Source: a bacterium (GTDB lineage Bacteria; Patescibacteriota; Minisyncoccia; Phycocordibacterales; UBA5272). Taken from it: 48,786 nucleotides of DNA. Positions 1 to 48,786 of this stretch are shown here, piece by piece. The notes under the pieces are model-generated. The model saw nothing but the letters and a program-made list of their open reading frames with translations, did no database searches and was not told where the DNA came from. The stretch covers positions 1-48,786 of the forward strand of contig JAHFMZ010000003.1 in assembly GCA_023267555.1 (NCBI GenBank), written 5' to 3'. Position 1 is the first letter of the stretch. Every line of letters starts with the position of its first letter. Both the position numbers and the translations under genes were made by a program.

Positions 1-93
1 TCTTCAAATCCCAACGAATGACACGCAGGTGTCATTCTTCGATTGCGCAAAATTAAAATACCCAAGGCTTTCGCTTTGGGTATTTTAATTTTG
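1..93 (-). repeat. 3'-type D-I-D unit downstream of tRNA-Asp (truncated by window start)
   Basis: Minus strand after tRNA: near-perfect hairpin H1 (about 44-97), H2 GAATGACAC-CTGC-GTGTCATTC (16-37), inverted T-arm GGGATTTGAA (3-12). The inverted copy reads AATTTTGCGCAaTCGA-[H2]-TGGGATTTGAA. Confidence 0.75.
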
Positions 94-167
94 CGCAGTC
101 GATGGGATTTGAACCCACGACCCCCGCCGTGACAGGGCGGTGCTCTAACCAGCTGAGCTACGACTGC
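94..167 (-). tRNA. tRNA-Asp(GTC)
   Basis: Minus-strand cloverleaf GCAGTCG...CGACTGC+G, anticodon loop CTGTCAC, T-loop TTCAAAT; CCA not encoded. Confidence 0.95.
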
Positions 168-276
168 ATATTTACATTTTAACACTTACAAACGTTTCTC
201 ATTTCTTTTAGATTTAGCACCGCCTTTGGGCGGACTCGCTATATTCTAATTGAGCTGAGCTACGACTGCATATTTA
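168..276 (-). repeat. 5'-type D-I-D unit upstream of tRNA-Asp
   Basis: 24-bp exact direct repeat (151-174 vs 253-276) covering the tRNA 5' end plus leader; 9-nt inverted copy agcaccgcc (216-224) of tRNA ggcggtgct (136-144). Confidence 0.75.
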
Positions 277-339
277 TATTTTACTAAACTTAACCATTCT
301 AGCAAAATACTAGAATCCGTCCACAAAATTGTTTACGGG

Positions 340-413
340 TGTCGGCGGGTGGGAACGATCCACCGACCTTGGGCTTATGAGTCCCACGCTCTAACCAACT
401 GAGCTACGCCGAC
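340..413 (-). tRNA. tRNA-Met(CAT), elongator type (tRNA-Ile2 not excluded)
   Basis: GTCGGCG...CGCCGAC+A, anticodon loop CTCATAA; unusual T-loop ATCGTTC. Confidence 0.88.
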
Positions 414-517
414 ATATGTTTATTTTACAAACTCAATCTATATCTAACAACTCATAAGCCTATGGAGTAATTGCGCTTATGAATATCCGCGCCAAGCCAA
501 CTGAGCTACGCCGACAT
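414..517 (-). repeat. 5'-type D-I-D unit upstream of tRNA-Met(CAT)
   Basis: 21-bp exact direct repeat (395-415 vs 497-517); 10-nt inverted copy ctcataagcc (451-460) of the anticodon arm ggcttatgag (372-381). Confidence 0.75.
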
Positions 518-590
518 TTTTGAAAGAAGCGCCCGCCACTATGTGGCGGGCGCTTCTTTCAAAGCTTAAATGTCACATAGTCTTTGCTTG

Positions 591-661
591 TTGCGGGAAC
601 AGGAATCGAACCTGTGTCCCGAGGTTATGAGCCTCGTGAGTTACCTCTACTCTATCCCGCT
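591..661 (-). tRNA. tRNA-fMet(CAT), initiator
   Basis: Anticodon loop CTCATAA; A1xA72 mismatch and A11:U24 in the D-stem, both initiator hallmarks; CCA not encoded. Confidence 0.88.
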
Positions 662-765
662 ATATATTTTACAAACTAATATTACCATTATTTACATAAC
701 CTCGTCAGGTTATGAGAGCTATTGATTCCTCTTGTGAGTTACCTCTACTCTATCCCACTATATAC
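662..765 (-). repeat. 5'-type D-I-D unit upstream of tRNA-fMet
   Basis: Near-identical copy of the tRNA 5' half (sense ATAGtGGGATAGAGTAGAGGTAACTCAC); 10-nt inverted copy cataacctcg (695-704) of tRNA cgaggttatg (620-629), then direct aggttatgag (707-716). Confidence 0.75.
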
Positions 766-847
766 TTATATTATTAAGTTTAAATATAATAACACATTTT
801 TTAAAAATATGAAAGTTAATTTGTAGTTTTTTTTATTAACAAACTGA

Positions 848-862
848 TATAATATGATTATA
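848..862 (+). promoter_or_regulatory. extended -10 promoter (TGATATAAT), apparently leaderless NADAR gene
   Basis: TATAAT at 848-853, ATG at 862. Confidence 0.55.
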
Positions 863-1311
863 TGGAAAAGCAAGACCCAATTTTCTTTTATGAGCACGAT
901 TATTATATTTTTTCTAATTTCTCATCTTTTACTCTTGAGTGGAAAGGTCATCTTTATATGACATCAGAACACGCATATCACACAGAAAAATTTGAGAATG
1001 AAGAAATGAAAGAAGCAATACGAAATACACGCTCAGCACACGAAGCTTTTAAATATGCAGAAGTTAATAAAGACAAAAGACGAAAAGATTGGGATGATAT
1101 AAAACTCGGAATAATGAAAGAAATTCTTCATAAAAAAGTCGAACAACATCCTTATGTAAAAAAGAAACTTCTAGCATCTGGCGATAGACAACTCATAGAA
1201 GATTCTTGGCGAGATGATTTTTGGGGATGGGGACCAAATAAAAATGGAGCAAATCATTTAGGAAAACTTTGGATGGAAGTTAGAGAAGAAGTAAAAGAGC
1301 AAAAGATATGA
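862..1311 (+). CDS. NADAR family protein (YbiA-like)
   Basis: FFYEHDYYIFSNFSSFTLEWKGHLYMTSEHAYHTEKF and DDFWGWGPNKNGANHLGKLWMEVREE are NADAR-type motifs. Confidence 0.85.
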   Translation: MEKQDPIFFYEHDYYIFSNFSSFTLEWKGHLYMTSEHAYHTEKFENEEMKEAIRNTRSAHEAFKYAEVNKDKRRKDWDDIKLGIMKEILHKKVEQHPYVKKKLLASGDRQLIEDSWRDDFWGWGPNKNGANHLGKLWMEVREEVKEQKI

Positions 1312-2063
1312 TAAATGGGGAAAGTTCCCTCATCGGCATCTTCGATTCTGGTATCGGGGGCTTCTCGGTCCTCAAAGAAATAAAGAAAACAAGTAACGCT
1401 GATATTTTTTATTTTGGCGACTGCGCTCGTGCACCATATGGAAATAGAGACATAGAAGAGATTGCTTTGTTTATTAAAGAAATAATTTTATATTTGAAAT
1501 CAAAAGGAGTGATACATTTTGTGAGTGCTTGTAATAGTATGTCTGTATTGATGACGAATAAGTTATTACAGGAATGTAATATTGAAGATTTTTTGTATGT
1601 GGATATGATTCGGGCTTTTAAAAAATATTATGATTTGCCATCATCTGCAAAAGTATTATTGATTGGTACTCAAGCAACTATCCATAGTAACGTTTACCAA
1701 AATTTTTTGAAAGAAAAGACAGATACAATTTTTGAGTATATACCAGCAACTTTAGCAGGTGATATTGAATTAAATATTGGAGAAGAAAAATTAAAAGAAA
1801 TTATTATTCCCATAATTTCAGAAGCAAAAAATAAAGGAGCATCACATATAGTTTATGGTTGCACTCATTATCCACTCGTTCATAATGTATTTCAGAAATG
1901 TGCAGATGAAATCGGTTGGTTTGGTATATTTATTGATCCAGCAATATATGTTGCACAAGCTGTATCTGAGTGGGATATTCCAGGCAACAATATTTTGACT
2001 TTTGAAACAAGTAAAGAAACAAAAGCTTTTAAAAGGGAACGTGATAGTCTATTAAATGTATGA
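1308..2063 (+). CDS. murI: glutamate racemase family protein
   Basis: IGIFDSGIGGFSVLKEI, FGDCARAPYGNR, SACNSMS, YGCTHYPL; overlaps the upstream stop (ATGA). Confidence 0.85.
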   Translation: MINGESSLIGIFDSGIGGFSVLKEIKKTSNADIFYFGDCARAPYGNRDIEEIALFIKEIILYLKSKGVIHFVSACNSMSVLMTNKLLQECNIEDFLYVDMIRAFKKYYDLPSSAKVLLIGTQATIHSNVYQNFLKEKTDTIFEYIPATLAGDIELNIGEEKLKEIIIPIISEAKNKGASHIVYGCTHYPLVHNVFQKCADEIGWFGIFIDPAIYVAQAVSEWDIPGNNILTFETSKETKAFKRERDSLLNV

Positions 2064-2114
2064 AATGTGAGGGTTGTTTAATATTGAAAATAGGAATAAC
2101 ATATATAGCATATT

Positions 2115-2711
2115 ATGAATGAATATCTTAAAAGTTTCCGTTTGGAATCTATACTCACAGAAGTTATTTATTTTATATTTGGAGCTATGGCAAATGCGTG
2201 GTTTCAAAGTCTCCGCTCATCTTCTTTTTGGTGGTATGATACTAGCTTTATAGATAAGTATAAAGATAATTCTTTTATATATACTATTTTATTTTTTGGA
2301 CTATCATATATTATTGGAATTTCTTTAAAAGAGATTGGTAATTTTGCGCATAATTTTTTGTATACGATAGTTAGCAAGATTGGATATCTAAATATATTTG
2401 CTAAATATTATTTAAAAGATTCATATAATTTATCGCAAGAAGACAAAGAAGAGATAATTCGTAAGTTCGAACAAAAGTCTGGTAAAAATATTTTCTATTC
2501 AATTTTTGAAAAAAATCGTGTTAGATATATTGGTTACAAAATAATTACGGGATTCTCTGCAATAAATTTTTTGTTTGCAGTTTATGCTTTATTTTTGGGT
2601 AGAACACAAGACTGGTCTCCAAGTATTCTATTTTTTATCTTATTTATTATATCAGCCTATTGCGTAGCTAAAACCTCAAAACTATTGTCCAAATTTGTTA
2701 GTGGGTTATAG
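2115..2711 (+). CDS. hypothetical membrane protein
   Basis: Intact ORF with several hydrophobic segments. Confidence 0.7.
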   Translation: MNEYLKSFRLESILTEVIYFIFGAMANAWFQSLRSSSFWWYDTSFIDKYKDNSFIYTILFFGLSYIIGISLKEIGNFAHNFLYTIVSKIGYLNIFAKYYLKDSYNLSQEDKEEIIRKFEQKSGKNIFYSIFEKNRVRYIGYKIITGFSAINFLFAVYALFLGRTQDWSPSILFFILFIISAYCVAKTSKLLSKFVSGL

Positions 2712-2715
2712 ATAG

Positions 2716-2744
2716 TTGACAAATTTCGTACTTTCTGCTACAAT
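2716..2744 (+). promoter_or_regulatory. sigma70-type promoter of the DEAD-box helicase gene
   Basis: TTGACA (2716-2721), 17-nt spacer, TACAAT (2739-2744). Confidence 0.8.
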
Positions 2745-2936
2745 AGGTGTATTATTTCCTTATGGATATCCATTTGTAGTCAGGCAAAGGTTTAAGTTGA
2801 TTTGACGCGTTGTGGCTAACCATAAATCTATCCTCTAGATAGACGAGTATTCTTCGAAAGAATCAGCGCGCAAATAATTTAATCTAATCGGGATTTATAT
2901 AACTAAGTTATATGAAGTCCTATAATCAAATTGCAT

Positions 2937-4283
2937 ATGTATACCATAACAACTGGTGGGTCATCTACTGACTCACGTTCTCGTTCGCCATCGCCTCGTT
3001 CTAAAGGCTATTCGTCACGTTCACGCTCTTCTTCTTCAAATGAAGGAGGTTATTCTCGACCTTCATCACGTTCGGGTTATTCTTCTCGCTCCACATCACG
3101 CGGTGGATATTCACGCGGTGGTAATAGAGAAGGAGCTCCTCGTTCTTTCAATGCAAAGCGTAGTTTTAAGAAAGATTATATAGATGAAAAACTTTTTATT
3201 AATAAAGAAGCTGGTATTACTGAAACAGATCACTACACAGCTAAACACGCATTTACAGATTTCGGTATTAATGAAACACTTTCTGCTAACTTAACTGCAA
3301 AAGGATTAGTTACTCCATCTCCAATTCAAGATCAGTCAATTCCTGTGGTACTTAAGGGTGGTGATGTTATCGGTATTGCGTCTACTGGAACAGGTAAGAC
3401 TGCAGCGTTTTTGATTCCTTTAATCAATAAACTCGTAGCCGATAAAGACCATAAAATGATGGTCCTTACGCCAACGCGTGAACTTGCTATGCAAGTGGAA
3501 GCAGAATTTGTGGCTTTTACTCGTGGTATGAAACTTTTCTCTGTTTCTTGTGTTGGAGGTTCTCCGATTATGCGTCAGATAAAAGAACTTGAACTTGGTG
3601 TGAATGCGGTTATTGGTACACCGGGTCGTGTGAAAGATTTGATTGAGCGTGGAAAAATAAATATGAGTTATTTTGATAGTATTGTACTCGATGAAGCTGA
3701 CAGAATGCTTGATATGGGATTTATTGATGATATGCGTTCTATTTTGGGTGCTATGCCAAAAACAAAACAAGGGCTATTTTTCTCGGCGACATTTTCTCCA
3801 GAAATAAAAAGACTTTGTACAGACTTTTTGAAAGACCCAATTACTGTGTCTGTAAAATCACGCGATACTGCAGCTTCGGTTATGCAAGATGTGGTACGTG
3901 TAAATACTGATGCTGAAAAAGTAGAAGCTCTTCACGAAATTCTTATTAAGCCAGAATATTCTAAAGTACTTATTTTTCGTGAGATGAAGCGTCACGTGGA
4001 TGGTTTGGCTTCAGAACTTACAAAGCGTGGTTTCAAAGCTCTCGCTCTTCACGGTGATATGCATAATCGTGAACGTGAACGTGCAGTAAAAGCACTTGAA
4101 GCTGGAAAAGTTCAAGTGGTGATTGCAACCGATGTGGCGGCTCGTGGTTTGGATATTTCAGATATTAATCTAGTTATTAATTATGATATTCCAAATAACT
4201 ACGAGACTTATATACACCGTATCGGTCGTACTGGACGCGCTAAAAAATTAGGAAGTGCGTTGACCTTTGTGCCAAAAAGATAA
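2937..4283 (+). CDS. DEAD-box RNA helicase with Ser/Arg/Gly-rich N-terminus
   Basis: ASTGTGKT, PTREL, VLDEAD, FSATF, HRIGRTGRA; N-terminal SRSRSPSPRSKGYSSRSRSSSS. Confidence 0.93.
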   Translation: MYTITTGGSSTDSRSRSPSPRSKGYSSRSRSSSSNEGGYSRPSSRSGYSSRSTSRGGYSRGGNREGAPRSFNAKRSFKKDYIDEKLFINKEAGITETDHYTAKHAFTDFGINETLSANLTAKGLVTPSPIQDQSIPVVLKGGDVIGIASTGTGKTAAFLIPLINKLVADKDHKMMVLTPTRELAMQVEAEFVAFTRGMKLFSVSCVGGSPIMRQIKELELGVNAVIGTPGRVKDLIERGKINMSYFDSIVLDEADRMLDMGFIDDMRSILGAMPKTKQGLFFSATFSPEIKRLCTDFLKDPITVSVKSRDTAASVMQDVVRVNTDAEKVEALHEILIKPEYSKVLIFREMKRHVDGLASELTKRGFKALALHGDMHNRERERAVKALEAGKVQVVIATDVAARGLDISDINLVINYDIPNNYETYIHRIGRTGRAKKLGSALTFVPKR

Positions 4284-4291
4284 ATATATTT

Positions 4292-4319
4292 AAAAAGCGA
4301 CCTGAAGGGTCGCTTTTTT
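4292..4319. terminator. intrinsic terminator (GCGACC type)
   Basis: aaaaagcgacctgaagggtcgctttttt. Confidence 0.8.
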
Positions 4320-4413
4320 ATATATAGACAAATAAATTAAAAACTTGTAGTGTTTATATTGTATAGGCATTTTGTTTTGCCTAATTGTTCAGTAAATTTT
4401 AATGGGAGGTAAT

Positions 4414-4716
4414 ATGTATTTAGCTATATTGAACGTGCCTTATATAGATAAGTCAGACGACGATGAGATTCATTGGGAAAGCAGGCTTCTCGTCATTGAT
4501 GTGTTCACGAAAAACGAGGCGATGATATTCATCGGAAAGGTCTGTCCTCCAAGAGAAAAACAAATAGAGGAAGATCTTGTTCGTTATCATCAACATAAAC
4601 CGGGAGAGTATTTCATAGCACGTTTGTATGCGGTTCCTGTTACCCAAAAAATTGTCGCTCTAGGGACGGGGAGAGATGTGGTTTTCCCCGGAGTTTCTGA
4701 ATCAATAAAGTTTTGA
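4414..4716 (+). CDS. hypothetical protein
   Basis: SD gggaggtaat before ATG 4414; terminator hairpin AAGCCC...GGGCTTTTTG follows. Confidence 0.7.
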   Translation: MYLAILNVPYIDKSDDDEIHWESRLLVIDVFTKNEAMIFIGKVCPPREKQIEEDLVRYHQHKPGEYFIARLYAVPVTQKIVALGTGRDVVFPGVSESIKF

Positions 4717-4873
4717 GTCAAAATATGTTTGCAATTAAGCCCTTCTATGATGTTGGGCTTTTTGTTTGCATATTTATTTTCACGAGTTATAGTGAATATA
4801 TACGGAAAAACAGTAATGGTTGTATTTCTTTAATGTATTTTTAAAATTTATAAATTATTAACTTATCAAATAT

Positions 4874-5413
4874 ATGACACATATAACAGAAAATAATAAA
4901 GTTCCACAAGTAGTATTCAAAACTCGTGTGCGTGATGAAAAAGTTACAGTGGAAAATCCATTCCGCTGGCAGGATTTAACTACAGATGATGTATTCAAGG
5001 GAAAGAAAATTGTTTTATTCGGACTACCCGGAGCATTCACTCCGACGTGCTCATCCACACACGCTCCGGGATATGAAGCGAAGTATGATGAATTCAAAGC
5101 ATTAGGTATTGATGAAGTTATTTGTCTTGCGGTGAATGATGCTTTTGTTATGTTTAATTGGAAGAAAAATCTCGGTATTGAAAAAGTATTTATGCTTCCA
5201 GATGGAAATGCAGATTTTACAAGAGGTATGGGGATGTTGGTCAAGAAAACAAATCTTGGCTTTGGTGAACGTTCTTGGAGATATTCTATGTTTGTGGAAG
5301 ATGGAATGATTAAGAAGATGTTTGTTGAGACAGGTTTTTCTGATAATTGTCCCGATGATCCATTTGAAGTTTCTGATGCTGACACAATGTTAAAATATTT
5401 GAAAGAAAACTGA
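4874..5413 (+). CDS. peroxiredoxin (Prx5-like)
   Basis: FGLPGAFTPTCSSTHAPGYEAKYDEFKALGIDEVICLAVNDAFVM. Confidence 0.9.
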   Translation: MTHITENNKVPQVVFKTRVRDEKVTVENPFRWQDLTTDDVFKGKKIVLFGLPGAFTPTCSSTHAPGYEAKYDEFKALGIDEVICLAVNDAFVMFNWKKNLGIEKVFMLPDGNADFTRGMGMLVKKTNLGFGERSWRYSMFVEDGMIKKMFVETGFSDNCPDDPFEVSDADTMLKYLKEN

Positions 5414-5432
5414 TGTTATACTATCTTTTTAT

Positions 5433-5633
5433 ATGAGAAATATTAGAAAGTTTTTAGCAAAGTTTGATATTGTAAGTGTAATTGTGGGTGGTTTTTTGGG
5501 AATGTTTATTGCTTTGGCGATATTTTCGGCTCTTGTTCCAAGTGGGTTGGATATGATTAAGTTATATTATCCTGAAAGAGCTGGACTAAATAGAGTTTCT
5601 ACATCCACGAAAGATTTTGAAATAAGTAGATAA
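5433..5633 (+). CDS. small membrane protein, hypothetical
   Basis: Single TM ORF; terminator aaataaaacactccttttaaagagtgttttattt follows. Confidence 0.6.
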   Translation: MRNIRKFLAKFDIVSVIVGGFLGMFIALAIFSALVPSGLDMIKLYYPERAGLNRVSTSTKDFEISR

Positions 5634-5750
5634 TTATTTCAACATAAATAAAACACTCCTTTTAAAGAGTGTTTTATTTATGTTGAAATTTATTATGATT
5701 GATGTAAGATTGGAATTGAGTAGTACATTTGTTGTTATCAAGGAGGCATT

Positions 5751-6086
5751 ATGCCGATTGCAAAAATTGTAAAATGGGATGGTAAAGGGGTTATGATTGG
5801 AATCAGAAGAGTTTTTAATGAAACAAAAGGCATCTATGAGTATTTGGAGAAACCAATACCGAAAGATGGCTATTGGAAAGTTGTATGGTCAAGGAAGCCT
5901 CGGGATAGCGAAAAAGATATAACTGGCTTTGTTTCAAAAAAAGAAGCGGAATGGATAGAAGATGTTTTGAATAGCTTATCAATGCCAGTTGCTCGCAGTC
6001 TTGTAGTTAAGCTACAGTCTCAAGGAAAAACTTTAGAAAGAGATCATAATATGAAAAAACCTAGAATTGCTAGACTCAGGTATTAG
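5751..6086 (+). CDS. hypothetical protein
   Basis: SD aaggaggcatt before ATG; hairpin gtcacgggtaacccgtgacttttt after. Confidence 0.7.
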   Translation: MPIAKIVKWDGKGVMIGIRRVFNETKGIYEYLEKPIPKDGYWKVVWSRKPRDSEKDITGFVSKKEAEWIEDVLNSLSMPVARSLVVKLQSQGKTLERDHNMKKPRIARLRY

Positions 6087-6323
6087 AACCAGGGTGTGGG
6101 GTCGTTTTGTCTAAGTCACGGGTAACCCGTGACTTTTTGTTATTCACATTTGCATATTAAATAGTCTTCTGATATAATGCTCGGACTATTGACCACTGAT
6201 TGAGTAACGAGCAAGGACAATAAAGACAGTTTTACTTAAGTAATTATCAGGGTTTCTCTATTTTAATAAAGTAAGTCCGTACCACTCATTTTTTATTTGG
6301 GTGTGCGGGCGACATTTGTCGTT

Positions 6324-9300
6324 ATGCCAAAAACACACCAGTCCTCAAATGTGCGTCCTCAGAAAATGTTTGCGAAATATCGCGAACCGCTTACTAAGCT
6401 TCCCAATCTTGTTGAAAATCAGATTCTTTCATACAAAGACCTTACCGAAAAAGGTATTGTTGAAATCTTTCGAGAGTTTTCACCACTTCGTGACTATTCA
6501 GAGAAAAAATTTGATCTCGAGTTTATTTCTTTTGAACTTTCGGCTCCAAAATATGACGAAGTGTATGCTAAGGAAAATAAACTTACATACGAAGCTCCAC
6601 TTCGTGCTCGTGTAAAACTTACAAATAAAATTTTAAACACTGTTAAAGAGCAGGAGATTTTTATGGCTGATTTTCCGTTGATGACTATACACGGAACATT
6701 TATCATAAACGGTGTTGAACGTGTGGTTGTACCACAACTCGCCCGATCATTCGGTGTTTTCTTTGATTCTGAAGAAACAAAAGGCAAGCGTTACTTCGGT
6801 GCAAAAATAATTCCTTCACGTGGTGTGTGGATTGAATTGGGTACCGAAGCTGATGGTGGCATATATGTACGTATTGATAAGAAGCGTAAATTTTCAGTAA
6901 TTGCACTTCTTCGTGTGCTTGGTTTTGCAACAGATGATCAAATCAAAAATGCCTTCAAAGATAATCCTATTTCTGGACCACTTTTGGCCACTCTTGTAGA
7001 AAGAGATGAAATAAAAACAATTCACGATGCTTATATTGAGATTTATAAGCGTCTTCGTGATGGCGATTTGGCTACTCCAGAAAATGCAAAGGAACACATT
7101 GATTCTATTGTTTCGGCGGATAGATATGACCTTTCTCCAGTTGGACGTTTTCGTTTCAACAAGCGTTTTGGTAAATCAACTGATATGAAAGATAAGGAAG
7201 CAGGACGCAGAACTCTTTCAAAGGAAGATATGGTGGATATTATCAATCATATTGTTGAATTAAATAATAATGTTAATGCTGAAGAGGACGATATCGATCA
7301 CCTTGGTTCTCGTCGTGTGCGTTATGTTGGTGAAATGATGGCACAAAAAATCCGTACAGGTATGATGCAGATGAAGCGTAACATTCAAGATAAGATGTCA
7401 GTTATTGATACAGACACCACTCTTCCGATTGCGATTATCAATCAGCGTCCACTTCAAGCTCGTATTAAAGAATTCTTTACCACAAACCAGCTTTCACAGT
7501 TTATGAACCAAGAAAATCTCTTGGCAGAAGTTGAGCATTTGCGTACTCTTTCAGCACTCGGTCCCGGTGGTCTTACTCGTGAACGCGCTGGATTTGAAGT
7601 TCGTGATGTGCATACTTCACATTATGGTCGTGTATGTCCTATTCACACTCCAGAAGGTCCAAACATTGGTCTTATTTTGCGTCTTTCTAATTATGCGCGT
7701 ATCAATGATTTCGGAATTATCGAAACACCGTATGTAAAAGTAATAAAAGGAAAAATTACGAAAGAAATTGTTTATATGAACGCTTTGGAAGAAGAACGTT
7801 ATGTTATTGCTCACGCCGGAAATGAATATGATAAAGATGGTAAATTTGTCAAAGCAGAAATCGAAGTCCGTAGAGCTGGTCAACCAGGACTTGCACTTTG
7901 TGACGAAGTTGAATTTATTGATGTAGCTACAAATCAAGCTTTTTCTGTTGCAACGTCTATGATTCCATTCCTAGAACACGATGAAGCGACTCGCGCACTG
8001 ATGGGTTCAAATATGCAGAAACAAGCGGTACCACTTATGTGCCCAGAAGCTCCTTTGGTTGCAACTGGTATGGAAGGCGAGGCTGCAAAACATATTGGAC
8101 GTCTTGTTATCGCTGAAGAAGCTGGAGAAGTTAAATATGTTGATGCAAAAAAGATTATTGTTAAATCTGAAAAGAAAGAAAAGGAATATACTCTTATTAA
8201 TTTTGCACGTACAAACGCCTTCAATCTTTTCCATCAAAGACCGATAGTATCTCTTGGAGACAAAGTAAAGAAAGGTGAAGTGTTGGCAGATGCTGCCACA
8301 TCTGATAATGGTCAAATCGCACTTGGGCATAATATTCGTGTAGCTTTTATGGCTTGGAATGGTGCGAATTACGAAGATGCTATTATTCTTTCAGAAAGAC
8401 TTGTAAAAGAAAGTAAGTTTTCTTCAATACACATTGAAGAATTCGTATGTAATGTGCGTGATACAAAATTAGGGGCAGAAGTGACTACTCACGATATTCC
8501 AAATGTGGGTGAAAATAAATTGAAGAACTTGGATGAAGATGGAATCATTAGAATCGGAGCAGAAATTCGCCCTGGAGATATTATGGTTGGTAAAATTACT
8601 CCAAAAGGAGAAACAGAACTTACCCCAGAAGAAAGATTGCTTCGTTCTATTTTCGGTGAAAAGGTGCGTGATGTGAAAGATTCATCACTTCGACTTGATC
8701 ACGGAAAGCGTGGACGTGTTATCGGGGTAAAAGTATTCTCACGTGAACGTGGGGATCATTTGGAAAGTGGAATTATCAAGCGTGTTCATATTGAAGTTGC
8801 TCAAGTGCGTAATATTTCTGTTGGAGACAAGCTTGCTGGTCGTCACGGAAACAAAGGTGTTATTTCAACAATTCTTCCAGTAGAAGAAATGCCGTTTGCT
8901 GCAGATGGGACTCCAATTGATATTATTCTTACACCACTTGGTGTGCCATCACGTATGAACTTGGGACAAATTCTCGAAATGCATTTGGGTCTTGCCGCAG
9001 AAACTTTGGGATATCAAGCTATTGTACCTTCATTCCAAGGAGCAAGTGATGCAGAAATTAAAGAAGAACTTGTTAAAGCAGGATATAAAGAATCTGGAAC
9101 CGTGCAGTTATATGACGGTCGTACGGGTGAGGCTTTCAACAAAGAAACTGCTGTCGGTGTGATGTATATAATGAAACTTCATCATATGGTAGAAGACAAG
9201 ATACATATGCGTTCTATCGGTCCTTACTCACTTATCACACAGCAACCACTTGGTGGAAAGGCTCAAGGTGGAGGTCAGAGATTCGGGGAAATGGAAGTGT

Positions 9301-9542
9301 GGGCTCTCGAAGGTTATGGTGCAGCGCATATTCTACGCGAAATGCTCACAGTGAAGTCTGACGATATTGTCGGTCGTTCACAGGCGTTTGACAGTATTAT
9401 AAAAGGGGAAGATGTGAAAGAACCAAATACTCCAGCTTCGTTTACGGTGATGCTAAACACACTTCGTGGACTCTCACTCGATGTTATTCCACGTAAGATT
9501 GAGGGCAAGGAAGAAAAACTTATTGGCGAATCATCTCTATAA
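6324..9542 (+). CDS. rpoB: DNA-directed RNA polymerase subunit beta
   Basis: Characteristic RpoB motifs, e.g. GRVCPIHTPEGPNIGLI, GDKLAGRHGNKGVIS, GGKAQGGGQRFGEMEVWALE. Confidence 0.98.
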   Translation: MPKTHQSSNVRPQKMFAKYREPLTKLPNLVENQILSYKDLTEKGIVEIFREFSPLRDYSEKKFDLEFISFELSAPKYDEVYAKENKLTYEAPLRARVKLTNKILNTVKEQEIFMADFPLMTIHGTFIINGVERVVVPQLARSFGVFFDSEETKGKRYFGAKIIPSRGVWIELGTEADGGIYVRIDKKRKFSVIALLRVLGFATDDQIKNAFKDNPISGPLLATLVERDEIKTIHDAYIEIYKRLRDGDLATPENAKEHIDSIVSADRYDLSPVGRFRFNKRFGKSTDMKDKEAGRRTLSKEDMVDIINHIVELNNNVNAEEDDIDHLGSRRVRYVGEMMAQKIRTGMMQMKRNIQDKMSVIDTDTTLPIAIINQRPLQARIKEFFTTNQLSQFMNQENLLAEVEHLRTLSALGPGGLTRERAGFEVRDVHTSHYGRVCPIHTPEGPNIGLILRLSNYARINDFGIIETPYVKVIKGKITKEIVYMNALEEERYVIAHAGNEYDKDGKFVKAEIEVRRAGQPGLALCDEVEFIDVATNQAFSVATSMIPFLEHDEATRALMGSNMQKQAVPLMCPEAPLVATGMEGEAAKHIGRLVIAEEAGEVKYVDAKKIIVKSEKKEKEYTLINFARTNAFNLFHQRPIVSLGDKVKKGEVLADAATSDNGQIALGHNIRVAFMAWNGANYEDAIILSERLVKESKFSSIHIEEFVCNVRDTKLGAEVTTHDIPNVGENKLKNLDEDGIIRIGAEIRPGDIMVGKITPKGETELTPEERLLRSIFGEKVRDVKDSSLRLDHGKRGRVIGVKVFSRERGDHLESGIIKRVHIEVAQVRNISVGDKLAGRHGNKGVISTILPVEEMPFAADGTPIDIILTPLGVPSRMNLGQILEMHLGLAAETLGYQAIVPSFQGASDAEIKEELVKAGYKESGTVQLYDGRTGEAFNKETAVGVMYIMKLHHMVEDKIHMRSIGPYSLITQQPLGGKAQGGGQRFGEMEVWALEGYGAAHILREMLTVKSDDIVGRSQAFDSIIKGEDVKEPNTPASFTVMLNTLRGLSLDVIPRKIEGKEEKLIGESSL

Positions 9543-9563
9543 AAGTTAACTTCAAAAAATACT

Positions 9564-12500
9564 ATGAAAACAATTGATACAAACAATTTCGATGGTCTTG
9601 GAATCAAAATTGCTTCTCCAGAAGCAGTTCGTTCTTGGTCATTTGGTGAAGTAACAAAACCAGAGACGATTAACTATCGTACAGGGCGTAGTGAACGTTA
9701 CGGATTATTTGATGAACGTATATTTGGTCCAGAAAAAGATTATGAATGTTATTGCGGAAAATATCGTCGTATTCGTTTTAAGGATATTATTTGTGAAAAA
9801 TGTGGAGTTGAAGTAACTAAGTCTATTGTTCGTCGTGAAAGAATGGGACATATTGAACTCGCTTCTCCTGTGGCTCATATTTGGTTCCTTCGCACAGTTC
9901 CATCACGTATTTCTCTTATACTTGCGCAACCAGTAAGTGATGTGGAAAAAGTTGTGTACTTTGCTGGTTATGTTGTGATGTCTGTAAATCAAACAGCAAA
10001 AGCAGAAATTTTGGCTAATCTTGATAGTGAGTTTAAAGCAAAAGTAAAATCAGCAAGTGATGAAAAGACACAAGACAAACTTCGTGAGCTTTTGACTGCA
10101 ACGAAAAAAGAAATTGAAGAAATTAAGCCGAATAAAATCTTTGATGAACTTACATATCATCGTTATGCGATGAAATATGGTACTTGTTTTGAGGCTGGAA
10201 TTGGAGCAGACGCTCTCTATGAAATCTTCAAGAAAATGGATCTCAAGGAAATTGAGGAACAAATTGTTGTTCAGCTTACAAAAGCAGGAGCTTTGGAACG
10301 TGAAAAAGCCGAAAAGCGTCTTTCCCTTATTCGTGCTTTCCAAAACGCTGGCATTCGCCCAGAATGGATGTTTATGACGGTTATTCCGGTTATTCCTCCA
10401 GGTATTCGTCCAATGGTGGCGCTTGAAGGTGGACGTTATGCAGCGTCAGATGTGAATGATTTGTATCGTCGTGTAATCAATCGTAATAATCGTTTGAAGA
10501 AATTGATGGAAATTGGTGCGCCAGATGTTATTTTACGAAATGAAAAACGTATTTTGCAAGAAGCGGTTGATGCTCTTATTGATAACTCTGCACGTCACGG
10601 ACAAGATGCTGTGATGAGTCAATCACAAAAGAGACAATTGAAATCTCTTTCAGATAATCTAAAAGGAAAGCAAGGACTTCTTCGTGGAAATCTTCTTGGT
10701 AAACGTGTGGATTATTCTGCTCGTTCAGTTATTGTGGTTGGTCCATCACTTGCACTTAATGAATGTGGTCTTCCAAAACATATGGCCCTTGAATTATTTA
10801 AGCCGTTTATTATTTCCAAGATTCTTGAACGTGAACTTGCATTCAATATCCGTGGTGCGAATAAATTAATAGAAGATAGTCTTCCAGAAGTGTGGGCAAT
10901 ATTGGAAGAATGTATTGAAGGAAAATATGTATTGCTCAACCGTGCGCCGACACTTCACCGTTTGGGTATACAAGCTTTCAATCCAAAACTTATTGAAGGT
11001 AATGCTATACAACTTCATCCACTAGTTTGTCAGGCTTTCAACGCCGACTTTGACGGTGACCAAATGGCGGTGCATCTTCCACTTTCGGTGGCGGCTCAAG
11101 ATGAAGCTCGTACACTTATGGCGGCGAATCGTAACTTGCTTCGTCCTGGATCAGGAGATTCTATTGTGAATCCACGTATGGATATGGTGCTCGGTACTTA
11201 TTGGATGACAAGAGTTATTGAAGGAGAAAAAGGTGAAGGAAAATATTTCGCGGCTCCAAACGAGGCTATTACTGCTTATGATTTTGACATTGTATCTTTC
11301 CGCGCCAAGATTTGGGTTATGCCAACAACTAGTCCGAGATATGCAAAGTTTGAAGGTAAGCGTTTTGAAACAACAGTAGGACGTCTTCTTTTCAACTCTG
11401 TTTTCCCAAGTGACTTCCCATATATGAATGACGAAGTGAATGGAAAGAAAATGAATGCCATTATTGATGAAGTTATTTTGACTTATGGTCTAGAAACTGC
11501 ACCATCAGTGATTGATAAAATAAAAGCATTCGGTTATAAGTATGCAACAGTTTCTGGTACAACTTGGAATATTGATGCAGTAAAAGTTCCAACACAAAAG
11601 CCGGAATTGGTTAAAGAAGGATGGGAACAAGCAGGTAGAGTAGACAATGACTATGAAGAAGGTCTTCTTTCAGACGAAGAACGTTATGAAAAAACAATTG
11701 AAGTTTGGCAAGCTGTAAGATCAAAAATTGAAAAACTTATTCCGGAATCACTTCCAAAGAATGGTTCAGTAGATGACTTGATTACTTCTGGTGCTAGAGG
11801 TTCTATTGCTCAGATTATTCAAATGTCAGGTATGAAGGGTATTATTGTGAATAACTCAGGACGTAACTTTGATTTCCCAGTGATTTCATCTTACAAAGAA
11901 GGACTTACACCGCTCGAATACTTCATCACAACTTACGGTGCTCGTAAAGGAAACTCTGACACCGCGCTTAAAACTGCTCAGGCTGGATATTTGACTCGAC
12001 GTCTAGTGGATGTGGCTCAAGATGCTATTATCACAGAGATTGATTGTGGAACAAAAGATAGTAAAGTGGTTCACAAAGAAAATGCACTCGGTATTTTGGT
12101 TCCAATTTCAAAAAATATTCGTGGGCGTGTTTTGGCAGAAGATATTGTAGCAAATGGAAGTGTTCTCTTTAAGAAAAATCATTTAATAAATAAAGATGAC
12201 GCTCTTATAGTTGAAAATGCTGGAGTGGAAGAAGTGCGTGTCTTTTCACCACTTATGTGTCAGTCACTGCACGGTATTTGCCAAAAATGTTATGGACTAG
12301 ATATGGGACGTAATAAACAAGTAGATCTAGGTGAAGCTGTTGGTATTGTGGCTGCTCAAGCTATTGGTGAACCAGGAACACAGCTTACTATGCGTACATT
12401 CCACGCTGGAGGTGTGGCAGGAACAGACATCACTCAAGGTCTTCCTCGTGTTGAAGAAATATTCGAACGTCGTATGCCAAAGAATCCTTCTATAATTTCT

Positions 12501-13157
12501 CACGAATCTGGTGAAGTCATTGGTATGCGTGATGAAGGAAAAGAAAAGATTATTGTTCTTCTTATGGATGATGATGGATCAAAGGGAAATAAAGGTGGCA
12601 AGCAAGTAGAATATACAGTTCCATTCCGTCGTCAGCCGATTGTAAAAGTTGGAGATCAAGTAAAGAAAGGTCAAATGATGACAGATGGTTCTTGTGATAT
12701 CGACGAGCTCTTCAATTATGCAAGTAAAGAAGTTGCTGAAGAATATATTGTAAGTGAAATTAACAAAGTGTATGAATTGCAAGGTGCAAGTATTTCTCGT
12801 AAGCACGTAGAAGTTATTATCAAACAAATGTTTGGACGTATCAAAATTACTTCTCCGGGAGATACACGCTTCACTCAAAGTGATGTCGTAGAAATTTCAA
12901 AGTTCCGTGGAGAAAATGCTCGTGTAAAAGCAGAAGGTGGAGTTGAATCCAAAGGTAAATATTTGGTATTAGGTATTACTGATGTTGCTTTATCTACATC
13001 ATCTTGGTTATCAAGTGCTTCATTCCAAAATACTACGCGTGTGCTTATCACCGCATCTACTCGTGGGCAAATGGATGAATTACGAGGATTAAAAGAGAAT
13101 GTTATCATTGGACGATTAATTCCAGCCGGTACTGGTTTACGAGGTAAAAAGGCATAA
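9564..13157 (+). CDS. rpoC: DNA-directed RNA polymerase subunit beta'
   Basis: [58 protein letters not shown]. Confidence 0.98.
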
Positions 13158-13182
13158 ATCATCTTATCTACTTTATCGCTAC

Positions 13183-13234
13183 GGAATTTTTCTCAGTCGC
13201 CGTACTAGTATGTACGCCTTCTTCCAAAAATTCC
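13183..13234. repeat. nested palindromic element downstream of rpoC
   Basis: GGAATTTTT...AAAAATTCC enclosing cGTACtagtatGTACg. Confidence 0.6.
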
Positions 13235-13298
13235 TAAGCTCCTCGTATCTAAAATAATTTCTGATTTTTTTTAAAATGTGGTCATAGGATAATATCAA

Positions 13299-13334
13299 AT
13301 ACAAAAGCGACGCCTTTGGCGTCGCTTTTGTATT
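13299..13334. terminator. intrinsic terminator (GCGACGCC type)
   Basis: aatacaaaagcgacgcctttggcgtcgcttttgtat. Confidence 0.8.
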
Positions 13335-13442
13335 TATTGCTTAAATAAATTTTTATAGTAGTATTACTTTTGGACAGTACAATTTTGTGCGTTCTATATT
13401 TGGTTGACCCAAATATACAAATCCGTTTACCGGAGGTTGAAA

Positions 13443-13796
13443 ATGAATACATATGTGAATGATGTTGCAACAAAAAAGCCGGTAGTAAAAGATTTTTCTT
13501 TTCTTTGGCAAGATAGTTTTGAATTTGGTTTTAGTGTGATAACTGCAATAAAGCATATTATTTTACATCAGGCTGCAACTTGTGACGACAGTGAAATTGA
13601 GAGAGTGGTGGTTGCGGTCACAAAATCAAATGAATTCAAATCTTGGCGAGTAATTCGTTTTGATTATAATCAGTATTACCGGTTTGTTTTCCTTTGCAAA
13701 CCTCATCAATCTGATTGGTATGTCGTTGGAAGAAGTGAAAGGTTTACAGGTTTAATAGAAGAACCAAAAATGGAAGATATTACGTGGTTTCAGTAA
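13443..13796 (+). CDS. hypothetical protein
   Basis: SD ggaggttgaaa before ATG 13443; terminator gtcgcctaattaatgggcgac after. Confidence 0.7.
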   Translation: MNTYVNDVATKKPVVKDFSFLWQDSFEFGFSVITAIKHIILHQAATCDDSEIERVVVAVTKSNEFKSWRVIRFDYNQYYRFVFLCKPHQSDWYVVGRSERFTGLIEEPKMEDITWFQ

Positions 13797-13880
13797 TATT
13801 TGTCTTAAAAATACTTGAACAAGTCGCCTAATTAATGGGCGACTTTATATTTTTTGGGGATAACCTGTGGATAGCTGCTA

Positions 13881-13909
13881 TTAACATATTGGCAATATAG
13901 GAATACTAT
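13881..13909 (+). promoter_or_regulatory. promoter of ncRNA candidate
   Basis: TTAACA, 17-nt spacer, TACTAT. Confidence 0.6.
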
Positions 13910-13915
13910 TAAGAT

Positions 13916-14098
13916 GTAGGTCGACCAAAAGTCTTTAGATTTTTTCGAGACCAGCAGTGTAGTCTTCAAGAAAAAACCCGTGGGTGGTTAGTGGGCGTCT
14001 GAGGCCTTACTTGATGGATTATGCGGAAGGGTTTCAACTAAACATCTTGTTTCGCGGACAAGATGGAACGACACCAATGATGTTTGGTGCCGTTTTTT
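13916..14098 (+). ncRNA. unassigned structured ncRNA candidate (about 183 nt; 6S-like size but family not proven)
   Basis: Promoter immediately upstream; internal stems AAACCC/GGGTTT and CATCTTGT-ttcgcgg-ACAAGATG; terminator ACGACACCAA..TTTGGTGCCGTTTTTT; no convincing CDS. Confidence 0.5.
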
Positions 14099-14402
14099 GT
14101 TGTAGAAGTTTTATAAAGGACATATATTTATATAGGACAAAAAGTAATATTACAAATATTGTCTTTTATAAAATGTTCTTTATTCATCTTTTAATATTTT
14201 TTTGTTTAGTTATCCACAGGTTTCGTATATTTTGTATTGAATTATAAGAAGAATTAATTTTATACGTGATAAAATTATATTGGTGTACTCATATGAATAC
14301 CATATGGGGACTGAGTTGTTTTTGGTTGTTTTGATGAGGTGGTTTTATTTATTAAAATTAAAAATTAAAAAAGTTTTAAAGTTTTTTATAAAAACAAAAA
14401 GT

Positions 14403-15308
14403 ATGACATTCTTAAAAAATATTAAAGGTAAGAGTTCTTCCTCTGTAGGATTAACAGCACTTTTATCTGTTCTTGTTGTAACTGCAATGGTAAATGCAGC
14501 AACAACAATTAGTACAGATATTACTACTGGTGGAGCCTTGTCTGTCACTGGCGCAAGTACTCTTGCTTCTACGACAGGTACTGGTCTTTTTATTAATACT
14601 GGAGCAGGTTACTTTACTTCAGCAAGTTCTACTGCTTTTTCAGTAGGTCTTACTGGAAATGCTAATCCAGCTTTCTGGGTTGACGCTTCAACAGCATCAC
14701 AAGTAGCTGGTCTTAAAGTTACAGGAGCAGCAACAGGTGGAACAGTTGCTTTGGTTACCACAGATACTGGTTCAGCAACTAATCTTACTATTAATGCTAA
14801 GGGTACAGGAACAATAGGTATCGGTACTGTTTCAACAGGAGCTGTTACTATTACTCCTGCGACAACGATTGGTGGTACTTTGGGTGTTTCGGGTGTAACT
14901 ACTCTTGCTACAACAACAATAAACGGCACACTGGTTTCAAAAAGAGGTGTGTCGATTGTTCCATTAGTAGGATCAACAACTTTAACTACTGCTTTGTCAG
15001 ACACAGTCTATATTGCAGCTTCTACTACACAAGAACAAACATTTACTCTTCCGTCAGCTCTTAATGCAGGTCTTGTGTTTACATTCATTGCAGCTAGTGC
15101 TGGTGGAGCAATTTCTGTTGTCCCAGCAGGCTCAGACACCATTAGTATCAAAGCTTCAGAAGGTGGTGCTAGTGTCGTAACAGCGGGTGGCATAGGTATT
15201 ACGAATACAGCAGCTACAAATGTTGTTGGTGACCATATTACTCTTGTATCGGATGGTGTGAGTCAATGGCATATGATTTCTCAATCAGGTATTTGGGCTT
15301 CTCGATAA
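14403..15308 (+). CDS. Thr/Ala/Gly-rich secreted or surface protein
   Basis: N-terminal signal-like segment (SVGLTALLSVLVVTAMVNAA) then low-complexity TTG/STTG repeats. Confidence 0.75.
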   Translation: MTFLKNIKGKSSSSVGLTALLSVLVVTAMVNAATTISTDITTGGALSVTGASTLASTTGTGLFINTGAGYFTSASSTAFSVGLTGNANPAFWVDASTASQVAGLKVTGAATGGTVALVTTDTGSATNLTINAKGTGTIGIGTVSTGAVTITPATTIGGTLGVSGVTTLATTTINGTLVSKRGVSIVPLVGSTTLTTALSDTVYIAASTTQEQTFTLPSALNAGLVFTFIAASAGGAISVVPAGSDTISIKASEGGASVVTAGGIGITNTAATNVVGDHITLVSDGVSQWHMISQSGIWASR

Positions 15309-15335
15309 TTCTCCAATCCTTATTAATTAATCACT

Positions 15336-16451
15336 ATGCCTATGTATAAAAAAACAAAGGTTCTACTTGGAACATTGGTGTTAGGATTGGGCATAAGCTT
15401 GATTCCAAATATCGCTCTTGCCACAAATAATGTGACTCTTACGACGAGTACTATTATTCGTGTGGGCGGTCTCAACTTCAATATATCCGGAGCTAGTGCA
15501 GTCATAAATAGTCTTACGGTCAATGCGTCAAGTTTCGCATTGACTTTAGATTCTGGACAGACAGCTCAAATAACTTCATCGGATAGAAAAGTTTTAACTG
15601 ATAATATCAGTGCAACAAATATTTCTCAGGATACTTGTTCTGATTCATCGGAAATATTAGGATTAAAGTCTTCATCAGATGGTACTGTTATTACAGTCAC
15701 TCCATCAAGTGTGACTTGTACAATAATTGGTGGAGGTGGTGGAGGCGGAAGTAGTAGCAGTGGTAGCAGTGGAGGTGGAAGCTCTTATTCAGCACCGGCC
15801 GCTACTCCAGCAACACCGGCAACACCAGCTACTCCAGCGACACAGACTACCCCCGCTGTCCCAGCAACGCCTGCTACTCCAGCAACTCCATCTTTGATGT
15901 CAGCTTCTTTCTCTCGTGACTTAGAACTTGGTGTTACAGGAGACGATGTTATAAATCTTCAGAAATTTTTAAACAGTAAAGGTTACACTGTTTCTAGTTC
16001 TGGGGCTGGTTCGGTTGGTAATGAAACAAGTAAATTTGGTCCAGCTACAAAAAATGCTTTAGCACGATTCCAAAAAGCCAACGGTTTAACTGCGCAAGGG
16101 TATTTTGGAGCAAAGACTAGAGCGTTGATTGCAAGTATGGATAATAACGCAGCCTCATCAGAAACAACAAACTCAATTCTTATAACAACTCCTTCGACCA
16201 ATGTACAAACTTCTTTTGCTCGTAACCTTGATGTGGGTTCGAAAGGGGAAGATGTACGTGCGCTTCAAGAATTCCTTATTGCTCGTAATGTTGGACAAGC
16301 AGCGGCAGCCCTAGCGGCAAATGGACTTACAAATAATATGGGTAAGTTAACAAAAGCAGCGCTCGCAGAATATCAAGCATCGGTAGGTATTAAACCGGCT
16401 TCTGGATATTTTGGTCCACTTACAAGATCTTATATTGAATCAAATAGATAA
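15336..16451 (+). CDS. secreted protein with two peptidoglycan-binding (PG_binding_1-like) domains
   Basis: Signal peptide; PATPATPATP linker; LGVTGDDVINLQKFLNSKGY...FGPATKNALARFQKANGL and LDVGSKGEDVRALQEFL...ALAEYQASVGI. Confidence 0.85.
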   Translation: MPMYKKTKVLLGTLVLGLGISLIPNIALATNNVTLTTSTIIRVGGLNFNISGASAVINSLTVNASSFALTLDSGQTAQITSSDRKVLTDNISATNISQDTCSDSSEILGLKSSSDGTVITVTPSSVTCTIIGGGGGGGSSSSGSSGGGSSYSAPAATPATPATPATPATQTTPAVPATPATPATPSLMSASFSRDLELGVTGDDVINLQKFLNSKGYTVSSSGAGSVGNETSKFGPATKNALARFQKANGLTAQGYFGAKTRALIASMDNNAASSETTNSILITTPSTNVQTSFARNLDVGSKGEDVRALQEFLIARNVGQAAAALAANGLTNNMGKLTKAALAEYQASVGIKPASGYFGPLTRSYIESNR

Positions 16452-16485
16452 TTAATATATAAGTTAATTACTGTTTGGATCAGAT

Positions 16486-16530
16486 AAAATACAATAAAGC
16501 GACGCCGTAGGCGTCGCTTTATTGTATTTT
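16486..16530. terminator. intrinsic terminator (GCGACGCC type)
   Basis: aaaatacaataaagcgacgccgtaggcgtcgctttattgtatttt. Confidence 0.8.
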
Positions 16531-16573
16531 ACACAAAATAAAACTCCCTTCGCAGGGAGTTAACCAACAAAAT

Positions 16574-17080
16574 TCATATATTTTTTATGTGAACAAATAA
16601 GTCTATCGTAGTAACTATAAACATTGTTGTGTACCACGTCCAAAAGAGAATGGTTATCATACTTAAAAATCTTAAATACGATATCCCTGACATTTGGAAA
16701 CACAAGAAGACTAGGGTGGTTATTGCCATAAGAAATGCATAGGAGATAAATTTATAGAAAATAATACCTCCAGCCTCGATGCATCCTTTTAGAAAGCGCC
16801 TTTTTATCTCCTTGATGAGTGGCACAATGGTTTTAACGATCAAGAACGATGACCAAATATATAAGAAAAACAACAGGCCTCCAAATAGAATTGATGGTTG
16901 ATAGTTGGGGTATTTTATTTCAATTAATGAAACAATAATCCAAATTATGGTAAGAAGAAAGAAAATCAAAAGATGAATAAACAGTCTAATTGCCATAAAA
17001 CCCATCGGGACTTCTCCGACCCACTTCAGAGTGAAGATGTCGTAGAGGTCAGAAGGTATTCTGATTTTTATTTCGCTCAT
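16574..17080 (-). CDS. hypothetical membrane protein
   Basis: Four or more hydrophobic segments; SD-like AGGAGC upstream; its own terminator (aactccctgcgaagggagtt). Confidence 0.7.
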   Translation of the reverse strand: MSEIKIRIPSDLYDIFTLKWVGEVPMGFMAIRLFIHLLIFFLLTIIWIIVSLIEIKYPNYQPSILFGGLLFFLYIWSSFLIVKTIVPLIKEIKRRFLKGCIEAGGIIFYKFISYAFLMAITTLVFLCFQMSGISYLRFLSMITILFWTWYTTMFIVTTIDLFVHIKNI

Positions 17081-17192
17081 ATCCAGCTCCTATGTAATTT
17101 TTTACAACGAATAGTTCAGTTCGTATGCATTATAACAACATAATGACAAGTGTGTCAAGTTGGATACTTCAGCATATGATACAATAGACGTT

Positions 17193-18830
17193 ATGAATCC
17201 GAAAGATCAAATAAAAGAAAATCTTTCTATTACTGATGTGGTTTCAACGTATATACGATTGGAAAAATCGGGTGCACAATTTCGTGCGCGTTGTCCGTTC
17301 CATAATGAGCGCACACCTTCTTTTTATGTTTCACCCGAGAGAAAATCATTTCATTGTTTTGGTTGCCAAGCACACGGTGATATTTTTACATTCGTAGAAA
17401 AAATAGAAAATATTCCATTTTATGAAGCACTCAAAATTTTGGCCGACAGAGCGGGTGTACAACTTACCGATTCTCAAAAAAATAAAGAAGACACACGTTT
17501 AATTTCTCTTCTTAAAGAGGCTACTATACATTTTGAAAAAAATTTAGAAACTAACCCTGAATCAAAAAAATATTTAATGGATCGTGGTTTGAGCGAAGAA
17601 ACCATCAAAACTTTTCACATCGGATATGCAAAAAATGAATGGCGTGATCTTTTTATTTTTCTTGCATCTTCTGGATATCAACCAGAAGAAATAGAACAGT
17701 CAGGATTGGCGATAAAAGCTCAAGATGAAAATGGAAATGTAAAAGGCTGGTATGATCGTTTCCGTGGACGAGTTATGTTTCCTATTAGAAATGTTTCTGG
17801 GGCAACGGTTGGTTATTCTGGACGAATACTTCCATCGCTCGTTGATCCATCTGTTGCTCAGGGAAAATATGTTAATACTCCAGAGACAGCTCTTTATCAT
17901 AAATCAAAAATTTTATTTGGTTATGATACTGCCAAAAAGAAAATGCAAGAAACAAAAGCTGTTATTGTTGTAGAAGGACAAATGGATTTGTGTATGAGTT
18001 ATCAATCAGGAATACATAATACCGTCGCGGTTTCGGGTACAGCTTTTACGGATGAACATATACATTTAATAAAAAGATTTTGTGGTACAGTTATTCTTTC
18101 TTTTGATACAGATACAGCAGGACAAAACGCGCTCAAGAAAACAGCGTTACTTTGTTTGCTTGGCGGGTTAGATGTGTACGTTGTTGGTGATATTGGTAAA
18201 AAAGATCCGGCAGATTTAATTAAAGAAAATGCTGAGGCCTGGATACAAGCGATAGAAAAAAAGAAACATATAGTTGAGGTTATGCTTGCACGAATAATAG
18301 AAGAGGAAAAAGATGATAGAAAACAAGGACAAAGAATAGTTACAGAAGTATTACCGTTTTTGAGAGCTATACAGTCTCCAATTGATAGAGCTCATTTTAT
18401 AAAAGTTATTTCTGGAAAAGCACATATACCAGAGGCGACTTTAGCGGAAGAGCTTTCTCGTGGAGTAATTTTGGAATCAAATGTTGTGGAAGATGTCGTG
18501 ATTACACTTCCAAGTAAGGAGCGTCTTACTCGTGAGATTATTGCTTATGCTACCCTTACAGGAAAATTGACTGATGAAAAGTTACTTACACTTTCTTTGG
18601 ATATGAATCAATTTCCAGAAGCAATTATTCAGGAAGAGATGTTTAAACTTGAAGAAAAAGTTGTTGGTAATAAAGAAAAATATTTGGACGATTTAATTTC
18701 AACTTATAAAAGAGAAATTCACAAGGAGGATTTGATAAAATTACAACAGAGATTGCGTGAAGATGGTTCTGATCACGAAGCTATTATGAAAGAGATAAAT
18801 GACCACATAAAAAAAGGACAAGGGAAATAA
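17193..18830 (+). CDS. dnaG: DNA primase
   Basis: CPFHNERTPSFYVSPERKSFHCFGCQAHGD zinc finger; VVEGQMDLCMSYQSG and FDTDTAGQNA TOPRIM. Confidence 0.96.
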   Translation: MNPKDQIKENLSITDVVSTYIRLEKSGAQFRARCPFHNERTPSFYVSPERKSFHCFGCQAHGDIFTFVEKIENIPFYEALKILADRAGVQLTDSQKNKEDTRLISLLKEATIHFEKNLETNPESKKYLMDRGLSEETIKTFHIGYAKNEWRDLFIFLASSGYQPEEIEQSGLAIKAQDENGNVKGWYDRFRGRVMFPIRNVSGATVGYSGRILPSLVDPSVAQGKYVNTPETALYHKSKILFGYDTAKKKMQETKAVIVVEGQMDLCMSYQSGIHNTVAVSGTAFTDEHIHLIKRFCGTVILSFDTDTAGQNALKKTALLCLLGGLDVYVVGDIGKKDPADLIKENAEAWIQAIEKKKHIVEVMLARIIEEEKDDRKQGQRIVTEVLPFLRAIQSPIDRAHFIKVISGKAHIPEATLAEELSRGVILESNVVEDVVITLPSKERLTREIIAYATLTGKLTDEKLLTLSLDMNQFPEAIIQEEMFKLEEKVVGNKEKYLDDLISTYKREIHKEDLIKLQQRLREDGSDHEAIMKEINDHIKKGQGK

Positions 18831-18912
18831 TTAATAGGCTATCAACAACTAGCATAGAATCTTCACTACACAAAGTGGATAAAATATGATAGAGTATCGG
18901 GTACACGTCAAT

Positions 18913-20343
18913 ATGGCGAAAAAAGTTACTTCACAAAAAAAGAGTGTACAGAAAAAAACTACGACAAAAACCGTAGGAAAACACGCGAAAGCTAAAAAGG
19001 TTGTTTCAAAGAAAAAGGCACCTAGTACCAAAAAGTCTATTGCAAAGACATCAAAGAAGAAAGTAAAGAAAGTCATATCTAAATCTCGAAATGTAAAAAC
19101 ATCACGAGGAACAAAGAAATCGGTAAAAAAGATTTCGAAATCAATATCAAAAAAGTCATCTACTAAAAAATCAATATCAAAAAATAAAAATACTAAAGTA
19201 GAGACAAAGCCGAAATATAAACCAAAGGCTTTTACTATAAAAACTGGCCCATCAAAGCCGAAAGCTGCTGAAAAACCAAAGAAAATAATTACCCGTGAAG
19301 GTAATGAATTAGAACTTCTGACTAAAGGTAAGGAGCGTGGTTTTATCACATATGACGAAATCATCAGATATTTCCCAACAATAGAATTGGATATTTTATA
19401 TTTGGAAGAATTATATGAGAAAATGGCTGCCGCCGGGATTGACGTACTTGAAGGTGGAAATCTTCTTGATATGGATGATGATTTGGCAAAATTCGAAGGG
19501 AGAGACAGTACTCACGATAGTATTCAAATGTATTTGCGAGAAATTGGTCAGTACCCACTTATTTCTGGTGATGAAGAAAGAACTCTCGCACAACGCATAG
19601 AAAAAGGTGATATGGAGGCAGGAGGATTATTGGCAAAAGCCAATCTTCGTCTTGTGGTTTCTATTGCCAAAAAATATGTTGGTCGTTCGTCTGATTTGAC
19701 TCTTCTTGATTTGATACAAGAAGGAAATATTGGACTTTTTAAAGCTGTTGAAAAATTTGATTGGAATAAAGGTTATAAATTTTCTACTTATGCTACGTGG
19801 TGGATTCGCCAAGCCATAACTCGCGCGCTAGCCGATCAGTCTCGCACAATTCGTATACCAGTGCATATGGTAGAAACAATTGCCAAGTATAAACAAGTTG
19901 TGCGTCGATTATCGCAAGATCTAGGGCGTGATCCACTTGCTGAAGAAATTGCTATGGAAATGGGAGTTGATGTTAGTAAAATTCACATCATTGAAAATAT
20001 AAACCAAGATACTGTTTCACTTGAAAAACCAATAGGAGACGATGACGACAAATCCACACTCGGTGAATTTATTGCTGATGATAAAATACTTTCTCCAGAT
20101 GCAGAAGCGTCACACAGAATTCTTGCGGATCAAATTAATGAAATTTTGGACGATCTTTCACCAAAGGAAAGAAAGATTGTTGAAATGAGAAATGGTCTCG
20201 GTGAATATGATGGTGTGATGCATACATTGGAAGAAGTGGGAGCAGAGTTTGGTGTGACCCGTGAACGTATTCGTCAAATCGAAGCGAAAGTACACGAGAA
20301 GATACGTTCTCACGATAAATCAGAACGTCTTCGCAACTATTAA
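18913..20343 (+). CDS. rpoD: RNA polymerase primary sigma factor with Lys-rich N-terminal extension
   Basis: [52 protein letters not shown] and [11 protein letters not shown]; about 120-aa Lys/Ser/Thr-rich N-terminal region. Confidence 0.95.
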
Positions 20344-20346
20344 TGA

Positions 20347-20387
20347 TTAGATAAAAGAGCGACCCGAAGGGTCGCTCTTTTATCTAA
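20347..20387. terminator. intrinsic terminator (GCGACCC type), bidirectional
   Basis: ttagataaaagagcgacccgaagggtcgctcttttatctaa. Confidence 0.85.
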
Positions 20388-20890
20388 TACCCATAGTAAT
20401 AATTTGTAGGAGTATACATCGGAGTGTAATTCATCATATTATTATAATTCATATATGGATAATATGAGTTATAGTTATACGAACCACACATATAGTCTCC
20501 ATCCATATCATAGTAATAATAAGCGCAGGTATTATTGTATGAAGGATAGTAATTATTTTGATAACCGCTATTTGAATAGTTTGAATAATAGTTTGAATTA
20601 CAATTATTGTTCATATATGGATAAGTTTGTATTTGTACGCAAGGGGATGAATAATAATTAGAATAATTATAGTTGTTACAAGTATTTATAGTTTCTATTA
20701 TTTGCCCATAGTAATTATATTTGTAAGATAAACAAGGAGAAATTTGTCTTATTGTATATGATGTGTTTTGGTTATATGTGTATGGATAATAATATTGACT
20801 ATTATTAGAATAATACTGTGCAGAGGCCGTTCCTATTAGGCCTGTCGCCATAACTAGTCCAACGATACCTGATAGTAGTATTTTTTTCAT
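20384..20890 (-). CDS. secreted Tyr/Asn-rich low-complexity protein
   Basis: Signal peptide MKKILLSGIVGLVMATGLIGTASA followed by YYSNNSQYYYPYTYNQN-type sequence. Confidence 0.8.
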   Translation of the reverse strand: MKKILLSGIVGLVMATGLIGTASAQYYSNNSQYYYPYTYNQNTSYTIRQISPCLSYKYNYYGQIIETINTCNNYNYSNYYSSPCVQIQTYPYMNNNCNSNYYSNYSNSGYQNNYYPSYNNTCAYYYYDMDGDYMCGSYNYNSYYPYMNYNNMMNYTPMYTPTNYYYGY

Positions 20891-20974
20891 ATTAGACGTC
20901 TGTTCCTGTTTAATTAATATTTTAGGAATAGGCTTATCTTCGTTATATTCCTTTTGCATTCTTTCGTCAATACC

Positions 20975-21003
20975 TTGAAAAATAAAGGAAAATGTGTTAT
21001 TAT
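20975..21003 (+). promoter_or_regulatory. promoter of obg (apparently leaderless)
   Basis: TTGAAA (20975-20980), 17-nt spacer, TATTAT (20998-21003), ATG 21010. Confidence 0.7.
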
Positions 21004-21009
21004 ACAAAA

Positions 21010-21981
21010 ATGTTAATCGATCACGTAACGTTACAAATAGAAGCTGGAAAGGGTGGTGATGGTGTAGTTCGTTGGCGCCGTGAAAAAGGAATTCCTTATG
21101 GAGGCCCAGCTGGTGGTGATGGAGGAAAAGGTGGAGATGTTTATTTCCGCGTTATTCGTGATATTCAAGCTTTGTCTATTTATAAACATAAAAAAGAATG
21201 GGCAGCGAATGCTGGTGAAGCAGGACAAAAGCGTAGTATGCACGGAAGTAGTGCAGAAGATTTATATCTTCAAGTGCCATTAGGTTCTGTAATACACAAT
21301 CGTGAATATGACAAGACTTATGAATTTATGGAAGAAGGAGATTTTATTGTCCTTCGTGGAGGAAAAGGTGGACTTGGAAATGAACAATTTAAATCAGCGA
21401 CAAATCGTACTCCAGAAGAATTTACAAAAGGTGAACGCGGGGAATTTGCTACTTTTGATATTGAACTTAAATTAATTGCTGATGTTGGTTTTGTTGGTTT
21501 ACCAAATGCTGGCAAGTCATCACTCTTGAATGCTCTTACACGTGCTGGAGCAAAAATTGGTGACTATCCATTTACTACTCTTGAACCAAACTTGGGTGCA
21601 TATTTCGGCTATGTGCTTGCAGATATTCCAGGATTAATTGAAGGAGCTAGTGAAGGAAAAGGTTTGGGACACAAATTTTTAAGACATATAACTCGCACAC
21701 GTGTGTTGGTGCATTTGGTATCTGCTGAAAACGAAAATGTAGGAGAAGTATATAAAACGATTAGAAATGAACTTGCTAAATATGATGAAAGTCTTTTGAA
21801 AAAAGATGAAATAATTGTTTTATCGAAGTCTGATACAGTAGATGAACAAGCTATAAAAGATAAAATAAAAGAACTTGAAAAAGTAAGTAAAAGAGAAGTA
21901 ATTGTTATTTCTTTGTATGAAAATGATTCTGTAAAGAAATTTGGTGATTATTTGATTAATAAATTAAAAGAAAATAAATAG
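21010..21981 (+). CDS. obg: GTPase Obg/CgtA
   Basis: MLIDHVTLQIEAGKGGDGVVRWRREKGIPYGGPAGGDGGKGG and GLPNAGKSSLLNALTRA. Confidence 0.96.
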   Translation: MLIDHVTLQIEAGKGGDGVVRWRREKGIPYGGPAGGDGGKGGDVYFRVIRDIQALSIYKHKKEWAANAGEAGQKRSMHGSSAEDLYLQVPLGSVIHNREYDKTYEFMEEGDFIVLRGGKGGLGNEQFKSATNRTPEEFTKGERGEFATFDIELKLIADVGFVGLPNAGKSSLLNALTRAGAKIGDYPFTTLEPNLGAYFGYVLADIPGLIEGASEGKGLGHKFLRHITRTRVLVHLVSAENENVGEVYKTIRNELAKYDESLLKKDEIIVLSKSDTVDEQAIKDKIKELEKVSKREVIVISLYENDSVKKFGDYLINKLKENK

Positions 21982-21982
21982 T

Positions 21983-22564
21983 TTATTTAGCTAGTAAATT
22001 TATTCCTTCTCCTGGTGTAAAAAGTCCTATGTGTTTTGCATTCGTCCCCATACAAATAGCCAAAGTATAAGCCACAGAGTTTGAGTTTTCCGAATCACCG
22101 TGTAAATTCAAACCAAAAGGAGGGTATGGAAGACGTTTTTCATTAATTGGTTTTTTGCAAGCGGTGGCTTTGTTCCATTTTGAAATAATATCATCATATT
22201 TCCCTTCACTTAAAATAATTCCTGGGTATGACTTTTCTGCCAAGTATGACCGTGGACCATTAAATTCCCATACTTGAAGAATGTCAGAAGAATCATTCCC
22301 GATATATTTCCACGCACCGGTTATAGTGTTTGTCGCTAGACCGTGTAATTCGCTGACTATTTCACTATCTGGGTCACGAAGAATAATATAATTATGTCCC
22401 GTAATTCCAAAAATAAGAGGATGCTGCATAATCTGTATGCTCCAATTTCCTGGCAGAGGTTGTGGCATAGGACGAATAATATGATTGTGAGTTAGACCAT
22501 ACCAAGAGGCAATAAAGATGAGACTCCAAAATAAATCTTTGATAAATTGCTGAGTGAAAAACAT
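21983..22564 (-). CDS. hypothetical protein (N-terminal TM)
   Basis: Intact ORF convergent with obg. Confidence 0.65.
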   Translation of the reverse strand: MFFTQQFIKDLFWSLIFIASWYGLTHNHIIRPMPQPLPGNWSIQIMQHPLIFGITGHNYIILRDPDSEIVSELHGLATNTITGAWKYIGNDSSDILQVWEFNGPRSYLAEKSYPGIILSEGKYDDIISKWNKATACKKPINEKRLPYPPFGLNLHGDSENSNSVAYTLAICMGTNAKHIGLFTPGEGINLLAK

Positions 22565-22701
22565 TTGTTAAGTATAACAAGAAATAATTATTAAAAGCTA
22601 GATGTTGTAAGTGTTTTTGATTTTTTAAAATACTTATGTTAGTGTACGACTTGAGATATGCATAGTTTGTGCATATATTAAGAAAAAAGGAGAAGACAAA
22701 T

Positions 22702-23025
22702 ATGTGGTCAGGCTCGATTTCATTTAGAGATTTAGCTAGCCTTATTCAGAAAAGTTTTGAGGATGGGACAGTTCCTATCCCAAAAGAGTTTTTGAATGAA
22801 GGCCAAACCATTCGCGCTAGTTGCCGGGAAGAAAACATTTTTATTTCCAAATTCTCCGGTATCACAGCCAAAGTATTTTTCTACGAAGGGGAAGAAGTAA
22901 AAGGGACTTCGGATTTCCGACTTGCTCTTGTTCCAATGGGAAGTGGTCGGATGTATCCCGATTTTCATATGGGGTATACCGCAGCTGTTCCTCAAACAGA
23001 AAAAAATATAGAAGAAGTATATTGA
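22702..23025 (+). CDS. hypothetical protein
   Basis: SD aaaggagaagacaaat before ATG 22702; terminator cggtcgcccttgggcgaccgttttttt after. Confidence 0.7.
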   Translation: MWSGSISFRDLASLIQKSFEDGTVPIPKEFLNEGQTIRASCREENIFISKFSGITAKVFFYEGEEVKGTSDFRLALVPMGSGRMYPDFHMGYTAAVPQTEKNIEEVY

Positions 23026-23069
23026 TTCAAAGAAGAATACGAAACGGTCGCCCTTGGGCGACCGTTTTT

Positions 23070-24491
23070 TTATTTTTTCAATTCTTCTTTTAATAATTCC
23101 TGAAAGAGTTGCGGGTTACCACTTCCTTTACTTTTTTTCATACAAGCACCGACGAAAAACATTAACATAGCTTCTTTGCCCGATTTATAATCAGCAACTT
23201 GGGCAGGATTTTCTGTTAATACTTCGTCAATAATTTTCTTCAATGCTTTAACGTCATTTTTTTGTATGTAGCCTTTTTCTTCAGCAAATTTTATGACATC
23301 TATATTTTTATTACTTAACATTTCTGGTAATATATCTTTTGCTCCACGAGAAGAAAGCTCATTTGCTTGTATCATTTCAATCAAAGTACGGAATGAGGAA
23401 GATTTTGGAAGGGTCTTTTCTTCAATTTCTTTTCCGTCTTTTTTGAGTAAACCAATAATATCCGAAGCAAGATAATTTGCAGATAATTGTATGAAGGTGG
23501 CCTCTTTTTCTGAAATAACAGAGTCAAAATAATTAGCTAGATTTGGATTATCTATAAGAATTTCTATTATTTCATTTTTGATTCCTATTTTGGATAAACG
23601 TTCACGCTTTTCTTTTGGTAATTCTGGAAGTGACTTTTTGATTTCATTAACATCAAAAAGTTCATTCAAATATAATTTTGGTAAATCAGGATCTGGGAAA
23701 TAACGATAATCGTGAGCATTTTCTTTTTTGCGTTGACTAAAAGTGATTTGTTTATTTTCATCCCAACCACGAGTTTCTTGTATTACAGATTCTCCTTTTT
23801 CTAATAATTCTATATGTCTTTTTATTTCAAAATCTATGGCTTCCAAAACAGAACGGAATGAATTAAGATTTTTTACTTCTACTTTTGTTCCGAATTTATT
23901 TTTATCTTTTGAAACAGAGATATTTGCTTCCACACGCATTTGTCCCATTTCCATATTAGCTTCGGATGCCCCGACATAACGAAGTATGCGTTGCAGTTCG
24001 CGCGCAAAATCTACCGCTTGTTCTGCCGAATGAATCACTGGTTCAGTGACGAGCTCCATCAAAGGTACACCAGCACGATTGTAATCAACCAAAGTGTAAC
24101 CTTCATTATCGTGTGATGATTTCGCAGTATCTTCTTCGAGATGTATACGAGTGAGCTCTACATCATTAATTGAACCACCAGACACAATAGGAAATTTGTA
24201 TTGAGTAATTTGATAACCTTTTGGAATATCAGGATAAAAATAATTCTTGCGATCAAATTCGGTAAAGTCGGCAATTTTACTATTTGTAGCACAACCAACA
24301 GTGATTACTTTTTTTATCGCTTCTTTATTTGGAACAGGGAGAGTACCGGGGTGGGCCATACAAATTTCGCAGACGTTTTGATTCGGTCTTTTTTCGTAGG
24401 GGTCATTTTTACAACCACACCACATTTTTGAGTTGGTATGTAATTCGGCGTGAACTTCAAGACCGATAGTTGTGAGATATTCATTAGACAT
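23070..24491 (-). CDS. gatB: Asp-tRNA(Asn)/Glu-tRNA(Gln) amidotransferase subunit B
   Basis: TTIGLEVHAELHTNSKMWCGC, NRAGVPLMELVTEPVI, RYVGASEANMEMGQMRVEANIS. Confidence 0.96.
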   Translation of the reverse strand: MSNEYLTTIGLEVHAELHTNSKMWCGCKNDPYEKRPNQNVCEICMAHPGTLPVPNKEAIKKVITVGCATNSKIADFTEFDRKNYFYPDIPKGYQITQYKFPIVSGGSINDVELTRIHLEEDTAKSSHDNEGYTLVDYNRAGVPLMELVTEPVIHSAEQAVDFARELQRILRYVGASEANMEMGQMRVEANISVSKDKNKFGTKVEVKNLNSFRSVLEAIDFEIKRHIELLEKGESVIQETRGWDENKQITFSQRKKENAHDYRYFPDPDLPKLYLNELFDVNEIKKSLPELPKEKRERLSKIGIKNEIIEILIDNPNLANYFDSVISEKEATFIQLSANYLASDIIGLLKKDGKEIEEKTLPKSSSFRTLIEMIQANELSSRGAKDILPEMLSNKNIDVIKFAEEKGYIQKNDVKALKKIIDEVLTENPAQVADYKSGKEAMLMFFVGACMKKSKGSGNPQLFQELLKEELKK

Positions 24492-24648
24492 TTGTAAATT
24501 ATAGCAAAAAAGTTGTTGATATTAAAGGAAGAAATAAAAATTAACAACGTTGACTTTTTGGTCAAAATGTGCTATAATTTGTTTAAGTTTTTGTTGGAAT
24601 TTTATTCCACAAAAAATTGAACATTCAATCAACTTGGTAGGAGGGAAT

Positions 24649-25347
24649 ATGGAATCCAAAAAAGGAAATTATGCGGAGCAAGACGAAATCAGCAAAAAGA
24701 TCTGGAACGCGGAGCATTTTGGAAGAGCGGGAACCATCGCGCTTGCGTTTCGAAACTACGAGCTGTCTCTCAAGAAAAGCGAACTTGAGAGAAGCTTGGC
24801 AACTCTCGAATATGCCTGTGCGCTTTATAGCGCTATCGGGAATTGTTTCGCGCAACTGAAAAAGTTTCATCTGGTGTATTTTTTTATTGGAATTTATTAC
24901 TTGCTTGAGCTGGATACCGTCGTATTTGAAATCATCGACGACAAGATGCATAAGAATTTTAATGCATCTCAAAAAGAAGCGTTGATGGCATATATGTTAA
25001 TGTGCCGTTTTACATCTCCTTTTTCTGGCTATCGCAAGATGGTGATAAAATTGGGAAAGGAAATCATTTCCTCTTTTAATCCAACAGGGTTGCTGTCTGA
25101 GCTAAATGAAATAATTGATCCCACTTTTTACCTTGTTTGTGGCAGGCTTTCGAGATTGTGTAGTCACCCAGCTTCTGCACTTTATGAATCTTTGGTTAGT
25201 CGTGCCATTCATTACGAAGAAATAAGAAAATATTTGGATTGGCGTACAGTCAATCGTCTCGCCCGCCTGATAGGTGACAAGAAAATGGTTCAAAAATCGG
25301 CATTGCTTGCGGATTCGCAGGATGTGCTTATCAAGTCGGGAATGTGA
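24649..25347 (+). CDS. hypothetical protein
   Basis: SD ggtaggagggaat before ATG 24649; terminator aagacggacaagcgagagctagtccgtctttttt after. Confidence 0.7.
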   Translation: MESKKGNYAEQDEISKKIWNAEHFGRAGTIALAFRNYELSLKKSELERSLATLEYACALYSAIGNCFAQLKKFHLVYFFIGIYYLLELDTVVFEIIDDKMHKNFNASQKEALMAYMLMCRFTSPFSGYRKMVIKLGKEIISSFNPTGLLSELNEIIDPTFYLVCGRLSRLCSHPASALYESLVSRAIHYEEIRKYLDWRTVNRLARLIGDKKMVQKSALLADSQDVLIKSGM

Positions 25348-25396
25348 TATGAAGAAGGTTAAGACGGACAAGCGAGAGCTAGTCCGTCTTTTTTAT

Positions 25397-26245
25397 TTAT
25401 ATAACTTCTACAATTGGAATATATTTTTTATTCCAAGTTTGTTGACGTTTTGCATATTGCATACTTTTGGTAATTATTTCTTCCATCATTTCTGCAATAT
25501 TAATCTTATTTTTTAAATATTTATTCATTGAAATATATTCAATACCAAGTTTTTTTATTTGTATATCAGAAAAATTCATAGCAGATATTTTTTCGCCTTC
25601 TTCTAACATTCCGAGTTCTAATCTTTTTATCAATCTTTTTTGTATTCTCTCCCGTAATATTTCTCGAGATGGATTTAGTAAAAATATTTTTGTATCAAAT
25701 CGTAATTTTGATTTTTTAATTGTGGGGACTTTTCCAAGTGAAGCAATTATCTCAAGTGCACGAATTAATCGTACACGATTATGTTTATCAATAGTCTTTG
25801 CGCGACGAGAATCTTTTTTTAATAACTCTTTATATAACTCTGCTGTAGTTTTTTTATCTAATTCATTACGAAGTTTCATATTTGGTTCAACACGTGGAAT
25901 TTCTTGGTTAAAAATAAGCGCATCAATATATTGTCCTGTACCACCACAAATTATGGGAGTCTTGCCACGGGCAAGAATATCTTCAAGTATTGGCATAGCT
26001 AAACTTTTATATTCAGCAACAGAGAAATTGTTGCCAATATCGCAAACATCAAGCATATAATGAGGCACACCCTGTTCTTCTTCTTTTGTAATTTTCCCAG
26101 TACCCAAATTAAGATTTTTGAATATTTGTCGGCTATCTGCACTTATTATTTCGCCATTATTTTTCAAAGCAAAATCAACCGCGAAATCTGATTTTCCGCT
26201 GGCGGTGGGGCCGACAATAACTATAACTTTGGGTTTTTCTTTCAT
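25397..26245 (-). CDS. miaA: tRNA dimethylallyltransferase
   Basis: VIVGPTASGKSDFAVDFA, ISADSRQIFKNLNLGTGKI, GGTGQYIDAL, NRVRLIRALEI. Confidence 0.95.
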   Translation of the reverse strand: MKEKPKVIVIVGPTASGKSDFAVDFALKNNGEIISADSRQIFKNLNLGTGKITKEEEQGVPHYMLDVCDIGNNFSVAEYKSLAMPILEDILARGKTPIICGGTGQYIDALIFNQEIPRVEPNMKLRNELDKKTTAELYKELLKKDSRRAKTIDKHNRVRLIRALEIIASLGKVPTIKKSKLRFDTKIFLLNPSREILRERIQKRLIKRLELGMLEEGEKISAMNFSDIQIKKLGIEYISMNKYLKNKINIAEMMEEIITKSMQYAKRQQTWNKKYIPIVEVI

Positions 26246-26291
26246 TGTTTGTGCCTTTACTATAAACTAGTAACAACTAACTATCAACTAT

Positions 26292-26528
26292 ATGTTAATT
26301 TTGTATACAAGTAATAATTGTCCATTTTGTGAAAAAGTTAAGGATTCTTTTTTAGGAAAAATGTCTAGTTATGAAGAAAGAAATATTTCAGAAAGTGAGG
26401 AATATAAAAAAGAATTGATAAAAAAGGGAGGTAAACAACAGGTTCCATTTTTGATAGATACATCTGCAAATGTAATGATGTATGAGTCAGATGATATTCT
26501 TGATTATTTAAACGAGGGAGTATTTTAG
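26292..26528 (+). CDS. glutaredoxin-like protein
   Basis: LILYTSNNCPFCEKVKD (CxxC) and QQVPFLID. Confidence 0.8.
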   Translation: MLILYTSNNCPFCEKVKDSFLGKMSSYEERNISESEEYKKELIKKGGKQQVPFLIDTSANVMMYESDDILDYLNEGVF

Positions 26529-26587
26529 AAATTAAAAAGGACGACTATGGTCGTCCTTTTTCGTTTCGGTTTTTTTGAGAGAAACTT

Positions 26588-26833
26588 TTAGAGTTGTTGT
26601 GGGGTGTGTTCGAAAAATTTGGCGTGTATTACCGGCTTTCTCTTGATATCTGGGTGCTTGATTAGAAGTTGCCCGTCGTCGCAAACTCTGACAACGGTTA
26701 TTCTGCCACTGATCAGCAGGTGCTCGGGGAATTGCGTCCGGCCGACTATTTGTCTCCGATGTTCAGCCGAATCAAAAATTTCTGGCTTCACACGGATGGT
26801 GTCTTCGGGTTTGAACTCGGATTTTTTGGACAC
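26588..26833 (-). CDS. hypothetical protein
   Basis: GTG start with upstream GGGAG; own terminator (aaaaggacgaccatagtcgtccttttt). Confidence 0.6.
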   Translation of the reverse strand: MSKKSEFKPEDTIRVKPEIFDSAEHRRQIVGRTQFPEHLLISGRITVVRVCDDGQLLIKHPDIKRKPVIHAKFFEHTPQQL

Positions 26834-26942
26834 TTGTTGACTCCCATAGTAACAACGTTAACAAAAGAACAAACTGAAACTTCATACTAGCATATATTTT
26901 TAAAATGTAAACTTATGGTATAATCATATAGTTCAACTCTAA

Positions 26943-27023
26943 GCCGGAGTGGCGGAATGGTAGACGCGCACGACTCAAAATCGTGTATCGCAAGGTGTGT
27001 GGGTTCAACTCCCACCTCCGGCA
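26943..27023 (+). tRNA. tRNA-Leu(CAA)
   Basis: Class II tRNA GCCGGAG...CTCCGGC+A, anticodon loop CTCAAAA, long variable arm. Confidence 0.95.
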
Positions 27024-27142
27024 CATATAGAAAAAATACCAACTGCTTGGCTTACGGGGAGTTGAATAGGGGTCGCGAAACTAATTATGACGAACGCAGT
27101 GAGGAATTAGTTTTGTGACCGAGTCTCTCTTACTTCGTATCT
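27024..27142 (+). repeat. 3'-type D-I-D unit downstream of tRNA-Leu(CAA)
   Basis: H2 CCAA-CTGC-TTGG (27039-27050), inverted T-arm GGGAGTTGAA (27057-27066), H3 GGTCGCGAAACTAATT/AATTAGTTTTGTGACC (27071-27120), degraded direct copy GAGTCTCTC. Confidence 0.75.
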
Positions 27143-27202
27143 TACTTTATTATCTACACCCAGTATTTCTCTCGTGATATACTTACCCCATAAACATACT
27201 TT

Positions 27203-28282
27203 ATGGGACAAACAGAGAATTCAATTTTTTGGATAGAATTAGAGAAAATCGTACCAAACCCATTTCAACCGAGACGGGAATTTGATCAGGATAGATTGAA
27301 AGAACTTTCAGATAGTATCCGTCAATACGGTGTGCTTCAGCCACTTGTGGTATCTCGCCAAGAAACTGTATTGGAAGATGGTGGTGTAAAAGTGGAATAT
27401 GAACTTATCGCTGGTGAGCGTCGTTTACGTGCTTCTAAGCTCGCAGGATTGATTCAGGTGCCTGTTGTTGTGCGTACAGGTGATGATAGTCGTGCCAAGC
27501 TAGAACTTGCTATTATAGAGAATTTACAACGTGAAGATTTGAATTCTGTCGAACGCGCTCAATCTTTCCAGAGACTTGCTGAAGAGTTTAAACTTTCTTG
27601 GGCAGAAGTTGGGCGTAAAATGGGGAAAAGTCGTGAATATGTTTCAAATACTGTGCGTATTTTGATGCTTCCACAAGATATACTTGATGCTATTTCAAAA
27701 AGGCAAATTACTGAAGGTCATACTCGTCCACTTTTAATGTTAATAGATAGACCAGCAGAGCAAATGACTCTTTTTAAGGAAATGATGGTACGCAAAATGA
27801 CTGTGCGTGAAGCTGAACAAATCGCTCGTCGTATCGCTTTTGAAAAAGTTCGCAAGAAGGATTTGTTTATGACACCAGAAGTTGTAGATATGGAAGAAAA
27901 GCTCGCCGAGACCCTCGGGACTAGAGTGCAAATAGAACCACGTGAACGTGGAGGTCGTATTTGGATTGATTATTTTTCACACGAAGAATTACTTGCACTT
28001 TCTGTTGCTATTCGTAAAGCAGGGGAAGAAAAAACACATAAAGGAATGTTTGATACTCTCAAAGAAGAAGATATGGAGACGCTACAAGCAGTACCAGATA
28101 CCGAGAGATATATAAAGCCAGTTACAGAATTTACTCATCTAGGACAAGAGGAAACGTCACCAGAAGAAAAGTTGGAAATTTATGAACCTACAGATGTTGC
28201 GGTTGATGATCGTTCAATAGAAGAAGTAAAAGCGGAAGAGCAAAGTGAAGACTTATATAACGTAAAAAATTTTAGTATTTAG
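27203..28282 (+). CDS. parB: ParB/Spo0J family chromosome partitioning protein
   Basis: KIVPNPFQPRREFDQDRLKELSDSIRQYGVLQPLVV; AGERRLRASKLAGL; ENLQREDLNSVERAQ. Confidence 0.93.
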   Translation: MGQTENSIFWIELEKIVPNPFQPRREFDQDRLKELSDSIRQYGVLQPLVVSRQETVLEDGGVKVEYELIAGERRLRASKLAGLIQVPVVVRTGDDSRAKLELAIIENLQREDLNSVERAQSFQRLAEEFKLSWAEVGRKMGKSREYVSNTVRILMLPQDILDAISKRQITEGHTRPLLMLIDRPAEQMTLFKEMMVRKMTVREAEQIARRIAFEKVRKKDLFMTPEVVDMEEKLAETLGTRVQIEPRERGGRIWIDYFSHEELLALSVAIRKAGEEKTHKGMFDTLKEEDMETLQAVPDTERYIKPVTEFTHLGQEETSPEEKLEIYEPTDVAVDDRSIEEVKAEEQSEDLYNVKNFSI

Positions 28283-28319
28283 TTTTTTTAAATTTTTAAA
28301 CTAAATGATGAGAATATAA

Positions 28320-29804
28320 TTATCTTGTTAAGAATTTATCAAGCGGACCTCCGTGTTCTTTAATATAAACTCTTACGTGTCTTTTTGCCAAAGCTGTGCG
28401 CGACATATCTATCCATTTTCGTTTTGGTGAGGCACTTTCTTTTACTTCTATTTCCACTACATCTTGATTTTTTAATGTAGTATCTAGTGGTACCAATTTT
28501 CCATTTACTTTTGCACCAGCGGTATGATCACCAATATCTGAATGGACAGCATAAGCGAAATCAATAGTCGTTGAACCTTCCGGTAAATCTATAACATCTC
28601 CTTTTGGTGTAAAAACGAATACTCGCGTTTCAAAAAAATCTGTCTTTAAATTATTTATAAATTCTTGGTGCTTGTCTACATTTTTTTGCCATTCCAAAAG
28701 CTCTCTAGTCCAACCAGTCTTTTTGATTATCTCTTCTTTACTTGCTTTCTTACCAAGCTCTTTATATGAAAGGTGATTGGCAATACCATATTCGGCCTCA
28801 CGATGCATTTCTTTTGTTCTAATTTGTATTTCCAAAGTATTTCCTTCTCCAGAAAAAATAGTCGTATGAAGTGAACGATATCCGTTTGGTTTTGGTAAAG
28901 CAATATAATCTTTGAATCTACTAGGAACAGGACGGTACAGTCCGTGTATTACACCAAGGGCTTGATAGCAATCGGGAACAGCAGGAACAATAATACGCAA
29001 AGCTACGACATCGTGAACTTTAGAAATATCCATTTTGTAACGTTTCAATTTTTGCCACAAAGAATATAAATGTTTAACACGATAGTCTATGCGCTCGATT
29101 TCTACATCAAATATAGCAAGTTCTTCTTTTAATTTTGATACCACAATTTCTAATTGTTCATCAGAAATTGGGCGCATACTTTTGAAAAATTCTACTGTTT
29201 TTATATATTCTTCTGGGTAAACATATGGAAAAGCTGCATCTTCAAGTTGGGCTTTTAATCTTCCCATTCCCAATCTGTCTGCGAGGCGTGCGTGAATTTC
29301 CAAAGTTTCAAGAGCGATACGTTTTTGTTTTTCGGGAGAAACATATTTAAGAGTTTGAATATTATGTAGTCTGTCGCAAAGTTTTATGACGACCACACGA
29401 ATATCATCTGCCATCGCGACGAAAAATTTACGTAGTGATTCCACGTGACGCTCGGTACCAGAATATTTTAATTTACCGAGTTTTGTGACTCCTTCCACAA
29501 GGGTAACTATTTTGTCATTAAATTCGCTTCGTAATTCTTCAGCAGTTACTGGAGTGTCTTCCAAGATGTCGTGCATAAGTCCAGCCGCAATTGTTTCAGC
29601 GTCCATTTTGAGTGTGGCCAAGTTTATACCAGTGGCAAAAAGGTGAGTGTAATATGGTTCACCAGATTTACGAAGTTGACCGGTATGCGCTTTTTCTGAA
29701 AACTTACAGGCGCGAAGAATTAATTCTTTGTCAGATTCTTTAATATCAGGAAGTAGCGCAAAAATACGCGAAGGGTCTGTGTCAGAAAAAGTCTTCAAGT
29801 CCAT
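28320..29804 (-). CDS. RelA/SpoT family (p)ppGpp synthetase/hydrolase (HD, synthetase, TGS; no ACT domain evident)
   Basis: GLMHDILEDTPVT HD motif; PKPNGYRSLHTTIF; VFVFTPKGDVIDLPEGSTTIDFAYAVHSDIG TGS. Confidence 0.93.
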   Translation of the reverse strand: MDLKTFSDTDPSRIFALLPDIKESDKELILRACKFSEKAHTGQLRKSGEPYYTHLFATGINLATLKMDAETIAAGLMHDILEDTPVTAEELRSEFNDKIVTLVEGVTKLGKLKYSGTERHVESLRKFFVAMADDIRVVVIKLCDRLHNIQTLKYVSPEKQKRIALETLEIHARLADRLGMGRLKAQLEDAAFPYVYPEEYIKTVEFFKSMRPISDEQLEIVVSKLKEELAIFDVEIERIDYRVKHLYSLWQKLKRYKMDISKVHDVVALRIIVPAVPDCYQALGVIHGLYRPVPSRFKDYIALPKPNGYRSLHTTIFSGEGNTLEIQIRTKEMHREAEYGIANHLSYKELGKKASKEEIIKKTGWTRELLEWQKNVDKHQEFINNLKTDFFETRVFVFTPKGDVIDLPEGSTTIDFAYAVHSDIGDHTAGAKVNGKLVPLDTTLKNQDVVEIEVKESASPKRKWIDMSRTALAKRHVRVYIKEHGGPLDKFLTR

Positions 29805-29888
29805 AGGTTTAACAATATCAAAAAATTTGGAAAAGGCAAAGAAAAACCCCCAACGTTTTACTGTTGGGTGGTTGTTGCCAAAGAGTCT

Positions 29889-30227
29889 TTATTCTTTTGG
29901 TAAAATGGAAGAGAGTCGGTCTTCATATCCTAGCTTGTGCGCCAAATAAGTTCGCCTGAAGGTTTTCTTTGAAGTATCGTTCACTTTGGTTAAATGTTCC
30001 TTAATTTCTCTAAAGATGCTTTTTTTGTTATACGTATGATCGCAACTATCAAAATCCACAGGTAATTCTTGAGCAATAAATGCAAGACGCCCCATTGCAT
30101 ATACTGAGGTCATATTTTTCTTCATCATTTCTCTTGCTATTTGTGCCAATCTATTCCAGTAAGATCCTTGAGTTTCGTGTCCTATATGTCTAAGGGCGGA
30201 GTATTTACTTATTATGATTTTAGACAT
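29889..30227 (-). CDS. hypothetical protein
   Basis: Intact ORF, SD AAGGAA upstream, own terminator (cccaacagtaaaacgttgggggttttt). Confidence 0.65.
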   Translation of the reverse strand: MSKIIISKYSALRHIGHETQGSYWNRLAQIAREMMKKNMTSVYAMGRLAFIAQELPVDFDSCDHTYNKKSIFREIKEHLTKVNDTSKKTFRRTYLAHKLGYEDRLSSILPKE

Positions 30228-30292
30228 TTCTGTATTCCTTTTCTGTGAATGAGCCTACGTAAATACTAACTTTATTTATATAAAAGTCAAAC

Positions 30293-30329
30293 ATACAAAA
30301 GAGCGACCCGAAGGGTCGCTCTTTTGTAT
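30293..30329. terminator. intrinsic terminator (GCGACCC type)
   Basis: atacaaaagagcgacccgaagggtcgctcttttgtat. Confidence 0.85.
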
Positions 30330-30339
30330 TTATTTTTTA

Positions 30340-30541
30340 ACTTCCAATTTATGTGGGTTGTGGTTTGGACAGAGTTTGTCGCTACATCTCTCGGGTATGG
30401 TTTTGGTCACAGATAATTTATCGCCGTCGCTCGAAATTTCCGCGACCCCGGCTCACTTGTTTTTCTTGCTAGAAAAACATAGTTCCGCCAGACAAAGACC
30501 ACCGCAGGCAACGCAGGATGCCTGCTTACCCGAGATATTAA
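30340..30541 (-). repeat. 3'-type D-I-D unit at the 3' end of topA, with a second in-frame copy of the topA tail
   Basis: 18-nt exact direct repeat acatctctcgggtatggt (30384-30401 and 30599-30616). Displaced tail reads VTKTIPERCSDKLCPNHNPHKLEVKK* vs TopA GTKTIPERCSDKGCPMHNPHKLNKEEK*. Inverted ATCTCGGGTA-[H2 GCAGGCA TCCTGCGT TGCCTGC]-TGGTCTTTGTC, then GGGGTCGCGGAAATTT...GTGACC. Confidence 0.8.
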
Positions 30542-32755
30542 TTATTTCTCTTCTTTGTTTAGTTTATGAGGGTTATGCATCGGGCAACCTTTATCTGAAC
30601 ATCTCTCGGGTATGGTCTTTGTCCCTTCCATCATCAACTCTCCACATTCTGTCCCGTCATCTTTTTTATAAGTACAACGATTACCAGTTGGGCGAGTTTT
30701 GATTATATGTTTACAATCTGGATAATTTGAACAAGCGTAAAATATTCCAAAGCGTCCTTTGCGCTCCTCCATATATCCGTCTTTACATTTATTACAAGAG
30801 ACACCAGTTGAATTTGCTTTACGCATCTCTTCATCCTGTTCAATATATTTACATTTTGGATAATTCGAACAGGCGATAAATTTACCATATTTTCCTTCAC
30901 GTTCCATTAATTCTCCTTTTTCGCATTTCGGACATTTTTTGCCAAGTAATTTTGGACCTTCCATAACATCACCGTCCATTTTTCTTGCACCCATACATTC
31001 TGGATAACGAATACAAGAATAAAATTTTCCATTTTTTGCAAGCTTGATGACCATCTTGGCGTTACAAAGTGGGCACTTCATTCCTTCTGGAGCATCACCC
31101 ATACTTGTAGCTTTCTCTAAATTTTCTTTTGATTTTACATCTTTAAGAAATGGTCCGTAAAAATCTTTCAATGTTTTTAAATAGGTAGCCTTACCTTCAG
31201 CGATTAAGTCTAGCTTGTCTTCCATATCTGCTGTGAATGTATCACTTATGTATGACGCAAAATGATCTTCCAAAAATGAAATCACAACTTCACCAGTATC
31301 TGTTGGGTGAAGTGCTTTGTTTATTTTTTCAACATAACCGCGCGCTTCGATGGTCGTCATAATAGACGCATAGGTTGATGGACGGCCAATACCTCTTTTC
31401 TCAAGCTCTTTGATTAAACCAGCTTCACTATATCTGTTTGGTGGCTCAGTTTGTTTTTCAATTGATTGTAATGTTTTTAAATTAAGCGTGTCATTTGGTT
31501 TTAGCTCTGGCAAAATTACATCATCACTTTTTGCATCTTCTGATGCCAAAAGCCATCCTGGAGAAAGAAGTATAGAACCTGTCACAGAAAAATCAGGAAT
31601 ACTTTTTGATGGAATATTTGCAGTAACTTTGCTGCGTTTTAATTTTGCATCTTTCATTTGACTGGATACGGCGCGTTCCCAGATGAGTGAATAAAGACGT
31701 TTTTCATCGTCATTTGTACCACCACTTCTTTGCGTAGCGTGAGTTGGACGTATTGCTTCGTGAGCCTCCTGAGCATTTTTTGATTTGGTTTTATATTGGC
31801 GAATTTCTAGATTTTCTTTGCCAAAGTTTTTTTCAATTACAGAAGCAATTTCTGCAACAGCAGTAGCTGACAATGTTGTACTATCTGTACGCATATAAGT
31901 GATGAGACCTTTTTCATATAATTTTTGGGCGATACCCATAGTGCGAGACGGAGAATATCCAAGGCGTGAACTTGCCGCTTGTTGCAAAGTAGAAGTTGTG
32001 AATGGAGCTTTTGGTGAACGAGAAACTTCTGTGCTTTCTATTGAGACGACTTCCCAATTTGAATTTTTACCTTCACGCACAATACGTTCGGCTTCCGCTT
32101 TGTCATTTGGTTGTTTTTCACATTCAAGAATGAGAGTGTAAGTTTTACTTTCTTTCATTCGGCCGACAGTTGAAAATTCGCCAGCAATTACATAATAGGT
32201 GACAGGAATAAATGCACGTATTTCGCGTTCGCGTTCCATAATGATGCGAAGTGCAGGGGATTGCACGCGGCCAGCAGAAAGTCCGTAGCGAACTTTTTTC
32301 CAAATAATTCCTGACAAATCATATCCTACAAGACGATCAAGTACGCGACGAGCCTCCTGAGCTTCTTTTAAATTAATATCAATTTCACGTGGATGTTGTA
32401 TGGCTTCCAAAATAGCTTCTTTGGTGATTTCGTGGAAAGCTACTCGTTTCGCAGTTTTAAGTCCACAAGCTTCTTGTATATGCCAAGCTATCGCTTCTCC
32501 TTCACGGTCGGGGTCGGTTGCGAGTAATATTTCATTTGATTTTTTGGCAAGAGATTTTATTTCAGAAATAACTTTTTCTTTACCAGCACTTACTTCGTAA
32601 TGCGGAATAAAACCACCTTCTATGTCGACAGCTTTTTTATTGCTCTTTGGCAAATCACGAATATGACCAACAGACGCACGCACTTCATATGCGCCGTCTA
32701 AATATTTTGCAATAGTTTTTGCCTTGGAAGGACTTTCTACAATTAATAGTTTCAT
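30542..32755 (-). CDS. topA: DNA topoisomerase I
   Basis: LLIVESPSKAKTIAKYLDGAYEVRASVGHIRDLP; ATDPDREGEAIAWHI; ITYMRTDSTTLS; three or more C-terminal C4 zinc ribbons. Confidence 0.97.
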   Translation of the reverse strand: MKLLIVESPSKAKTIAKYLDGAYEVRASVGHIRDLPKSNKKAVDIEGGFIPHYEVSAGKEKVISEIKSLAKKSNEILLATDPDREGEAIAWHIQEACGLKTAKRVAFHEITKEAILEAIQHPREIDINLKEAQEARRVLDRLVGYDLSGIIWKKVRYGLSAGRVQSPALRIIMEREREIRAFIPVTYYVIAGEFSTVGRMKESKTYTLILECEKQPNDKAEAERIVREGKNSNWEVVSIESTEVSRSPKAPFTTSTLQQAASSRLGYSPSRTMGIAQKLYEKGLITYMRTDSTTLSATAVAEIASVIEKNFGKENLEIRQYKTKSKNAQEAHEAIRPTHATQRSGGTNDDEKRLYSLIWERAVSSQMKDAKLKRSKVTANIPSKSIPDFSVTGSILLSPGWLLASEDAKSDDVILPELKPNDTLNLKTLQSIEKQTEPPNRYSEAGLIKELEKRGIGRPSTYASIMTTIEARGYVEKINKALHPTDTGEVVISFLEDHFASYISDTFTADMEDKLDLIAEGKATYLKTLKDFYGPFLKDVKSKENLEKATSMGDAPEGMKCPLCNAKMVIKLAKNGKFYSCIRYPECMGARKMDGDVMEGPKLLGKKCPKCEKGELMEREGKYGKFIACSNYPKCKYIEQDEEMRKANSTGVSCNKCKDGYMEERKGRFGIFYACSNYPDCKHIIKTRPTGNRCTYKKDDGTECGELMMEGTKTIPERCSDKGCPMHNPHKLNKEEK

Positions 32756-32773
32756 TGGGAGTTAGGATGTACT

Positions 32774-33670
32774 TTACACTATCTTTGTTACTTCGCCAAA
32801 TGTTTCTTGTATTACACCTTTCATTTCGAGTGAAGAAAGTGTAATTAGAAAATCTGTTGGAGAGAGTTTACTGTTAATTAATAATAAATCCTTTTCTATT
32901 GGTTCGGATAATAAATTTAATATAAGTTGTTCGTTGGGAGAATAATCGCGAATAATTTCTTTGCTCTCTCTTTTTGAAAGATGAAGCAACGCAAATAAGT
33001 CATCTTCATTTGCTATTGTGTATGCTCCATCACGTATGAGTATATTTGTTCCAATAGATGTTGGCGAAAATATATCTCCAGGAACAGCGCCAATATCACG
33101 ACCAAGTTCAAGAGCTTGTCTTGCGGTAATTAATGTACCCGACTTTTCTTCGGCCTCTACAACTAATAAAGCATCTGATAAGGCTGCCATAATACGATTA
33201 CGTGAAGGGAATGTCCATTGTGCAGCAGGTGTTTCTGGCGGAAGTTCAGATAATAATGTTCCACCGGAATTGACTATATCTTCGGCTAATCCGAGATGAG
33301 TTCTGGGATAAATTACTTTGGTATCAAGTCCACTGCCGGGAATTGCAATAGTAATTATTTTATTTTTTAATGCAGTATTGTGAGCCAGACTGTCTATACC
33401 ATAAGCAAGACCAGAAAGAATTATAATATTTTCATTTGCAAGAGAATTTATTAATTTCTCTACACAATTTTTTCCGTAATTTGTATTTTTACGTGAACCA
33501 ATTACAGTTAATATGCGTGGAGTGGCACGACCGTATTCATCAAGAGTTATTTCTGGTAGTGTGCCAGCGACATATAACATCTCGGGGACATCGTGTAGTT
33601 CTAATAATCGTGCTAAGAGTGGATGTTCAGAAAATTTTTCGCGAGGGATTATAGAAAGCGGAAAGGGCAT
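32774..33670 (-). CDS. dprA: DNA processing protein DprA
   Basis: VIGSRKNTNYGKN, LSGLAYGIDSLAHNTAL, PSRNRIMAALSDALLVVEAEEKSGTLITARQALELGRDIGAVPG. Confidence 0.95.
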   Translation of the reverse strand: MPFPLSIIPREKFSEHPLLARLLELHDVPEMLYVAGTLPEITLDEYGRATPRILTVIGSRKNTNYGKNCVEKLINSLANENIIILSGLAYGIDSLAHNTALKNKIITIAIPGSGLDTKVIYPRTHLGLAEDIVNSGGTLLSELPPETPAAQWTFPSRNRIMAALSDALLVVEAEEKSGTLITARQALELGRDIGAVPGDIFSPTSIGTNILIRDGAYTIANEDDLFALLHLSKRESKEIIRDYSPNEQLILNLLSEPIEKDLLLINSKLSPTDFLITLSSLEMKGVIQETFGEVTKIV

Positions 33671-33774
33671 ATAAATAGTTTACATTTTTCATTTTGTAGT
33701 GACAACGGATACAAACAAAAAAGACGCCCACGAATTTTTATTTTCGTAGCCGTCTTTAAATCTGGCTACATTGT

Positions 33775-34860
33775 TTAAAAGCAAATGAATCCGCCAGTAA
33801 CACCATCAGGTATGTCTTCCAAATCTTTTGCTGTTGCAACTACAGCATAACCTTCAAAATCAATTTTATCCCAAAACGTTTGCGCGTATTTCCAAGCTTT
33901 TGTTTCTGGATATCCAAATTGGACGGGCTTGTTGGCAAACATATTTGCAGTGAAGTTGTAAGTTTTACTGAGAATTTTTCCTAACAAGGAAGCATATTGC
34001 TCCTTAGCAACATACTCGGCATTCCTTGTCATATTGATGACAAGCTTTGGTGGTTTTTTTGATTCGAATGCAAGTCTTTTCCCAGCGGGAATAATCAAGC
34101 AAACAGGTGAATCCACCAAAACAAAAGGTTTTTTACCGTTGATTGTTTTTTGATAATGGAGAAAACGGAAACCATCGAGGTCGGTATATTTTTTAACCAC
34201 ATCTTCCTCAAACATCTCCTTATTCGGAAGTGGTGGTTGTATGGTACCGTCATCGAGTTGTGCATAGACTATGTGTGAAGTTTTCTTTTGTTGGTTGAAA
34301 GGTAGATTTATCCAAGAATTCGCAATGAATCCGTAGATGACTGCGAGAAGAATAATCTTGAACCCGATTCTTTGATAAACAAGCTCAGGATGACTTCTGT
34401 CTATAGAGAAAAACCAATTACCTAGATTTGCAAAGATGCGATATATTGTCATAGACAAAAGTGACGCATCTGTTTTTATTTTGTATTCAGGAAGTCTTTG
34501 ATCCCGGAAATGCGTGTGCTCAATCTTAATGTTTGGATTGAAGAGTTGAAGCTCCTCGTAAGTTTCTTTTTTCAGATTCCACAACAAATAAATACCAATG
34601 TTATGTAATGCTGGAAAAAGTGAGGGGACTAAACAAAACCCGTCGCTCCAAAAATAATTCGTGGACTTTTCGAAAAACAAAAGTTCTGCTGTTGTTCCGG
34701 CTTCGATCTTTCGAAGAAAGTGAAGAAATATTCCAAGAAAGAAAAAACAGGTGAGTTGAAATGAATAAGGTAAATTTTTTATCCATTTTTGATAATAATA
34801 CACATACACCGACATTATGAGCAGGGAAATAATTGCCCCAGCTAGTTTACCGATTCTCAT
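33775..34860 (-). CDS. hypothetical membrane protein
   Basis: SD TTGGAGG before ATG (MRIGKLAGAI); multiple TM segments; terminator AAAGACG...CGTCTTTTTT. Confidence 0.7.
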   Translation of the reverse strand: MRIGKLAGAIISLLIMSVYVYYYQKWIKNLPYSFQLTCFFFLGIFLHFLRKIEAGTTAELLFFEKSTNYFWSDGFCLVPSLFPALHNIGIYLLWNLKKETYEELQLFNPNIKIEHTHFRDQRLPEYKIKTDASLLSMTIYRIFANLGNWFFSIDRSHPELVYQRIGFKIILLAVIYGFIANSWINLPFNQQKKTSHIVYAQLDDGTIQPPLPNKEMFEEDVVKKYTDLDGFRFLHYQKTINGKKPFVLVDSPVCLIIPAGKRLAFESKKPPKLVINMTRNAEYVAKEQYASLLGKILSKTYNFTANMFANKPVQFGYPETKAWKYAQTFWDKIDFEGYAVVATAKDLEDIPDGVTGGFICF

Positions 34861-34944
34861 TATGGAATCCTCCAAAAAGTTAAAGAGCCGATATTTGATA
34901 TCAAAACTGGTTTTATCCTGTCATACGGAAAAAGAAAATGCAAA

Positions 34945-35093
34945 TTTGTGCCCAGGGCGGGACTCGGTCACAAAATCAGCTCCTTCGTCGCAGATGATTT
35001 TCCGACCCGTATTCGAGTCCCGATAAAAGCCAAGCAGTTGGCTTTCTCCCTGTCACAAAATGAAAAAGCTGGCAAAAGCCAGTTTTCATTTTG
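34945..35093 (-). repeat. 3'-type D-I-D unit downstream of tRNA-Leu(TAA)
   Basis: 22-bp exact direct repeat of the tRNA 3' end (34945-34966 = 35090-35111, period 145 bp); inverted T-arm at 35012-35022; H2 AAAGCCAA-CTGC-TTGGCTTT (35026-35045); H3 GGGTCGGAAAATC/GATTTTGTGACC. Confidence 0.85.
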
Positions 35094-35176
35094 TGCCCAG
35101 GGCGGGACTCGAACCCGCACGCTGTAACCAGCCAAGGATTTTAAGTCCTTTATGTCTACCATTCCATCACCCGGGC
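35094..35176 (-). tRNA. tRNA-Leu(TAA)
   Basis: Class II tRNA GCCCGGG...CCTGGGC+A, anticodon loop CTTAAAA. Confidence 0.95.
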
Positions 35177-35259
35177 AGGTGTTTAGCTATTCTAACAAAT
35201 TTTCACTACTAAAGAAATTACTCAATACTTCTTTTAAAAAAGTTTGTTAGATATTGTTG

Positions 35260-35332
35260 TGCCCCCAGTAGGGATCGAACCTACGACCTGCGGATTAAGA
35301 GTCCGATGCTCTACCAGCTGAGCTATAGGGGC
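35260..35332 (-). tRNA. tRNA-Lys(CTT)
   Basis: GCCCCTA...TGGGGGC+A, anticodon loop CTCTTAA. Confidence 0.93.
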
Positions 35333-35414
35333 TTATAGTGAAATACTATAACACGACTCATAGAAATTCTCTAGAGCATAAAGCATAAATATGTTAGAAT
35401 GAGAAAGTTTAAAA

Positions 35415-35536
35415 GACAAGATGCAGTGGTGAGTGGTCCAAGAGCATAGCGAAATATATGAATAGATCTGCGGTTAAACCGCAGCGTCAAAATATAAATC
35501 GAAGGTAAACCATTATAATTGTTTACAGAATGACAA
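35415..35536 (+). repeat. 5'-type D-I-D unit upstream of tRNA-Cys
   Basis: GACAAGATGCAGTGG copy (35415-35429) of the tRNA-Cys 5' end; 12-nt inverted copy aaaccgcagcgt (35476-35487) of tRNA acgctgcggttt (35559-35570). Confidence 0.75.
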
Positions 35537-35610
35537 GATGCAGTGGCGAAGTGGCCTAACGCTGCGGTTTGCAAAACCGCCATTCGCGGGTTCGACTCCC
35601 GCCTGCATCT
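35537..35610 (+). tRNA. tRNA-Cys(GCA)
   Basis: GATGCAG...CTGCATC+T (U73), anticodon loop TTTGCAA. Confidence 0.93.
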
Positions 35611-36293
35611 CACTTATTAAAAAATTCTTTTGGCATTTCGCTTTTAAAAGTGTTTTCCTCTCTATCAAGATCAAAACTTAAACTCTCGGCGTGAAGCATA
35701 ATATGTGGTGAATCAATTTTACTTCCATATATTTTATCCCCAACTATCGGATGACCAATTGATGACATATGTGCACGCAATTGATGAGTGCGCCCAGTTT
35801 TCGGTAAAAGTTTTACGAGGGTTGTATTTGCCCTACGTTCTATTACTTCTACTTCTGTTATTGCCTCACGTAATTCTCCTCGCAAATTTACTGGATTGGT
35901 TGATTGCTTATAATCTTTTTTATTACGACCAAGAGGTGAATCAATGATAAATTTATTTTGTTCAATAATTCCTTCAACAACCGCTACGTATGTTTTTTTG
36001 ATTATATGATTTCTAAATTGTGATTTTAATTCATCAAAAACTTCTTGGGTTTTCGCAATAACTAATATTCCCGAAGTGTCTCGGTCTAATTTATGAACAA
36101 TACCACCCAATTCTATCGTTCTTTTATCTTGTAGTGTCACACTATTATCTATGTAAAACATTTTAGAATAATTTTCGTGCAAAAAATCCACAAGGGTATA
36201 TTCCGTGGAATAATCAAACGGATGAATTACAATACCTGAAGGTTTGTCTATAACTAGAAAGTTTTCATTTTCAAAAATTATCTTGATATTCAT
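35610..36293 (-). CDS. RluA/RluD family pseudouridine synthase
   Basis: HKLDRDTSGILVIAKT and PKTGRTHQLRAHMSSIGHPIVGDKIYG. Confidence 0.95.
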   Translation of the reverse strand: MNIKIIFENENFLVIDKPSGIVIHPFDYSTEYTLVDFLHENYSKMFYIDNSVTLQDKRTIELGGIVHKLDRDTSGILVIAKTQEVFDELKSQFRNHIIKKTYVAVVEGIIEQNKFIIDSPLGRNKKDYKQSTNPVNLRGELREAITEVEVIERRANTTLVKLLPKTGRTHQLRAHMSSIGHPIVGDKIYGSKIDSPHIMLHAESLSFDLDREENTFKSEMPKEFFNK

Positions 36294-36340
36294 ATTCGCA
36301 ATCTAACATATTTTTATGTATAATACACAGACAATTATAA

Positions 36341-36422
36341 GCCCGGGTGGCGAAATTGGTAGACGCACTTGCCTTAGGAGCAAGCGCCGCAAGGCATGAA
36401 GGTTCAAGTCCTTTCCCGGGCA
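36341..36422 (+). tRNA. tRNA-Leu(TAG)
   Basis: Class II tRNA GCCCGGG...CCCGGGC+A, anticodon loop CTTAGGA. Confidence 0.95.
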
Positions 36423-36574
36423 CAACATAAAAAATGAGACCGCGTAAGCTGTCCATTTTTTAGTTGTGCCCGAGAAGCAAGTGATCTGCACCACTTGCGT
36501 AAGGACTTGAATAGGGGTCGCGAAGTCTTCTATTTTTGATTACAAAAATAGACTTTGTGACCAAGTCCTTTCCC
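36423..36574 (+). repeat. 3'-type D-I-D unit downstream of tRNA-Leu(TAG)
   Basis: H1 gggcacaacataaaaaatg/cattttttagttgtgccc overlaps the tRNA 3' end; H2 GCAAGTG-ATCTGCAC-CACTTGC; inverted AAGGACTTGAA; H3 GGTCGCGAAGTC...GACTTTGTGACC; direct copy CAAGTCCTTTCCCG. Confidence 0.85.
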
Positions 36575-36689
36575 GCATTAAAAACATATGCGAGGTGACC
36601 AAACCCTTTCTTATCCTTGCTTTCACCTCATCTTTGTGGTATTACGAAACTACGTATGTAAGAAAAAATGGTCCTGTGCGTCTATAACT

Positions 36690-37184
36690 ATGGATCAACA
36701 TAAACAAAAATTAACAGAGGCCTATAACGAGTATTCAGATGCTATATTTCGATATTGTTTTTTCAAAATATCAGACAGAGAAAAAGCTATTGATTTTGTC
36801 CAAGAAACATTTGTTCGCACTTGGCAGTATCTTGTTAATGGCAATGAAATTGAAAACATTAAAACATTTTTGTATACCACGGCTCGTCATATAATTATTG
36901 ATGAGTATCGTAAGAAAAAAACATTGTCACTGGATGATATTGTTGATCAAGGTGTTGGGCCATACATAGAAATCGAAGAAGCTTTGTATACATCTATTGA
37001 TGCCAATCGTGTGATGGAACACGTGCGAAAGCTTCCCGAGATTTATAGTTCGGTAATTATTATGCGTTATACCAATGACTTATCTGTAAAAGATATAGCA
37101 CAAATTATTAATGAATCAGAAGATGTTGTTTCTGTTAGACTACACAGAGGCATTATTAAATTGCGAGAAATTATTTTATTATGA
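36690..37184 (+). CDS. ECF-type RNA polymerase sigma factor
   Basis: SDREKAIDFVQETFVRTWQYL; FLYTTARHIIIDEYRKK; YSSVIIMRYTNDLSVKDIAQIINESEDVVSVRLHRGIIKLRE. Confidence 0.9.
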   Translation: MDQHKQKLTEAYNEYSDAIFRYCFFKISDREKAIDFVQETFVRTWQYLVNGNEIENIKTFLYTTARHIIIDEYRKKKTLSLDDIVDQGVGPYIEIEEALYTSIDANRVMEHVRKLPEIYSSVIIMRYTNDLSVKDIAQIINESEDVVSVRLHRGIIKLREIILL

Positions 37185-38098
37185 AAAACATTTTTTCATT
37201 ATTTGAACAACATAAAGAAACAAAAATGACTCCAGAAGAAAAGAAATTTGCCTGGGAGGCTATTTCAGCGCAAACTTTTTTTCTTGATACGGATATATCA
37301 GTCAAGAAACCCATATTATCAAGTTTTTATTTTAAAGAGTTATTGCCAGTTATAAATCGACAAACTATTTTTTTAAAAAGGAAAAAATATGCTCTCGGAA
37401 TTATCGCGAGTACTTTAATTATATCTGGTGGTGTTTCAGCCTTTGCCCAAGTGTCGTTACCTGGAGATTTTTTATATAGAGTGAAAACAGATGTGAATGA
37501 AAAGATACAAGTTGCTTTTTCTCTTACTCCACAATCAAAAGCAAACACAGAAGCTGTTTTGGCTACGAGGCGTCTTGAAGAAGTGGAAGGATTAGCTTTA
37601 CGAGGGAAATTAGATTCAGGTTTAGAATTAAAAACCAATAATGCTTTTAATGCTCACGTTCGTGAGCTTGATTCACATATTGCAGAGCTTGAGAGTAGAT
37701 CAGAGTTTGGTGAGATTGCAAAAGTGGGTGTATCTTTTCAGACTAAAATAGCAGTGCACGCAGCAGTTCTTAAGGATATGGAAGTTAATAATGAGTTTCT
37801 TTCTTCTGCTAGTACGACAAAGACTAATACTAGTATGATTCTAAATCTTGAACAAAAAGTTTTGTCAGCCACCATTCCGACAATTATCGCAACTAAAAAT
37901 GCTCTTATAAAAACATCTGTCAGCACATCAACTAAAGTTGAAGTTTATAAAAATAAAAATAATAAAAATAATTTAGCTCTATATATTGACCCTCAAGAAG
38001 CGAGAGAATATTTAATAAGACTTCATCAAGAAATTGGAACACCTTCAACAATTTTGGAAATCCCTAATCCTTCGGTTGTCCCAACATTTATACCATAA
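37181..38098 (+). CDS. DUF5667-like protein, putative anti-sigma partner
   Basis: ATGA overlap with the ECF gene; one TM; ALPGDFLY-like SLPGDFLYRVKTDVNEKIQVAFSLTPQSKA. Confidence 0.75.
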   Translation: MKNIFSLFEQHKETKMTPEEKKFAWEAISAQTFFLDTDISVKKPILSSFYFKELLPVINRQTIFLKRKKYALGIIASTLIISGGVSAFAQVSLPGDFLYRVKTDVNEKIQVAFSLTPQSKANTEAVLATRRLEEVEGLALRGKLDSGLELKTNNAFNAHVRELDSHIAELESRSEFGEIAKVGVSFQTKIAVHAAVLKDMEVNNEFLSSASTTKTNTSMILNLEQKVLSATIPTIIATKNALIKTSVSTSTKVEVYKNKNNKNNLALYIDPQEAREYLIRLHQEIGTPSTILEIPNPSVVPTFIP

Positions 38099-38256
38099 AA
38101 ATAGTCCGTCATTTTTTGTAGATGTATTTTAACTTGTAAGAAAATAAATCCTGTAGCGTCTTTATATATAGGGTCACTGACTAACCCTAGAAATTAGGTG
38201 TTTAGTTAAGTCCAATTATGTTTCCTTTATTAATCTTAATGAAAATATACATTATT

Positions 38257-38907
38257 ATGAAAAAAATTATTCAAGGTTCTATTATAGCCATTTTGGCTTC
38301 AGTCGGACTTAGTACACAAGCATTTGCTTTTAATCAAATAAATCAGCAACTTGATTTTGGTGAAAGAAATTCAGATGTTACTAGTCTTCAGGAATTTCTT
38401 GCAGGAGATCCAAGTGTATATCCGCAAGGACTTGTTACTGGTTACTTTGGTGTTCTCACTCGTTCAGCGGTTATGAATTTCCAAGCAAAATACGGTATTG
38501 CACAAGCTGGGCGTGTTGGCCCACTTACATTAGCAAAGATGAATGAACTTATAGGTTCTGGTGTTGCAAATACATCAGGTCCAGCAATTGTTATGCAATC
38601 TGGTCCACAAGTCACAAGTACAACTGCTGTCTTTAATTGGATGACTACAAATAGAGTAGCTCTTGGTCGCGTGTATTACAGTACATCACCATTACAAATG
38701 AATGAGGGAGATATAAATTCAAATGGTTTTGCTGTGACAACCGGTCAACTTGGAAGTTATGATGGTGTGGCTCGTTCTTCACAATCATCAACTCTTACAG
38801 GTTTGCAACCAAATACAACCTATTACTACACAATTGTGGCAACAGATTTGGGTGGTAATGTAAGTGTGATTGGTCCAAACAATACATTCCGAACATCTAA
38901 TAATTAA
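38257..38907 (+). CDS. secreted peptidoglycan-binding plus fibronectin III-like protein
   Basis: Signal peptide; LDFGERNSDVTSLQEFLAGDPSVYPQGLVTGYFGVLTRSAVMNFQAKYGI; FnIII-like TGLQPNTTYYYTIVATDLGGN. Confidence 0.85.
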   Translation: MKKIIQGSIIAILASVGLSTQAFAFNQINQQLDFGERNSDVTSLQEFLAGDPSVYPQGLVTGYFGVLTRSAVMNFQAKYGIAQAGRVGPLTLAKMNELIGSGVANTSGPAIVMQSGPQVTSTTAVFNWMTTNRVALGRVYYSTSPLQMNEGDINSNGFAVTTGQLGSYDGVARSSQSSTLTGLQPNTTYYYTIVATDLGGNVSVIGPNNTFRTSNN

Positions 38908-38999
38908 AATGCTATAAAAGGGGATAGAGTAGAAAAGAAAAAAGGCAAACATCACTGATGTTCGCCTTTTGTTGTGGTGCATTGCACACCACAAATTGA

Positions 39000-40646
39000 T
39001 TAGGCCGAAGCCTGTTTCGTTTGTTCTGAGTTATCCGGTAGTTCGCCGATTTCGCGCAGCTTTACGCGAAGATACTCGCGCAATTCCTTGCCGGGGAAAC
39101 CGACTTCGGAGGTTTGCAGGTGACCCAGCTTGATGAAGGGTTTGAAATTGTAGAGAACGTGACCTTCCGGTGCTGATATCACTTTGGCATACCATTGGCC
39201 TTCGTTTGACCAAGAGCGGAATGTGATTCCGTCATTGGTCCTCCAATAACCGTGGCTGTCGGATAGAAATCCCTTTGCCAAAGGATTTGGGGTGGAAGAA
39301 GTCTGACCTCCTCCACCAACGACTTGGCCGTCGCTGGTCGCGAGACAAATACGACTTTTTTCTCTTCCGAATTGCGGAGCGGTAATACCGTTACGCGGCT
39401 TTTCGGTGGAGATCATCACCTTCGCTTGTTGTTGTTCTGCTTTCTTGAATGACTTAATGATGCCATTCTTGATAAGCACACCGCGAATGTAATTGACCAA
39501 TGCCACAATTTGGCCGTAGTCTTTACTGCTATGAAGCAGACTGGTATCATCGGCGACCCACTTTGCCAAAATGGTGAAGCCGATTTCGATGCCGTGTTTG
39601 CTGAGGTCGTTTCCTTCCCCAATTTTCACGACTTCAATCTGTTGACCGATTGCCGGACCGAACAACTTCACCAACACGCCGTCTAGGTCGTAAAACCCGA
39701 GATGACTTTGAATCATTTCAAACAGCGGACGAGTCTTGAACTCGGCGGGTGGGGTTGTCTTGGCAGGACGCAAGGGTCTGGGTCCGCTCGGCTTTTTGGC
39801 CACAAGCAAACCTTCCTCTTCCATCACCTTCCGAAGAAACGTCCACAGTGAGCACTTGTTATTCTTGGTTTTTTCCAAAGCGTGCTCGGGCTCACTGTTT
39901 CGATGAAGTTCGTTGATTGAAATTGTTACGCCGGCGATCTCCACATCAGTGAGACCACTTTCCTGCGGAGCACTTCGTACACCAATCATTGTGCTCTCGA
40001 CCTTCCCAAGTTTTTTCTGGGAGATTTCGAAAGTCACACCACGCGTTTCAATGAGGCCGACACGGGTGCCATCCCAAATGATTTTCGCGGCACTCGATGC
40101 TTCGTGTTCGATTACTTCTTCGGTCGTGTCGGTTGGTTCTTCCGCAGAATCTTCCACCTGAGGAAGGACTACTTCGTTGGCGAGGTTGTTGTATTTCGCA
40201 TTCCGCAAAAACCTCCACAACTCTTCCACGGCCTTTCGGACACCCTCGTCCTTCATCTTCGTAGCGAAGTAGGCTCGCTCGAGATGAAAGAAAGGAATTC
40301 TCGTTCCGGGTTGAACACCGGCCAAAGCAAGAGGGTGATAGTTGGGTATATAGTCGGCGACGATGAAGAGAATTTCTTGTTCGGCATCCTTGTACAGCGG
40401 AAACATTGCTTTCAAAAACTGGACGCCATTGATGAGATAGATTTCTTTGCTGTAGACACCGTCCAAAAGCTGATTGATGTCATAACAAGTGTGCTCCTCC
40501 GCGTACTTTCTGGCTTCTTGTTCAGCACGGGGAGTGTAGTCCGGTTTGGGACCACGAACCTTTGGTGCCTTCTCCTTCTTGACTTGAGGCTTCACTTTGC
40601 TCGGCCTCGGGTTGTCTTCGCCGTTCTTTTTCCAGGTTTTTCCCAT
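39000..40646 (-). CDS. hypothetical protein, higher GC than surroundings
   Basis: 548-codon intact ORF with SD AGGAGGATAATTAAAATG; terminator aaggcgaacatcagtgatgtttgcctttttt. Confidence 0.8.
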   Translation of the reverse strand: MGKTWKKNGEDNPRPSKVKPQVKKEKAPKVRGPKPDYTPRAEQEARKYAEEHTCYDINQLLDGVYSKEIYLINGVQFLKAMFPLYKDAEQEILFIVADYIPNYHPLALAGVQPGTRIPFFHLERAYFATKMKDEGVRKAVEELWRFLRNAKYNNLANEVVLPQVEDSAEEPTDTTEEVIEHEASSAAKIIWDGTRVGLIETRGVTFEISQKKLGKVESTMIGVRSAPQESGLTDVEIAGVTISINELHRNSEPEHALEKTKNNKCSLWTFLRKVMEEEGLLVAKKPSGPRPLRPAKTTPPAEFKTRPLFEMIQSHLGFYDLDGVLVKLFGPAIGQQIEVVKIGEGNDLSKHGIEIGFTILAKWVADDTSLLHSSKDYGQIVALVNYIRGVLIKNGIIKSFKKAEQQQAKVMISTEKPRNGITAPQFGREKSRICLATSDGQVVGGGGQTSSTPNPLAKGFLSDSHGYWRTNDGITFRSWSNEGQWYAKVISAPEGHVLYNFKPFIKLGHLQTSEVGFPGKELREYLRVKLREIGELPDNSEQTKQASA

Positions 40647-40822
40647 TTTAATTATCCTCCTAAAAGATGGGTAACTACGGTTTTGTTACAAAGGACTACA
40701 GTCTTTATCGTGAGGAAATGATAAAAATCAATAGCTCACGAAAGATGATATATATTATACACCTTTTACCTATTTTGTCAAGGTAAATATACTATTAAAA
40801 TAAAGGTTTTTTTGTGGCTGTA

Positions 40823-41185
40823 TTATTTTTGTTCTGTTTCAGCTTTTGCTTTTCTTAATAAAGAATCAATATGTTGTCGGTTTTTTTCTCCATAATCAAT
40901 TTCAACTTCAAAGAATGGAATAACTTTCACAGGAAGTCTTTTCATCACTGTGTGACGAAGTTCACTTCGCATACGCTTGGCAAAATCTAAAGCAGCAGCT
41001 TCTTTGCTTTCTGGTAGCACAGTTATAAAAATAGTTCCGTGTTTCATATCAGCAGACACTTCTGCGCGAGTGACAGTTATGAGTGATGCACCGGATGATT
41101 CACGTTGAAAAAAATCTTGAGCGATTGCCAGAACTTCAAGAGATATTTGAGTTTGTCGTTTTGTCGGTGGTTTATTTGCGTCCAT
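40823..41185 (-). CDS. rbfA: ribosome-binding factor A
   Basis: Small KH-like protein (ISLEVLAIAQDFFQRES...VTRAEVSADMKHGTIFITVLPES) directly downstream of infB. Confidence 0.85.
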   Translation of the reverse strand: MDANKPPTKRQTQISLEVLAIAQDFFQRESSGASLITVTRAEVSADMKHGTIFITVLPESKEAAALDFAKRMRSELRHTVMKRLPVKVIPFFEVEIDYGEKNRQHIDSLLRKAKAETEQK

Positions 41186-41198
41186 ATTAATAAGAAAA

Positions 41199-42713
41199 TT
41201 AAATTTTCAATTTTTCTACAAGAACTGCCTCGAGAATATCAGAAGGAATCATCTCAACTTTACTTTCCACCATCAATCCACATTCATTTCCTTCGTTTAC
41301 TTCTTGTGTTTTTATTTTTTGTGATTGAAGTTCAACAATTTTTCCACGCCCAAGTTCGACTCCACGACGAATTATTTTTACTATGCCATTATTTTGTATT
41401 TTCCCAGTTTCCACTTTTCCTCCGATAACGTGTTTGTCTTTTTGAGAACTAAATGTACGAATGATTTTTAATGTTCCAATGATTGTTTCTTTTTCTTCGT
41501 ATGGAAGGCGACTTTCTACAATGGTATCAAACCACTCTGAAAGTTTGTAAATAATATCAAAGAGTTCTGGTTTGATATTAAATCTGTCTGCTTGATCGCG
41601 AGCTTTTGTTTCCATTTTTACAGTAAAGCCTATAATAATAGTTTTTTCATCAGATGAAGCGAGCATAATATCTCCTTCAGAAATATTTCCGACACCTTCA
41701 GCAATTATTTTTATTTTTATGTCTTCAGTTTCTCTTTTTTTCAATTCGAGTTTGACTGCGTCTAATGTGCCAAGAGAGTCAGCTTTGATAACTACTGGAA
41801 TAACTACTTTTGCGTTTCTATAAATACGAGGATCAAGCACATTGTTTATTGTATTTGATTTTGTTTCTGATTGAAGCGCTTCCATAGATTTTTTATCAGA
41901 TGATGATATGAAAATCGCACCCGAAGCAGGGATTTCATCAAAACCCGTAACTTTGATTGGTTGTCCAGCGTGGGGCGACTTGATTGTTCGTCCAGCAAAG
42001 TCTTCTATAATACGAATAGGAGAAAGGGCAGTACCAGCGACAATAGCACCAGAAGTAGCCAAAGTACCATCTTTGATGATAAGAGAGGCAGAGATGCCAC
42101 GTTTTGGGTCTACAAAGCTCTCTAGGACATAACCGGTTGCGTCTGTGCTTATATCTGTGGTTAATTCATTCATATCCACAAGCAAGAGAAGTGTCTCAAG
42201 AAGGAAATCAATTCCTTGCCCAGTTTTGGCACTAATTTCTACACAAGGCACATCTCCTCCGTAACCTTCAATATAAATAGCATTTTCTACGAGAGAGTTT
42301 TTGGTTTTTTGTATATCTGCACCTGGTTTATCAATTTTGTTAATAGCTACAACATATGGAAGTTTGCGTGCGTCAATTGCTTTCCAAGCTTCAATAGTTT
42401 GAGTTTTCACTCCATCATCAGCTGAGACAATTAAAATCGCGATATCGGCAATTTCTACACCACGTTCGCGCATACTTTGAAATGCGGCGTGTCCCGGCGT
42501 GTCCAAGAAAGTTATAGGTTTGATAGTTCCATCAGCGAGCTTGTGCTGTACTTCATAAGCTGAAATACGTTGAGTGATACCACCAGCTTCACCTTCCACA
42601 ACATTTGATTTGCGAATGAAATCAAGGAGTGAAGATTTACCGTGATCAACATGCCCAAGTACCGCAATGACAGGTTGACGAGAAATCCGCTTCAATTCCT
42701 GAGTTTTTGACAT
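41199..42713 (-). CDS. infB: translation initiation factor IF-2 (short N-terminus)
   Basis: PVIAVLGHVDHGKSSLLDFIRKSNVVEGEAGGITQRISAYEV; FLDTPGHAAFQSMRERG; NKIDKPGAD. Confidence 0.97.
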   Translation of the reverse strand: MSKTQELKRISRQPVIAVLGHVDHGKSSLLDFIRKSNVVEGEAGGITQRISAYEVQHKLADGTIKPITFLDTPGHAAFQSMRERGVEIADIAILIVSADDGVKTQTIEAWKAIDARKLPYVVAINKIDKPGADIQKTKNSLVENAIYIEGYGGDVPCVEISAKTGQGIDFLLETLLLLVDMNELTTDISTDATGYVLESFVDPKRGISASLIIKDGTLATSGAIVAGTALSPIRIIEDFAGRTIKSPHAGQPIKVTGFDEIPASGAIFISSSDKKSMEALQSETKSNTINNVLDPRIYRNAKVVIPVVIKADSLGTLDAVKLELKKRETEDIKIKIIAEGVGNISEGDIMLASSDEKTIIIGFTVKMETKARDQADRFNIKPELFDIIYKLSEWFDTIVESRLPYEEKETIIGTLKIIRTFSSQKDKHVIGGKVETGKIQNNGIVKIIRRGVELGRGKIVELQSQKIKTQEVNEGNECGLMVESKVEMIPSDILEAVLVEKLKI

Positions 42714-42763
42714 AATATTAAAAGCAATTCTAACACAGAATGTCAATAAATGACAGCAATTTA

Positions 42764-43249
42764 TTAGAGATTACTCTTGTGAGCTTTTTTACTTTCTTCC
42801 AATACGCTTAATTCTTCTTCGGTCAAATCATAAGTAGATGTATATTTAACTAATGGTTTTGCAAAAATACTTACACGATCACGATGATGTAGCGAAGAAA
42901 GAAGAACCCCGTCTCCTTTTTCGTTTACAAGCGCAATGGCAAATGATTGATTACTACTATTTTGATCAAAAGCTTTATAGCGCACAGTAGACACGTTGCG
43001 AATACATTGTGCGAGACGATTGTCTAAATCAAATGCGTGTTTTGCAATTATTTCATCGTGTTTTTTTAATTCATCTACTTTATCAAGATATGCACGTACA
43101 GTACTTTCTAAACTTTTACCATTTTTGCCACGAGTAAATATATAAATTTTGTGATAAAGAAAGAGGACGACAATCAAAAGAAAGAGAACAGCGACGATAA
43201 GTGCAGGAATTATATATGGAGATGTTGTGGCGGTGAGAAGAATGCTCAT
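42764..43249 (-). CDS. DUF4446-like protein
   Basis: N-terminal TM, then VRYKAFDQNSSNQSFAIALVNEKGDGVLLSSLHHRDRVSIFAKPL. Confidence 0.8.
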   Translation of the reverse strand: MSILLTATTSPYIIPALIVAVLFLLIVVLFLYHKIYIFTRGKNGKSLESTVRAYLDKVDELKKHDEIIAKHAFDLDNRLAQCIRNVSTVRYKAFDQNSSNQSFAIALVNEKGDGVLLSSLHHRDRVSIFAKPLVKYTSTYDLTEEELSVLEESKKAHKSNL

Positions 43250-43366
43250 ATTATAAACGAGTGTAACATAAGCTTTTTTATCAAGTGTGTATATGGTTTT
43301 ATAATTCCCCTAGGCAAGGCCTAGGGGAATAAATAGGTATTTTTTTAAGAACACATAAATTACCAC

Positions 43367-43394
43367 TTGACAAATATTTTATATCTGCTATGCT
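43367..43394 (+). promoter_or_regulatory. promoter of GC-rich transcription unit
   Basis: TTGACA (43367-43372), 16-nt spacer, TATGCT (43389-43394). Confidence 0.6.
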
Positions 43395-43451
43395 ATATTT
43401 TGTAACACAAACCGTGTTGCGCTCGTTGTACATTAAAAGGAGAACAGCCAA

Positions 43452-43562
43452 ATGAAGAAGAAACCGCTTGCCACTCTGGATATCCATATCTCGATCAAGA
43501 CGTTCATCACCGCGGCCACCGACATCGACGCCAAGGCCTCCGGCACCCGCCGTCACACCTGA
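43452..43562 (+). CDS. 36-aa hypothetical ORF or truncated gene start (MKKKPLATLDIHISIKTFITAATDIDAKASGTRRHT)
   Basis: Promoter and SD aaaggagaacagcca upstream; followed by about 280 nt of GC-rich sequence without a convincing reading frame. Confidence 0.45.
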   Translation: MKKKPLATLDIHISIKTFITAATDIDAKASGTRRHT

Positions 43563-43838
43563 CCATCGGCGCCGGGCCAGCAGTATGTTTTTCATCTTCA
43601 TCGTCAGGTCCATCGCAGATGTCCTGCGTAGCGCAAGCTTCGCAATGCCCGCAAGCGTAATCGCCCTTCGGCACGAGCAATCGTCGCCGGCCGGCATCGC
43701 ATCTGGGCCCGAGGAATCTGTGGGGACCACAACCGCCGCTTTGTGGCGCAGGCACACCGAAAAGGCCGGTGTAAGCCTGCGTTTCGGGACGGTCTCTTGA
43801 ATCTGTCCTTCTTCTGATAAAACTTTCGGTACCAAAGT

Positions 43839-43879
43839 CCCCCGCCAGACGCACAGCGCCTGCCGGGGGATTTCATTTT
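43839..43879 (+). terminator. GC-rich terminator
   Basis: cccccgccagacgcacagcgcctgccgggggatttcatttttt. Confidence 0.7.
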
Positions 43880-43897
43880 TTATGTTAGAGTATTTAT

Positions 43898-45103
43898 ATG
43901 TTTAATTTTTTGAATAAAAGAATATATTTGGATAATGCTGGGGCAACTCCAATTAGTAAGAACGCAAAAAAAGAATTTTTGCGTGTTTTGGAAATTTTTG
44001 GAAATCCATCGGCAATTTATAAAGAAGGAGTAGAAGCAAAAAAGATTTTAAATGATGCTAAAGAAAAAATTGGAAAAATAATAAATGCACGAGCTTACGA
44101 AATATATTTCACGGGTTCGGGAACTGAAAGTTGCAATTTAGCAATACTCGGAACTTATTATGCTTGGAGAAAAGAAAATGAACATTCAAATAAACTTCCG
44201 CATATAATTATTTCTTCTATTGAACATCCGGCAATTATGGAAGCGGTTAACTATTTATCAATAAATAGTTTGGCTAATGTAACTTATCTTTCGGTTTATG
44301 AAGATGGTTTAGTAAAAGTGGAAGATGTCAGAAAAGCAATTACCGAAGATACAATTTTAATTTCTGTAATGTATGCCAATAATGAAATTGGAAGCATAGA
44401 ACCAATAAAAGAAATCGGAAGAATGATACAAGAAATTAAAAGTAAAAAAATAAATAATAAAAATTATCCATACTTTCATACTGATGCTTGTCAGGCGGGG
44501 AATTATTTGAATCTCGATGTTTTTCGTTTGAAAGTAGATATGATGACTATAAATAGCAGTAAAGTTTATGGTCCAAAAGGAATAGCTATTTTATACAAAA
44601 AGGAAGGGATAAATATTGAGCCAGTTTCTTTTGGTGGTGGACAAGAAAGAGGAATGAGAAGTGGAACAGAAAATGTTGCCGGTGCTTTTGCATTTGCTGT
44701 GGCGCTTTTGGAAGCTCAAGAATTAAAAAATAAAGAAATAGAAAGATTAACAGAAATTCGTGATGATTTTAAAAATAAATTGGAAAAGAAAATTCCTGAT
44801 GTAACTTTTTACGGAGCTTGGGGGGAAGATAGACTTCCAAATAATATAAATTGTCGTATACCAAATATTGGAAGTGATGAAATGATTATCAGATTAGATC
44901 AAAAAGGATTTTCAGTTTCCCATAAATCAGCTTGTTCTTCGCAAGTTGATGATGGGAGTTATGTTATCAAAGCTCTTGGGGCAACAGACAAAGAAGCTAA
45001 AGAAAATATTAGAATTACTCTTGGTAGAGATACAACAAAAAAAGATATGAACAAATTAGTTGAAGCTATTTTTGAAATAAAATCTTCTTTTGCTGGAAAA
45101 TAA
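43898..45103 (+). CDS. cysteine desulfurase (IscS/NifS family)
   Basis: IYLDNAGATPISKNAK; SSIEHPAIMEAV; NSSKVYGPKGIAILYKKEG; SACSSQVDDGS. Confidence 0.94.
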   Translation: MFNFLNKRIYLDNAGATPISKNAKKEFLRVLEIFGNPSAIYKEGVEAKKILNDAKEKIGKIINARAYEIYFTGSGTESCNLAILGTYYAWRKENEHSNKLPHIIISSIEHPAIMEAVNYLSINSLANVTYLSVYEDGLVKVEDVRKAITEDTILISVMYANNEIGSIEPIKEIGRMIQEIKSKKINNKNYPYFHTDACQAGNYLNLDVFRLKVDMMTINSSKVYGPKGIAILYKKEGINIEPVSFGGGQERGMRSGTENVAGAFAFAVALLEAQELKNKEIERLTEIRDDFKNKLEKKIPDVTFYGAWGEDRLPNNINCRIPNIGSDEMIIRLDQKGFSVSHKSACSSQVDDGSYVIKALGATDKEAKENIRITLGRDTTKKDMNKLVEAIFEIKSSFAGK

Positions 45104-45158
45104 AAAATGTACAGGCAAGACCTGTACATCGGATTTCATAATAAATGATTGGACTGTT

Positions 45159-45548
45159 TTATTCTTCGCAGAGGAATCTTTGTCCCTTGAGTGCTCCGAG
45201 ATGAAAAAAAGGAAGGCCGATTTTGTTTACAACTTCGATTACTTCAATTACGACGCCACCTTCTTTTTCTTCGTATGAGGCGTAAAAGACTGCATAAGAT
45301 AACAGTCCACCATATTTGAAGACTAGAATATCTCTCTCGACACCTATCACACCAATGAAAGTTATGTCCTTTCTTTTTGGCACAATTTCTTTTCGAGCGA
45401 GTTTCTCTTTCATTATCATCAATATGGCTTCGGGGGCCACATCTTCCATCCTTCTCATCAATTCATTGTGTTCTTTTTGCAGGAGCAATTTCTGGCGCAA
45501 ATCTTCAAGAGTGGGAAGGGGATTAACAAGAACAAGAGATGCTCGCAC
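45159..45548 (-). CDS. hypothetical protein
   Basis: GTG start with SD AGGAGA; own terminator (gatgtacaggtcttgcctgtacattttttat). Confidence 0.6.
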   Translation of the reverse strand: MRASLVLVNPLPTLEDLRQKLLLQKEHNELMRRMEDVAPEAILMIMKEKLARKEIVPKRKDITFIGVIGVERDILVFKYGGLLSYAVFYASYEEKEGGVVIEVIEVVNKIGLPFFHLGALKGQRFLCEE

Positions 45549-45649
45549 AATCTTCTCCTTTTTGTTGTTGAAGCTTATTGTTATAATAACATATTATAAT
45601 GATATTGTCCAGTCTTTCTATTTTTTAACTTAAATATAAACTGAGTAAT

Positions 45650-46219
45650 ATGTACGAAACAAAAGATTTTTCAGACTTATTAGGACTTGAAGGTTTTAGT
45701 GATATTTTATTAAATAATCATTTTACTTTGTATCAAGGTTATGTGACCAATACAAATAAATTGGTCGATTTTATGAAGGTAAAAGAAATTGGTACTCCAG
45801 AGTATGCCGAACTTCATCGTCGTTTTGGATGGGAATGGAACGGAATGAGATTACACGAACTTTATTTTGAGAATATGGTAAAAGGCGGTTCGGTTCTTAC
45901 AAGTGGTTCTGAGTTAGAAAAAGTTATCAATTATGTTTGGGGTTCATTTGAAAATTGGCAAAAAGATTTTGTTGGTATCGGAGCGATGCGTGGAATTGGT
46001 TGGGTTGTGCTTGCATATGATCCAATCAAGAAAATGGTATTTAATACTTGGATTAACGAACATAACGAAGGAAATTTGGTGGGAGCAACACCACTTCTTG
46101 TGATGGATGTTTTTGAGCACGCATATATTACTGATTATGGAATCAAACGTGCAGATTATATTTCAGCGTTTATGAAAAATATCAATTGGAGTGCGGTAGA
46201 AAAAAGGTTTGGGTTTTAG
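45650..46219 (+). CDS. superoxide dismutase (Fe/Mn family)
   Basis: LHELYFENMVKGG; FVGIGAMRGIGWVVLAYDP; NEGNLVGATPLLVMDVFEHAYITDYGIKRADYISAFMKNINW. Confidence 0.9.
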   Translation: MYETKDFSDLLGLEGFSDILLNNHFTLYQGYVTNTNKLVDFMKVKEIGTPEYAELHRRFGWEWNGMRLHELYFENMVKGGSVLTSGSELEKVINYVWGSFENWQKDFVGIGAMRGIGWVVLAYDPIKKMVFNTWINEHNEGNLVGATPLLVMDVFEHAYITDYGIKRADYISAFMKNINWSAVEKRFGF

Positions 46220-46413
46220 ATGTTTATGAAACAATGGGCGATATGCTATGCATATCGCCCATTTGACTTGTATGTTTATTTTATATATAAACAATATATA
46301 CTGTAATTATCCGAATGCTGTTACGTCTGTATAGATGTGAATCCCTGAATTAATTAAATTTATTTGAATTTACTGTAAGTTGTTGATATTTATTAGCTAA
46401 TTAAATATCCTAT

Positions 46414-48786
46414 ATGCCTCCATCATTTAATAATTTCACCACAAAAGCCAAAGAAGTAATTCGTCGTGCACACGAGCTTGCTGTTGAACGTGGGCAGAAT
46501 CAGGTAAATCCCATTCATTTAATGGGAGCTCTTCTCACACAAGAAGAATCTCTTGTACACGCGATTTTGGAAAGATTAGAAGTTGATGTTCTTCATTTAA
46601 CTGACAGTATTGTGGACGCAATAGAAGTACCAGGAGCGTCAGCAACAGCCAGCCAAACATATCAAATGTATTTGACCCCAGAACTTGCTCAAGTACTCGA
46701 AAATTCTCTTAATATTGCCCAAACACTAGGAGATGAATTTGTTTCTACTGAGCATCTTTTCCTAGCACTTTTGGAATCAACCGGACAAGTTCGTGAATTA
46801 CTCGCACGTTTTCGTATTGATAGAGATCAAGCTTATCATATTTTGGAAGAACTTCGTGCCCAAAATATTACCGAGGCAAGTAATCCAAAGAAAAATAAAG
46901 CTCTTGCAAAATATACTCGCAATTTTACAGACCTTGCTCGTGCAGACAAATTAGATCCAGTTATTGGTCGTGATACCGAAATTATGCGTCTGATGCAAAT
47001 ACTTTCTCGCCGCACCAAAAATAATCCGATTTTAATTGGTGAAGCCGGAACAGGAAAAACTGCCGTGGTAGAAGGTTTGGCAATTCGTATGGCCCGTGGT
47101 GATGTGCCAGAAAGCTTGAAAGATAAAGAATTAGTATCACTTGATTTGGGTACACTTATTGCTGGTACAAAATTCCGTGGAGAATTTGAAGAGCGTTTGA
47201 AAGCTATTATGAAAGAAATTGAACGTTCGGAAGGCGGAATTATTTTGTTTATTGATGAAATACATACAATTGTTGGTGCCGGTTCGGCAGAAGGTTCGGC
47301 AGACGCAGCAAATTTACTCAAACCCGCACTTTCACGTGGAGAACTTCGTGCTATCGGTGCCACAACTCTCAAAGAATATCAAAAGCATATTGAAAAAGAT
47401 CCAGCGCTTGCTCGACGTTTTCAACCAGTATTTATTGAAGAACCATCCGAAGCAGATGCTTTGGCAATTATGCGTGGGCTAAAAGAAAAATATGAATTAT
47501 TTCACGGCGTGCGTATTACAGATGATGCTTTAATTTCCGCAGTCAATCTTTCGACCCGTTATATTACGAATCGTTTTCTTCCAGATAAAGCAATTGACTT
47601 GATGGATGAAGCCGCATCGTCACTTCGTATGGCGCTTGAAAATAAGCCACCAGTTTTGGATGAAGCTCATAGAAAAATTATGCGCCTTGAAATTGAAAAA
47701 GAAGCGCTTACCAAAGAACTCATTGCACACAGTGATGATGATATTACTTCTACCAAAAAACGCATTAATGCGATTGATGAAGAGATTGCAAATGTTAAGG
47801 AACGTACTCACGAACTTGAACTCAAATGGAAAAATGAAAAGAAAACTTTGACAGCAATCGGTGAAATAAAAAAGTCGCTTGAGTCTCTTCGTTCGGAAAG
47901 TGAAAATGCAGAAATCCGAGCAGACCTTACTCGTGTGGCGGAAATTCGTTATGGACAAATACCAGACCTCACTCGCGAATTAAATTCATTACTTGAAAAA
48001 TTAAAGAAGTTGCAAAAGACACGTAGAATTTTGAAAGAAGAAGTAACCGAAGAAGACATCGCTGGTGTTGTTGCGCGTTGGACGGGGATTCCAGTTTCAA
48101 GAATGCTTGAAGAAGAGCAAGAAAAACTTTCTCGTATGGAAGATGAGCTTGGCAAGAGAGTTATAGGACAACGTGAAGCAATTTCAAAAATAAGTGGAGC
48201 AGTGCGTCGCTCTCGTGCGGGTGTGAATGATCCAGAACGACCAATCGGTTCGTTTATGTTTCTTGGTCCAACGGGTGTAGGAAAGACAGAAATCACAAAA
48301 GCGCTCGCCGAGTTTAGGTTTAATGATGAAAAAGCACTCATCAAAGTTGATATGAGTGAATATATGGAAAAGCACAGTACGAGCAAGTTGATCGGTTCGC
48401 CTCCAGGATATGTTGGCTATGATGAATCAGGGCAATTGACCGAAGCAGTACGTCATCGACCATACGCTGTGATTTTGTTCGATGAAGTTGAAAAGGCTCA
48501 CCCAGAAGTGTTTAACTTGCTCCTTCAAGTTCTTGATGAAGGAAGACTGACTGACAGTAAGGGGAGAATCGTTAATTTCAAAAACACAATTATTGTGATG
48601 ACTTCAAATATTGGTAGTCAGTATATTCAGAAGATGGAACAGATTGGTTTTTCTACACAAGAAGTTGGTTCGGAATATACGCAAGTAAAAGAAAGAGTGA
48701 TGACAGCGCTCAAAGATTTCTTCAAGCCAGAGTTTTTGAATCGCTTGGATGATACAATTATTTTTGATGTATTATCAAAAGAAGAA
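46414..48786 (+). CDS. ATP-dependent Clp protease ATP-binding subunit (ClpB/ClpC type), 3'-truncated by window
   Basis: Clp N repeats ([23 protein letters not shown] type); [15 protein letters not shown]; coiled-coil M domain; [11 protein letters not shown]; runs open to the window end. Confidence 0.95.

Follow-up and report, generated by a model that had tools for sequence, protein, structure and literature searches.

A family of short hairpin-built units beside tRNA genes in Patescibacteria, with a conserved core, tRNA-copied arms and possible mobility

The sequence that follows tRNA-Leu(TAG) in this bacterium belongs to a family of non-coding units, about 100-250 bp long, whose plan repeats after many other tRNAs of the same genome. 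We analyzed the window, a contig of 48,786 bases taken whole (C19), as part of a 513,749-bp genome in 24 contigs (G000), in which ARAGORN finds 40 tRNAs and one tmRNA. The plan of a unit is as follows: the tRNA with its nt 57-73, a trailer hairpin (H1), the antisense of nt 73 to 65, a second hairpin (H2), the antisense of nt 64 to 54, a module termed H3, and a second tRNA copy that begins at nt 57. The unit is an inverted triplication (forward, reversed, forward). This description is secure, and the chances are about even that the units are a family of short hairpin-built elements that spread among tRNA and tmRNA genes, mobile in effect, with arms copied from the target. The observations behind this reading are the inverted triplication, fixed starts, shared H2 and H3, target-matched arms, a patchy high-copy distribution, and turnover.

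At the tRNA-Leu(TAG) locus, all parts lie on the plus strand. The tRNA gene, host or target of the unit, occupies 36341..36423 (ARAGORN; Rfam RF00005), and the arms derive from its nt 54-73. H1, an imperfect palindrome AACATAAAAAATG...CCATTTTTTAGTT (36424..36462), bridges the tRNA end and the antisense. It is followed by the antisense of the acceptor 3' strand, GTTGTGCCCGaGA (36463..36475; GTTGTGCCCG at 36463-36472, then aga), and by H2 with its flanking A and GT (36476..36500), which has a 7-9 bp stem and a CTGC loop and reads GCAAGTG-ATCTGCAC-CACTTGC at 36477-36498, then gt. The exact antisense of T-arm nt 64-54, AAGGACTTGAA (36501..36511), ends in the letters GAA (T54) and gives way to the H3 module, TAGGGGTCGCGAAG...CTTTGTGACC, a segment (36512..36562) that reads TAGGGGTCGCGAA...TTTGTGACC. 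The direct tRNA copy from C56/57, CAAGTCCTTTCCCG (36562..36575), comprises 14 nt with the same letters as 36405-36418. The original prediction had given this order of parts, and it is exact in the sequence; the hairpin that it described as spliced into the inverted arm at the acceptor/T-arm junction is seen there, where it separates the complement of nt 65 from that of nt 64. Its antisense extent was right in part: the complement of nt 54-64 is exact, but the GG of GGTTC is not included, and the arm stops at T54. R1, our covariance model of H2 plus antisense, matches this locus at 36475-36511 with 36.8 bits.

The most intact unit of the window adjoins tRNA-Leu(TAA) (35093..35176, minus strand, ARAGORN) and spans 34945..35092 on the same strand: H1 (35092 to about 35058), anti-acceptor (about 35057-35047), H2 (35046-35025), antisense T-arm (35022-35012), H3 (35011-34966), and a direct copy from nt 57 to the tRNA end (34965-34945). 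On the plus strand, tRNA-Leu(CAA) (26943..27024, ARAGORN) is followed by a decayed unit (27025..27130) with an H2 remnant (about 27034-27053), an antisense T-arm with 1 mismatch (27056-27066) and H3 (27067-27120). The sequence that had been reported as identical at this tRNA, GAATAGGGGTCGCGAA, is indeed so, and is identical also after the Tyr, Thr(TGT) and Glu(TTC) tRNAs; GAATAGGGGTCGCG recurs in addition after those for Leu(GAG), Gly(GCC) and Ser(CGA). The contig end cuts through a unit at tRNA-Asp(GTC) (93-167), of which H1, anti-acceptor, H2 and antisense T-arm are retained (1..92, minus strand; R1 match 3-39).

To what extent do the arms follow the tRNA beside which they stand? In G000, 39 tRNAs possess a recognisable T-loop; for 19 of them, the antisense of the tRNA's own arm (nt 54-64) lies within 200 nt downstream at no more than one mismatch, and for 24 at no more than two, while the arms of other tRNAs match at 0-1 mismatch in 0.18% of 1104 comparisons. 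When arms were permuted among tRNAs (2000 trials), the mean was 1.97 and the maximum 8, against the 19 observed. The 8-nt acceptor antisense is exact in 9 of the 39 tRNAs, versus 0.1%.

H2 and H3 behave differently from the arms: they are common to different tRNAs, and the arms track each tRNA, which bears out the proposal that the element has conserved parts of its own besides target-derived ones. With the tRNA-derived arms masked, the residual H2 and H3 show homology between tRNAs and between species. A 46-nt H3, TACGGGTCGGAAAATCATCTGCGACGAAGGAGCTGATTTTGTGACC, is identical at six tRNAs (three Ser, one Leu, one Arg, one Val) and has one change at Thr(GGT), and its neighbouring segments track each tRNA. 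Apart from one site that looks unrelated, every strict H3 signature in G000 is found 40-92 nt downstream of a same-strand tRNA, and the parts recur genome-wide, contrary to what would have spoken against the prediction, their failure to recur at other tRNA loci. H2 is a hairpin with a 9-bp stem and a CTGC loop; in a survey that set no loop sequence as a requirement, CTGC was found in 77 hairpins preceding the antisense. Because some tRNAs (L058, L076, L078 and L095) have an uninterrupted 21-nt antisense of nt 54-74 without H2, this hairpin is inserted optionally at the acceptor/T-arm boundary. H2 and H3 are conserved parts that belong to the element.

The left border of the downstream copy is fixed and its right border is not. 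The copy begins at nt 57 in 64 scored units, in 47 of which C56 also belongs to the GACC end of H3. Its right end can lie within the arm, coincide with the tRNA 3' end or reach farther into the trailer (19 of 64 stop 0-2 nt past the tRNA 3' end). The antisense arm terminates at T54, and the distance from antisense to copy is 34-225 bp. At L124 the repeat starts at nt 57 and runs to where the H1 stem ends; the new copy alone goes on to anti-acceptor, H2, antisense T-arm and H3, while the old copy leads into different sequence. At L088 a 31-bp repeat ends exactly at H2, and at L102, L130 and L138 the repeat extends into H2. The borders of L124 and L088 look insertion-like, which is indirect evidence. 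Tandem units occur at L174, L112 and L176, and at L174 the neighbouring units have wholly different yet perfect H1 and H2 stems, with loops and junctions that agree. Older copies of units are decayed.

Two further features of the trailers were observed. Mini-hairpins of the GCGAAGC/ACGAAGT/GCATAGC type, the class of very stable DNA triloops, form the H1 loops of L064, L074, L075, L081 and Gly(GCC) of G000 and close many trailer hairpins. At L138 (G080, about 1823-2060), the 3' half of tRNA-Pro and its trailer form tandem repeats of ~79 bp, inside which ARAGORN calls a second tRNA.

Some tRNAs carry a related arrangement on the 5' side: an upstream copy of nt 1-19, the last letter being G19, followed by an insert and, in many cases, by the inverse of the anticodon-arm strand. 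On the minus strand of the window, such units lie at tRNA-Asp (168..269; tRNA-start copy 269-251, then an insert, and the inverse of the anticodon-arm strand at about 224-216), at tRNA-Met (337-414) (415..516; exact nt 1-19 copy at 516-497, inverse GGCTTATGAGT at about 460-450) and at a second tRNA-Met (590-661) (662..759); on the plus strand, tRNA-Cys (35537-35611) has one at 35420..35536, with a degenerate nt 1-19 copy, an insert and an CTGCGGTTAAACCGCAGCG palindrome. Elsewhere, the upstream insert of L094 opens with an H2-like CTGC-loop hairpin, L107 and L161 have an upstream copy of about nt 1-53 and then an H3-type module, and L185, L187 and L192 have an upstream pseudo-tRNA in which a hairpin module of 40-55 nt separates C56 from R57. 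The breaks of the units coincide with structural positions of the tRNA (19/20, 54, 56/57 and 64/65); in tRNA, G19 pairs with C56 at the elbow. These positions hint at an RNA step, and so count against reading the units as an element made by DNA copying.

Other tRNA-associated sequences were also seen. A second, distinct upstream family, UP2 (L175, L180, L181, L184 and L188, in G147/G208), consists of a copy of tRNA nt 1-12, then TCCACCTTCGCTC...GCTTCGGTGGACAAGTAATTGGTCTATAAACCAGATGCTTGCCCACCGTAGCTTTGATA and the intact tRNA, and is common to different tRNAs. A third, DN2, lies directly at tRNA 3' ends (L182, L185, L188, L190, L191, L193 and L194, in G147/G208); it reads TCGAGATTTGTTTCGC...ATGTACACAAAACGACTCAACATCC..GTTGAGTCGTTTTGCACAAGAATCGAAGAACTCCGAGA, with a likeness of mostly 75-90% between tRNAs and species. 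On contig C12 of G000 (about 1180-1412), just before a 5S-like sequence, an odd tRNA-Ala-like sequence, GGGGTATAGCTCAG...CTTACCCCGACCA, has a ~45-nt D-loop insert and adjoins a tRNA of undecided anticodon.

The distribution of the units is wide and patchy. With the Leu(TAA) unit as query, blastn finds relatives in 12 of 15 genomes of the same genus and in ten other genomes of the order. R1 matches 27 of 290 genomes from the phylum, with 1-21 copies each (21 in G000), and up to 15 copies in single Elusimicrobia genomes. One exact H2-plus-antisense pattern occurs at 39 loci in GTDB representatives, nearly all adjoining a tRNA: five are in Elusimicrobia, and the groups include Vogel-, Yonath-, Nomura-, Kaiser-, Campbell-, Niyogi-, Yanofsky-, Moran-, Levy-, Uhr-, Gribaldo- and Saccharibacteria. 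Patescibacteria and Elusimicrobia share the loop and the sequence of H2 as well as the motifs of H3. In four other genomes, at least 38 of 54 R1 matches follow an Rfam tRNA at a distance of no more than 500 nt, on a tRNA list that lacked 15 tRNAs; the rest, where readable, include some after tmRNA (L155), after tRNAs missed by ARAGORN (L157 and L158), and at contig ends. Identical orthologous tRNAs in two species of one genus carry different units (L175/L185 and L176/L186). IMG/VR viruses gave no exact match to one H2 pattern. One site, L170 (G226:C1:363900-365200), has H2 and antisense without an adjoining tRNA and with another palindrome alongside, and is possibly an orphan or relic.

Contig ends inside or near units were seen at window positions 1-92, in G098:C2, and in G208:C18, C21 and C36. 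Because contigs often end in or near a unit, the repeats probably break short-read assemblies. In several public records, N runs lie over trailer palindromes or units (L066/L118, L093, L095, L112 and L133).

To distinguish RNA pairing from DNA copying, we compared the kinds of change in arms and stems. Wobble-keeping and pair-breaking transitions stand at 12:17 among T-arm mismatches and 19:25 among acceptor-arm mismatches, and the antisense differs from the downstream copy by 18 G-U pairs and 71 mismatches, about as expected from undirected change. A functional RNA pairing of the arms was rejected on this absence of a G-U (wobble) preference among mismatches. Among 968 pairs of H2 stems, 263 are double-change cells, while G-U pairs number 13 and other non-Watson-Crick pairs 16, in a model-fitted alignment with a lean towards pairing. 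A look for compensatory changes in H3 had also been suggested, and there double changes occur in 7 of 15 pairs, together with some one-sided changes. During replication, template switching makes or repairs both arms of a perfect stem in one event (PMC8794818). Given the lack of G-U preference and the Watson-Crick H2 stems, local DNA copying, and not RNA pairing, probably makes the arms. The original prediction did not include this behaviour of the arms, nor the genome-wide reach of the family, its presence in other species and a further phylum, or its units beside a tmRNA and on the 5' side of tRNAs.

These data bear on the rivals of the mobile-element reading, of which the two that assign the units an RNA function are weaker than it. 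The units might be cis-acting RNA switches, in which the antisense pairs either with the 3' part of the tRNA, blocking its folding, or with the downstream copy, freeing the tRNA, while H2 and H3 sense a signal and set tRNA output; we regard this as unlikely. The antisense can pair with both partners, H2 and H3 have covarying stems, and of 19 read-through transcripts folded for minimum energy, under a model without tertiary structure or modification, 17 have the tRNA captured by the antisense. However, the arm mismatches have no wobble bias, and downstream copies are often decayed or devoid of the acceptor part (35 of 85 are exact, the rest mostly unlike). The patchy distribution and the differing H3 types at orthologous tRNAs also speak against a switch. 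Finally, H1 is often terminator-like by eye, and the antisense behind such a hairpin may not be transcribed. A terminator scan called one at Leu(TAA) (35082-35069, minus strand) and none at Leu(TAG). The tRNA is probably undisturbed because H1, which resembles a terminator at many loci, would end transcription ahead of the antisense; termination at H1 may thus be how the unit is tolerated.

Alternatively, each unit could encode a small tRNA-like RNA, with an acceptor made of antisense and copy, H2 in place of the D and anticodon arms, and a T-arm lengthened by H3, the working part; the enzymes of tRNA maturation would excise it. The topology fits a minihelix, and modules at nt 56/57 recur in the upstream pseudo-tRNA copies of L185, L187 and L192. 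In addition, H3 retains a G-U pair in 17 of 18 copies, and because this pair is fixed despite double changes elsewhere, RNA or protein contact at H3 is possible; with the one-sided changes, it is an RNA-like feature that counts against the mobile-element reading too. Yet over half of the units have an absent or changed acceptor copy, the antisense forms more Watson-Crick pairs with the tRNA (630 of 680) than with the copy that it would pair with (591 of 680), and the unit has no Rfam match. We consider such an RNA improbable.

It is quite improbable, too, that replication template switching at tRNA-trailer palindromes acts alone, with no mobile element, and that it yields H2 and H3 as repeated by-products or as gene-conversion tracts. 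Such switching accounts for inverted triplications and perfect stems (PMC8794818), and the stems are nearly all Watson-Crick. But the identity of the 46-nt H3 across several tRNAs requires transfer of a specific sequence, and template switching alone fails to explain the conservation of H2 and H3 between phyla. Last, footprints of tyrosine-recombinase integration by phages or islands at tRNA 3' ends, with the cargo later deleted, are very unlikely: direct repeats from the T-loop to the 3' end, the usual mark of tRNA-targeted islands, are present, but this origin leaves antisense arms, H2 and conserved H3 unexplained, the units are 100-250 bp without cargo, no far tRNA-end copy was found in loci up to 8 kb (one tandem unit excepted), and G000 has one recombinase, as do element-free genomes.

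Returning to the mobile element, a sequence of events can be proposed. Copying would run into the trailer or terminator palindrome, fold back on the tRNA gene and copy the acceptor and T-arm strands in reverse; H2 would enter at the acceptor/T boundary (65/64) and the H3 module at the T-loop, and copying would then resume at nt 57, so that the tRNA stays intact and a copy is added. Arms and stems would be kept perfect by template switching at later times. A trans-acting enzyme or a recombining template is a candidate supplier of H2 and H3. With one genome compared per species, neither a true empty site nor active movement was observed.

No mobilising enzyme was found in checks of reverse transcriptase, Y1 transposase and tyrosine recombinase. 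Reverse transcriptase was rejected as driver: RVT_1 is present in 12 of 25 positive and 6 of 19 negative genomes, and absent from G098, G147, G063 and others with many copies. A Y1/RAYT transposase is commoner in positives (11 of 17 vs 5 of 19), yet G000, with its 21 R1 matches, has no Y1_Tnp, and no H2 or H3 lies near the Y1/RAYT genes examined in element-bearing genomes. Tyrosine recombinase, single in G000, is present in all 36 tested genomes, including element-free ones. A longer, autonomous form carrying genes in the space from antisense to copy was also rejected, as none occurs in loci up to 8 kb.

How do the units compare with known systems? They resemble small non-autonomous hairpin repeats (REP, MITE) and template-switch palindromes, and fail the membership tests of each. 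Like REP/BIME sequences (RAYT, TnpA_REP, Y1 family), they are short non-coding hairpins in many copies without cargo, with variable stems and a short conserved motif; unlike these, they are tied to tRNA genes and have arms copied from the target, and the missing Y1 gene of G000 and the lack of H2/H3 beside Y1/RAYT genes do not fit that family. Like MITEs, they are 100-250 bp, non-autonomous, palindromic and dispersed, but they lack constant terminal inverted repeats and a short fixed target duplication: their borders are tRNA-derived, and the direct repeat is variable in length and starts at a fixed tRNA nucleotide. They share with tRNA/tmRNA-targeted integrative elements the direct copy of the tRNA 3' end from the T-loop (64 copies start at nt 57) and the use of tmRNA, but have neither cargo nor a linked integrase, with 34-225 bp from antisense to copy, add a reversed copy and two hairpins, and occur at about half of one genome's tRNAs. 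Group II introns and other retroelements do not fit, with RVT_1 missing from several many-copy genomes. Dictyostelium TRE retrotransposons likewise insert beside tRNA genes without damage, but are kilobase-sized and protein-coding and lack tRNA-derived arms. The units share reverse-complement copies, perfect stems and Watson-Crick double substitutions with few G-U intermediates with quasipalindrome/template-switch mutations (PMC8794818), which hold no foreign conserved insert, whereas H2 and H3 recur across phyla at fixed tRNA positions. No Rfam 15 family reaches its gathering score over H1-H3 (the matches in the window are tRNA only), and at E≤5 only sub-threshold matches cover the units. T-box riboswitches, which are leaders of aaRS or amino-acid genes with a specifier loop and an NCCA-binding antiterminator, gave no match, and the units adjoin tRNA genes. 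The open-access literature searched holds no prior description, and the units look like an undescribed element specialised on tRNA genes.

More tentatively, the cargo-free H2+H3 cassette may be a minimal selfish element of a new class, one that settles at tRNA and tmRNA genes in different phyla, rebuilds its homology arms from each new host tRNA and enters at the elbow (G19/C56), possibly with the folded tRNA as template or guide. The units explain odd sequence around Patescibacteria tRNAs and probably some contig breaks. With arms and core traceable at about 20 loci per genome, they would offer a natural test system for the origin and upkeep of perfect hairpins. An element with a conserved core and arms taken from whichever tRNA it meets would be a new way to settle beside essential genes without killing the host.
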